From Acidobacteriota bacterium (GTDB lineage Bacteria > Acidobacteriota > Polarisedimenticolia > J045): a stretch of DNA of 47,303 nucleotides. Where the stretch lies: NCBI GenBank assembly GCA_003696075.1, contig RFHH01000074.1:1-47303 (forward strand). The letters run 5' to 3'. The translations under genes and the position numbers were made by a program. The number at the start of each line of letters is the position of its first letter. The stretch's first letter is position 1. Shown here in pieces: positions 1-47,303 of this stretch. The notes below the pieces were generated by a model. It was not told the DNA's origin. It worked only from the letters and a program-made list of their open reading frames with translations, and ran no database searches.

Positions 1-505
1 CGGTCAGGAACCGTGCCAACGCAGGCCCGGCGCCGAAAACGCACCGCGAAGGAAGCACCTCAGACGCCGCGACCGACCACCGGCCCCCAGCGCCACCGTC
101 GCCCCTATCGCCGGAGCTCCGCCCGCCACCCGATGCTCCTCCAGGACGCGAGACGTTCCGCGCGCCGCGCATCTCTGCTCCGCCTCGCGTATGGGCGCGC
201 TGGCTTGACGGCCGCCCGGGCGAGGAGGGAGGGTGTCGCTCGGCACCTTTACATCCGGGCACAGCCGGAGCCATTCGGCTAGGCCTCGCGGTGCGTGCTC
301 GGAACCCGTTGGGGGTGCGGAGGAGCGAGTCTTCCGCGACGCCCATCTTCGTTGCCTTAGGGTTTCCAGAAATCTGTCGCGCGGTGATCCGAGTCCTCGG
401 ATCCAAAAATTCGGAACCTGTTGCGATGACCCGATTGCCGGCGTAGCAACAGCCCAGAATCCGCAGGTTAGCGGCGTTGGCGTGACCGGTAGGAGGGTGG
501 GATCC
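1..505. other. Leader region with no convincing gene
   Basis: No reading frame here has both a ribosome site and protein-like composition; the open frames are Arg/Pro/Ala-rich and look like by-products of high G+C. The right half (about 340-500) is clearly less G+C-rich than the left and leads into the Cys-rich secreted gene. It holds a near-perfect palindrome at 386-403 (arms GATCCGAG/CTCGGATC, 2-nt loop) and a weaker inverted repeat GTTGC/GCAAC at about 420-450. The left edge may be the end of something outside the window. Confidence 0.5.
421..449 (+). promoter_or_regulatory. Possible sigma-70-type promoter for the Cys-rich gene
   Basis: TTGCGA at 421-426 and TAGCAA at 444-449 are separated by 17 nt, about 55 bp before the ATG at 506. 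Both boxes are imperfect. The same bases also form a GTTGC/GCAAC inverted repeat, so this is only a candidate. Confidence 0.3.
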
Positions 506-1444
506 ATGTTAGTGAATAGGATCGCTGTCTCAAAATTGGTCAAACTTGGTGTAGTTGTGCTTCTGGTCTCTTCTCTCGCAAGGCCGCTGGCGGTAGCGGC
601 GGATTCCGCGGAACCCGGTACCGTGGTTGGCCCGGGCGGGATGCCGCTGTCGTCGCCAGTGCGTCAGCTTCCTCCTGCTCTTGGGTCCGTGTATCGCATC
701 GATCCGACGACACTAGCTGATATCGCGGTGTTCGTGACGCTTCCGCTGGCCGACAATCGACACAACTGGATGCGGGTCGTTGACGCATGCACGAGCGGCG
801 ATAGATGTGACTTCGAGTCGTGTGCCGCTCAACGTCCTGATCTTCTCGATAACCGGGACTGGGTCGCGATCAGTGCGTGGTTCGCGCCAAGAGGAATACC
901 AGAGAGGCTCTTGGCCGTTGTCCGCTACGGGCGGTTGATGGGCCAGCCCATCTTGGGTCGCGTTTTTCTGGCCCGCGACGCTGTGTCACGAGCCGACCTT
1001 TCACGCTGGAAAGTCGCTTTGTTGGATAGGATCGGCCTGACTCCTGACAAGGAGCTCTTCGCGCTTCACCGTGAGGTGATCGAGTACACGCTATTGACTG
1101 GCGACCGTGATGTCTTTCAGGCCTGGACCGCGCAGCGCGTCCTCTCAGATGAGCAGCCGTGCTCGGAGCAGACGTCTGACTTCTCGCACTGCACCAGTTG
1201 CTGCGACGACCGGCGTGATGTATGCTCGGCGGAGTGCGATTCTCTGGTGCTGAAGGCATCGGCCGTCGGGTGCCTTGGTGCATCGATCGGATGCGCCGCA
1301 ACGGAGGTGGGAGTGGCCGCAGCGGCGCGTTGCTGCACCGTCGGCGCCAGTCTCGTCGGTGGTTTTTTTCGATGGGGATGTTCCGTCAACTGCCGGGGCG
1401 CCTGGCACGATTGCAAAGAAGAATGCCGCGAGACGTTTGACTGA
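506..1444 (+). CDS. Secreted protein with Cys-rich C-terminal domain (twin C-x3-C-x6-C-x3-C)
   Basis: The product has 312 residues. ATG 506 was chosen because AGGAGGG lies 7-10 nt upstream and the protein then begins with a good signal peptide (basic N-region, hydrophobic core about 12-30, cleavage near Ala31-Ala32). Residues 34-215 form a soluble region with three Cys (95, 101, 106). Residues 229-312 form a separate Cys-rich domain with two motifs of identical spacing, C229/C233/C240/C244 and C292/C296/C303/C307. Between them is a Gly/Ala-rich hydrophobic stretch with C256, C263 and the pair C276-C277. I do not recognise a family with certainty. A soluble N-part followed by an 80-residue Cys-rich hydrophobic tail recalls halocin-C8-like bacteriocin precursors, which is inference. 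Codon and base use are visibly less G+C-rich than the neighbours, which suggests transfer. Confidence 0.8.
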   Translation: MLVNRIAVSKLVKLGVVVLLVSSLARPLAVAADSAEPGTVVGPGGMPLSSPVRQLPPALGSVYRIDPTTLADIAVFVTLPLADNRHNWMRVVDACTSGDRCDFESCAAQRPDLLDNRDWVAISAWFAPRGIPERLLAVVRYGRLMGQPILGRVFLARDAVSRADLSRWKVALLDRIGLTPDKELFALHREVIEYTLLTGDRDVFQAWTAQRVLSDEQPCSEQTSDFSHCTSCCDDRRDVCSAECDSLVLKASAVGCLGASIGCAATEVGVAAAARCCTVGASLVGGFFRWGCSVNCRGAWHDCKEECRETFD

Positions 1445-1518
1445 GGTGGTAACATTGGGCTTGAGCGGGACAACCGGTCGGGGCGGTCCGATCGGGTCCG
1501 AGGAGGGAAGAGGCAGTC

Positions 1519-2043
1519 ATGACACCGGAAGCCAACTCCAGTCCGTGCCGGGGTGACGTTCTGCGCAGCCTCTGGATGGATGTGGTGATCGTGGGACCGA
1601 TCTTCCTGGGGTTCCCATTCGAAGCCTGGTTCGTGCGTGACTCGGCGTTGCGGCTGTTCCTCTTCGGCCTGTGGATGTATGCGTTCTTGCTGGTGGGGAT
1701 CGTGGCCGGATGGGGGATCGTCGGCCTCGCCGAGCGCTGGGAACCGATCGGCCGCTTCCTGCGCCGGCCGGTGCGGTCGCGGGCGGCGGACTTCGTTGTG
1801 TGGGCGCCGCCGAAAGCCTCCTTCGGCTTCGTGGCCCTGTTCGCGGGAATCCTGGTTGCGGTGCTCGTCGCTGGTGGAATCGTCCAGCTCGCGGCCGGCC
1901 TCCTGCCCGCACCGCGATGGAAGGCGCCGGGGACGCTGCTGTCCGGTCTCTTCGCGGCGATCGGGATCGTGCTCGCCGTGTGGGCAACACGCCGGCTCCA
2001 ACGCCGACCCGCCGGAGGCGGTGGCGGCAGGTGGCAGACGTAG
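1519..2043 (+). CDS. Four-helix membrane protein, unknown function
   Basis: The product has 174 residues, with ATG preceded by AGGAGGG at 1501-1507. Four hydrophobic segments are visible at about residues 20-38, 45-72, 100-128 and 138-157, the last followed by a basic, Gly-rich tail. No catalytic motif or known family is recognised. It starts 74 bp after the Cys-rich secreted protein gene on the same strand and could be co-transcribed with it. If that protein is an antimicrobial-type peptide precursor, a membrane partner in immunity or export would be a reasonable guess, but nothing in this sequence shows it. G+C here is back to the high local level, unlike the upstream gene. Confidence 0.7.
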   Translation: MTPEANSSPCRGDVLRSLWMDVVIVGPIFLGFPFEAWFVRDSALRLFLFGLWMYAFLLVGIVAGWGIVGLAERWEPIGRFLRRPVRSRAADFVVWAPPKASFGFVALFAGILVAVLVAGGIVQLAAGLLPAPRWKAPGTLLSGLFAAIGIVLAVWATRRLQRRPAGGGGGRWQT

Positions 2044-2243
2044 CGGCGGCTTGCCTCCCGTAGCCGCGCCAGGACGGTCGCGCTCCCGCTTCGGTCACCG
2101 ATGGTCCCCGCTCGCGGTGGTCCGCCCGCGGAGCGAGGGCCCTTGCCTTGGGACGTCTGTTAGTCTGGGCCGCGGGAGGAGGAGGGCGTCCGCGCCGGCA
2201 CGGCCGAAGGCCCCGCCGCGGCACGCCCGAAGGGGGAGCGACG

Positions 2244-2618
2244 ATGGGCAACGAGCGCCGCTACGAACACCGGATGGATATCAAGTGCGCACCGCTGGAA
2301 CGGATCGACGTTCCCGCCATCGCCGCCGAGAGTGCCGGTGACTGGTTCAACCAGACACTGACGAGGGTGAACGACTCGGTCGTGCGGCTGGGCGTCGTTC
2401 GGGGGGTGTACCACTGGCACCGGCACGAGGAAGACGACGAGTTCTTCTTCGTGCTGAGCGGGCGGCTGTTCATCGACCTCGAGGACCGGACCATCGAGTT
2501 GGGCCCGCAGCAGGGGGTGACCATCCCGAAGGGGACGAGGCACCGGCCGCGCGCCCCCGAACGGACCGTGATGCTGATGGTCGAGACCGCCTCGATCGAC
2601 CCGCTCGGTAGCGAGTGA
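2244..2618 (+). CDS. Small cupin-domain protein
   Basis: The product has 124 residues and is a single cupin barrel. ATG 2244 was chosen over an in-frame start at 2148 because GGGGGAG precedes it and the added N-terminus would be Arg/Gly-rich shadow sequence. Cupin motif 1 is visible as HWHRHEEDDEFFFVLSG (about residues 54-70), giving two or three metal-binding His and the Glu. Motif 2 is degenerate (GVTIPKGTRHRPRAP, about 92-106) but keeps a His. Proteins of this size and form (cupin_2) are metal-binding sugar or small-molecule isomerase or binding proteins, so the substrate cannot be told. It appears to stand alone, with a 200-bp gap before it and a long gene-free stretch after it. Confidence 0.85.
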   Translation: MGNERRYEHRMDIKCAPLERIDVPAIAAESAGDWFNQTLTRVNDSVVRLGVVRGVYHWHRHEEDDEFFFVLSGRLFIDLEDRTIELGPQQGVTIPKGTRHRPRAPERTVMLMVETASIDPLGSE

Positions 2619-3284
2619 CAGGGACGCCGATCTTCGTTCCGAAGGGCGGAGGCCAGGGTCGGTGCCGGCCGGGAGTGACGTGCGGTCCGGCCGGCTCCGC
2701 GGATCCACGCAGAGCTTCCGGCCGGCCGGCGCCGCGAAGCGCGCGGGACAGATCGAATCGGCCGGTTCTCGCCCGGGCGCGGATCGAGGCGAAGGACGAT
2801 CCTCCGGCAACCCCGCGCATTCGTTCCGAAATGCATCCCCAATGGTGCGTCGTTCCGCCGAGCACGTTGGAGGATCGGAGGATCCGATGTCGAAGGGACC
2901 GATGCCGGGGATCGGGCCGAGGTGTTCGTTCCTCATCGGGTTGCGCGGCGATTCGCACCATCGAGGGAGCATCTCTCGTTCCCTCGGTTGCCGGCGGCCA
3001 CGCGCTCTCCTGGGCGCGCCAGCGGCTGGGCGAGCCGGCCTCGGGGCGGGCGCTCGTTTCTCCGCGCTCGCGGCCGTGGCGATCGGCACGGCCCCGGGAC
3101 ATTCTCTTGCGAAGGCGCGGTCCGCGGCGAGGGAAGGGGTCGTGCGGAAGCGGTCGCTCGCGGACGTGCGGAGACCGCCGGTGACCGCGAGATGGATGGC
3201 GCGCACGGCGGATGTTTTCGCCGGACAGGCTCCTCGCGGCCGGATGGCTCGAAGGCCCGGCCGCCGGAGGAAGGGGATGCCTCG
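2619..3284. other. Gene-free stretch holding a dispersed repeat
   Basis: No convincing coding frame was found. The region contains one complete copy of the 145-147 bp inverted-terminal element (2831-2975, listed separately). Of the rest, 2619-2830 and 2976-3284 are G+C-rich with no recognisable gene, terminator or promoter, apart from the ribosome site of the small gene at 3285. Confidence 0.55.
2831..2975. repeat. Dispersed 145-bp inverted-terminal element, copy A (REPIN/MITE-like)
   Basis: The left end (2831-2860) reads ATGCATCCCCAATGGTGCG..CGCCG. The right end (2938-2975), read on the minus strand, begins with nearly the same sequence (TGCTCCCTCGATGGTGCG..CGCCGCGCA). The centre is alignable with the copies at 12956-13102 and 47015-47160, with shared blocks such as GGGATCGGGC and GTTGGAGGA. 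TCGTTCC occurs at both flanks (2821-2827 and 2976-2982), but the other copies show no matching target duplication. It has no coding capacity. Confidence 0.8.
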
Positions 3285-3536
3285 ATGAACCCGATGCGGC
3301 CGGCCGTCACCGGCGCCCGCTGGATGGCCTACCTCGGCCTCGCCTGCGGCATCCTCTACTCGGTCGGCGGCTGCGCCGTCGATCTCGCCACGGTCGGTTT
3401 CAACCGCGGCACGGTTCTCGCGTTCGGGGCGCTGGTCGGGATGCCGGCGATCTTCGCCGCCGCCGGGTTCGGCGGTGGGTTTCTGTTCGGGCTGGCCGCG
3501 AGGGCGATCGGCGGAGGCGGGCGCACGAGCCGCTGA
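3285..3536 (+). CDS. Small membrane protein, unknown function
   Basis: The product has 83 residues. ATG 3285 follows a GGAGGAAGGGG ribosome site at about 3267-3277. Two hydrophobic segments (about 13-33 and 40-72) are rich in Gly and Ala and contain a Cys (C30) in the first helix. No family is recognised. Its 3' end converges on the minus-strand secreted operon with only 23 bp between stop codons. That gap contains a short GCCGG-AG-CCGGC inverted repeat (3539-3550) that could act as a weak two-way terminator. Confidence 0.6.
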   Translation: MNPMRPAVTGARWMAYLGLACGILYSVGGCAVDLATVGFNRGTVLAFGALVGMPAIFAAAGFGGGFLFGLAARAIGGGGRTSR

Positions 3537-3559
3537 CGGCCGGAGCCGGCAGGCCGTGC

Positions 3560-4525
3560 TCAGCAGCGCTGGAAGGCGCGCGCGGCGAGTTCCGTGACCC
3601 CGCGCATCGCTTTCGCCGGATCTTTCGCCGCCGGTTCCCGGGCAGGCGGGTGCGCCGGACCGAAGGGAGAAGGCCGATGGAGTGGGCCTCGGGGGGACTC
3701 CGGAAAAGCGCGCCGGGCGGCTGTTCCCCGGCACGGAGCTCTATGGCGCTCGCGGCGCGAGCGGCCGGCGCCGCGGGCCGGCCCGTGGACCCGGCCGGCG
3801 TGGGGGCGGAAGGGCCGGCGGAGCAGCGCGGGAAGCACGGTGAACCCGCGCTCGGGGGGAAAGCGCACGGTCACGGTGCGCGCGCCGCCCGCTTCGATCC
3901 GAACCGGGCCGGCGCGGGCGGGCGCCACCCCGGGGAGGGCGACGGTCACGGACAGAGGAACCGCGGGCGGCAGGCAGGCGAAGCGGGCGCGGCCCCATTC
4001 CCCGGTGCGCTCGGCCCGCACGGTCGCGTCGCCCTCCACCCGCACGATCGCGCCGGGCACGGGGTTGCGTTCGGAATCGAACACGCGCACCCGGAGTTCG
4101 CCGAACGGCCCGAGGACGATCCGCACGGGGACCGGCGGCGCTCCGACGGTGATTTCGCGGCGCTCCGGCTCGGGGCAACCAGGAACGCGGATCTCCAGCC
4201 GGTACTCTCCCGGGAGAACGCGCCCGAACCGCGCTGCACCGGCGCCGTCGGTGCGCCTTTCCGCGGCCAAGCGTCCCGGGGGGCGGCTCTCCAGGATCAC
4301 GGGCACCGCCTGGAGTGGGTGCATGCCGCCGCCGGAGTCCCTGAGCGAGACGAACACGACCAGTTCCCCCGGGGCTGCGGGCGCTTCTTCGAACGCCGGC
4401 GTCGTCCCGCCGAGCAGCAGGAGCGCCAGGAGCGATGTCCCGAGGCATCTTCGCCGGCGCGCGCGGCGGCTAGGGCGGGCACGCGGCCGGCGCGCGCCGC
4501 TCCTCCGTGTCGAAGACGAGGTCAT
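3560..4525 (-). CDS. Secreted protein with carboxypeptidase-regulatory-like (Ig-fold) repeats
   Basis: The product has 321 residues. ATG 4525 is supported by GGAGGAGG just upstream on the coding strand. An Arg-rich N-region and hydrophobic core (about 28-41) form a signal peptide or anchor. Two beta-sandwich units resembling CarboxypepD_reg domains follow. The first (about 54-128) includes DGAGAARFGRVLPGEYRLEI, and the second (about 140-225) includes GELRVRVFDSERNPVPGAIV. Such folds serve in cell-surface binding and stability. The last roughly 80 residues turn abruptly Arg/Pro/Ala-rich with no domain character, so a frameshift (real or sequencing) near 3790-3830 or a disordered tail is possible. 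It is the last gene of the four-gene secreted operon and overlaps its upstream neighbour by 56 bp. Confidence 0.65.
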   Translation of the reverse strand: MTSSSTRRSGARRPRARPSRRARRRRCLGTSLLALLLLGGTTPAFEEAPAAPGELVVFVSLRDSGGGMHPLQAVPVILESRPPGRLAAERRTDGAGAARFGRVLPGEYRLEIRVPGCPEPERREITVGAPPVPVRIVLGPFGELRVRVFDSERNPVPGAIVRVEGDATVRAERTGEWGRARFACLPPAVPLSVTVALPGVAPARAGPVRIEAGGARTVTVRFPPERGFTVLPALLRRPFRPHAGRVHGPARGAGRSRRERHRAPCRGTAARRAFPESPRGPLHRPSPFGPAHPPAREPAAKDPAKAMRGVTELAARAFQRC

Positions 4526-5135
4526 GGGAGCCTCCTCCGCCTTGCGCTCCCGTTTCGAGAAGGAGAGCGAGCCCGGCGGGGGTTCGCGCGAGGTTCTCCG
4601 GCTGCACCGGCTGGTACCGCACGGCGAGACGCCGCGGCACGCCGCCGGCGAGGATCGTCCGGACGCGGGCTTGCCCGGGTCGCATCTCGAAGGCCTCGCT
4701 CTCGAAAAAGGTCGTCTCCCCGGGTGCGAACAGGCAAACCCGCACGCGGGCTCCCCGATCCGTTCGGCGCAGGCCGACGACGATGCCGACGCCGTCCAGC
4801 ACCCTGGCCGCTTCGGGCCGCCCCTCCAGATGGTCGGCGAGAAGATGGAACGCCGCGCCCCGTCCCGCGGAGCCGGGCGGGTCGAGCGAAACGGTCACGA
4901 GATCGAGCGAAGGGACGGGAAGTCCTCCCGGATCGCTCCGGACGATGAGTTCGCAGGCATCGCGCCGCGGCGTCCGGCAGGCTCCCGCCGCACCCGGCTC
5001 CCGGAGGACGAAGCAGGCGGCGCCGCGCGCGTCGATCTGGCAGCCCATCCCGGCCGTGACCGGCAAGCCGGCGCAGACCGCGAGGGCGCCGATGCCCACG
5101 GCGCCCGTTGTCAGCGCGAGCCGCGCCGTCACCAT
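4470..5135 (-). CDS. Secreted Cys-containing protein, third member of paralog operon
   Basis: The product has 221 residues. ATG 5135 was chosen because it overlaps the upstream stop (ATGGTGA) and gives a signal peptide with a hydrophobic core at about 8-25. An in-frame ATG 32 codons upstream would add shadow sequence. The mature N-terminus has four Cys within about 30 residues (C-x8-C...C-x7-C). The middle segment VRVCLFAPGE...SEAFEM...AGGVPRRLAVRYQP lines up with VRVCSF...EAGDP...AGGRPVVLAIRM of the next gene and with VVLCTYSLG...VAEGRWVVAVRAY of the first gene, so the three look like diverged duplicates. Function is unknown; it is probably periplasmic or extracellular with disulfides. Confidence 0.7.
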   Translation of the reverse strand: MVTARLALTTGAVGIGALAVCAGLPVTAGMGCQIDARGAACFVLREPGAAGACRTPRRDACELIVRSDPGGLPVPSLDLVTVSLDPPGSAGRGAAFHLLADHLEGRPEAARVLDGVGIVVGLRRTDRGARVRVCLFAPGETTFFESEAFEMRPGQARVRTILAGGVPRRLAVRYQPVQPENLARTPAGLALLLETGAQGGGGSHDLVFDTEERRAPAACPP

Positions 5136-6004
5136 GGCGAGCCCCCCACCTGGGCGGAGCCCGAGGGAAGGGTACGCTCCCCGCGCCCGGCGGGGAAGCG
5201 GCTCGTAGCGACGAAGTCGGGAACCGGGCATCCGGCCGGAGCCGCCGTCTCGGTCAGCGGAATCGGCGTTCCCTTGCGGTTGCGTTCGAAATCCCTCCAG
5301 AACGCCCGCTGGGCCGCCGTTCCCTCGCGATCGAGTCTATCGAGCGGCATCCTCCGCATGCGGATCGCCAGCACCACCGGGCGGCCGCCGGCGACCGCGG
5401 GTGCGAGGAGGGCGCGGTCGGGCGGCAGGACGATGGGATCTCCTGCCTCCAGGGGACCGGCTGGGCTCCGGAACGAGCACACTCGCACGAGCGATGCGGA
5501 GCCGCCCGCGTCACGTGCCGCGATCAGGAAACCGGACCCGCTGCTGCCGACAGCACGCTCCCGCGGCGCGTCGATCTTCCCGGCGCCGGCGATGACGAGC
5601 GCCGCCCGCAGATCGACCGCCGCGGGAGTGCAGCGGGCCGACGCCGCCACCGCTTCCCGGAGCGCAGCCGCGTCGCCGCCGTCCGCGACCGCCGGAAAAG
5701 CTCCCGCCGTCCCGCTCGGGACGGCGAACAGGAGGATCTCGGCGAGGAGTGCGACGGGAGGAGGCGGCAAGGGGCGCGGCACCTCGCCGCACGGGTACCA
5801 GTCGACGCACCGCCCGGAGGGCAGCGTCCTGCAGTAGAGCGATCCCGCGACGGGGTCCACCTTGCAGAACGGGCCGGCGCAGCGGATGCAGGGGAGCGCG
5901 GGGCGCACTCCGCACAGTGCGGCCAGGATCCCTGTGAGGATGCCGAGGCAGCGGCCGGTTCCCGGCCGGCGCCGCGCGGGCCGCAGCGCATCCTCCCCGC
6001 TCAC
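5129..6004 (-). CDS. Secreted Cys-rich protein, second member of paralog operon
   Basis: The product has 291 residues. GTG 6004 was chosen because it forms a GTGA overlap with the upstream stop; further upstream the frame is antisense-like Arg/Gly sequence. The signal peptide core lies at about 20-36, followed by a compact Cys module CIRCAGPFCK...YC...GRCVDWYPCG (seven Cys in about 40 residues). That matches CADCKF...YMICF...YLYC...TCFFFGRCG of the gene before it. A C-terminal domain shared with both neighbours follows, including FERNRKGTPIPL, which is parallel to VRQNRRGPPLEL. No enzyme motif is visible. It is probably an exported, disulfide-bonded protein, and translation is coupled to both neighbours. 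Confidence 0.75.
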   Translation of the reverse strand: MSGEDALRPARRRPGTGRCLGILTGILAALCGVRPALPCIRCAGPFCKVDPVAGSLYCRTLPSGRCVDWYPCGEVPRPLPPPPVALLAEILLFAVPSGTAGAFPAVADGGDAAALREAVAASARCTPAAVDLRAALVIAGAGKIDAPRERAVGSSGSGFLIAARDAGGSASLVRVCSFRSPAGPLEAGDPIVLPPDRALLAPAVAGGRPVVLAIRMRRMPLDRLDREGTAAQRAFWRDFERNRKGTPIPLTETAAPAGCPVPDFVATSRFPAGRGERTLPSGSAQVGGSPW

Positions 6005-6831
6005 GGCTCGCACCCCCCCGGCGCTTCCGCCACGCGAAGTTCCAGCGGAGGACCCCTCCGATTTTGCCTCACGTCGAGAGCGAACCGTTCCTGCCGGTCC
6101 GCCCAACCGCCGGCGAGCTCTGCCGCTTCCGAGGTGTAAGCACGGACCGCGACCACCCAGCGGCCCTCCGCCACGGGGAGCGGTGCGATCAGCGTCCTCC
6201 CGGGATCGAGGAGGGCCTCCGCCGCCCGGCGGGGAGGGCTCCCGAGAGAGTAGGTGCACAGGACGACCGACGCGGCGCCCCCCGGCTCGGCGGCGGCGCC
6301 GATCAGCACGCCCGCGCCGCGGGCCACGAGCGCGCCGGACCGGTCCGCCGGCATACGCGCGGGACCCGCGAGAAAAGCGTGTCCCCCGAGGCGCACGTCG
6401 GCCGGAACGGTGCCGGCCGCGTGGGCGATCGCCGTTGCGATCGAGGCGACGTCTTCGGCTTCGATGACGCCGCCGGGCGGGCGGAGATCGCCCCCGCCCA
6501 GTTCGTAGAAGGTCATCTCGACCGCTAGGGCCGGCTCGCGGGCGACGATCGAACCGCATCGGCCGAAAAAGAAGCAGGTCCGGTCTCCGACCGTCAGGCA
6601 GTAGAGGTATCCCGTTGGGAGTTCCGGATTGTCGAAGCAGATCATGTAGCCGAATTCGGGGTGGTCGGGATCGCCGATCGTGAATTTGCAGTCGGCGCAG
6701 CTCTTCGCGGGAGGCTGTCCCGCGAGCCAGCCCAGAAGCGCCGCCGACACCAGGATCGGGACCCTCCGGCGCGGATGGCGGGGCCCCGCTCCCGGTGCGT
6801 CGCGATCCGATGGCAGGTTCGCCGCTCCCAC
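6001..6831 (-). CDS. Secreted Cys-rich protein, first gene of paralog operon
   Basis: The product has 276 residues. The furthest usable start is GTG 6831, but no clear ribosome site precedes it and the true start could lie further in. The N-region is long and basic before the hydrophobic core (about 25-38). Directly after it comes a Cys module (CADCKF, YMICFDNPE, YLYCL, TCFFFGRCG; seven Cys in about 50 residues) rich in aromatic residues. The domain that follows is shared with the next two genes (VVLCTYSLG, WVVAVRAY, QNRRGPPLEL). No known family is recognised. It heads a four-gene, fully overlapping minus-strand operon whose promoter must lie in 6832-7117, a stretch shared with the divergent helicase. 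Confidence 0.7.
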   Translation of the reverse strand: MGAANLPSDRDAPGAGPRHPRRRVPILVSAALLGWLAGQPPAKSCADCKFTIGDPDHPEFGYMICFDNPELPTGYLYCLTVGDRTCFFFGRCGSIVAREPALAVEMTFYELGGGDLRPPGGVIEAEDVASIATAIAHAAGTVPADVRLGGHAFLAGPARMPADRSGALVARGAGVLIGAAAEPGGAASVVLCTYSLGSPPRRAAEALLDPGRTLIAPLPVAEGRWVVAVRAYTSEAAELAGGWADRQERFALDVRQNRRGPPLELRVAEAPGGCEP

Positions 6832-7117
6832 GAATTGGAGGTTAGACGCTGCGGATCCCTCGCGGACGGTGAAGGCGGCTGCGGGTGGTCCTCCGGTTGC
6901 GCCCCTGGGAGGGCCGGCGGTGGCGCCGCCGAGGCGCCGCTGTTAGCGTGGGTCGATCGGCCGGCCCCGTGAGCCGGCTGCCGGCGCCCAACAGGATCCG
7001 GAAAACGGATCGCGCCGTCCGACCCACGACCCTCGCCAAGGACTGTTGCCCGGCCGGGAACCCAGGCGGCCTCGCCGCGCGGGCGCGTCCCGCGCTCGGC
7101 CGCCGGAAAGAGGAAAA

Positions 7118-8356
7118 GTGTCCCGATCCCCCGCATCGCCGGTCCCGAAGGCCGGTTTCGCCCGCCTCGGCCTCGGCCCGGCCGTGCTCCGTGCCGTCGC
7201 GGACGCCGGATACCGCGCGCCGCGTCCGATCCAGGAACGAACCATTCCCGCCGTGCTTCGCGGCCGCGACGTTCTCGGGCTCGCCCGCACCGGCACCGGA
7301 AAGACCGCCGCCTTCGCGCTGCCGATCCTGGACCGGTTGACGGAGCGGCGGGCACCGGGGCCGCGCGCGCTCGTCCTCGCCCCGACGCGCGAACTCGCCG
7401 CTCAGATCGCCGGCGAGTTCCGAACACTGGCCCGGGGAACCGGGCTCCGGACGGCGACCGTTTTCGGCGGCGTCCCGGAGCGGCCCCAGATCGCCGCGCT
7501 CCGCGGCCAGCCGGATGTCGTCGTGGCCTGTCCCGGCCGTCTGCTCGACCTGCTGGGGCGGCGGCTCGTCCGTCTCGAGCGGATCGAAACGCTCGTTCTG
7601 GACGAGGCGGATCACATGTTCGACATGGGTTTCCTGCCCGACGTGCGGCGAATCCTCGCCGCCCTCCCGGCTCGGCGCCAGAACCTCCTCTTCTCCGCCA
7701 CGATGCCCCGGGAGATCCGCGCGCTCGCCGACCGGATGCTTCGCGGGCCTCTCGTCGTCGACCTCACGCGGGGCGGCCGCCTGGAAACGATCGAGCACGC
7801 GATCGTGCCCGTCGAGGAACGGGCCAAGCGGACCGCTCTGGATCGGCTGCTCGCCGAGCCCGGTTTCGCATCGGCCATCGTCTTCACCCGCACGAAACAC
7901 CGCGCCCGTCGCCTCGCCCACCAGCTCTCCGAGGCCGGGCGACGTGCGGTGGCGCTCCAGGGGAACATGAGTCAGAGCGCGCGCGGGCGCGCGATGCGGG
8001 GCTTCCGGGACCGCACCTACGAAATCCTCGTGGCCACCGACATCGCCGCCCGCGGCATCGACGTTCCGGGCGTTTCCCACGTGATCAACTTCGACATGCC
8101 GGGCACGCCCGAGGCCTACACGCACCGGATCGGCCGCACGGGCAGGAGCGGCTGCGACGGCAAGGCCTACACGCTCGCGACGAGGGATGACAGCGAGATG
8201 GTGGCCCGCGTCGAACGCCGGCTCGGGACGCCGATCCCTCGCCTTCGCACCGAAGGGGCTGGCCCGGGTCGGGACCGGTCGGGTCCCGCCCTTCGCTCCC
8301 GGCCAAGGGGAAGCCGGTCGCGCGGCGCCGGGAAGGCGCGGCGGAGCCGCTGGTGA
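7118..8356 (+). CDS. DEAD-box ATP-dependent RNA helicase (RhlE-like)
   Basis: The product has 412 residues. GTG 7118 was chosen because GGAAAGAGGAAA sits directly upstream; an in-frame TTG at 7046 would add Arg/Pro-rich sequence. All superfamily-2 motifs are visible: Q motif (RPIQ, Q39), Walker A ARTGTGKT (56-63), PTREL (90-94), DEAD (162-165), SAT (193-195), IVFTRTK (254-260), TDIAARGIDV (307-316) and HRIGRTGR (336-343). The roughly 40-residue tail is basic (Arg/Ser/Gly), as in RhlE/RhlB-type cold-shock and ribosome-assembly helicases, and probably helps bind RNA. It remodels structured RNA in the cytoplasm at the cost of ATP. It overlaps the next gene by GTGA. RhlE is the likely subgroup, but CsdA or RhlB is not excluded. 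Confidence 0.93.
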   Translation: MSRSPASPVPKAGFARLGLGPAVLRAVADAGYRAPRPIQERTIPAVLRGRDVLGLARTGTGKTAAFALPILDRLTERRAPGPRALVLAPTRELAAQIAGEFRTLARGTGLRTATVFGGVPERPQIAALRGQPDVVVACPGRLLDLLGRRLVRLERIETLVLDEADHMFDMGFLPDVRRILAALPARRQNLLFSATMPREIRALADRMLRGPLVVDLTRGGRLETIEHAIVPVEERAKRTALDRLLAEPGFASAIVFTRTKHRARRLAHQLSEAGRRAVALQGNMSQSARGRAMRGFRDRTYEILVATDIAARGIDVPGVSHVINFDMPGTPEAYTHRIGRTGRSGCDGKAYTLATRDDSEMVARVERRLGTPIPRLRTEGAGPGRDRSGPALRSRPRGSRSRGAGKARRSRW

Positions 8357-8910
8357 GCGCGGCCCAGCCCTCGAGGCGGCGGGTGTGGGTCGACGCGGAC
8401 GCCTGTCCGAGACCGGTGCGGGAGATCCTGCGGCGGGCCGTCGAGCGGGGCCGCGTGTCGCTCGTCCTCGTCGCCAACCGCCCGCTCCACGGAGCGGATC
8501 GGCCGCACGTCACGGCGATCCGCGTCGGAGACGGTTTCGACGCGGCGGACCGGCGGATCGCCGGGGGTTGCCGGCAGGGTGACGTGGCGGTGACGGCGGA
8601 CATTCCGCTGGCCGCCGAGCTGGTGCAGCGGGGGGTGTTCGTGCTCACGCCTCGCGGCGAGCCGATCACGGACGCGAACGCCGGTGACCGGTTGGCGCTG
8701 CGGGACCTGCACGAGGAGCTTCGCGCGAGCGGGGCGGCGGTGGGCGGCCCGCCGGCCTACGGTCCCAGGGACCGGCGCAAGTTCGCGGATCGGTTCGACC
8801 GGTTGCTGACCCGCCTCGCCCGCGACGCCGAGAAGGCCGCCGCGCGCAAAAGGCACCCGGAACCGGCGCTCAGATCTCCGGGTCGAGGGCCTGGCGGAAG
8901 TCCGCGATGA
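8353..8910 (+). CDS. UPF0178 (YaiI/YqxD, DUF188) family protein
   Basis: The product has 185 residues and starts at a GTG that overlaps the helicase stop (GTGA). Family hallmarks are the N-terminal VDADACP (13-19), VLVANRP (38-44), the central GDVAVTADIPLA (about 76-87), the GEPITDANAG segment and the late AYGPRDRRKFADRFDRLL block. The fold is PIN-like with conserved Asp residues, so a nuclease-like role has been suggested for the family, but its function is not established. Its last 41 bp overlap the 3' end of the convergent PLP-enzyme gene. Coupling to an RNA helicase is consistent with, but does not prove, an RNA-related role. Confidence 0.9.
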   Translation: MSAAQPSRRRVWVDADACPRPVREILRRAVERGRVSLVLVANRPLHGADRPHVTAIRVGDGFDAADRRIAGGCRQGDVAVTADIPLAAELVQRGVFVLTPRGEPITDANAGDRLALRDLHEELRASGAAVGGPPAYGPRDRRKFADRFDRLLTRLARDAEKAAARKRHPEPALRSPGRGPGGSPR

Positions 8911-10156
8911 GGTCGTCGATGTGCTCGACACCGCAGGAAACGCGGATCATCCCCGGGGTGATCCCCGCCCGGCGCTGCTCTTCGGGGGGAACGTCGGCGT
9001 GGGTCATCGTCGCCGGGTGCTCGGCCAGCGTCTCCGTGCCGCCCAGACTGACCGCCAGGTGGGCGAGTCCGAGACGGTTCAGGACCCGGAAGGCGGCGGC
9101 CTTGTCCTCTCCCTTCTTCATCTCGAAGGCGATCAGCGAGCCCGGGCCCCGGCACTGGCGCTGGTAGATCCGGCCCTCTTGGCTCGACTCGTCGAGAAGG
9201 CCGGGATAGTGCACCCGCGCCACCGCCGGATGTCCCGCGAGGAAGCGGGCGAGCGCGATCGCGTTGCGCTGCTGGGCTTCCATCCGGATTCGGAGGGTTT
9301 CGAGCGAGCGGAGCATCAGCCACGCCGAGAAGGGCTCGCTCATCGAGCCCATGATCGTTCGGAAGACCCGAATGCGCTCGATGAGGTCGCGGCGGCCCAG
9401 CACGGCGCCGGCGATCAGGTCGGAGTGGCCCCCGATGAACTTCGTCGCCGAATAGAGCGAAAGATCGGCACCCAGGAGAATCGGCTGCTGCCACACCGGG
9501 CCGAGGAACGTGTTGTCCACGGCGAGCAAGCAGGCGCCGGCATCCGGCATGTCGCCGCCGTCCGGAGCGGGCCGGCGGAGGGTGCGCGCCAGCTCCGCCG
9601 CCTCGGCGATATCGGTCATCGTGGTGGTCGGATTCGCCGGCGTCTCGACGAACAGGAAGCGGGGGCGCTCCAGCTTCAAAGCCGACACGCGCTCCGCGAA
9701 GCCGGGACCGGCCTCCACCGGAATCGCCTCGAGCTCGTAGGCGGGCGCGATATGGCGGAAGAAGTAGTCGGTCCCGCCGTAAACGGGGATGGTGTAGACG
9801 ATCTGGTCCCCGGGCCGGCACAGCGCCAGGATGGCGGTGGAGATCGCCGCCATCCCCGAGGCGAAGCTGAGCGCGCCCTCGGCCTCCTCCCACACGCGGA
9901 GACGGTCCTCGAGGATCTCGAGAACCGGGTTGTTCAGGCGGCTGTAGATCAGCCCCATCGGCTGATCCGGCGTCTCCGGATCGAGCCCGTAGGCCTGGCG
10001 GAAGTACGCTTCCCCCTCCTCGGCGGTCTTGAAAACGAAGGTCGAGGTGAGGAAAAGGGGCGGCTTGATCGCCCCCTCCGACCACTCGGGGACGTAGCCG
10101 TACCCCATCATCAGCGATTCGGGGTGGCGCGCGCGGCGCGGATGCTGGCGGCTCAT
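8870..10156 (-). CDS. Cystathionine gamma-synthase/lyase family PLP enzyme
   Basis: The product has 428 residues. ATG 10156 follows GAGGAG; the upstream in-frame ATG would add unrelated residues. It is a fold-type I Cys/Met metabolism enzyme. Visible sites are YSRLNNP (71-77, contacts the cofactor phosphate of the partner subunit), SGMAAIST (100-107), YGGTDYFF (126-133), the cofactor-binding Asp in VDNTF (D214) and the Schiff-base lysine in SATKFIGGHSD (K239). The family catalyses gamma-replacement or elimination on homoserine esters, cystathionine or methionine in trans-sulfuration. Exact activity cannot be read from sequence, and the longer N-terminus and inserted loop at about 195-208 mark a subgroup often annotated only at family level. 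It converges on the UPF0178 gene with a 41-bp 3' overlap. Confidence 0.9.
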   Translation of the reverse strand: MSRQHPRRARHPESLMMGYGYVPEWSEGAIKPPLFLTSTFVFKTAEEGEAYFRQAYGLDPETPDQPMGLIYSRLNNPVLEILEDRLRVWEEAEGALSFASGMAAISTAILALCRPGDQIVYTIPVYGGTDYFFRHIAPAYELEAIPVEAGPGFAERVSALKLERPRFLFVETPANPTTTMTDIAEAAELARTLRRPAPDGGDMPDAGACLLAVDNTFLGPVWQQPILLGADLSLYSATKFIGGHSDLIAGAVLGRRDLIERIRVFRTIMGSMSEPFSAWLMLRSLETLRIRMEAQQRNAIALARFLAGHPAVARVHYPGLLDESSQEGRIYQRQCRGPGSLIAFEMKKGEDKAAAFRVLNRLGLAHLAVSLGGTETLAEHPATMTHADVPPEEQRRAGITPGMIRVSCGVEHIDDLIADFRQALDPEI

Positions 10157-10241
10157 GGCAGCTCCTCGAGGGCGGGACCCTCCCGTCGGATCCATTGTCC
10201 CATCCGGGAAGGTGCCGGCAAGACGCTCCGCTCCATTCGGG

Positions 10242-10778
10242 TCAGGGGCCGTCGCGCCCCCCGGCACGGGGAGCCAGGCTCGGGACCAGGAGAAAGACCC
10301 CGGCCACGAGGAGAAGGTCGGCGACGTTGAAGATGCCCGTCCGGAGCGGGCCGATACCGATGCTCACGAAGTCGCGCACTCCCGGAAGCAGGAGCCGGTC
10401 GATCAGGTTGCCGAGGCCGCCGGTGACGATCAGCGAGAGGGCGGCCAGCTCGGCGGGCCTCAGGCGTGGGGCCGCGAGCGCGTAGCCCGCGGCGCCCACC
10501 ACGAAGGCCGAGACCAGCCCGACGAACAGGGCGAACCGGACCGTGGGGGGAAGGGAGGCGCCGAAGCTGAGGAAGGCGCCCTTGTTCAGGACGAACTCGA
10601 ACCGCACCGCACCGAACAGGAACTCGACGGGAGGGCGACCGGCGAGCCAGTGGGCCGCCGCCACCTTGGCCGCCTGATCGACCGCGAGTCCGGCGGCGGC
10701 GACGGCGCCGAGCACGGCTGCGCGGTGCCGGAGGCTCCGGCGTCTGTCCTGGTCCGGCCTGCTTCCGGCAGGGCTCAC
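10242..10778 (-). CDS. lspA: Lipoprotein signal peptidase II
   Basis: The product has 178 residues. GTG 10778 forms a GTGA overlap with the stop of the propeller-protein gene and gives the expected length. Motifs of the aspartyl membrane protease are intact: DQAAK (34-38), NKGAF.FG (65-73), GGLGNLIDR (120-128, catalytic D127) and FNVADL (150-155, catalytic D154). Four transmembrane helices are visible at about 20-40, 78-102, 108-125 and 145-167. It cleaves the signal peptide of diacylglyceryl-modified prolipoproteins in the inner membrane. Its usual partner ileS is absent; instead it is translated downstream of an exported propeller protein. Confidence 0.95.
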   Translation of the reverse strand: MSPAGSRPDQDRRRSLRHRAAVLGAVAAAGLAVDQAAKVAAAHWLAGRPPVEFLFGAVRFEFVLNKGAFLSFGASLPPTVRFALFVGLVSAFVVGAAGYALAAPRLRPAELAALSLIVTGGLGNLIDRLLLPGVRDFVSIGIGPLRTGIFNVADLLLVAGVFLLVPSLAPRAGGRDGP

Positions 10779-12451
10779 AGGCAGGCCGGCGTGTCGTCGA
10801 ACGGATCGCGGGGATCCGGATGGTCGGTGCCGCTGCCGAAGCTGCCGTCTCCACGCGGACCCTGGGCGCGGATCAGCACGTACAGGGCGTCGCCGGCGGG
10901 CGGCAGGTCGGGCAGCTCGGCCGGCGGGGACGGCAGGTCCTCGTAGCGGCAGGAGGCCCGCTGGGCGGCGTCGGCGCTGCCCAGGTCGGACACCATCCCC
11001 GTCACCACGTCGTAGACCACACCGGAACCGGTGCGGGGCTCCTGGTCGTCCCAGTCGACGGTGACGCGGTCGGGCCGGAACGCGACGCCTGAAACGATGT
11101 CGTAGTCGAACACCGGTTCCCGCTCGACGTAAACGTCCTCCTCGCCGGTTCCCGCCCGGAGATCGGACCAGAACGGGAAGAGATTGCCATGCCCGGCGGC
11201 GAGCGCGGCGTAGTCGCCGAGAAACCCGGTGAGCGATCCGTCGGAGGCGAGATCGGTGACGCGGAGGTTCCGGTCGAAGGTCGCGCCGCCGTCGCGCGAG
11301 GTCGCGATGCGGATGTGGTAGTCGCGGTTGTCGGGATCCTCGCGACGGTCGTGCCACATCAGGTGGACGTAGCCGTTCTCGTCGACCGACATCCACGGGA
11401 AGAACTGATCCCGCCCATTGCCGACGGGATCGTCGTTCACGCGGCGTGGCGGGTCCCACGTGTTCCCCCCATCGGTGGACCGGGTGAAGTAAATGTCGGG
11501 ATCTCCGTTGCGGTTGTCGGCCCAGGCGACGTAGACCGTGCCGTCGTAAGGACCGCCCGAGGTGTCGATCGCCGCGGTGGGGAAGGAGTTGCGGCGGAAG
11601 GTCGAATCGGGGATCGGTGTGATCGAGGCGACGACGCCCGGAGCGCCGAAGTTCGCCCCGCCGTCGAGGGAGTGCGCGAACCCGATGACTCCGTTGCCGC
11701 GCCAGAAAACGTAGACCTCGCCGTCGCGGCCGGCGACCGGGATCGACCCCTGCACGCCTCCGTTCCCCGAGACGGGAGTGCGCCCGTTCCAGGTCTGCCC
11801 GTGATCCGACGAATACGCGACCACGATCGGGGAGGTTCCGAAGCCGATCTGGGTCCAGGAGAGGTAGGCGCGGTTGGCATAGGGAGACCCGTCGTCCGGG
11901 GCGCAGGCGATGTACGGCTTGTCCGCGAAGGGCGTCGTGCCCTGGTAGGCGACGCCGGGGCCGACCCAGCTCTGGCCGCCGTCCACCGAGTGCGCGCTGA
12001 TCAGCCGGTGAGGCTGGTAGGCGCCGACGTAGTCCAGGTAGGCGTACACGGGGATCCCGTCACCGCAGAAGGCGACGGTCGGATCGCCCTGGTTCGGGTA
12101 CTTGCGGAACGGCATCAGGCCGTCCGTCCAGGTCCGGCCGCCGTCGTGCGAGACGTAGACGCCGGCCCCCCAACTGCCCGAGCGGGCGTCGTTCGCGCCG
12201 CCGACCAGGTAGCCCGGATCGATCGGGCTGACCGCGATCGTCGTTTCGTTCTGGTCCCGTCCCGAGCTGTCCTGGTTGACGCGCACGTTCGTCCCCGCGC
12301 CCGCCGCTTCGAGGGTCTGGGGCGTGGTCGGGGGGTCGTAGGTGATCACCGGCCGGTCGGGGATCGCCGTCGGAGGGGGTACGAGCGCGGCGGCCGCCGC
12401 CGCGGCGAGACCCGCGGCGAGCGCGAGCGCGAGAAGGCGGATCGGATTCAT
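10775..12451 (-). CDS. Exported Asp-box (BNR/sialidase-like) beta-propeller protein
   Basis: The product has 558 residues. ATG 12451 is preceded by GGGAGG and opens a signal peptide (core about 6-23, Ala-rich cleavage region). At least six Asp-box motifs of the S-x-D-x-G-x-T-W type are visible: SHDGGRTW, SVDGGQSW, SSDHGQTW, SLDGGANF, STDGGNTW and SRDGGATF. These mark the loops of a six-bladed sialidase-like propeller between about residues 60 and 410. I see no clear Arg triad or catalytic Tyr, so true sialidase activity is doubtful and a carbohydrate-binding or structural role is as likely. The last 120 residues form a separate domain ending in a Pro/Asp-rich tail. It overlaps lspA by 4 bp. 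Confidence 0.85.
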   Translation of the reverse strand: MNPIRLLALALAAGLAAAAAAALVPPPTAIPDRPVITYDPPTTPQTLEAAGAGTNVRVNQDSSGRDQNETTIAVSPIDPGYLVGGANDARSGSWGAGVYVSHDGGRTWTDGLMPFRKYPNQGDPTVAFCGDGIPVYAYLDYVGAYQPHRLISAHSVDGGQSWVGPGVAYQGTTPFADKPYIACAPDDGSPYANRAYLSWTQIGFGTSPIVVAYSSDHGQTWNGRTPVSGNGGVQGSIPVAGRDGEVYVFWRGNGVIGFAHSLDGGANFGAPGVVASITPIPDSTFRRNSFPTAAIDTSGGPYDGTVYVAWADNRNGDPDIYFTRSTDGGNTWDPPRRVNDDPVGNGRDQFFPWMSVDENGYVHLMWHDRREDPDNRDYHIRIATSRDGGATFDRNLRVTDLASDGSLTGFLGDYAALAAGHGNLFPFWSDLRAGTGEEDVYVEREPVFDYDIVSGVAFRPDRVTVDWDDQEPRTGSGVVYDVVTGMVSDLGSADAAQRASCRYEDLPSPPAELPDLPPAGDALYVLIRAQGPRGDGSFGSGTDHPDPRDPFDDTPACL

Positions 12452-12500
12452 GGGAGGCCTCCCGGGGTGGGGCCGGAATGTACCGCGAACCGGGATGGCG

Positions 12501-12517
12501 AAAAAGGAGGGCCTCCT
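12501..12517 (-). terminator. Possible weak intrinsic terminator
   Basis: Read on the minus strand, AGGAG-GCC-CTCCT is followed by TTTTT. The stem is only 5 bp. It would end minus-strand transcription reaching the propeller/lspA operon from upstream, or act in its leader. Confidence 0.3.
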
Positions 12518-12921
12518 CAGCAAGGCGCCCAAGCAAGGCGCCCACCCGACGGCGCGCCAGCGCCGCCCGAGTCGATGAAGGCACGGCCGTTCGCGGCCGC
12601 CTTTGCGGAAAGCGGGCGATCCGACACCGAAACCTCCGCGCCCTCAGAAGGTTGCATGGAAAAGGCGCACCGCCGGGGCTGCACCCCGCGTCCTTCGCGG
12701 CCCAGCCCGCCCGCCTTTGCCGGAACGACTCCCCTCGGAGAAGCGTGGCGGCGCGCGCCCGGTCGCCGCGCCGAGGCCCGGATGGGAGGCGCGAACGCCG
12801 GACGGTCGGAAGCTGCATCTCCGAGGGTGCGCTCTCGCATCCAATCCCCTGAGCGCTCGGTGGTCGGGGTCTCGCATCGCCCGATGGCCGCGAGATCGGC
12901 CCGAAGTCTCCAGGTGGCGGT

Positions 12922-12953
12922 GAGTTGCGCGGTGTTCCGCACCACCGGGAGTG
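12922..12953. repeat. Solo repeat arm (REP-like), part of the dispersed element family
   Basis: GAGTTGCGCGGTGTTCCGCACCACCGGGAG matches the right arm of the dispersed element (GGTTGCGCGGCGTTTCGCACCATCGAGGGAG) with a few changes, but has no left arm of its own upstream. It lies 2 bp before the complete copy at 12956, so this is a tandem cluster of a single arm and a full unit. Confidence 0.65.
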
Positions 12954-12955
12954 AG

Positions 12956-13102
12956 GTGCATCCGCAATGGTGCGTCGGGCCGCCGAACTCGCGGCATGAA
13001 AGGAGGTTGCGGTCGCGAACGGATCGATGACCGGGGATCGGGCCAAACTGTCCGCCCTACATTGGGTTGCGCGGCGTTTCGCACCATCGAGGAAGCACCT
13101 CC
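12956..13102. repeat. Dispersed 147-bp inverted-terminal element, copy B
   Basis: The left arm GTGCATCCGCAATGGTGCG...CGCCG is at 12956-12985. The right arm GGGTTGCGCGGCGTTTCG...CACCTCC is at 13064-13102 and is its inverted counterpart. The centre shares CCGGGGATCGGGCC and GTCGCGAACGGA-like blocks with copies A and C. Length agrees with copies A (145) and C (146). Confidence 0.8.
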
Positions 13103-13440
13103 CATCGGAAGAGCACCTCCGCGCCGGTGAGCGATGAAGCGTCCGGCCGGGGATGGGCCGCGCCGGCCGGGGCGGGAGGTGCGCTGGCCTTCGCCGAATC
13201 GCGGGCGCCGCGCCCCGGCCCGGTGTCGAGTGGGCGCCACCCTTTCCGGCGCGGAAGACGCGCCCGGAGGAGCCGTCCACCCGGCGGCCGAGCGCCCCGC
13301 CGGGGGAAGGCCCCGGCGCCCTGCCGTGACCGATCGGCCCCCGCCTGCATCCCTGGGAACGGGCGCACCGCCGCGGCGGTCCGCCCGGCGGGTGCGGGCC
13401 GCGAGATGCGGGCCCCGCCGCACCGAGGAGACTCGACACG

Positions 13441-13644
13441 ATGACGCGCGAACGGATCATCCGGGCCTTCGCCGGCACGATGGTGCTGGTCAGCCTGGCT
13501 CTCGGGTACTGGTACCACCCCGGTTTCTTCCTGCTGACCGCCTTCGTGGGGGCGAATCTCCTGCAGAGCGCCTTCACCGGCTTCTGCCCGCTGGAGATCG
13601 GTCTCGAGAAGGCGGGGATCGGCTCCGCCGCCGGCGGCCGCTGA
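13441..13644 (+). CDS. Small DUF2892 (YgaP-like) membrane protein
   Basis: The product has 67 residues. ATG 13441 follows GAGGAG. It is two-helix (about 9-23 and 27-46) with the family signature ending FTGFCPLEIGLEKAGI (about 45-60). The same module forms the membrane part of the rhodanese YgaP. Stand-alone copies have no established function; a role near sulfide or persulfide handling is sometimes inferred. Its stop lies just before a strong two-way hairpin facing the aldo/keto reductase gene. Confidence 0.85.
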   Translation: MTRERIIRAFAGTMVLVSLALGYWYHPGFFLLTAFVGANLLQSAFTGFCPLEIGLEKAGIGSAAGGR

Positions 13645-13661
13645 GGAAGCGGGGATCGCGG

Positions 13662-13694
13662 CCCGGTGGGTGGCGGATCCCGCCGCCCACCGGG
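13662..13694. terminator. Bidirectional hairpin between convergent genes
   Basis: A 15-bp stem, CCCGGTGGGTGGCGG (13662-13676) against CCGCCGCCCACCGGG (13680-13694), has a 3-nt loop and one G-T step. It sits between the stop of the DUF2892 gene (13644) and the stop of the aldo/keto reductase (13701). No U-tract follows on either side, so Rho help or a U-less mechanism is likely. Confidence 0.65.
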
Positions 13695-13700
13695 AGCCGC

Positions 13701-14696
13701 CTACTTGCGCCAGTCGCGCTCCGGCTCGGGGCGGTTGCCGAGGATCTCGTCGATCCGGGCCAGCACGTCGGCGGTGAGGCGGGGGGCGATCTCGAGCGCT
13801 TGCAGGTTCTCGCGGAGCTGGTCGGGCCGGGACGCGCCCATGATCACCGTGCTGACGTTCCGATTGACCAGGCACCAGGCGAGCGCCAGCACCGCGAGGG
13901 AGCAGCCCAGCTCCTCGGCGATCGGCTTCAGGCGCCGGACTTTCTCGAGGTTGCGCCGGCCCTCCTCGCTCTCCAGCCGCGCGCGCAGCCACTCGTACCC
14001 CTCGAGCGACATCCGGCTGCCCGCGGGGATCCCGTCGAGGTACTTGCCGGTGAGGATGCCGCTGGCCAGAGGGGACCAGGTGGTGGTCCCGAGTCCGTAG
14101 CGCTCGTACAGCGGCACGTACTCCTTCTCCACCCGCTCCCGGTGGAACATGTTGTATTGCGGCTGCTCCATCGTCGGCGGGACGAGGTGCTCGCGCGCCG
14201 CGATTTCGTAGGCGGCGGCGATCCGCGCGGCCGGCCACTCGCTGGTGCCCCAGTAAAGCGCCTTCCCGCTGGTCACCACGTCGCTCATCGCGCGGACCGT
14301 CTCCTCCAGGGGCGTGTGAAGGTCGGCTCGGTGGCAGAAGACGAGATCGACGTAGTCGAGCCCGAGCCGGCGGAGCGCCGCATCGACCCCTTCCATGATG
14401 TGCTTGCGCGACAACCCCCGCTGGTTGGGTTTGTCACCGCCCCAGAAAATCTTCGTCGACACGAGGTACTCGGAGCGGTTCCATCCCGCGCGCCGCAGCA
14501 CGCGCCCCATGATCGTCTCGGCACGACCCTCTGCGTAGACCTCCGCGTTGTCGAAGAAATTGACCCCCGCGTCGAACGCGGCCGTCATGCACTCGTAGGC
14601 GAGATCCTCGTCGATCTGGACACCGAACGTGACCCAGGCGCCGTACGAGAGAGCGGAGATTTCGAGACCGGAACGGCCCAGGTGTCTGTATTCCAT
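13701..14696 (-). CDS. Aldo/keto reductase (Kv-beta/YghZ-like)
   Basis: The product has 331 residues. ATG 14696 was chosen because GGGAGG lies at the right distance; an upstream GTG three codons earlier would sit on top of that site. The TIM-barrel catalytic tetrad is complete: D49 (FDNAEVY), Y54, K82 (STKIF) and H122 (CHRAD). NADPH-binding features appear near the C-terminus ([14 protein letters not shown]). The [11 protein letters not shown] start and SYGAW are typical of the AKR6/AKR14-like group, which reduce aldehydes such as methylglyoxal. Substrate is unknown. It is monocistronic, facing the DUF2892 gene across a hairpin. Upstream, TAGACT (minus strand, 14730-14735) could be a -10 box, but no clear -35 was seen. 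Confidence 0.93.
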
Positions 14697-14929
14697 CGCG
14701 GCCACCTCCCTGCTGGTCGTGCGGCGGAGAGTCTATCCCGGAAGGCGGGAGGCATCGACGCCGGCAGCCGCTGGGAGGGGAAGGGTGAGAAGGGGGAAGC
14801 GGATGCGCCGTGTGGGGAAGGGCTTGCGAGCGCCCGCCGGGGCAGGGCGGGCGGCGGCGCGGATAGCGCCGGCTTGGGCGGAGAAGGGTGGTTGGGACGT
14901 TCCTGGCGCACCGCCCTTCGCTTCCCCCT

Positions 14930-15940
14930 TCATCGAGCCCCCGGCCCCTGTGGGGTGGAAGGGCGGGGGCATGGCCTCGTGTGCCGGGTGACCGACGCGC
15001 TGGTGGCGGTGGCGACGGCGACGCCCTCGCCCGACCGCTTGGCGCGATACATGGCCTCGTCCGCGGCCGCGAGGAGGCGCGCCGGGGAGCGCGCTCCCGC
15101 CGTGGCCGGGTAACAGGCGACACCGCAGGAGAACGACACCCCGACACCGCCGCGCTCCGGCACCTCCGTCAGCTCGCGCCGCAGCCGCTCGGCGAAGCGC
15201 CGCGCCTCGTCGAGGTCGGTCTGCGGCAGCAGGACCACGAACTCGTCGCCGCCGATCCGCGCCGCGACGTCGGTCGATCGGGCGCCGGCGGCGAGGCGGC
15301 GCCCCACGGCGGCCAGGAGGGCGTCGCCGGCGGCGTGGCCGCGCTCGTCGTTGAGCGCCTTGAACCCGTCGAGATCGATCATCACCAGCGACAGCGGCGT
15401 CCGATAGCGCTCGGCCCGCCTGAACTCGGCGTCCAGGCGCTCGCGCAGGTGGCGGAGGTTGAACAGCCCGGTCAGCTCGTCGGTCGTCGCCAGCTCCTCC
15501 AGCCGGCGGTTCGCCCGCATGAGTTCCCGGTTCGCCTCCTCGAGGCGGAGGTACAGGTCCCGCTTCCGCAGATTGGCGCGGATCCGGGCATCGATCTCGG
15601 CAGGGGAGAAGGGCTTGACGACGTAGTCGTCGGCCCCCGCCTCGAAGGCCCGCACCTTGACCGCTTCCGATCGGCGCGCGGACAGGATCACCACCGGAAC
15701 GCCGGCGAGCCGCTCGTCGGCGCGCAGCCGCTGGAGCACGTCGATCCCGTCCAGGTCGGGCAGCATCATGTCGAGGAGGATCAGGTCCGGCATGATCCGC
15801 GCCGCCGCGCGCAGGGCCTCGCCGCCGCTCCCGACGCCGTGGCACGGAACGCCCGCCTGGCGGCAGAGAGCTTCCACCAACTCACGCGTACCCGGATCGT
15901 CGTCGACGACGAGAACGCGCCTGGCGTGCGGCTCGGCCAT
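14930..15940 (-). CDS. Response regulator with GGDEF diguanylate cyclase domain (PleD-like)
   Basis: The product has 336 residues. ATG 15940 lies 4 bp after the ftsZ stop. An N-terminal receiver (about 7-122) has acidic D13-D15, phospho-acceptor D57 (LILLDMM) and K109. A short coiled linker (128-150) leads to a GGDEF domain (151-310) with intact RIGGDEF (228-234) and the inhibitory I-site RSTD (221-224) at the standard spacing. It should therefore convert two GTP to cyclic di-GMP when phosphorylated and be feedback-inhibited. The last 20 or so residues are a Pro/Arg/Thr-rich tail. Spacing implies co-transcription with the division operon, tying a second-messenger enzyme to FtsZ expression. 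No cognate kinase lies next to it. Confidence 0.92.
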   Translation of the reverse strand: MAEPHARRVLVVDDDPGTRELVEALCRQAGVPCHGVGSGGEALRAAARIMPDLILLDMMLPDLDGIDVLQRLRADERLAGVPVVILSARRSEAVKVRAFEAGADDYVVKPFSPAEIDARIRANLRKRDLYLRLEEANRELMRANRRLEELATTDELTGLFNLRHLRERLDAEFRRAERYRTPLSLVMIDLDGFKALNDERGHAAGDALLAAVGRRLAAGARSTDVAARIGGDEFVVLLPQTDLDEARRFAERLRRELTEVPERGGVGVSFSCGVACYPATAGARSPARLLAAADEAMYRAKRSGEGVAVATATSASVTRHTRPCPRPSTPQGPGAR

Positions 15941-15944
15941 CGGT

Positions 15945-17291
15945 TCAGTCCTGCATCCGCCGCAGGAAGGCGGGGACGTCGTAGTCGTCGCGCTCGGCTT
16001 CGTCGATGTGCGGCAGCAGCCCGTCCATGCCGATCTCCAGCTCGTCCAGCGTCCGCTGCAGCTTGGGCTGGACCACCACGGGCGGCTCGGGATCCGGATC
16101 GGCCGGCCGCGGCGCCGGGCCCGGGGCCTCCGCCCGCTCGCGCGCCGCGGTCTTGGGCCGGTCGCGGTCGAACCCGGTCGCGATCACCGTGACCTTGATC
16201 TTTCCGGTCATCTCCGGCTTGGTGACGTAGCCGAAGAGGATCGTGGCATCCGGATCGCACACGTCGTGGATGATCGTCGCCGCGTCGTTCACCTCGTGTA
16301 GCGCGAGATCGTCGCCGCCGGTGACGTTGAAGATCACGCCGCGGGCGCCTTCGATGGACGCGTCCTCGAGCAGGGGGGAGCTGATGGCCTGCTGGGCCGC
16401 AGCGACCGCGCGGTTCTCTCCTTCCGCGATGCCCGCGCCCATCAGCGCCATCCCCATGCCTTCCATCACGGTCCGGACATCGGCGAAGTCACGGTTGATG
16501 TCGCCGGTCTCCAGGATGAGATCGGAGATCCCCTGGACCGCCTGGCGCAGCACGTCGTCGGCCATCATGAAGGCCTGCGGCATGGAGGTGTTCTTGTCCA
16601 CCGTGTGGAGCAGCTTGTCGTTGGGGATGGTGATCACGGTGTCGACGGCCTTCTTCAGCTCCACCAGCCCTTCCTCCGCCTGCATGCGCCGGCGGCGTCC
16701 CTCGAAGGAGAAGGGCTTGGTCACGACGGCGACCACGAGTGCGCCGAGGTCGGCGGCCAGGCTCGCGATCACCGGGGCGGCGCCGGTCCCCGTCCCGCCC
16801 CCGAGGCCGGTGGTCACGAACACCATGTCGGCTCCCTGCATCGCCTCGATCAGCCGTTCGGTGTCCTCGAGAGCCGCTTCGCGGCCGATCTCCGGCCGCG
16901 CGCCGGCGCCGAGACCCCGGGTCAGCTTGGCCCCGATCTGGATCTTCTTCTCGGCGCGGTTGACGCGGAGGGCCTGGGCGTCGGTGTTCACCGCGATGAA
17001 CTCCACCCCGGCGACGCCGGCGGCGATCATCCGGTTGATGGCGTTGCCGCCCCCGCCTCCGACACCCACCACCTTGAGGACGGCCCCCGGCGGCGCCTCC
17101 TCGCGGGGCACCGACCGTTGCCCTTTCCGCTGTTCGGCGGCCGCCTCGGCCAGCGCTCTGGCGATGCCGAGCCCGGACTTTCTCGCCCGCTCGCGGGCCG
17201 GCCGCACCGCGGGCGTCTCCTCGATGTCGTCCATCGTGAAGCGCAACCTGCGGCCGGCCTGGACCGCCGTGCCCTTGCTCTTCTGCGCCAT
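15945..17291 (-). CDS. ftsZ: Cell division GTPase FtsZ with long N-terminal extension
   Basis: The product has 448 residues. ATG 17291 follows GGAGGG on the coding strand. The tubulin-like GTPase core begins only at about residue 71 ([18 protein letters not shown]), so a charged extension of about 70 residues with [10 protein letters not shown] precedes it; typical FtsZ has about 10. The nucleotide loop GGGTGTG is at 164-170, IPNDKLL at 222-228 and the catalytic T7-loop [11 protein letters not shown] at 263-273. A Pro/Glu-rich linker (376-435) leads to the conserved tail DVPAFLRR (438-445) that binds FtsA and other partners. It polymerises into the Z-ring. It lies 59 bp after ftsA and just before the GGDEF gene. 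Confidence 0.97.
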
Positions 17292-17350
17292 CGTCTCCCT
17301 CCTCGCTCACGTCTCGCCGGCCGTCGGCGGGCGGTGCCCCCGCCTCCGGC

Positions 17351-18601
17351 TCAGAACATCTGCCCGAACCAGGACGTGGCACGGGACAGGCCGCGCCACA
17401 GTCCTCCCATCACCTTGAGGGGCGCGCTCGCCCCCATCTCCCACGCGCGCTGCTTCCGCCCCTCGCGCAGTTCCCACAGACAGGCGCCGACCGGGGTGGC
17501 GAAGCTCGGCGCCTTGATGTCCTCGGTGAGGCCGCCCAACCCCATGGGGACGCCGAGGCGGACCGGCATGCCGAGCTTTCCTTCGGCGGTCTCGAGCGCA
17601 CCGTCGAGGTTCGCGGTGCCGCCGACCAGGACCGCACCCGCGCGCGCCCGATGCCCCAGCCCGAACCGGTCGATCAGCGATCGCGACAGCTCGAAGATCT
17701 CCTCGACGCGCGGGGTGACGATCTGGCTGAGGAGAGAGGCGGCGATGACGCGCGGGGGAGCGCCGCCCACGGCAGGCACCTCGATCGGCACGTCGTCGTC
17801 GGCCGGGATGGTGCTGGCGTGGGAGCGCTTGAGCTGCTCCGCCTCGGGCACGGGCGTTCGCAGTCCGATCGAGATGTCGTTGGTGATCAGCTCTCCCGCC
17901 ACCGGCACCGATCCGGTGAACCAGAGCGCCCCGCGCTCGTACAGGGCGATGTCGGTCGTCCCGCCGCCGCAGTCGACGAGGAACACGCCTTGTTCGCGCT
18001 CCTCCCGGGTGAGCGCGGCCTCGGCGGCGGCGAGCTGGGGGGCGACGAGCGAGATCGCCTCGATGCGAGCGCGGTTGAGCGCGCTGACGGCGTGCTGCGC
18101 CACCTGGGTGGGGATCGTGACCACCTGGGCGCTCGCCTCGAGGCGGGACCCCGTCATCCCGATCGGATCCTGGATCCCCTCCTGGTCGTCGAGCGTGTAC
18201 TCCTGGGGCAGAACGTGGAGGATCTCCTGCCCGGCCGGGATCTGGACCGCCCGCACGGTGTCGAGCACCCTTCGCAGGTCCTTGGGAGAGACGATGCGGT
18301 CGTGCCCCGAGATGGTGACGACGCCGCGCGAGGTGAACGAGCGCAGCCGGAGCGCCGGCACGGTGGCCACCGCGGCCTCGATCCGGCGGCTCGCCATCGC
18401 CTCCGCCTGCTCCACCGCGCGCCGGATGGAACCGACCAGCGCCTCGAGGTTGACGATCACGCCCTTGCGAATGCCGTCCGTGTGCGAGGTCCCGATTCCG
18501 ATCACGTCGAGCCGGTCCGGGCCGACGATTTCGGCGACGACGCAGCAGCAGCGGTGGGTGCCGAGGTCGATGGCGGCGATCGTGTCGCTGTTCCTGGACA
18601 T
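17351..18601 (-). CDS. ftsA: Cell division protein FtsA
   Basis: The product has 416 residues. ATG 18601 has GGAGG 8 nt upstream. ATG 18607 (two codons earlier) overlaps the ftsQ stop as ATGA but sits only 2 nt from that site, so either may be used. The actin-fold features are present: IDLGTHRC (about 12-19) as phosphate 1, VDCGGGTTDIAL as phosphate 2 (about 204-215) and VLVGGTANL near the C-terminal adenosine site. The SHS2 (1C) domain begins with RKGVIVNLEA. The C-terminus ends in an amphipathic Trp/Phe-rich segment (WRGLSRATSWFGQMF) that should tether FtsZ to the membrane. It is an ATP-dependent actin homolog and recruits later division proteins. Confidence 0.95.
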   Translation of the reverse strand: MSRNSDTIAAIDLGTHRCCCVVAEIVGPDRLDVIGIGTSHTDGIRKGVIVNLEALVGSIRRAVEQAEAMASRRIEAAVATVPALRLRSFTSRGVVTISGHDRIVSPKDLRRVLDTVRAVQIPAGQEILHVLPQEYTLDDQEGIQDPIGMTGSRLEASAQVVTIPTQVAQHAVSALNRARIEAISLVAPQLAAAEAALTREEREQGVFLVDCGGGTTDIALYERGALWFTGSVPVAGELITNDISIGLRTPVPEAEQLKRSHASTIPADDDVPIEVPAVGGAPPRVIAASLLSQIVTPRVEEIFELSRSLIDRFGLGHRARAGAVLVGGTANLDGALETAEGKLGMPVRLGVPMGLGGLTEDIKAPSFATPVGACLWELREGRKQRAWEMGASAPLKVMGGLWRGLSRATSWFGQMF

Positions 18602-18603
18602 CC

Positions 18604-19401
18604 TCATTTCCTCCTCAGGCCGGCGGCCGGGACGATCGTCAGCCGGCCGGGGAAGCGGAGATCGACCGGGCGGCCGGGGGCGAGCGCCGCCACTTTGTCC
18701 TGCCAGGCGAAGAGCTGCTCGAGGTTCCTTTCCGGCTCGGCGCGGTCGAGCCAGAGCGCCGGCGCCTTCGGGCCGGGATGCAGCACGATCTTGTCCGGCG
18801 TGGTGAGATCGACGACCGTGCCGGGAGGTGCGGGCCGGCCGGTCACCGACGCGAGGGCGGCGATCGCGGCCAGCCCGGCGCGGTCCGCCGCGGCCAAGGT
18901 GCGCGAGCCCTCGGCGGTGGCGAGTCCGCGGAGAAGCGGGAGATCGGCGTCGCCCGGGAGCCCCGGACCCGGGGGGAAGAGAAAGCCGGCGGTGTCGACG
19001 AGCCACTCGTGCCCGCCGATCTCCGCCCGCGCCACCGCCCGGCGCTCCCGCACCCGGACCTCGAGAAGGTCGGGCAGGCGCCGTGCGATCAGGGCGTGCT
19101 CGACGCCGGGAATCGCCTCCACCGCGGCGCGCAGCCGCGGCAGGGAGAGGAGAAGGATCGGGCGGCCCAACGCGTCGGCCACCGCCGCCTGCACCGCCCC
19201 CTTCGGCACCCTTTCGTTGCCGACGATCGCGGTCCGGGCCACGCGCAGTGCAGGCGAAAGGACCAGAGCCCGCGCGGCCCAGCCGAAGGCGACGGCCGCC
19301 GCGACGGCGCCGGCGACGGCGACGGCGGGCCGCCACACGGGCGACCGTGACCGCCGCGGTCCGCGCCGCCGGGAACGGCCCCCACCGCGGTTGCGTGTCA
19401 T
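18604..19401 (-). CDS. ftsQ: Cell division protein FtsQ (POTRA domain)
   Basis: The product has 265 residues. ATG 19401 overlaps the murB stop as ATGA. A very basic cytoplasmic tail (about 1-22) is followed by one transmembrane helix (about 24-50). Then comes a POTRA domain with the usual signature VARTAIVGNERVPKGAV (about 54-70), and a FtsQ/DivIB domain with VRVRERRAVA (about 111-120) and GFLFPPG. It bridges cytoplasmic and periplasmic division proteins (FtsBL, FtsWI). No ddl gene separates it from murB, unlike many dcw clusters. Confidence 0.93.
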   Translation of the reverse strand: MTRNRGGGRSRRRGPRRSRSPVWRPAVAVAGAVAAAVAFGWAARALVLSPALRVARTAIVGNERVPKGAVQAAVADALGRPILLLSLPRLRAAVEAIPGVEHALIARRLPDLLEVRVRERRAVARAEIGGHEWLVDTAGFLFPPGPGLPGDADLPLLRGLATAEGSRTLAAADRAGLAAIAALASVTGRPAPPGTVVDLTTPDKIVLHPGPKAPALWLDRAEPERNLEQLFAWQDKVAALAPGRPVDLRFPGRLTIVPAAGLRRK

Positions 19402-20336
19402 GCCTCGTCCCTCCAGATCTCCACCTCGAGCCTCGGCTCGAGGCCGGTCGCGGCGGCGAGACGCTCGCGAACGAGTTCGATGAGCGCGAGCACGTCCCGC
19501 GCGGTCGCGTTGCCGCGATTGACGATGAAGTTCCCGTGCACGGGAGAAACCTCGGCTCCCCCGACAGCCGTCCCCTTCAGGCCGAGGCGCTCGATCAGCG
19601 CGCCGGCCGGCCGGCCGGGCCAGTTGGCGAAGACGCATCCCGCGGAGCGCTCCCAGAGCGGCTGCGTGGCGCGGCGCCGCTCGCGGAAGGCGCGCACGCG
19701 TTCCTGGATCCGCTCCGGATCTTCCGGTGTGAGCCGGAACACGGCGCCGAGCACCAACAGGCCTTCCCGGGCCACGAAGCTGTCCCGGTAGCCGAAGTCA
19801 CCGGAGCCGGGCCGCCGCCGCTCCGGACGGCCGTCCCGGCCGGCGACGAGGACCTCCGCCACCGCATCGGCGAAGCAGCGGCCGTGGGCTCCGGCGTTCA
19901 TGCGGATCGCACCGCCGACGCGGGCGGGGATCCCCTCGGCGAACTCGAGCCCGGCGAGCCCCTCCCGTGCGGCCCAGCGGACCAGGCCGGGGACCGGCCG
20001 GCCGGCCGGGACGAAGATGCGGTCGTCTCCCTCGCGTTCCGGCTCGCCGTCGATGCCGTGAGTGGCGATGACCGCGGCGCGAATCCCCTCGTCGGCCACG
20101 ATCACGTTGCTCCCCCCGCCGAGGAACCGCACCGGAAGCGGGCCGCCGGCGATCGCGGCGTGCAGGCGCGCCGCCTGGTCGATCGTGCGGGGCAGGAAGA
20201 GCACGGCCGCGGGACCCCCGACCCGCATGGTGGTGTAGCGGGCCAGCGGCTCTTCGGGAAGCGCGACGACTCCCAGCTCCCGGGCGATCGCGAGGTACGG
20301 GTCGGGAATCCGGCGGCTGCGGGCGGGGGCGCTCAC
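19398..20336 (-). CDS. murB: UDP-N-acetylenolpyruvoylglucosamine reductase MurB
   Basis: The product has 312 residues. GTG 20336 overlaps the murC stop (GTGA). FAD-binding segments are visible: TTMRVGGPA (about 35-43), FLGGGSNVIVADEG (about 70-83) and EFAEGIPARVGGAIRMNAGAHG (about 127-148). YRDSF supplies the substrate Arg region. The proton-donor position, usually Ser, is Cys in SAGCVFANWPG (about 228-238), a variant seen in some type II enzymes. The C-terminal Glu lies in LEVEIW. It reduces the enolpyruvyl group with NADPH to give UDP-MurNAc. Confidence 0.95.
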   Translation of the reverse strand: MSAPARSRRIPDPYLAIARELGVVALPEEPLARYTTMRVGGPAAVLFLPRTIDQAARLHAAIAGGPLPVRFLGGGSNVIVADEGIRAAVIATHGIDGEPEREGDDRIFVPAGRPVPGLVRWAAREGLAGLEFAEGIPARVGGAIRMNAGAHGRCFADAVAEVLVAGRDGRPERRRPGSGDFGYRDSFVAREGLLVLGAVFRLTPEDPERIQERVRAFRERRRATQPLWERSAGCVFANWPGRPAGALIERLGLKGTAVGGAEVSPVHGNFIVNRGNATARDVLALIELVRERLAAATGLEPRLEVEIWRDEA

Positions 20337-21727
20337 GGCCGCACCTCCTTTCCGCTCGGGAGCGCGTCGAGGATCGCGCGGCCGGCGCCGCCGACCGTGC
20401 CGGCACCGAGAGTCAGCACCACGTCCCCGGGGCGCAGGCACTCGAGCACGCGCGCCACCCCGCGCTCGAGATCGCCGGCCCAGGAGACGTCGCGGTGCCC
20501 GCGCTCCGCGATCGCCTCGGCGAGCCGCTGGGCGTCGACGCCGGGGATCGGCGGTTCGCCGGCAGGGTAGATGTCGGTCAGCACCAGGACGTCGGCTTCG
20601 TGGAAACTCCGCGTGAACAGGTCGAAAAGGTCGGCGGTCCGCGTGTACCGGTGCGGCTGGAACAGGACGACCAGCCGGCGGCTACCCACCGCTTCCCGGA
20701 GCGCCCGCAGGGTGGCGACGATTTCCCGCGGGTGATGCCCGTAATCGTCGACGACCAGGACGCCGCCGCGCTCGCCCAGGCGCTGCATGCGGCGGTCGGC
20801 GCCGGGGAAATCCTCCAGGGCCGCCGCGGCGACCCGCAGCGACAGGCCCAGCTCGTCGGCGACCGCCAGGGCGGCGAGCGCGTTGCGCACCTGGTGGCGA
20901 CCCGGCGTCTGCAGAACCACCGGCAGCGGCGGTTCCTCGCCGCGCTGCACCGTGAACCGGGTGCGGAAGCCCTCCACTTCGATCGCGCCCGCGCGGAAGT
21001 CGGCGTGCGGGTTCAGTCCGTAGGTGACGACGCGCCGGTCGAGACGCGGCAGGATCGCCTGAACCCCCTCGTCGTCCAGGCAGGCGACGGCGGCCCCGTA
21101 GAACGGGATCCGCCCGAGGAACTGGACGAAGGCGTCGTGCAGGTCGGACAGGTCGCGGTAGTGGTCCATGTGCTCGCGATCGATGCACGTCACGACGGCC
21201 CAGGTGGGGAACAGGCGGAGGAAGGAGCCGTCGCTTTCGTCGGCTTCGGCGACCATGAGTTCGCCGCGGCCGAGCTTCGCGTTGCTGCCGAGCACGCCGA
21301 ACCGGCCGCCGATGACCACCGTGGGATCGAGACCGCAGCGCGAAAGGACCTGCGCCAGCATCGCGGTGACGGAGGTCTTGCCGTGCGAACCGGAGACCGC
21401 CACCGCGTACTTCATCCTCATCAGTTCCCCGAGCATCTCCGCGCGCGGGATGACGGGGATGCGCGCCCGCTGCGCGGCGACGACCTCCGGGTTCCCGGGC
21501 CGGATGGCGGAGCTGACGACGACCACGTCGGCTCCCTCGACCTGGCTCTCCGCGTGGCCGATGTGGACCCGCGCGCCGAGCCGCGCCAGCCGCTCGGTCG
21601 CTTCGTTCGGCCGGGCGTCCGAGCCGGACACGCGATAGCCCAGGTTGAGCAGGACCTCGGCGATGCCGCTCATGCCCGAGCCGCCGATCCCGACGAAATG
21701 GACGTGCCGGACGCGCCCGAGCCTCAT
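20333..21727 (-). CDS. murC: UDP-N-acetylmuramate--L-alanine ligase MurC
   Basis: The product has 464 residues. ATG 21727 overlaps the murG stop (ATGA). The N-terminal Rossmann domain begins HFVGIGGSGMSG (10-21). The ATP loop is SGSHGKTS (about 110-117), followed by EADESDGSFL, the H-D-H region IDREHMDHY, and the C-terminal domain with VDDYGHHPREI and FQPHRYTRT. All are standard MurC signatures. It adds L-Ala to UDP-MurNAc in the cytoplasm. Confidence 0.97.
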   Translation of the reverse strand: MRLGRVRHVHFVGIGGSGMSGIAEVLLNLGYRVSGSDARPNEATERLARLGARVHIGHAESQVEGADVVVVSSAIRPGNPEVVAAQRARIPVIPRAEMLGELMRMKYAVAVSGSHGKTSVTAMLAQVLSRCGLDPTVVIGGRFGVLGSNAKLGRGELMVAEADESDGSFLRLFPTWAVVTCIDREHMDHYRDLSDLHDAFVQFLGRIPFYGAAVACLDDEGVQAILPRLDRRVVTYGLNPHADFRAGAIEVEGFRTRFTVQRGEEPPLPVVLQTPGRHQVRNALAALAVADELGLSLRVAAAALEDFPGADRRMQRLGERGGVLVVDDYGHHPREIVATLRALREAVGSRRLVVLFQPHRYTRTADLFDLFTRSFHEADVLVLTDIYPAGEPPIPGVDAQRLAEAIAERGHRDVSWAGDLERGVARVLECLRPGDVVLTLGAGTVGGAGRAILDALPSGKEVRP

Positions 21728-22836
21728 GCCGCCTCCCGTGCCGGCCGGAGAGCGAGCTTCTCGGCCAGGTCGGCGACCCGCGCCGCCGCGTCGCGCCGGC
21801 CGAGGCGGCGGGCGGCGTCGCTCATGCGCTGGAGCCGCGCCGGGTCCGCCGCGAGGGCCTCGATCGCGGCGGCCAGCCGTTCCGGCGTCAGCTCGTCGGG
21901 GTCGATCACGAGCGCCGCACCGGCGGCCGCGAGCGCCCGCGCGTTGGCGCGCTGGTGGTCGTCGGCCGCGTGGGGGTAGGGGACGAGCAGCGAAGCCCGC
22001 CCCGCGGCGGTCAGCTCGGCCACGGTCGTCGCCCCGGCTCGTCCCACGAAGAGGTCGGCCGAAGCGAGCCGGCGCGGGATGTCGTCGAAGAACTCGGCCA
22101 CCTCCACCTCGAGCCGTGCACCCGGCGCGGCCTCGGCTTCCCGGGCCGCCCGGCGAAGCCGCTCGGCGTCGTCGGGGCCGGTCTGGAGCTCCACCGACAG
22201 GGGAAGCCGGGCCAGCCGCGGGAGCGCCCGCTCCCACGCCTCGTTGAGGGCACGCGCGCCGCGGCTGCCTCCGGCGGCGAGAAGGCGGCGGAGCGGGCCC
22301 GCGGCGCGCGGAGGCGCGGCGGCGATCTCGCGCCGCACCGGGTTCCCGGTCGCCACGCACGGGCATCGCAACTGCCGCGCGCTGGAGGGGAAGCTGACCG
22401 CCGCCGCGGCCGCCACGGTGGAGAGCAGGCGGTTGGTTCTCCCGGGCACCGCGTTCTGCTCGAGGATGAGGGTCGGCACCCCGAGCAGCGCCCCCGCGAG
22501 CAGGGCCGGTCCGGAGGCGAACCCGCCGACGCCGATCAGGAGGGCGGGGCGCTCCCGCAGGAACCTGAGCCACAGGCGCGCGGTGGCCCACCCGGCGAGC
22601 CAGGCGGCCCTGAGGCCGCGCCGCAAGCCGAGGTGGGCGGCGCCGGCGAGGGGGAGCAGCGTCAGCGGTATCGCGTGCCTCGGAACCAGGCGCTCCTCCA
22701 GGCCGCCCCGCGCGCCGATCCACAGGAGCCTCCCCGACGGGCGCCGCCGCCGGAGCTCTTCGGCGACGGCGAGGCCGGGGAAGACGTGGCCCCCGGTGCC
22801 GCCACCGGCGATCACGATGGGCCGTTCAGCCGGCAT
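21724..22836 (-). CDS. murG: UDP-GlcNAc:lipid I transferase MurG
   Basis: The product has 370 residues. ATG 22836 starts inside the end of ftsW (11-bp overlap). GT28 hallmarks are the N-terminal GGGTGGHVFPGLA loop (about 11-23), IGVGGFASGP (about 101-110), EQNAVPGRTNRLL (about 125-137), GGSRGARALNE (about 189-199) and the acceptor region RAGATTVAELTAAGRASLLVPYPHAADDHQ with the HQ motif. It transfers GlcNAc to lipid I on the inner face of the cytoplasmic membrane, giving lipid II. Confidence 0.97.
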   Translation of the reverse strand: MPAERPIVIAGGGTGGHVFPGLAVAEELRRRRPSGRLLWIGARGGLEERLVPRHAIPLTLLPLAGAAHLGLRRGLRAAWLAGWATARLWLRFLRERPALLIGVGGFASGPALLAGALLGVPTLILEQNAVPGRTNRLLSTVAAAAAVSFPSSARQLRCPCVATGNPVRREIAAAPPRAAGPLRRLLAAGGSRGARALNEAWERALPRLARLPLSVELQTGPDDAERLRRAAREAEAAPGARLEVEVAEFFDDIPRRLASADLFVGRAGATTVAELTAAGRASLLVPYPHAADDHQRANARALAAAGAALVIDPDELTPERLAAAIEALAADPARLQRMSDAARRLGRRDAAARVADLAEKLALRPAREAA

Positions 22837-23962
22837 GGCGGCGCCCCCTGAGCGAGACGTTCAGGACCAACCCGACCAGCACGCAGCTCGACACGAGGGA
22901 AGAACCCCCCGTCGAGAGGAACGGCAGCGGCAGCCCTTTCGGCGGCAGGAGCGCGGTGGCCACGGCGAGGTGGCACAGCGCCTGGGCGCAGATCGACCAG
23001 GTGGCCCCCAGCGCGACCAGCCGGCCGAACGGTTCGGTGGCGCGGTCGGCGGCGGCGAACCCGCGCCAGGCCAGGACGAGAAACGCCGCGAGCACCGCGA
23101 GGGCCCCGATCAGGCCGAGCTCCTCTCCCACGATGGCGAACACGAAGTCGTTGTCGGCCTCCGGGAGGAAGAAGGCCTTCTGGGTCGACATCCCGAAGCC
23201 CTTGCCCCAGACGCCGCCGGAGCCGATCGCCGCCAGCGACTGGCGCACCTGGAGATGCACTCCGTCCAGCGTTCCGAACGGGAAGCGGAGCGCCGCGCCC
23301 CACCCGGCGAACCGCGCGCTCCGGTACGACTCGAAAAGGACCAGCGGTGCGAACACCAGCGCCGCACCCGCGGCGAGCGCGGCGAGGTGCCGGTGGCGGG
23401 CGCCGGCCGCGTAGGCCATCGCGAGGATCACCGTGCCCATCAGCACCGGCGTCCCCAGGTCGCGCCCCGCGAGCACCAGGGCGACGATGATGCCCCCGGC
23501 CGCCAGCGGACGTGCGAGGCCCGACCACGTCCGGACGGCGTCGCCCGCGCGGGCCAGCGCCGCGGCCACGACGAGCACCAGGACCGGCTTGGCGAGCTCC
23601 GAGGGCTGCACCGTCGTCCCGCCGAAGCGGATCCAGCGGTGCGTTCCCTTGATCTCCGGTGCGGCGAGCGGTGCCGCGACGAGGAGCAGGACGATTCCGG
23701 CGAGCGCGCCCCACACCACCGCGGGCCGCGCGAGGCGGCGGTAGTCGATCAGCGCCGCCATTCCCATGAGGACGAGGCCGATGCCGAGGTGCGCCAGCGC
23801 CTCGCCGACCCCCTCGGGCCGGGGGCCGGCCGAGGCGTCGCCGAAGGCGCGCGCGGAGCCCGAGATCGCCACCCCCGCGATCGCCAGACCGATGGCCGAA
23901 CTCAGCAGGGCGGGGTCGAGTCCCCGGGCCGGCCACCGGCGATCCGCGGCGGGCGCGTTCAC
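22826..23962 (-). CDS. ftsW: Septal peptidoglycan glycosyltransferase FtsW (SEDS family)
   Basis: The product has 378 residues. GTG 23962 overlaps the murD stop (GTGA). It is a SEDS polytopic protein with about 10 hydrophobic segments. Signatures are HRWIRFGGTTVQPSELAK (about 110-127), AGRDLGTP (about 163-170, catalytic Asp), GVWGKGFGMSTQK (about 245-257), FLPEADNDFVFAIVGEELG (about 259-277) and the late PPKGLPLPFLSTGGSS (about 336-351). It polymerises lipid II together with FtsI. RodA is the paralog, but the dcw context supports FtsW. Confidence 0.95.
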   Translation of the reverse strand: MNAPAADRRWPARGLDPALLSSAIGLAIAGVAISGSARAFGDASAGPRPEGVGEALAHLGIGLVLMGMAALIDYRRLARPAVVWGALAGIVLLLVAAPLAAPEIKGTHRWIRFGGTTVQPSELAKPVLVLVVAAALARAGDAVRTWSGLARPLAAGGIIVALVLAGRDLGTPVLMGTVILAMAYAAGARHRHLAALAAGAALVFAPLVLFESYRSARFAGWGAALRFPFGTLDGVHLQVRQSLAAIGSGGVWGKGFGMSTQKAFFLPEADNDFVFAIVGEELGLIGALAVLAAFLVLAWRGFAAADRATEPFGRLVALGATWSICAQALCHLAVATALLPPKGLPLPFLSTGGSSLVSSCVLVGLVLNVSLRGRRHAG

Positions 23963-25380
23963 GGCTCCTCTCCGGCGAAGCGGCGCACGAGCTTCGCGAA
24001 TGCGTCGCCGCGGGCGGCGAACCCGGGAAAGGCGTCGAACGAGGCGCACGCGGGGGCGAGCAGCACGACGTCGCCCGCTCGCGCCTCGGCGCGTGCCGCT
24101 CGCGCCGCCTCTTCGAGCGTGCGGGCGCGGCGCGGGGCGAGCCCCCTCGCCTCCAGGACCGCGGCGATCTTCTCTCCCGCTTCGCCGAAGACGATCGGGA
24201 CCGCGCGGCAGGCGGCGAGGCGCTCGGCGAGCGGAGAGAAGTCGCCCTCCTTGTCGCGGCCGCCGAGCAGGACGAAGAGGGTTCCGGCCTCGCCGGCGAG
24301 TGCGTCGACGGCGGCGACGGCTGCCGCGACGTTGGTCGCCTTCGAGTCGTCCACGTAGCGCACGCCGTCCACGGTGCCGCACGGCTCCAGCCGGTGCGGC
24401 AGCGGCGCGGCGGTCTCGAGGGCCCGGCGGATCGCTTCGGGGGGCGCACCGAGCGTCGCGGCGGCGCAGGCGGCGGCGAGGGCGTTGGCGAGGTTGTGGC
24501 GGCCCGGGAGCGGGAGGGCGTCCGCTCGGGCCACCGGCACCGGCGCCGCGCCGAGCCGGAGCACCAGCCGGCCGCCCTCGACGCCGCCCCCGCGGCCGAC
24601 CGGCCCGCCGGCGGACACCTCCAGGACCGGCTCCTCGGCGTTCGAGGCGACGGCGGCCGCGCCGGGATCGTCGCGGACGACGATCAACGGGGCACCGGGG
24701 GAGCGCAGCTTTGCGATCCTCGCCTTCGCCGCCAGGTACGCCTCGAACGTCCCGTGCCGATCGATGTGGTCGGGCTGGACGTTGAGCAGCACGGCGGCGG
24801 CGGCACGCAGTTCGCTCGTCGTCTCGAGCTGGAAGCTGGAGAGCTCGAGCGAGTAGCGCCGGCCGGGGTGGTCGCCCTGCACCGCGTCGGCCAGCGGCAG
24901 TCCGAAGTTGCCGCAGGGAACCGCGTCGTATCCCGCCTCGCCCAGCATCGCCGCGACGAGCGCGGTGACGGTGCTCTTTCCGTTGCTCCCCGTGATCGCA
25001 ACGGTGCGGCTCGACACCGCCGGAGCCACCAGGTCGATCTCGGTGAGGACCGGCGCGCCCCGCTCGCGCGCGAGCCGGACCTCCGGGCGGTCGGCCGGAA
25101 CGCCGGGGGAGAGGACGATCGCCTCGGCGGCGAGGAAGTCGGACACGTCGTGCGGGCCGCACCGGACGGCCACCCCCGCCGCGCGCAGAGCCGCCGGCTC
25201 GGGGCCGAGCTCCTCGAGCGGCCTGAGGTCCACGGCGGTCACCCTCGCGCCGGCGGCCAGGAGATGGCGCGCCGCGGCGCAGCCCGATCGGCCGAGCCCG
25301 ACGACGAGGACCGAGCGGCCCGACCACCGCCGCCTCGACCGGTCGATCGCGCTCTCTCGCACCCGCACGGCCACGCTCAT
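23959..25380 (-). CDS. murD: UDP-N-acetylmuramoyl-L-alanine--D-glutamate ligase MurD
   Basis: The product has 473 residues. ATG 25380 is 16 bp after the mraY stop with GGGAG upstream. The N-terminal Rossmann segment is VLVVGLGRSGCAAARHL (about 24-40). The ATP loop is ITGSNGKST (about 129-137), followed by LELSSFQLE, NVQPDHIDRHG, the mid-domain GRHNLANALAA and the C-terminal VDDSKATN and LLGGRDK. It adds D-Glu to UDP-MurNAc-L-Ala. Its N-terminus is about 20 residues longer than usual. Confidence 0.96.
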   Translation of the reverse strand: MSVAVRVRESAIDRSRRRWSGRSVLVVGLGRSGCAAARHLLAAGARVTAVDLRPLEELGPEPAALRAAGVAVRCGPHDVSDFLAAEAIVLSPGVPADRPEVRLARERGAPVLTEIDLVAPAVSSRTVAITGSNGKSTVTALVAAMLGEAGYDAVPCGNFGLPLADAVQGDHPGRRYSLELSSFQLETTSELRAAAAVLLNVQPDHIDRHGTFEAYLAAKARIAKLRSPGAPLIVVRDDPGAAAVASNAEEPVLEVSAGGPVGRGGGVEGGRLVLRLGAAPVPVARADALPLPGRHNLANALAAACAAATLGAPPEAIRRALETAAPLPHRLEPCGTVDGVRYVDDSKATNVAAAVAAVDALAGEAGTLFVLLGGRDKEGDFSPLAERLAACRAVPIVFGEAGEKIAAVLEARGLAPRRARTLEEAARAARAEARAGDVVLLAPACASFDAFPGFAARGDAFAKLVRRFAGEEP

Positions 25381-25396
25381 CGCTCCCGGCCCCCGC

Positions 25397-26470
25397 TCAC
25401 CGCACCTTGAGGGTCGCCAGCGTTCCGAGGGCGAACAGGATCCCGACGATCCAGAACCGGATCACCACCTTCGGTTCCGGCCAGCCGATCTGTTCGAAGT
25501 GGTGGTGCAGGGGCGCCATCCGCAGCACCCGCTTGCCCCGTAGCCGGTACGAGCCGACCTGGAGGATGACCGACAGGGCCTCCAGAACGAACAGCCCGCC
25601 GGCGATCACGAGAAGGAGTTCCTCCTTGCAGATGACCGCGATCGTTCCGATCGCTCCGCCGAGCGCCATCGACCCGACGTCGCCCATGAAAATCTCCGCT
25701 GGGTGGGCGTTGAACCAGAGGAAGCCCAGGCTGGCGCCGACGAGTGCCGCCCCGAACACCGCCAGCTCGCCCGCGCCGAGGACGAAGGGAATGCCGAGGT
25801 AGCGGGCGATGACGGCGTGTCCCGCGCCGTAGGTGATCACGGTGAAGGTGGCGATGGCGATGCCGGTCGTCCCGATCGCAAGGCCGTCGAGGCCATCGGT
25901 GAGATTGACGGCGTTGGCCGACCCGATCAGCACCAGCATCGTGAAGGGGACGAACAGCACCCCGAGATCGGGCGAGAGATCCTTGAAAAACGGAAGGGTC
26001 AGCGTGGTCGGAAAGCCGGTGGCGTAGAGGAGGCCGCCGACCAGCGCGCTCAGAAGCCCCTGGGCGGCCATCTTGGCGGCCGCCGGCAGGCCCCGCGTGT
26101 CGCGGTGGCGGAGCTTGAGCAGGTCGTCCCAAAGGCCGATCAACCCGAATCCGGCGGTCGTGCCGATCGCTGTCCAGACGTACGGGTTCCGCAGGTCGCC
26201 CCACAGCAGGACCGGCGCGAACACGGCGGCGAGGATCAGCAGGCCGCCGAGGGTGGGTGTGCCCTCCTTCGCGAGGTGCGTCTGCGGCCCGTCGGTGCGG
26301 ACCGGCTGCCCGAGTTGCTGGCGGCGCAGCCAGCGGATGAGGGGTGGTCCCAGGGCGAAGCTGATCAAGATGGCGCTGACCGCCGCCAGCGCCGAGCGGA
26401 ACGTGATGTAGCGAAAGACGTTGAGCGGCGAGAACAGGCCCCGCAGCCCGTACAGCCACTCGTACATCAT
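25397..26470 (-). CDS. mraY: Phospho-N-acetylmuramoyl-pentapeptide transferase MraY
   Basis: The product has 357 residues. ATG 26470 overlaps the murF stop (ATGATG). It is a ten-helix membrane enzyme with the expected motifs: EGTPTLGGLLIL (about 69-80), IGLWDDLLK (about 111-119, catalytic Asp pair), NAVNLTDGLDGLA (about 187-199), NAHPAEIFMGDVGSMALGG (about 258-276) and the tail RVLRMAPLHHHFEQIGWPE with the HHH loop. It links UDP-MurNAc-pentapeptide to undecaprenyl phosphate to give lipid I. Confidence 0.97.
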   Translation of the reverse strand: MMYEWLYGLRGLFSPLNVFRYITFRSALAAVSAILISFALGPPLIRWLRRQQLGQPVRTDGPQTHLAKEGTPTLGGLLILAAVFAPVLLWGDLRNPYVWTAIGTTAGFGLIGLWDDLLKLRHRDTRGLPAAAKMAAQGLLSALVGGLLYATGFPTTLTLPFFKDLSPDLGVLFVPFTMLVLIGSANAVNLTDGLDGLAIGTTGIAIATFTVITYGAGHAVIARYLGIPFVLGAGELAVFGAALVGASLGFLWFNAHPAEIFMGDVGSMALGGAIGTIAVICKEELLLVIAGGLFVLEALSVILQVGSYRLRGKRVLRMAPLHHHFEQIGWPEPKVVIRFWIVGILFALGTLATLKVR

Positions 26471-27864
26471 CGCCGCACCCCCGCCGCCCGCGCTTCGGCG
26501 AGAGCGTCGCGAAGGCGCTCGAAGCGCAACGCCCGCGACGCCTTGAGCAGCACCGTGTCGCCGTCCGCGATCAGCCGGCCGATCTCCGGCAGCAACGACT
26601 CGGTCGTCGGATAGCACCGCACCTCGGCGAGTCCGCCTGCGCGCGCGCCGTCCGCGAGGTCGCCGGAGTGCTCGCCCACCGCCACCAGAAGGCCGAGGCC
26701 TGCCGCGGCGGCCGCCCGGCCGATCGAGCGGTGCAGCTCCGGCGCCCGCCTGCCCAGCTCGCGCATGTCGCCGAGCACCGCCACCCGCCGGCCGGCGCGG
26801 GACGAACTCCGGAGCGCCTCGAGCACGGCGAGCACCGCCTCGGGATTGGCGTTGTACGTGTCGTCGATCAGGAGGACGTCTCCGGCGAGGGGAATCAGTC
26901 GGCCGCGACCGGGCGGCGGCTCGACCGCCGCCAGGCGGTGCGAGGCCTCCTCGAGCGGCACCCCCGCCTCGCGCGCGGCGGCGAGCGCGGCCAGCGCGTT
27001 GCGCACCGCGTGACGCCCCCAAAGCCGCAGGGTGACGCGCACCCCATCGACGGTGAACGCGCTGCCGGTGGTGAGGTCGGTGTTCACGTCGTGCGCGAGA
27101 AGATCGGCATCCTGCGCCTCGCCGGCGATCGCGAAGCGGACCAGGCGGCGCGGGGAAAGATCAGCCAGCGCTTCGGCCAGGGGACCGGGGCGGCCGTCGA
27201 CCACGCCGGGGGCGCCGGCGGGCATCTCGCGGAACAGTTCGAGCTTCGCCCGGGCCACCTCCCGTTCGTCCGCGAAAAAGCCGATGTGGGCCCGGCCGGC
27301 ATTGGTGATCACGCCGATGTCCGGACGCGCCAGGCGGGTCAGCGAGGCGATTTCGCCGGGGTGGTTCATGCCCAGTTCGACCACCGCCGCGTCGATCTTC
27401 TCGGGGAGTGTCAGCAGGGTCAGGGGCAGGCCCCACTGGTTGTTGAGGTTCCCCCGTGCGGTGGCGACGCGCAGCCGCGCGCCGAGCGCCGCTCCGGTCA
27501 GTTCGCGGGTGGTGGTCTTTCCGGCGCTTCCGGTGATGGCCACCACGAGCAGCCCCGCGCGCCGCCGCCGCTCGTCGGCGGCGAGGGCTCCGAGCGCGGC
27601 GGTCGTGTCGGCGACGCGGATCAACGCCGCGCTCCCGTGAGCGGCCGGGGGCCGCTCCACCACCAGGGCCGCCGCACCGCGCGCCGCCGCCTCCGCCGCG
27701 AAGTCGTGCCCGTCGTGGCGCGGCCCGCGGATGGCGAAGAACAGATCGCCGGGACGCACCTCCCGCGAATCGATCGCCACCCCGCGCGCGATGGTTCCGG
27801 GATCGCCGGAGGCGAGCACTCCTCCCATGGCGCCGGCGATCTCGACGACCGGGCGGGGAATCAT
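26467..27864 (-). CDS. murF: UDP-MurNAc-tripeptide--D-Ala-D-Ala ligase MurF
   Basis: The product has 465 residues. ATG 27864 overlaps the murE stop (ATGA). Signatures are IDSREVRPGDLFFAI (about 31-45), ATP loop ITGSAGKTTT (about 110-119), NLNNQWGLPL, ELGMNHPGEI, TNAGRAHIGFF, DDTYNANPEAV (about 323-333) and VLGDMRELG. It adds the D-Ala-D-Ala dipeptide to complete the UDP-MurNAc-pentapeptide. The dipeptide ligase Ddl must be encoded elsewhere. Confidence 0.96.
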   Translation of the reverse strand: MIPRPVVEIAGAMGGVLASGDPGTIARGVAIDSREVRPGDLFFAIRGPRHDGHDFAAEAAARGAAALVVERPPAAHGSAALIRVADTTAALGALAADERRRRAGLLVVAITGSAGKTTTRELTGAALGARLRVATARGNLNNQWGLPLTLLTLPEKIDAAVVELGMNHPGEIASLTRLARPDIGVITNAGRAHIGFFADEREVARAKLELFREMPAGAPGVVDGRPGPLAEALADLSPRRLVRFAIAGEAQDADLLAHDVNTDLTTGSAFTVDGVRVTLRLWGRHAVRNALAALAAAREAGVPLEEASHRLAAVEPPPGRGRLIPLAGDVLLIDDTYNANPEAVLAVLEALRSSSRAGRRVAVLGDMRELGRRAPELHRSIGRAAAAAGLGLLVAVGEHSGDLADGARAGGLAEVRCYPTTESLLPEIGRLIADGDTVLLKASRALRFERLRDALAEARAAGVRR

Positions 27865-29342
27865 CGAGCCACCCCGCGCGCGGCCAGCGCTGCGCGAAGT
27901 TCTGCCCGGTCGTCGAACGGGCGCCGCTCGTCTCCGATCTCCTGGTAGCGCTCGTGTCCCTTGCCGGCGACGAGCAGACCGTCGCCCGGGAGGGCGAGCT
28001 CGACCGCGCGGGCGATCGCTTCGGCCCGGTCGGCGACCCTCTCGACGCTCCTGGCCCGAAGGGGGCGCGCTCGGCGGATTCCCGCCAGCACGTCCGCGGC
28101 GATCGACTCGGGATCCTCCCGCCGCGGGTTGTCGTCGGTGACGATGACTCGGTCGGCCAGCCGCCCCGCCGCCTCGCCCATCGGTCCCCTCTTGGTCCGG
28201 TCGCGCTCGCCGCCGCAGCCGAAAACGACGATGACGCTCCCCGAGACCAGCCGGCGCATCAGCTCGAGGGCTCGCGTGAGCGCCTCCGGCGTGTGGGCGT
28301 AATCGACGACGGCGAGGAAGGGCTCGCCGCCCGCGATCACCTGCCATCGTCCGGGCGGGGAATCGGCCTCCGCGGCCCCCGCCACGGCAGCGGAGGGATC
28401 GGCTCCCAGCTCGACGGCGAGGGCCACCGCGGCGGCGAGGTTGGCCGCATCCCACGGGGCGGGCCGGGAGGTGCGGACCTCGGTGTCCAGGCCGGGGCCG
28501 GTCAGGCGGAAGCGAGCGCCCGCGGGGCTCGCCTCGTGGTCGGCCACCCGCCAGTCGGCCGACGGGGAGGTACCGAAGGTGACGATCCGGCGGCGGGCCG
28601 CCGCCCGGGCGAACCGCTCGAAGGACGGATCGTCCGCGGGCAGCAGCGCCGCCGCCGGCTCCGGCAGCATCCCGAACAGGCGTGCCTTCGCGGCCGCGTA
28701 GCGCTCCGCGTCGCCGTGGAGGTCGAGGTGATCGCGGCCGAGGTTGGTCAGCAGGGCCGCGGCGAAGCGAAGCCCCGCCACGCGCTCGGCCTCCACCGCG
28801 GCGCTCGAGACCTCGATGACGGCGGCCCGAGCTCCGCTCTCGGCGGCGCGCGCCAGCATGGCGAACAGGTCGGGGGCCTCGGGTGTGGTGAGGGCCGACG
28901 GGAGCGTTTCGTCGCCGAAGCGGAAACCGAGCGTGCCTCCGCACGCCGCCGCGATCCCGCTCCGCTCCAAGGCGGCTCGCGCCAGCCACGCGGTCGTCGT
29001 CTTCCCGTCGGTGCCGGTGATTCCGGCCACCAGCAACCGCTCGTCGGGCCGCTCGAAGAAACGGCGGCTCAGTTCGGCGAGAGCACGTCGGGGCCGGTCG
29101 GCCTCCACCCACGGGCGATCCTCGGGCCAGCCGGGGGGACGCGGCGGGGAGGCGAGGATGGCCGAAGCGCCCCGGGCGGCCGCCTCGGCGGCGTACCGCC
29201 GGCCGTCCGCGCGCCGTCCCGGGAGCGCCGCGAACAGGTCGCCCGGCGAGACGGTGCGGGAGTCGAGCGACAGGCCGCCCACCTCGCCGTCACCGTGCAG
29301 GCGGACATCCGGCAGGCCGGCGGCGAGCTCGGACAGACGCAT
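27861..29342 (-). CDS. murE: UDP-MurNAc-L-Ala-D-Glu--meso-diaminopimelate ligase MurE
   Basis: The product has 493 residues. ATG 29342 overlaps the ftsI stop by one base (TGATG). The N-terminal domain has DSRTVSPGDLFAAL (27-40), the ATP loop is GITGTDGKTTT (107-117), and the carbamylated lysine region is YAAAKARLF (K219). VDYAHTPEAL (347-356) follows, and the specificity motif DNPR is at 404-407. DNPR is characteristic of meso-diaminopimelate enzymes rather than lysine enzymes, so the cell wall should be mDAP type. The late GKGHE loop is present. Confidence 0.96.
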   Translation of the reverse strand: MRLSELAAGLPDVRLHGDGEVGGLSLDSRTVSPGDLFAALPGRRADGRRYAAEAAARGASAILASPPRPPGWPEDRPWVEADRPRRALAELSRRFFERPDERLLVAGITGTDGKTTTAWLARAALERSGIAAACGGTLGFRFGDETLPSALTTPEAPDLFAMLARAAESGARAAVIEVSSAAVEAERVAGLRFAAALLTNLGRDHLDLHGDAERYAAAKARLFGMLPEPAAALLPADDPSFERFARAAARRRIVTFGTSPSADWRVADHEASPAGARFRLTGPGLDTEVRTSRPAPWDAANLAAAVALAVELGADPSAAVAGAAEADSPPGRWQVIAGGEPFLAVVDYAHTPEALTRALELMRRLVSGSVIVVFGCGGERDRTKRGPMGEAAGRLADRVIVTDDNPRREDPESIAADVLAGIRRARPLRARSVERVADRAEAIARAVELALPGDGLLVAGKGHERYQEIGDERRPFDDRAELRAALAARGVAR

Positions 29343-31108
29343 CACCGCGTCCCTCCGGCGCGCTCCCGGTCCGCGGACCGCCCACCGGTGCGAGACGCCA
29401 GCAGGGTGGCGGGCGGCGCGGCGTCCGGCTCGACCCGGAGGAGCCGGAGGGCCTCCGCGGCGACCCGGGCGAAGACCGGTGCGGCGACGCGGCCGGCGGT
29501 GCGCCCTTCGCGCCGGGGTTCGTCCAGCGCCACCACCGCGACCAGGCGGGGGGAGGCGGCAGGCACGAAGCCGGCGAAGACGACGCGGTTGCGCGACCGG
29601 TCGTAGTGGCCGTGGACCAGCTTTTCCGCGGTCCCGGTCTTCCCCGCCACGGTGAAGCCGGGCACGGCCGCCAGCCTTCCCGTCCCGTGGTCTCCCTCGA
29701 CGACGCGCCGCAGCCATCCGGCGATCGTTGTCGCGGTGGCGGGGTTGAGCACCTGGCGCTCCCGGGGCGCGCGCGTGCGGTGCCAGGAGCCTTCCGGGCT
29801 TCCCCAGGCGCGGGCCACGTGGGGCGTGACCCAGCGCCCCTGGTTCGCCAGCGCGCCGAAGGCGGCGGCGAGCTGGAGGGTCGTCGCCGTCATGCAGTAG
29901 CCGAAGCAGATGGCGTACCGGTCGCGCCCGCGCCAGCGCGGGGGCGGCGGGAGCGTGCCCGGGGATTCCGCCGGCAGGTCGACGCCGGTGCGGCGGCCGA
30001 ACCCGAAGGCGCTGAGGATGCGGTACAGCCGGTCCGGAGCGAGCCTCCGCGCGAATTTCGCGATGCCGATGTTGCTCGAAACCTCGAGGACACCCGGCAG
30101 CGTGAGGCGCCCGAACGGGTGATGGTCGTGGATCGTCAGGCGGCCGTCGCGCCAGGTTCCGTGCTCGGCGAAAACGGTGTCGTTCGCACCGGCGGCGCCC
30201 GATTCGACGAGCGCCGCGGCGACGAACGGCTTCATCACCGAACCCGGCTCGTGGGCGCGCTCCACCACCGCATTTCGGTGTCGCTCCGGGGACGCCTCGA
30301 AGAACCGATTCGGATCGAAGCTGGGCCGCACGGCGAGCGCGAGGATCTCGCCGTTGCGCGGATCGAGGATCAACCCCTCCGCGGCCCGCGCCTCATGCCG
30401 GAGCAGCGCCTCGTCGAGGGCGTTCTCGAGGACCTCCTGGAGGCGGGCGTCGATCGTGAGCATCAGTGACGACGGCTCGCGCGGGATCGGACTCCCCGCC
30501 CTCGCCCACACGCGCCGGTATCCGTCCTTGACCTGGAGGACCTGGGTGTCGGTCGGGCGCAGCAGGGCGTCGTACTGCCGTTCGAGCCCTTCGGCGACCG
30601 ATCCGTCCTCGGTCACGAAGCCGAGCAGCGATGCGGCGAGCGGCCCGTTCGGATAGCGGCGGCGAAAGCCGGGCGACAGATGGACGGCGGTTTTGGGCAC
30701 GACGTGCTTGTGGACGAGCGCCAGGATCTCCTTCTCGCACCGCGGATCGCAGTCTCGCGTGACGAGCTCCCACGGATCGTCCGGACGGGAGGTGAGGCGG
30801 CCCGGCCGAACGCGGGCGGCCCTCTCGATCGCCGCCAGCGCGCGGCGCTCGATCCGCTTCGGCTCGACCACGAGCACCCTCGTGGGGACGCTGATCGCGA
30901 GGATGCGGCCGTCCCTGTCGACGATCTCGCCCCGCGGGCCGGGGACGAGCACCCGCTCGCTCGCTTGCGCCCGGGCGAAGGCCGCCAGGCGCTCGTGGGC
31001 GAGGACCTGCAGCTCCACGAGGCGGGCGGCCAGCAGCGCGCTCGCGGCGAGCGTCGCCAGCATGAGCGTCCGGCGCCTCCGGCGCCACTTCCGCTCCCGG
31101 GGAATCAC
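29342..31108 (-). CDS. ftsI: Septal transpeptidase FtsI (class B PBP)
   Basis: The product has 588 residues. GTG 31108 overlaps the ftsL stop (GTGA). A basic tail and a single transmembrane anchor (about 14-34) precede the PBP dimerisation domain (PRGEIVDRDGRILA, 58-71). The transpeptidase domain has all three active-site motifs: SVMK (290-293), SSN (344-346) and KTG (490-492). No PASTA repeats follow; the C-terminus is a short Arg/Gly tail. It cross-links septal peptidoglycan and pairs with FtsW. The paired Cys at 120 and 124 in the dimerisation domain could form a disulfide. Confidence 0.95.
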   Translation of the reverse strand: MIPRERKWRRRRRTLMLATLAASALLAARLVELQVLAHERLAAFARAQASERVLVPGPRGEIVDRDGRILAISVPTRVLVVEPKRIERRALAAIERAARVRPGRLTSRPDDPWELVTRDCDPRCEKEILALVHKHVVPKTAVHLSPGFRRRYPNGPLAASLLGFVTEDGSVAEGLERQYDALLRPTDTQVLQVKDGYRRVWARAGSPIPREPSSLMLTIDARLQEVLENALDEALLRHEARAAEGLILDPRNGEILALAVRPSFDPNRFFEASPERHRNAVVERAHEPGSVMKPFVAAALVESGAAGANDTVFAEHGTWRDGRLTIHDHHPFGRLTLPGVLEVSSNIGIAKFARRLAPDRLYRILSAFGFGRRTGVDLPAESPGTLPPPPRWRGRDRYAICFGYCMTATTLQLAAAFGALANQGRWVTPHVARAWGSPEGSWHRTRAPRERQVLNPATATTIAGWLRRVVEGDHGTGRLAAVPGFTVAGKTGTAEKLVHGHYDRSRNRVVFAGFVPAASPRLVAVVALDEPRREGRTAGRVAAPVFARVAAEALRLLRVEPDAAPPATLLASRTGGRSADRERAGGTR

Positions 31109-31443
31109 GGCCTCCCCTCCCGCCGCAGCACGAGCGGCCCGGCGCCGGGGGGTGCCGGTCCGAGACCGAGCCGTTCCGCTTCGCGGCGCAGGCGCTCGGC
31201 CCTCAACAGCGACGCGCGCTCGGCGGCGTAACGCCTGCGCTCTTCGCGCAGGCGCGCGAGCCGCTCTTCCAGTCGCGCCGCATCCTTTTGCCAGACGAGT
31301 CCCGGGACCTGCGCGGCGGCCTGCAGGAGCAGCGGGAGGAGGAGCCCCAGGAGGGCCAAGACGATGCGCGCCAGACCCGCGACGACCACGGGAGGGGACG
31401 CGGCCGCCGGCGGGCGATTGACGACACCGGCCGGGAGGCTCAT
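31105..31443 (-). CDS. ftsL: FtsL-like division protein
   Basis: The product has 112 residues. ATG 31443 overlaps the rsmH stop (ATGA). One transmembrane helix (about 21-41) is followed by an Arg/Glu/Leu-rich coiled coil (about 52-96) with heptad-like spacing, and a short Pro/Gly tail. Sequence conservation in FtsL is poor, so the call rests on size, topology and its position between rsmH and ftsI, where FtsL is normally found. It is expected to join FtsB and FtsQ to activate FtsWI. Confidence 0.85.
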   Translation of the reverse strand: MSLPAGVVNRPPAAASPPVVVAGLARIVLALLGLLLPLLLQAAAQVPGLVWQKDAARLEERLARLREERRRYAAERASLLRAERLRREAERLGLGPAPPGAGPLVLRREGRP

Positions 31444-32378
31444 CGGCGCACCCCCCAGCGCAGGCGCGCGGAACGCGCCCGCGGGTTGGCCGCGACCTCG
31501 CCGGGGTCCGGCCGGAGGGCCCGGCGCTGGACCAGCTCGATCCATTGGAGCGCGCCGCAGGTGCAGGGGTCTCCCCGGCGGCAGCGGCAGGGCTCGGCGA
31601 GACGCCGGAGGGTGCGCTTGACGATCCGGTCCTCGAGGCTGTGGAAGGCGATCACCGCGATGCGGCCGCCGGCTGGCAGGCGCTCCACCAGTCCCGACAG
31701 CGCCTCCGCCAGCCCGGAGAGTTCGTCGTTCACGGCGATCCGGAGCGCCTGGAACGTGCGCGTGGCGGGGTCGAGGCGGCGGCGGCCCCGGGCCGGCACG
31801 ACTCCCCGGACGAAGTCCGCCAGCTCCCGCGTCGTGCGGAAGGGGCGGCGCTTCCTCGCCTCCACCAGCCGCCGGGCGAGCTTCTTCGCCGCGCGCTCCT
31901 CTCCGTACTCGGAGAGGATCCGGGCCAGCTCCGGTTCGGAGGCGTGAGCCAGGATCTCGGCGGCGGTCGGGCCGGGGCGGTCCCGGTCGAAGCGCATGTC
32001 CAACGGGCCGTCGAGCCTGAAGGAGAATCCGCGCTCCGGATCGTCCACCTGGTGCGAGCCGAGCCCGAGATCGAGCAGGACGGCGTCCGGGCGCCGGCCG
32101 AGCCGGTCGAGCAGGGCCGGGGCCTCCCGGTAGTCGCAGTGGAACAGCCTCACCCGCTCGCCGAACCGCTGCAGGCGGCGCCGGGCGAGCGCCAGCGCCG
32201 AGGCGTCCCGGTCGAGGCCGATCAGCTCGGCTCCCTCGCCGGCCGCCTCGAGCCACGCCTCGGCGTGCCCCCCCGGACCGACCGTGCCGTCGAGGAGCAG
32301 GGCGCCCGGTCGGGGCGCGAGCGCTTCGAGCACTTCCGGCACCATCACCGGTCGATGCCTGGCGGGAGGATCGACCAT
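31440..32378 (-). CDS. rsmH: 16S rRNA (cytosine-1402-N4)-methyltransferase RsmH (MraW)
   Basis: The product has 312 residues. ATG 32378 is 23 bp after the mraZ stop with GGAG about 8 nt upstream. The start HRPVMVPEVLEAL and the SAM-binding loop DGTVGPGGHAEAWL (about 30-43) are typical. LIGLDRDASAL, DAVLLDLGLGSHQVDDPERGFSF (about 98-120), the TRTFQALRIAVNDEL block and IAFHSLEDRIVK are also visible. It methylates C1402 in the ribosomal P site. Four Cys (CRCRRGDPCTC) near the C-terminus match the usual variable Cys patch. Confidence 0.96.
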   Translation of the reverse strand: MVDPPARHRPVMVPEVLEALAPRPGALLLDGTVGPGGHAEAWLEAAGEGAELIGLDRDASALALARRRLQRFGERVRLFHCDYREAPALLDRLGRRPDAVLLDLGLGSHQVDDPERGFSFRLDGPLDMRFDRDRPGPTAAEILAHASEPELARILSEYGEERAAKKLARRLVEARKRRPFRTTRELADFVRGVVPARGRRRLDPATRTFQALRIAVNDELSGLAEALSGLVERLPAGGRIAVIAFHSLEDRIVKRTLRRLAEPCRCRRGDPCTCGALQWIELVQRRALRPDPGEVAANPRARSARLRWGVRR

Positions 32379-32401
32379 GCACGCCGCTCCGTACGGCACG
32401 T

Positions 32402-32842
32402 CTACAGCCCGTACTGCGCGAGCTGGGCCAGCTGCTCGGGCGTCAGGACCGGCGGCTGCTCGCGGAACCGCGCGTGGTCGCACAGCTCGAGGACGCGCTG
32501 TTTGCCGAAGACGGACACCTCTCCGTTGAAGCGGGCCCGCTCGCGGAGGAGGGGGTGGATCAGGATCCGTCCTTGCCGGTCCACGCTGGTTTCGCGTCCC
32601 CAGTAGCTGAGCGTGAGCTTGTAGTGGTCGAGCAGGGGGTCGGTGGAGTTGAGCTTCGCCAACCGGGTCTCGAGGTCGCGGAAGACCGGCAGGGGGTAGA
32701 CCTGTGCGCGAACCCCGTCGAGGGAGGTGATGTACACGCGCCGGCCCTCGCCGCAGAGCGAAAGGAAGGTGTCGAGGAACTCGGCCGGAATCTTGATCCG
32801 CCCCTTGGCGTCGACCCGGGCCGTCGCGTGTCCCCGCAGCAT
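32402..32842 (-). CDS. mraZ: MraZ transcriptional regulator of the dcw operon
   Basis: The product has 146 residues. ATG 32842 follows GGGAG; a longer frame would add Pro/Gly shadow sequence. It has two AbrB-like (SpoVT) domains. The first contains ARVDAKGRIKIPAEF (about 8-22) and the second TSVDRQGRILIHPLL (about 84-98), each with the D-x-x-G-R core. MraZ forms a ring-shaped multimer and binds the TGGGN repeats in its own promoter, which are present here at 32961-32985. It should therefore autoregulate the whole division operon. Confidence 0.96.
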   Translation of the reverse strand: MLRGHATARVDAKGRIKIPAEFLDTFLSLCGEGRRVYITSLDGVRAQVYPLPVFRDLETRLAKLNSTDPLLDHYKLTLSYWGRETSVDRQGRILIHPLLRERARFNGEVSVFGKQRVLELCDHARFREQPPVLTPEQLAQLAQYGL

Positions 32843-32960
32843 CGCCGCTCCCACCCGGCCCGGGGGCCGGGGCCCGCTCCTCAGTCCCGGTCGTGGAAGC
32901 CCACCGAAAGCGTCCCAGCGGGGAGATCCGGCGCCGGCAGGGCCCGCGCCGGGCTGGGCC

Positions 32961-32985
32961 TCCCACCACGGCCCACCTTCTCCCA
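32961..32985 (-). promoter_or_regulatory. MraZ-binding operator: three TGGGN repeats, 10-bp period
   Basis: On the coding (minus) strand TGGGA, TGGGC and TGGGA occur at 32985-32981, 32975-32971 and 32965-32961, each separated by 5 nt. This is the known MraZ-binding repeat layout. The repeats start 5 bp downstream of the -10 box, so bound MraZ would cover the transcription start. Confidence 0.88.
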
Positions 32986-32990
32986 CCGGG

Positions 32991-33020
32991 ACTCTACGGC
33001 GGTCGTCCGGACTGTGTCAA
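32991..33020 (-). promoter_or_regulatory. Sigma-70-type promoter of the dcw operon
   Basis: Read on the minus strand, TTGACA (33020-33015) is separated by 18 nt from TAGAGT (32996-32991). The predicted start near 32984 falls on the MraZ operator and leaves a leader of about 140 nt before mraZ. Confidence 0.82.
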
Positions 33021-33063
33021 CCCCGTTTGGGAACTTCCTTCCTTTTCAGGGGCTTAGACACGA

Positions 33064-33089
33064 GGGCCGCGGCCCGGAGGCCGCGGCCC
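33064..33089 (-). terminator. Perfect hairpin downstream of the secreted-protein gene
   Basis: Arms GGGCCGCGGCC (33064-33074) and GGCCGCGGCCC (33079-33089) form an 11-bp stem with a CGGA loop. It lies between the stop at 33112 and the dcw promoter, where it would insulate the division operon from read-through. There is no U-tract. Confidence 0.6.
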
Positions 33090-33111
33090 CGAACGGTGCG
33101 CGCCGGATCCG

Positions 33112-33786
33112 TCAGTTGGAGCCGTCGTTGGCCCCTCCTTCTCGGTTCTTCGGAGGCTTGAACCTCACGTCCGGCCACGGCTCGGGCCCCTCGGCTCCCC
33201 CGTCGGGGCGCTGGCGCCGGAGCGGCCGGACCGCGACGCTCGCCCGGCTCTCCTCGCCGTCGGCCGGCCGGGCGGTGTAGCCCACCAGGGGCATGCCGTC
33301 CGTCAGGAAGAGGCTGGGATGGCTCGCGACCTCCGTGTCGTCGCTGAGCCGCTCGGGCGGCGAGAAGACCGTGCCGGTGCGGCTATCGAGGTAGGAGACG
33401 ACCACCGCGGCCTGCTCCGGCAACGGCCCGCGCTGCCACCAGGCGAGGATCCCGGTTCCGTCCGGGAGGAAGAGAAGCCGGGGGTCGAGGTCGTCCATCC
33501 CGTTGGCGACGCCAAGCAGCTGGGGCGCGGTCCAGACGCGGCCGACGGCCCGGGAGACGGCGATGTCCCATTCGCCGCCCGCCCTGTAGGCCCAGGTCGC
33601 CCAGAGCCGGCCGTTCGCGTCCTCGGCCATGAAGACCGGTCCGTCCGCGGCCGACCGGTCGTGGTAGGTCGGAACGAGGTCGTGCGGGCGCACGCCCGCG
33701 GTGGCGCCCCGGGGAAGCGAGCCCAGGGCGGGCAGGCCCGCCGCGAGCAGGACGATCGGGGCGAGTCGGCTCGCGAGGCCTTTCAT
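33112..33786 (-). CDS. Exported protein with propeller-like repeats, unknown function
   Basis: The product has 224 residues. ATG 33786 overlaps the upstream regulator stop (ATGA). The signal peptide core is at about 6-22, with cleavage near Ala28-Ala30. The mature part has repeating blade-like strands (MAEDANGRLWATWAY, DPRLLFLPDGTGILAWWQRG, HPSLFLTDGMPLVGYT) reminiscent of BNR/sialidase-type propeller blades without canonical Asp boxes. It is too short for a full propeller. A charged Arg/Pro tail follows. Coupled translation with an HTH-TPR regulator suggests they work in the same process. Confidence 0.7.
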   Translation of the reverse strand: MKGLASRLAPIVLLAAGLPALGSLPRGATAGVRPHDLVPTYHDRSAADGPVFMAEDANGRLWATWAYRAGGEWDIAVSRAVGRVWTAPQLLGVANGMDDLDPRLLFLPDGTGILAWWQRGPLPEQAAVVVSYLDSRTGTVFSPPERLSDDTEVASHPSLFLTDGMPLVGYTARPADGEESRASVAVRPLRRQRPDGGAEGPEPWPDVRFKPPKNREGGANDGSN

Positions 33787-35021
33787 CGTCCACCCCCTTT
33801 CTGGATGTACTGGTCGAACTCCCTCACCTCGGGGAGCTCCTGCTCGAGGTGGGGCCTCAGGTACTTCAGTCGCCCCAGGGCGACACGAGCCTCGGTGGCG
33901 TTCCCTTCGGCTTCCGCGATGCGCCACAGGTAGAAGGCGTTCAGGAACAGGATGTCGACGTACTGGACGTCTCCGCTCGAGGCGATGGCGTTCGACTGGG
34001 TCATGTAGCGTCTCGCGATGTCGTAGTTCCCCCGGTGGTAGTACAGCTCCGCCAGACACGCCCCCGCCGAGGCGACGGTCCAGCGGTGACCCGCCTTCCG
34101 TGCTTCCTCCTGCGCTTCCTTGAGCAGGCGGACGCCCTCGTGGAACTGCCCCCTGGCGCCGTAGAGCAGGCCCAGGTTCCGCTTGACCTTGAGGGCCTCC
34201 TTCACATTTCCGAGTTCGCGGTACCTCTTGAGAGCCTCGTGCCAGTGTTCGAGCGCCTCGTCGAGGCGGCCGCGGTCCTGCAGGATCCGGCCGAGGCAAT
34301 GATGGGCGAACGCCTCGAGGCTCCGCTGGCCGCTCCTCCGGGCGAGCTCCATCGACCGCTCCGCCTCGATCTCGGCGAGGAGATAGTCACCGAAACTGGC
34401 GTGGACGTTGCTCAGCTCCAGAAGGGCCCGCACCTTCAGCCCGTCGTCGAGCCGGTCTTCGTGCCGGAGGAGCTGCCGCAGCTCGTACTCCGCGAGGCTG
34501 ATCTTCCGCATGAGGTAGAGCGTGATGGCGCACGACAGGCGGACGCGGGCCGCGGCCGGCGTGTCGCCTTCGCCCCGCTCCTCGAGGAGTTGCCGCGCCT
34601 TCTGATAGTGGGCGTACGCGCGCCCGTACTCGCCCACGGCACGGGCCGCTCGGGCGTCGCGCAGAATCTCGTCGACGTCGTCGCTCTCCGGCGCATGCCG
34701 CTCGAGTTCCTCGAGGTCGACCACGTCGGAGAAGGTCTGGATGGAGACGTTGAAGATCCGGGCGAGGGTGCGCAGCTTGTCGAACGAGGGGTAGCACAGC
34801 CCCTTCTCGTAGCGGCTGAGCTGGGAGTTGTCGATCTCCCCGCCTTGCTGGCGCGCCTTTTCCTCGACCTTCCTGAGGGAGTAACCGTAGCCCTGCCGCA
34901 GGCGGCGCAAATACAGGCCGAGCTTCTCGCTACCCCTGGGCGCGGCGGACCGCCGCCGCTGCTTGGGCTCGCTCGGACGGTCCTCCCATCTCCTCCTGCT
35001 ACGGCGTGCCGGCTCCGTCAT
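33783..35021 (-). CDS. XRE-family HTH regulator with C-terminal TPR array
   Basis: The product has 412 residues. ATG 35021 follows GGAGGG. A basic N-terminus (1-32) is followed by an XRE/Cro helix-turn-helix (about 34-95; LRRLRQGYGYSLRKVEE, SQLSRYEKGLCYPSFDKLRTLA) containing a one-residue-rich loop before the recognition helix. About six to seven TPR-like helical pairs then span residues 115-400 (for example ALEHWHEALKRYRELGN and AELYYHRGNYDIARRYM). HTH-TPR proteins sense a peptide or protein through the TPR superhelix (PlcR/NprR/Rap-like logic). Such use here is inference. It is divergent from the sensor-kinase operon and may control it, the downstream exported gene, or itself. Confidence 0.88.
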   Translation of the reverse strand: MTEPARRSRRRWEDRPSEPKQRRRSAAPRGSEKLGLYLRRLRQGYGYSLRKVEEKARQQGGEIDNSQLSRYEKGLCYPSFDKLRTLARIFNVSIQTFSDVVDLEELERHAPESDDVDEILRDARAARAVGEYGRAYAHYQKARQLLEERGEGDTPAAARVRLSCAITLYLMRKISLAEYELRQLLRHEDRLDDGLKVRALLELSNVHASFGDYLLAEIEAERSMELARRSGQRSLEAFAHHCLGRILQDRGRLDEALEHWHEALKRYRELGNVKEALKVKRNLGLLYGARGQFHEGVRLLKEAQEEARKAGHRWTVASAGACLAELYYHRGNYDIARRYMTQSNAIASSGDVQYVDILFLNAFYLWRIAEAEGNATEARVALGRLKYLRPHLEQELPEVREFDQYIQKGGGR

Positions 35022-35231
35022 CCGAGAACCCTCCGGCCCCTTACTAACAATGTCGGGGCCGTTCGTGGAACCGGTCACCGCGCATTGGTGCGGTGCCGGT
35101 GCAGCACCCGCCGGCTGGGGTCTCGAGGTCCCGCCGCCCCTCGCCGCCATCTTACTACGGCTCCAACCCTGGAGAACCGGGCCCGGGCCCACCGGGAGCC
35201 GCGGCTGGCGTCACCTTTTGGGTACGTCTAA

Positions 35232-35260
35232 TTGACGGGAGCCGGGGGGGAGCCTAGACT
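35232..35260 (+). promoter_or_regulatory. Sigma-70-type promoter of the sensor kinase operon
   Basis: TTGACG (35232-35237) and TAGACT (35255-35260) are separated by exactly 17 nt. The predicted start near 35267 lies about 45 bp before the GTG of the kinase. The -10 box resembles the TAGAGT of the dcw promoter. Confidence 0.75.
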
Positions 35261-35310
35261 CGCGAGGCGGGGGCCGGCGGGCCCGCCGCGCCGATGAGGA
35301 GCGGCCCGAC

Positions 35311-36750
35311 GTGCGCGGAATGCTGTCGCGGCAACCGGAGAAGGCGGTGCGCCGGCTCCTGCTGCGGGCGGTGGTGCTCTTCGCCCTGCTGCTGGCCTCG
35401 GACGTGATCCTCGTCGCCTGGCTCTTCTTCCACGATTTCGACCAGCGGGCCGTGCGGAGCAAGATGATCGAGGCGATCGAGGCGGCGCGCGCGATGGCGG
35501 GGGAGATCAGCGCCGAGCTGGCGCCGGGGGGCGCGATCGACCACCTCCGCGTGATCGAAAAGCGGGCCGTTCTCGGCCGGGTCATCGACCGGTACACCGC
35601 CCGGCTGCGGGTGGTCGATTTCGTCGAGGTTCTCACGCCGGACGGCCGCCTGCTCTTCCGGAAGAGCCGCCGGCGCGAGGCGGTGGCGAACACCGGCCAG
35701 GCGTTCGGTGGGGCGGCGCCCCCCAGCCCCGACGCGCCGCCGGCGCCGGCGATTCCCCGCGTTCCGGGCCGGACGTTCGCGCTTCGCGGCGTGACGCGGG
35801 ATCAGGTGGTCGAGGTTCCGCTCGCGGCGCAGACGGGCGCCGTTCGTGTCGGCCTCGACCCGAACGCCCTGCAGGCCGAGTTCGAGCGCCAGCGGCGTTC
35901 GCTCGTCCTCCAGCTTCTCTTCGGGGGCGCGGTCAGCCTGCTCCTGCTGGCGGTGGCCTTCCTCTACGTCCTGCGGATGGTCCACCGCGTCCGCCGCCTC
36001 GAGGCCGAGGCGCAGCGCGCGGACCAGCTCGCGGCTCTCGGCACGCTCGCCTCCGGACTCGCGCACGAGATCCGCAACCCGCTCAACGCGATGAACATCA
36101 ACCTCCAGCTCCTCGAGGAGGGGCTGGCCGAGGGGGTCGTGGACGACGAGTCGCTCTCCTTGCTCCGCTCCAGCCGGGCGGAGGTGCAGCGTCTCGAGCG
36201 CCTGGTCAAGGACTTTCTCGCCTTCGCCCGCCCCGCCAGCCTCCAGCGGGAAGAAATGGAGGTGGAGGAGATCGTCCGGGACGTGGTCGCCTTCCTGCGG
36301 CCCCAGTTCGCGAGCTGCGGCGTGGAGCTCGATTTCGAGCAGGAGGAGGGAACCCCGCCGGTGCGGATCGACAGCGGCCAGATCCGGCAGGCCCTCGTCA
36401 ACATTCTCCAGAACGCGCTCGAGGTGAGCTCGAAGGGAAAGAGGGTCCTGGTCCGCACGGGGCCCACCGAGCGCGGTGAGGCGCGCATCGAGGTCATCGA
36501 CGAAGGTCCCGGCATCCCGCCCGAGAAGCGGGAGCGGATCTTCGAGATCTTCTACTCCGAAAAGCCGGCCGGCAGCGGCCTCGGCCTGCCGATCGCGCGG
36601 CGGGCGGTCGACGCCCACGGCGGACGGATCGAGCTGGAGTCGGCTCCGGGCGGCGGCAGCCTGTTCCGCATCGTCCTGCCGCCGGCCGTGGCCGGGGAAC
36701 CGGGCGAGGTCGATGCCGGTGCCGTGCCGGCGTGGAGGGAGACGTCGTGA
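35311..36750 (+). CDS. Membrane sensor histidine kinase (NtrB/PilS/ZraS-like)
   Basis: The product has 479 residues. GTG 35311 has GAGGAG 9 nt upstream; the next ATG three codons later lacks a site at the right distance. Transmembrane helices are at about 17-38 and 199-222, enclosing a 160-residue periplasmic sensor domain with a Pro/Ala linker (136-150). HisKA has the phospho-His H252 (SGLAHEIRNPLNAMN). The ATPase domain has the N box (LVNILQNALE), G1 (DEGPGIP), FEIFYSEK and the G2 loop GSGLGLPIA. The partner is the NtrC-type regulator overlapping its 3' end. The signal is unknown; the neighbouring HtrA suggests envelope state. Confidence 0.93.
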   Translation: MRGMLSRQPEKAVRRLLLRAVVLFALLLASDVILVAWLFFHDFDQRAVRSKMIEAIEAARAMAGEISAELAPGGAIDHLRVIEKRAVLGRVIDRYTARLRVVDFVEVLTPDGRLLFRKSRRREAVANTGQAFGGAAPPSPDAPPAPAIPRVPGRTFALRGVTRDQVVEVPLAAQTGAVRVGLDPNALQAEFERQRRSLVLQLLFGGAVSLLLLAVAFLYVLRMVHRVRRLEAEAQRADQLAALGTLASGLAHEIRNPLNAMNINLQLLEEGLAEGVVDDESLSLLRSSRAEVQRLERLVKDFLAFARPASLQREEMEVEEIVRDVVAFLRPQFASCGVELDFEQEEGTPPVRIDSGQIRQALVNILQNALEVSSKGKRVLVRTGPTERGEARIEVIDEGPGIPPEKRERIFEIFYSEKPAGSGLGLPIARRAVDAHGGRIELESAPGGGSLFRIVLPPAVAGEPGEVDAGAVPAWRETS

Positions 36751-38195
36751 GCGTGGTCGATCGGAGCGCCGCCGGCGCCCAGGGGGAAGGCCGCATCGTG
36801 CTGGTCGACGACGACGACCGGAACCGCGACGCGATGGAGAAGGCGCTGCGGCGCGGCGGGTACGAGGTCGCGAGCTTCGGCGACGGCGCCGAGGCGCTCG
36901 CCTACGTCCGCAATCACCCGGACGTGGAGCTCATCGTCACCGACCTCCGGATGCCCGGCATGGATGGACTCGAGCTGCTGCGGCGGGTGCGGGACATGGT
37001 GCCCGACATCGGCGTCCTCATGATCACCGCTTTTGCCTCCGAGCAGTCGTTTCTCGAGGCGATGAAGTACGGAGCGGAGGACTATCTCGAAAAGCCGGTG
37101 AATCTCGGCGTCATGCGTGCCCGGGTGGCGAATCTGGTGAAAAAGGTCCGCCTCTCGCGGCAGCTCGACGAGTACCGGGCGATCGAGGAGACCCTCTCCG
37201 AGGAAGGGAGCTTCGAGGGGATGATCGGGCGGAGCGGCAGCATGCTCGAGCTGTTCCGCAAGATCCGCCAGGTCGCCCCGGCGCGATCGTCGGTGCTGAT
37301 CGTGGGCGAATCGGGAACGGGCAAGGAGCTCGTCGCCCGGGCGATCCACCGGCACTCGCCCCGGGCCCGCGAGACCTTTCTCCCCGTCGATTGCGCCGCG
37401 ATCCCTTCCGAGATGCTGGAGTCGGAGCTGTTCGGCCACGAGAAGGGAGCGTTCACCGGGGCGCAGGCGCGCAAGCCGGGGAAGTTCGAACTGGCCGACG
37501 GCGGCACCTTGTTTCTCGACGAGATCGGCGAGCTGCCCCTCGGCCTGCAGAGCAAACTGCTGCGCGTGCTCGAGACCCAGACCTTCATGCGGGTCGGCGG
37601 CACGAGCGAGGTGAAGGTGGACGTGAGGGTCCTCGCCGCGACGAACCGCGACCTGGCGGCCATGGCCGAGAGGGGCGAGTTCCGTCACGACCTGTACTAC
37701 CGCCTGGCGGTGGTGACCCTGAAGATCCCTCCGCTGCGCGAGCGGCCGGACGACATCCCGCTGCTGGCGACCGCGTTCCTCGAGCGGATGGCGGTCGAGA
37801 ACGACCGCAAACCCCCGCGGTTGACGCCGGAGGCGATGGAGCTCCTCCGCGTCGCCCCCTGGCCGGGGAACGTGCGCGAGCTGAGGAACATGATGGAGTC
37901 GCTGGTGATCCTGCACGCGGGGGAGGAGATCCGGCCCAGCCATCTCCCCGAGGAGCTGCGCCGGATGGCGCGGGAGCCGGCGCGGGCCTCGTCGCCGATG
38001 GGAATCGGCCTCGCCGGGCGGACGATGGAGGAGATCGAGCGGGAAGCGATCCTGCACACGCTGGAGAAGACGGGGGGCAACCGGACGCAGGCCGCCGAGA
38101 TGCTGGGGATCGGCCTGCGGACGCTGCAGCGCAAGCTGAAGCAGTACCGGAAGGAAGGCCATCCGGTGGCCGACCCCGAGCCGGGCGGGGACTGA
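36747..38195 (+). CDS. Sigma-54-dependent response regulator (NtrC family), first copy
   Basis: The product has 482 residues. GTG 36747 overlaps the kinase stop (GTGA) and has GGAGGGA about 7 nt upstream; an in-frame GTG at 36732 lacks a site. The receiver has D22-D24, phospho-acceptor D66 (VTDLRMPG) and K116. The AAA+ domain (about 157-390) has Walker A GESGTGKE (187-194), the sigma-54 contact GAFTGA (234-239) and Walker B LFLDEIGEL (255-263). A Fis-type HTH ends the protein (NRTQAAEMLGIGLRTLQRKLKQY). It should activate RNA polymerase-sigma-54 at enhancer-dependent promoters upon phosphorylation by the overlapping kinase. Confidence 0.95.
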   Translation: MSVVDRSAAGAQGEGRIVLVDDDDRNRDAMEKALRRGGYEVASFGDGAEALAYVRNHPDVELIVTDLRMPGMDGLELLRRVRDMVPDIGVLMITAFASEQSFLEAMKYGAEDYLEKPVNLGVMRARVANLVKKVRLSRQLDEYRAIEETLSEEGSFEGMIGRSGSMLELFRKIRQVAPARSSVLIVGESGTGKELVARAIHRHSPRARETFLPVDCAAIPSEMLESELFGHEKGAFTGAQARKPGKFELADGGTLFLDEIGELPLGLQSKLLRVLETQTFMRVGGTSEVKVDVRVLAATNRDLAAMAERGEFRHDLYYRLAVVTLKIPPLRERPDDIPLLATAFLERMAVENDRKPPRLTPEAMELLRVAPWPGNVRELRNMMESLVILHAGEEIRPSHLPEELRRMAREPARASSPMGIGLAGRTMEEIEREAILHTLEKTGGNRTQAAEMLGIGLRTLQRKLKQYRKEGHPVADPEPGGD

Positions 38196-38271
38196 GCCCG
38201 GCTGTTGTGGCGCGCCGCGCGGGCGTCGGGCAAGCTCGGAACCGCGGGCGGTGCTTTCCAGGAGGTAGGCG

Positions 38272-39782
38272 ATGAGCAGGCCGGAGTTCGTCGGAAAGGG
38301 CCTCATGATGGGCGCCGCGGTGATCGCCGGCGCGGTTCTCGCGGCGGTCGTCCCGCCGGTCGAGCGGGCGGCGGACGGGCTGAAGCTCGCTCCCCCGCCT
38401 CGGGAAGCCCCCGCCGCGGCGTTGCCGAGCTTCGCCGACCTCGTGGAACGCGCCATCCCCTCGGTGGTCAAGGTGACCTCGCGCAAGGCGGTGACGGAGC
38501 CGGAAGGGGGATCGCTGTTCGACAATCCCCTCTTCCGCCGCTTCTTCCGGCACCAGAACCCCCACGCGCCCGGGGGCAGCCAGCCGCAGGTGCAGCAGGC
38601 CGGGTCGGGTTTCTTCTTCACGACGGACGGCTACATCCTCACCAACAAGCACGTCATCGAGAACGGCGACACCTTCCGCATCCAGACGAACGACGGGGAC
38701 CTGCTCGACGCGGAGCTGGTGGGAACCGATCCCTACCTCGATTTCGCCGTGCTGAAGGTCGATGCGGACCGCGAGTTTCCCGCCCTGCCTCTCGGGGATT
38801 CCGAGTCGCTGCGCGTGGGCGAGTGGGTGGTCGCGATCGGCCATCCGCTGATCTTCAACTACTCCGTGACGGTCGGTGTGGTGAGCGGAAAGGGCCGGCG
38901 GATCGCCGACAACCCGGGGGAGCTGGGGGAGTACATCCAGACCGACGCGGCGATCAACTTCGGCAACTCGGGCGGCCCGCTGCTCAACTCGCGGGGAGAG
39001 GTGGTCGGCATCAACACCGCCATCATCCGGAACGGCCGCGTCGCGTTCGGCGAGGAGCAGCTCGTCGAGGGCATCAGCTTCGCCCTGCCGATCACTCCCG
39101 TGCGCCACGTGCTCGAGCAGATCGTGCGCACCGGCACGGTCAAGCGCGGCTTCCTCGGTGTGACCGTGAGTCCGGTCGACCGGCTGGTGGCCCGTTACTA
39201 CGGTCTGGAGAAGCCCCGCGGCGCGGTGGTCGAGGCGGTGACCGAGGGGATGCCGGCGGCCGAGGCGGGCCTTCGCCCCGGGGACATCGTCCTGGAGGTC
39301 GAAGGACAGCCGATCGCCGACAGCTCGAGCCTGGTCCGCGTGATCAGCGACCATGCTCCGGGCGACAAGGTCGAGCTCGTGATCTGGCGCGACAACTCCG
39401 AGCACCGCCTCGTGGTGGAGCTCGCCGAGCGTCCGGTGAGTCCTTCCGAAGCGAGCGGGGCCCCCGAGGAGAGCCGGGAGGAGGCCGAGCCCGAGTCGGA
39501 GTCCGGTCTCGGCTTCACCGTCGAGGCTCCCAGCGCGGAGGACCGCGAGGAACTGGCGGACCGCGGCCTCGAAGGCGTGTGGATCACCGACGTCGAGCCG
39601 AACTCCTCCGCCGCCGACCGCGGCATCCGGCCGGGTCTTCTGCTGATGGAGCTGAACGGCCGGCCGATCCGTTCGGTGGAGGACTATCGGCGGGCGGTGG
39701 AAGAGATCGCGTCCGGGAGCGTGGTGCGCGCGCGCGTCGCCGATCCGGGGCGCTCCGAAGCGCTCGTCTTCTTCGAGGCGCC

Positions 39783-39786
<4 letters not shown>
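38272..39786 (+). CDS. Periplasmic serine protease/chaperone, DegP/HtrA family
   Basis: The product has 504 residues. ATG 38272 follows AGGAGGT. The N-terminal hydrophobic segment (about 9-27) is a signal or anchor. The catalytic triad is visible: H127 (TNKHVI), D157 (YLDFAVL) and S233 (GNSGGPL). A loop rich in Phe/Arg (83-93) matches the LA regulatory loop. PDZ1 (about 285-385; RGFLGV, GLRPGDIVLEVEGQPI) and PDZ2 (about 420-503; GIRPGLLLMELNGRPI) follow, joined by an acidic Ser/Glu-rich spacer (395-415). It degrades or refolds damaged envelope proteins. Its position between two sigma-54 regulators points to stress control. Confidence 0.95.
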
Positions 39787-41185
<1,399 letters not shown>

Positions 41186-41189
<4 letters not shown>

Positions 41190-42187
41190 AGAGGACCACG
41201 CATCGGCGTTGCGCGCTCGTTTCGACCGCTTTCCTCCTGGCGATCGTCCCCGTCCCGGGCGGAGCGACGGAGGCGGAGGCCGGCGGCGCTCCCGCGCCGC
41301 CAGCCGAAACGGGTGTCCAGGGGCGCGTCGTTCCGCTCACCCCCGAGGTCCGCGAGAAACTCGATGCGCTGCGCCGCGAGGTCGAGCAGCACCCGGACGA
41401 CGCCGTCGCCCGGGCCCGCTACGGGCGGCTGCTGGTGGCCACCGGCCAGGTCGAGCGGGGGATGGAGCTGCTGGTCGAGGCGCTCGGCAAGGCCCCCGAC
41501 GACCCGCAGGTGCGCCTCCTCTACGCCAAGGGGCTGTGGAAGGCCGGCGACACGGAGAAGGCGGTGGACGAGGCGCTGCGTGTGGCCCGGTCGCCGCTCG
41601 CCTCTCCGGACCAGGTGGCAGAGGCCTATTTCGTCGCCGGCGACGCGCGCATCCACGTCAAGGACGTCGAGAAGGGCGAGGAATACCTCAAGAAAGCCCT
41701 CGCCGCGAAGCCGGATCATCCAGGGGCCCTGCTCAACCTGGGAATGCTGTACGTCAAGACGGAACGTCCCCAGGAGGGATACGAGCTGATCCAGCGGGCC
41801 GGGAAGGCTGCCCCGGACAATCCCCGGATTCTCTCCACCGTGGCGATGGCCCACGAGTGGCAGGGAAAGCTCGACGCGGCGCTCGAGACGTGGATCCGGG
41901 TGTCGGAGCTGGTGCCGGGGCGCGCGGACGTGCTGCGGCGCGTGGCGCAGACGCACTTCGCTCTCGGTCACTACGAGGACGCCGCGCGCTACTTCGCCGA
42001 GGCGATCGAGGCGGCGCCGGTCGACGGCAGCCTGCATCTCGCCTACGCGACGACCCTGCTCCGGCTGGAACGCTTGGACGAGGCCGAGAAGGAAGCTCGG
42101 AAGGCGGCCGATCTCGGCGTCAACGCCGAGCCGATTCTCGGGGCCATCGCCGCCCGCCGCGGGAGCGAGCCCGCCGGCCCGCACTGA
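41186..42187 (+). CDS. Exported TPR-repeat protein
   Basis: The product has 333 residues. ATG 41186 overlaps the upstream stop (ATGA). The signal peptide core is at about 10-27; no lipobox Cys follows, so it is probably periplasmic or membrane-tethered by the signal. From about residue 55 to 320 it is a run of roughly seven to eight TPR units (YGRLLVATGQVERGMELLVEALGKAPDD, NLGMLYVKTERPQEG and similar). TPR arrays are scaffolds for protein complexes; the partner is unknown. It is the last gene of the kinase/HtrA operon, followed by a separate promoter. Confidence 0.88.
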
Positions 42188-42209
42188 GGGCGTCGCGCGG
42201 GCCGGGCGA

Positions 42210-42239
42210 TTGCCCCGCCGCCGCGGCGGCCATCATAAT
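42210..42239 (+). promoter_or_regulatory. Probable promoter of the export-protein gene
   Basis: TTGCCC (42210-42215) and CATAAT (42234-42239) are separated by 18 nt in the 93-bp gap before the export gene, an unusually A+T-rich spot in this window. Confidence 0.5.
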
Positions 42240-42280
42240 CGGCCGGCCCGGAGCGGAGCCCGGAACGGAGGTCTCGGCAG

Positions 42281-42850
42281 ATGCGCGCGCTTTTTCTGCT
42301 CCTCGCCGCCGCGGTGTCCGGCGCGTTGGCCGCGGTCCCGGCCCCGGCGGCGCCTTCCGACGACGACCGGTCGTACATCATCGGCGTCGAGGATCTCCTG
42401 TACGTCTGGGTCTTTGAGGACAAGAACATTCAGCTCGAGGTGCGGGTCCGTCCCGACGGCATGATCTCCCTGCCGATGATCGGTGACGTGAAGGCCGAGG
42501 GGCTGACACCCGCCCGTCTGAGCCGGGTCATCGCCGAAAAGCTGGAGCCGTTCTTCGAAAATCCCAACGTGGCGGTGATCGTCAAGGAGATCAACAGCTT
42601 CAAGGTCTACGTGCTGGGCGAGGTGAACCGCCAGGGCGTGCTGAGCTTCTACCAGCCGACGACCCTTCTCCAGGCGATCGCTGCCGCGGGAGGCCTCACC
42701 GCGTTCGCCAACGAGAAGATGACGCTCATCCGGCAGTCGGAAGGCGGGGCCGAGTGGATCAAGATCGACTGCAGCGATCTGCTCGCCGGCAAACCGACGG
42801 CGGACAACATCTACCTGCGGCCGGGCGACGTGCTGCTCTTCCATCGCTGA
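42281..42850 (+). CDS. Polysaccharide export protein (Wza-type, Poly_export/SLBB)
   Basis: The product has 189 residues. ATG 42281 follows GGAGG. It has a signal peptide (core about 3-20) but no lipobox Cys, unlike Wza. The Poly_export domain (about 31-105) begins YIIGVEDLLYVWVFED and includes VRPDGMISLPMIGDV. An SLBB domain (about 108-188) has FKVYVLGEVNRQGV and LLQAIAAAGGL. The family forms periplasmic rings or outer-membrane channels for exopolysaccharide secretion. It is half the length of Wza and stands without a Wzc kinase, synthase or transferase genes. Confidence 0.9.
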   Translation: MRALFLLLAAAVSGALAAVPAPAAPSDDDRSYIIGVEDLLYVWVFEDKNIQLEVRVRPDGMISLPMIGDVKAEGLTPARLSRVIAEKLEPFFENPNVAVIVKEINSFKVYVLGEVNRQGVLSFYQPTTLLQAIAAAGGLTAFANEKMTLIRQSEGGAEWIKIDCSDLLAGKPTADNIYLRPGDVLLFHR

Positions 42851-42872
42851 CCGCGGGCGCGGAGGCGCCGAG

Positions 42873-43523
42873 ATGCGACCGATCGCCAGCTCCGCGCTGC
42901 TCGTCGTGCTCCTCGCCGGGGCCGGGGCCGTCGCGCTCTCGCAGGAGGGGGGCGACTGCGGGCGGCGCTGGTCCCTCCAGGGTTTCCGGCTCGGGATGAC
43001 GCTGGAGGAGGCGGCCGACCTGGCCCGCTCCCGTGGCGGGCGGTGGGCCCCCGCCCCCGGGACCGCCGGGCGCGACGAGACCGTCTACTCCTGGTGTGGC
43101 CGCGAGCGCGACGGGGGTGCGTGCGCCGAGCGGGACAAGTTCCGGATCACCGTCGCCGTCGAGGAAGGCGGAGCGAACCGGGAGCCGCGCGAGGTGGTGG
43201 TCGCGGTGCGCTTGAACGTCCCTCCCGAAACCGCCGGCTACGACGAGCTGGAAAAAGCGCTGGTCGCGAGGTGGGGTCCTCCCCAATCGAACGGGGAGTT
43301 CGTCGATCCCGAAAGCGATGCGACGCTCGGCGTGTTCGGGCGCCGCGCGCGCTGGGTCGATCGGGAGTGCGACGTCCGGGCCACCCTCCAGACGACGCAC
43401 ATCCGCTCGTTCTGGGAGCGCAACCGCATCGTCGAAACGAGCATCCTGGTCGAACGGCTGAGCCGGGCGGAGCGGGCCGATGCCGAGCGGGAGGAGGCCG
43501 CTCGGAGCCTCGTGGCGCCGTGA
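42873..43523 (+). CDS. Exported protein of unknown function
   Basis: The product has 216 residues. ATG 42873 follows GGAGG. The signal peptide ends near residue 23 (ALSQE). Four Cys are in the first half (C29, C75, C83 and another at about 166), in the context WSLQGFRLGMTLEEAADLA. That opening resembles small exported proteins that begin with a G-F-x-L-G-M-T motif and use it as a repeated beta-alpha unit. Charged Glu/Arg tail. No family is confidently recognised. It follows the export gene by 22 bp and is probably co-transcribed with it. Confidence 0.72.
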   Translation: MRPIASSALLVVLLAGAGAVALSQEGGDCGRRWSLQGFRLGMTLEEAADLARSRGGRWAPAPGTAGRDETVYSWCGRERDGGACAERDKFRITVAVEEGGANREPREVVVAVRLNVPPETAGYDELEKALVARWGPPQSNGEFVDPESDATLGVFGRRARWVDRECDVRATLQTTHIRSFWERNRIVETSILVERLSRAERADAEREEAARSLVAP

Positions 43524-43533
43524 GGGGAGCGCG

Positions 43534-43884
43534 ATGAAGCGCTTTCTGACCCACTGGTTCACGGTCGCGGTGGCCCTGGCGGCCGCGGGGTGGATCCTGC
43601 CGGGCGTGACCGTGCGGTCGTTGCCGGCGCTGGCGGTCGCCGCCCTGGTGCTCGGCTTCCTCAACGCGATCGTGAGACCGGTGCTGTTGATCCTCACGCT
43701 TCCGATCACCCTGCTCACGCTCGGGCTGTTCTATCTCGTGTTGAACGGCCTGTTGTTCATGCTGGCTGCGGCGGTCGTGCCCGGGTTCGAGGTTCGCTCC
43801 TTGGGGTGGGCGGTGCTCGGCTCGCTGGTGGTGTCGGTCGTGTCGTGGTTCGTCGGCATCTGGGACGAGGAAGAGCTGGTGTGA
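43534..43884 (+). CDS. Membrane protein of the phage-holin-like/YvlD family
   Basis: The product has 116 residues. ATG 43534 follows GAGGGGAG. Four hydrophobic segments occupy nearly the whole chain, with the family signature FLNAIVRPVLLILTLPITLLTLGLF (about 46-70, quoted only in part by position) and an acidic end (DEEELV). PF04020 proteins are called phage holin family by similarity only; in Bacillus YvlD is an envelope-stress membrane protein. A lysis function is not implied. It sits directly before gatB. Confidence 0.9.
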   Translation: MKRFLTHWFTVAVALAAAGWILPGVTVRSLPALAVAALVLGFLNAIVRPVLLILTLPITLLTLGLFYLVLNGLLFMLAAAVVPGFEVRSLGWAVLGSLVVSVVSWFVGIWDEEELV

Positions 43885-43921
43885 GCGGAGCGGCGCCGGG
43901 CGGCGCCCCCGGGAGGCACCG

Positions 43922-45316
<1,395 letters not shown>

Positions 45317-45332
45317 CCGGGGCGCGCCCCGG
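45317..45332. terminator. Short perfect palindrome after gatB
   Basis: CCGGGGCGCGCCCCGG begins directly after the gatB stop. It could be a small hairpin (6-bp stem, 4-nt loop) or a protein site. No U-tract follows, and ftsE starts only 41 bp later. Confidence 0.35.
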
Positions 45333-45373
45333 AACGGGACGCAGGGCGTCGATGATGGCATGATGCGCGCGAG

Positions 45374-46036
45374 ATGATCCTCCTCGACCGCGTCAGCAAG
45401 GTCTACCGCCTCGAGCCGGCCCTTCGCGACATTTCCCTGCACGTCGCGCCGGGGGAGTTCGTGACCGTCACCGGACCCTCCGGTGCGGGGAAGACCACGC
45501 TGCTGCAGCTGTTGTACCGCGAGATCCTCCCCACCTCCGGCCGCGTGATCGTCGACGGCCTCGATGTGTCGCGGCTCGGCTGGCGCGAGGTACCGGCCCT
45601 GCGTCGCCGCATCGGGGTCGTCTTCCAGGACTTCCGCCTCTTGCCGAGGCGCACGGTCGCCGAGAACGTCTCCTTCGTGCTCCGCGCGCTCGGCTGGCCG
45701 GCGGGCCGGCGGCGCGACCGGACCCGGCGGGTGCTCGAGTGGGTCGGGCTGGCGCATCGCGCCAGCGACTGGCCGAGTTCGCTCTCGGGAGGAGAGCAGC
45801 AGAGGGTGGCGATCGCGCGCGCGCTCGCCGCGGAGCCCCGGATCGTTCTCGCCGACGAGCCGACCGGAAATCTCGACCGCGAGCGCTCTCTCGAGATCCT
45901 GGGCCTCCTGCGGGAGATCCACGCCAGGGGTACGACCGTGGTGCTGGCGACGCACGATCCATCGCTGATCGACCAGGCCGGCGGTCGCGTCGTCCGCTTG
46001 CGGAACGGCCGGCTGGAGGAGGACCGGGCCGCGTGA
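45374..46036 (+). CDS. ftsE: Cell division ATP-binding protein FtsE
   Basis: The product has 220 residues. ATG 45374 has only a weak GAG before it, but upstream codons run into a stop. It is an ABC ATPase with Walker A GPSGAGKT (34-41), Q-loop VFQDFRLLP (83-91), signature LSGGEQQR (137-144), Walker B IVLADEP (157-163) and the family mark EPTGNLD. FRLLPRRTVAENV is typical of FtsE. It works with FtsX in the inner membrane to control periplasmic amidases at the septum. Confidence 0.95.
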   Translation: MILLDRVSKVYRLEPALRDISLHVAPGEFVTVTGPSGAGKTTLLQLLYREILPTSGRVIVDGLDVSRLGWREVPALRRRIGVVFQDFRLLPRRTVAENVSFVLRALGWPAGRRRDRTRRVLEWVGLAHRASDWPSSLSGGEQQRVAIARALAAEPRIVLADEPTGNLDRERSLEILGLLREIHARGTTVVLATHDPSLIDQAGGRVVRLRNGRLEEDRAA

Positions 46037-46932
46037 GGGCGGTACGCTTCGCCTGGGAGGCGCTTCGCACGGCCCTCACCGACCTGCTGCGGCGGCCGAT
46101 CGCGTCCGCCCTCTCGGTCGCGTCGATGGTGGTCGCCGTCGCGCTTCTCTCGGCCTTTCTCCTCTTGACCCAAGGCGTCCGGCAGGTGGTCGCCGGCTGG
46201 ATCGACCAGGCGGTCGTCGATATCTACCTCGCGCCGGAGACCCGCCGTTCGGACGTTGGAGACCTCGAAAAGGAGTTGGCGCGCGAACCGGCGGTGCGCC
46301 GGGTGGAATGGGTACCGCCCGAGCAGGCGCTGGACGAGTTCCGGCGCCTGTTCCCCGACCTGGGGGACGTCGACCGGCTGCTCGGCGGAAATCCGTTCCC
46401 GCCGTCGCTCCGTCTCGTCCCCGCCTCGGCGGACGCCGGGGGCCTGGATCCGGTGCTCGAGCGGCTGAAGGACGATCCTCGCGTGACCGGGATCCGCTTC
46501 GACCGCGACTGGCTCGCTGCCGTGGCCCGCGCCGCTCGGGCGTTCAGCTGGTTCGTCCTCGGGGGAGCGGGACTCCTTCTCGCGGGCGCCCTCACGACGA
46601 TCGGAAGCGTGGTGCGTCTGGCCCTGGACGACAAGCGGGACGAGGTCGCCCTGTTGCGGCTCGTCGGCGCCCCGTTCCTCTTCGTGGCCAGTCCGGTGCT
46701 GCTCTCCGGAGCGATCCTGGGTGGCACGGGAGCGGCCCTCGGGACGCTCGCGGTCGATCTCGCGCGGTCGGTTCTCCTCGCCGCCGTCGCCGGCGGTCCT
46801 CTCGCGGGCTGGATGCAGGTCCTCTTCGGCGCGGGCCTTTCGCAAGGGACGATCGGCGCGCTCGTCGCCGGCGGCGCCGTCGCGGGCGGCGTGGCGGCGG
46901 GCCTTGCCGCGGGACCGGCAGCCTTCGAGTGA
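46033..46932 (+). CDS. ftsX: Cell division permease-like protein FtsX
   Basis: The product has 299 residues. GTG 46033 overlaps the ftsE stop (GTGA). It has four transmembrane helices (about 25-50, 172-198, 220-245 and 268-292). A large periplasmic loop (about 55-165) lies between the first two, with IYLAPETRRSDVGDLEKEL and PFPPSLRL, as in FtsX. The LALDDKRDEVALLRLVGA segment is the cytoplasmic coupling region. It has no ATPase of its own. Confidence 0.94.
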   Translation: MRAVRFAWEALRTALTDLLRRPIASALSVASMVVAVALLSAFLLLTQGVRQVVAGWIDQAVVDIYLAPETRRSDVGDLEKELAREPAVRRVEWVPPEQALDEFRRLFPDLGDVDRLLGGNPFPPSLRLVPASADAGGLDPVLERLKDDPRVTGIRFDRDWLAAVARAARAFSWFVLGGAGLLLAGALTTIGSVVRLALDDKRDEVALLRLVGAPFLFVASPVLLSGAILGGTGAALGTLAVDLARSVLLAAVAGGPLAGWMQVLFGAGLSQGTIGALVAGGAVAGGVAAGLAAGPAAFE

Positions 46933-46937
46933 TCGGC

Positions 46938-46971
46938 CGCGGCCCCTCGCCTCCCGGGGCGATGGGCCGCG
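46938..46971 (+). terminator. Hairpin terminator after ftsX
   Basis: The outer arms CGCGGCCC (46938-46945) and GGGCCGCG (46964-46971) enclose inner arms TCGCC (46947-46951) and GGCGA (46958-46962), separated by one C/T mismatch. It begins 6 bp after the ftsX stop. It is a long G+C stem without a U-tract, like the other hairpins in this window. Confidence 0.6.
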
Positions 46972-47014
46972 TCGAAAGCGCGGAGACCCGTCTCAACCGC
47001 TCATCGGTCGTGGT

Positions 47015-47160
47015 GTGCATCCCCAATGGTGCGTTGTTTCGCCGAAGTCGTTGGAGGACGGAAGGATCCGGTCTCGAACGGACCGACGCACACGATCGGG
47101 CGGAAGTCATGGTTTCTCAACGAGCTGCGCGGCGTTTCGCACCATCGAGGGAGCACCTCC
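47015..47160. repeat. Dispersed 146-bp inverted-terminal element, copy C
   Basis: The left arm GTGCATCCCCAATGGTGCG...CGCCG is at 47015-47044. The right arm GAGCTGCGCGGCGTTTCG...GCACCTCC is at 47122-47160 and is inverted relative to the left. The internal part shares GTCGTTGGAGGACGGA and CGATCGGGCGGA-like blocks with copy A. Confidence 0.8.
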
Positions 47161-47224
47161 CGGAGGTGGCGGACCCGGATGCCCTGGCGCCCGCGCTTTC
47201 GGGTCGAAGTTTCGATCCGACATC

Positions 47225-47303
47225 GAGCTGCGCGGCGTTTCGCACCGTGGAGGGAGCCCTTCTATCGGTCGAATGGTGCGTCCGCGATGGTGCAAATCGA
47301 CGC
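47225..47303. repeat. Partial copies of the dispersed element, cut by window end
   Basis: A right arm (GAGCTGCGCGGCGTTTCGCA..., 47225-47263) has no full left partner within 147 bp upstream. It is followed immediately by a left-arm-like ATGGTGCGTCCGC (47273-47285) and another ATGGTGC at 47287-47293. This is a cluster of arms that may continue beyond the window. Confidence 0.65.

Follow-up and report, generated by a model that had tools for sequence, protein, structure and literature searches.

An old MITE family from a draft genome of the Acidobacteriota, very probably mobilised in trans, whose ends appear to rebuild their own insertion target

The window, a stretch of 47,303 nucleotides analysed here at full length, is contig C74 of a draft Acidobacteriota genome of 3.29 Mb in 231 contigs that is 98.6% complete. 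It carries several copies of a short repeat whose intergenic position, already proposed in the first-pass annotation, fits the Pfam-supported neighbours within the window (BNR, FtsX, aldo/keto reductase and CarboxypepD_reg). The BNR-repeat gene occupies 10775-12532 on the minus strand, and one decayed copy lies directly upstream of it. The elements of the window are as follows.

1..61, plus strand: right end of an insertion sequence or of its apparent 357-bp derivative, 100% identical over 61 bp (positions 297-357), with the contig broken inside it
2818-2826 and 2977-2985: 9-mers flanking copy 1, CATTCGTTC and CGTTCCCTC, 6/9 alike
2828..2975, plus strand: MITE copy 1, 148 bp
12536..12686, minus strand: strongly decayed MITE copy (E 8.6e-9, 25.8 bits)
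12810..12951, plus strand: main part of an older MITE copy, including the "solo arm" reported at 12922-12953
12943-12951 and 13103-13111: 9-bp duplications of copy 2, CACCGGGAG and CATCGGAAG
12953..13101, plus strand: MITE copy 2, 149 bp, nested within the older copy
13112..13119, plus strand: last 8 bp of the older copy (AGCACCTC), displaced by the nested insertion
47012..47159, plus strand: MITE copy 3, 148 bp, with flanking 9-mers 5/9 alike
47161..47260, plus strand: right two-thirds of an older MITE copy (model positions 49-147)
47273..47303, plus strand: start of an end-like fragment that agrees with the transposon end at 17/22 positions and is truncated where the contig stops

The three full copies of like length recognised at first pass are real, but their bounds had been drawn a few bases short; they run from 2828 to 2975, from 12953 to 13101 and from 47012 to 47159. 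The inverted arms, previously put at about 30 bp, are well conserved over only ~22 bp, which we take as the terminal inverted repeats (GAGGTGCATCCCCAATGGTGCG / CGCACCATCGAGGGAGCACCTC). The 22-bp arm GCGGCGTTTCGCACCATCGAGG gave four matches with at most three mismatches, against 0.00 expected, and all ten window stretches matching the transposon left end at 17 or more of 22 positions are ends or fragments of these elements. What had been described as a cluster of arms at 47225-47303 is mostly the right two-thirds of the older copy at 47161-47260, followed by the fragment that the contig end cuts off. In an alignment of 40 copies (length 147–151, mean column identity 82%), the invariant and near-invariant bases cluster at both element ends, and arms and centre occur together as a single unit of constant length. 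The units of 148–151 bp fall within the ~100–400 bp usual for MITEs, carry no gene and are far too short to hold a transposase.

The 9-mers around copy 3 match poorly because its left flank aligns with contig C31 and its right flank with contig C208. Within 46948-47246, the left part matches C31:1-222 (94%) and the right part C208:1076-1314 (86%), the switch falling inside the MITE; it could reflect recombination between copies, a duplication, strain variation or an assembly join. At the end of another contig, a MITE copy at C148:30799-30947 is flanked by a near-perfect inverted repeat of ~40 bp; the element may have landed in a palindrome, or the assembly may fold back on itself there.

The high copy number suggested by the four window sites was borne out genome-wide. 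A BLAST search with a single copy as the query returned 54 matches in the genome, and a profile built from 40 copies matched at least 150 places, some of which are both strands of the same copy. The pattern of the element end, allowing up to three mismatches, occurred 314 times against 39 for the reversed-pattern control. From 407 kb of fetched DNA we collected 134 distinct copies, 100 of them near full length; these loci were selected for holding elements, and the array and duplication statistics given below rest on them. BLAST did not find the repeat unit in 99 relatives, and the strict paired-end pattern had no match in genome_contigs or viral_contigs, where exact patterns would miss decayed copies.

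Comparison of the flanks at offsets from 5 to 14 gave a signal at a single offset: a 9-bp direct repeat, located one base away from GAGGTGC...GCACCTC on each side. Across 39 copies, identity between the two 9-bp flanks was 0.67 per site, whereas shuffled partners had a mean of 0.377 and a maximum of 0.444 (0/1000 shuffles). When the set was widened to 99 copies, at least 7/9 matches were seen in 32, against 1.3 expected (maximum 6). These repeats are target-site duplications, now decayed. Only about one-third of all near-full copies show a clear duplication; in the others, age or recombination may have erased it. When copies are ranked by score, mismatches in the ends and in the duplications increase together with element divergence from the best to the worst, as expected of elements that ceased to move at different times and drifted afterwards. 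A selective constraint that would have kept the ends too well for the age of the duplications was considered and dropped: among copies with a recognisable duplication, end mismatch was 0.12 per site against ~0.09 per lineage from the duplications, both rising together.

An insertion can be followed directly at copy 2. Deleting the copy at 12953-13101 together with one 9-mer joins position 12951 to 13112, and the rejoined older copy matches model positions 5-149, reaching the correct last base, with its score rising from 57.1 to 65.9 bits. The arm that had been reported to stand alone at 12922-12953 thus belongs to the 3' end of this older copy, which is nearly complete once its two parts, 12810-12951 and 13112-13119, are put together, and which the element at 12953-13101 had split. 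The restored empty site demonstrates an insertion and removes solo arms as the main argument for a REPIN.

The genome's contig breaks hold a multicopy insertion sequence with the same ends as the MITE: the MITE ends match its left end at 20/22 positions, with no internal homology. This left end, GAGGTGCTTCCCCGATGGTGCG, is found with a transposase start at contig ends, and the right end, GGAAGCACCTC, is preceded at other contig ends by a transposase C-terminus (...TPEELFGRRRFPDLVGLPASYRKAYERKLRARPKEKLPAA). At C151:1-740, a degenerate copy preserves the N-terminal part of the transposase, which is 40% identical to a 382-aa homologue from a same-family genome. The insertion sequence was pieced together from these contig ends and the degenerate copy, and the assembled bin contains no intact transposase gene of full length. 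Another candidate transposase, at C151:6838, was rejected after it proved to be a degenerate remnant surrounded by nested MITEs. A 357-bp element located at many contig ends carries both GAGGTGCTTCCCCGATGGTGCG and GGAAGCACCTC and opens with the transposase start MTRRR...PPFCPxSPCRAHR. Taken together with the C-terminus beside the same right end and the N-terminal fragment at C151, this suggests that the 357-bp element arose by internal deletion from the insertion sequence, whose own interior is collapsed or missing in the assembly. At C94 the 357-bp copy is flanked by a perfect 9-bp duplication (CGTTCTTCG) that lies in register with those of the MITEs; three of the four complete 357-bp copies have no obvious duplication. 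In practical terms, the MITE and insertion sequence elements are associated with many contig breaks of this draft genome.

Homologues of the transposase have a zinc-ribbon, a helix-turn-helix and the conserved motifs D...TDEEP...SER. One of them matched the NCBIfam IS1 model (NF033558) with E 7e-7 and 29.4 bits, where the cut-off is 100, and weakly matched Pfam HTH_Tnp_IS1 (E 2.5e-4, below the curated cut-off). The remaining homologues and the genome's own transposase fragment had no IS1 match and nothing convincing in curated family models. The predicted structure of a homologue was too poor for use (pLDDT 41), and a plasmid tblastn search with a homologue gave no match. We regard this enzyme as representing an unclassified, weakly IS1-like family, probably of DDE type. 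Its nearest named relatives come from Acidobacteria MAGs, which makes an acidobacterium the most likely source of the window. Among these MAGs, members of the transposase family have no curated match above cut-off, and in one genome (probably Go_SlDig_bin_260) they lie at many contig ends. Since the homologues pass no curated family cut-off, a new insertion sequence family may be hiding in Acidobacteriota.

The first-pass annotation had proposed a new REPIN/MITE-like family. It is indeed new, high-copy, MITE-like and, judging by the neighbours in the window, intergenic, but the part of the proposal that has REP/REPIN units moved by a RAYT fails. In a REPIN, two REP palindromes would form a pair that a RAYT (Y1/HUH) transposase mobilises in single-stranded form as one unit, and the inverted arms, the intergenic position, the high copy number and some seemingly single arms are all compatible with this. 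Yet the copies are flanked by 9-bp target duplications, which HUH/Y1 (IS200/IS605-type) transposition is not known to leave. The single arm at 12922-12953 belongs to a split copy, arms and centre keep together at constant length, and the transposon residing in the genome with the same ends has a probable DDE transposase. The expected Y1-type (RAYT) gene with the same arms was not encountered either: no Y1_Tnp (PF01797) match was obtained in the 98.6%-complete genome, in a search that was positive in 5 of 14 control genomes, including E. coli. We therefore regard a REPIN as very improbable. The question of REPIN versus MITE is settled here by marks of mechanism, namely the duplications, the restored empty site and the parent transposon, and not by counting arms.

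The arms could also have been retained for base pairing in a structured RNA family or an attenuator-like regulatory repeat, and the folds of single copies are indeed somewhat more stable than those of shuffled sequences (z −1.4 to −4.0). However, the consensus fold pairs the ends only, its covariation term contributes −0.19 of −16.1 kcal/mol, the pairs hardly vary, an Rfam search gave 0 matches, and the copies decay along with their duplications. The pairing structure follows from the inverted ends, the compensatory changes in paired positions expected of a structured RNA are all but absent, and the transcribed RNA that the first-pass annotation had named as an alternative is hardly credible.

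Returning to the MITE, the 26 copies with a recognisable duplication define the preferred target CN[CRNNNNNYG]NG, in which the 9-mer itself reads C R N5 Y G. In the flanking genomic DNA, C stands two positions ahead of the 9-mer in 23 of 26 copies (P = 3e-8) and G two positions beyond it in 19 of 26 (P = 2e-4); in the same copies, the positions immediately beside the 9-mer (−1/+1) show no enrichment. The element ends, ...CTC-N and N-GAG..., put C and G at exactly these target positions, so that every new insertion regenerates a target to its left and to its right.

As this regeneration predicts, half of the close neighbour spacings (12/24) are exactly 11 bp, that is, 1+9+1; with the C-N and N-G flanks of the target restored by the element ends, neighbours come to share one 9-mer at this distance. 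Consecutive 9-mers within arrays are 0.66 identical, compared with 0.374 when shuffled (0/5000). The best example is the C171 array, in which CAAGCCGTG / GAAGCCGTC / CAACCCGCG / CAAGCCATG stand around three copies. At C31:65-855, five consecutive MITE copies are separated by 11-bp spacers with a period of ~160 bp. Simple tandem duplication of the element plus its 9-mer, or unequal crossing-over between such units, might also have produced these arrays, in place of repeated insertion into the same target. The last three members of the C31 array are 88–93% identical and in the same orientation, and this part of the array may include duplication; the first two copies are diverged and opposed. Against duplication as the general origin, most array neighbours are just 53–66% identical and some are opposed (C31 + −, C171 + − +), yet they have the same 9-mer. 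Strong divergence, sometimes with opposed orientation, indicates separate insertions in most arrays, and we consider tandem duplication an unlikely source of the arrays as a whole.

Repeated insertion into a restored target can be arranged into a simple scheme. The transposase of the co-resident insertion sequence would recognise the ~22-bp MITE ends and move the MITEs, making a 9-bp target duplication on insertion with a preference for CN[CRNNNNNYG]NG. The C and the G of the motif, each two bases out from the duplicated 9-mer, would come from the element's own ends, which would thereby rebuild the target on both sides. Later copies could then insert into the same 9-mer, giving arrays with exactly 11-bp spacers, and copies would decay once inserted. 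With the ends, the duplications, the target motif, the nesting, the 9-mer-sharing arrays, a transposase-bearing element with the same ends and the absence of Y1 all read from sequence, we hold it very likely that this is an old MITE family, mobilised in trans by a co-resident insertion sequence transposase, with 9-bp duplications and a self-restored target that builds arrays. The mobilisation would have taken place in trans, and its activity appears to be past rather than present. We see in the repeat a MITE family that is new but of an already known kind, and whose habit of forming arrays is unusual and well supported. It provides a clear bacterial case in which element ends appear to restore their own target consensus, which both predicts and explains the stacked arrays. 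More tentatively, and at somewhat less than even odds, the transposase could belong to an undescribed Acidobacteriota insertion sequence family whose ends evolved to complete their own target motif, creating two fresh targets per insertion and arrays of 160-bp period with one 9-mer, possibly with a resident end-bound transposase guiding new copies beside old ones.

Duplications of ~9 bp are typical of the IS1 family, and to this likeness is added the weak, below-cut-off match of one homologous transposase to the IS1 profile; in contrast, the other homologues are unmatched, a single long ORF of ~380 aa is present here, and the ends differ. REPINs, which are attributed to Y1/HUH RAYTs (PMC3116915), likewise consist of paired inverted repeats that are extragenic, high in copy number and sometimes clustered, but the present family has target duplications, and its genome yielded no Y1 gene. 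In plants, transposable-element arrays are described as built by self-targeting (PMC5907723), and, as far as that description goes, they are similar in forming modular arrays via repeated insertion into a local target; a microsatellite serves as the target there, in place of the duplicated 9-mer that flanks the element itself here. The nearest counterpart so far described is MITEAba12 of Acinetobacter, a 111–114 bp MITE with 9-bp duplications and ends in common with ISAba12, for which the duplication is kept in 40% of copies, movement was observed and no target sequence trend was seen (PMC6382973). Both are short gene-less bacterial MITEs with 9-bp duplications, identity to the parent insertion sequence at the ends alone and proposed mobilisation in trans. 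The ends of MITEAba12 (GGCTTTGTTGCACAAA) are unrelated, its movement was observed where ours is deduced, and the family described here adds a target motif and stacking.
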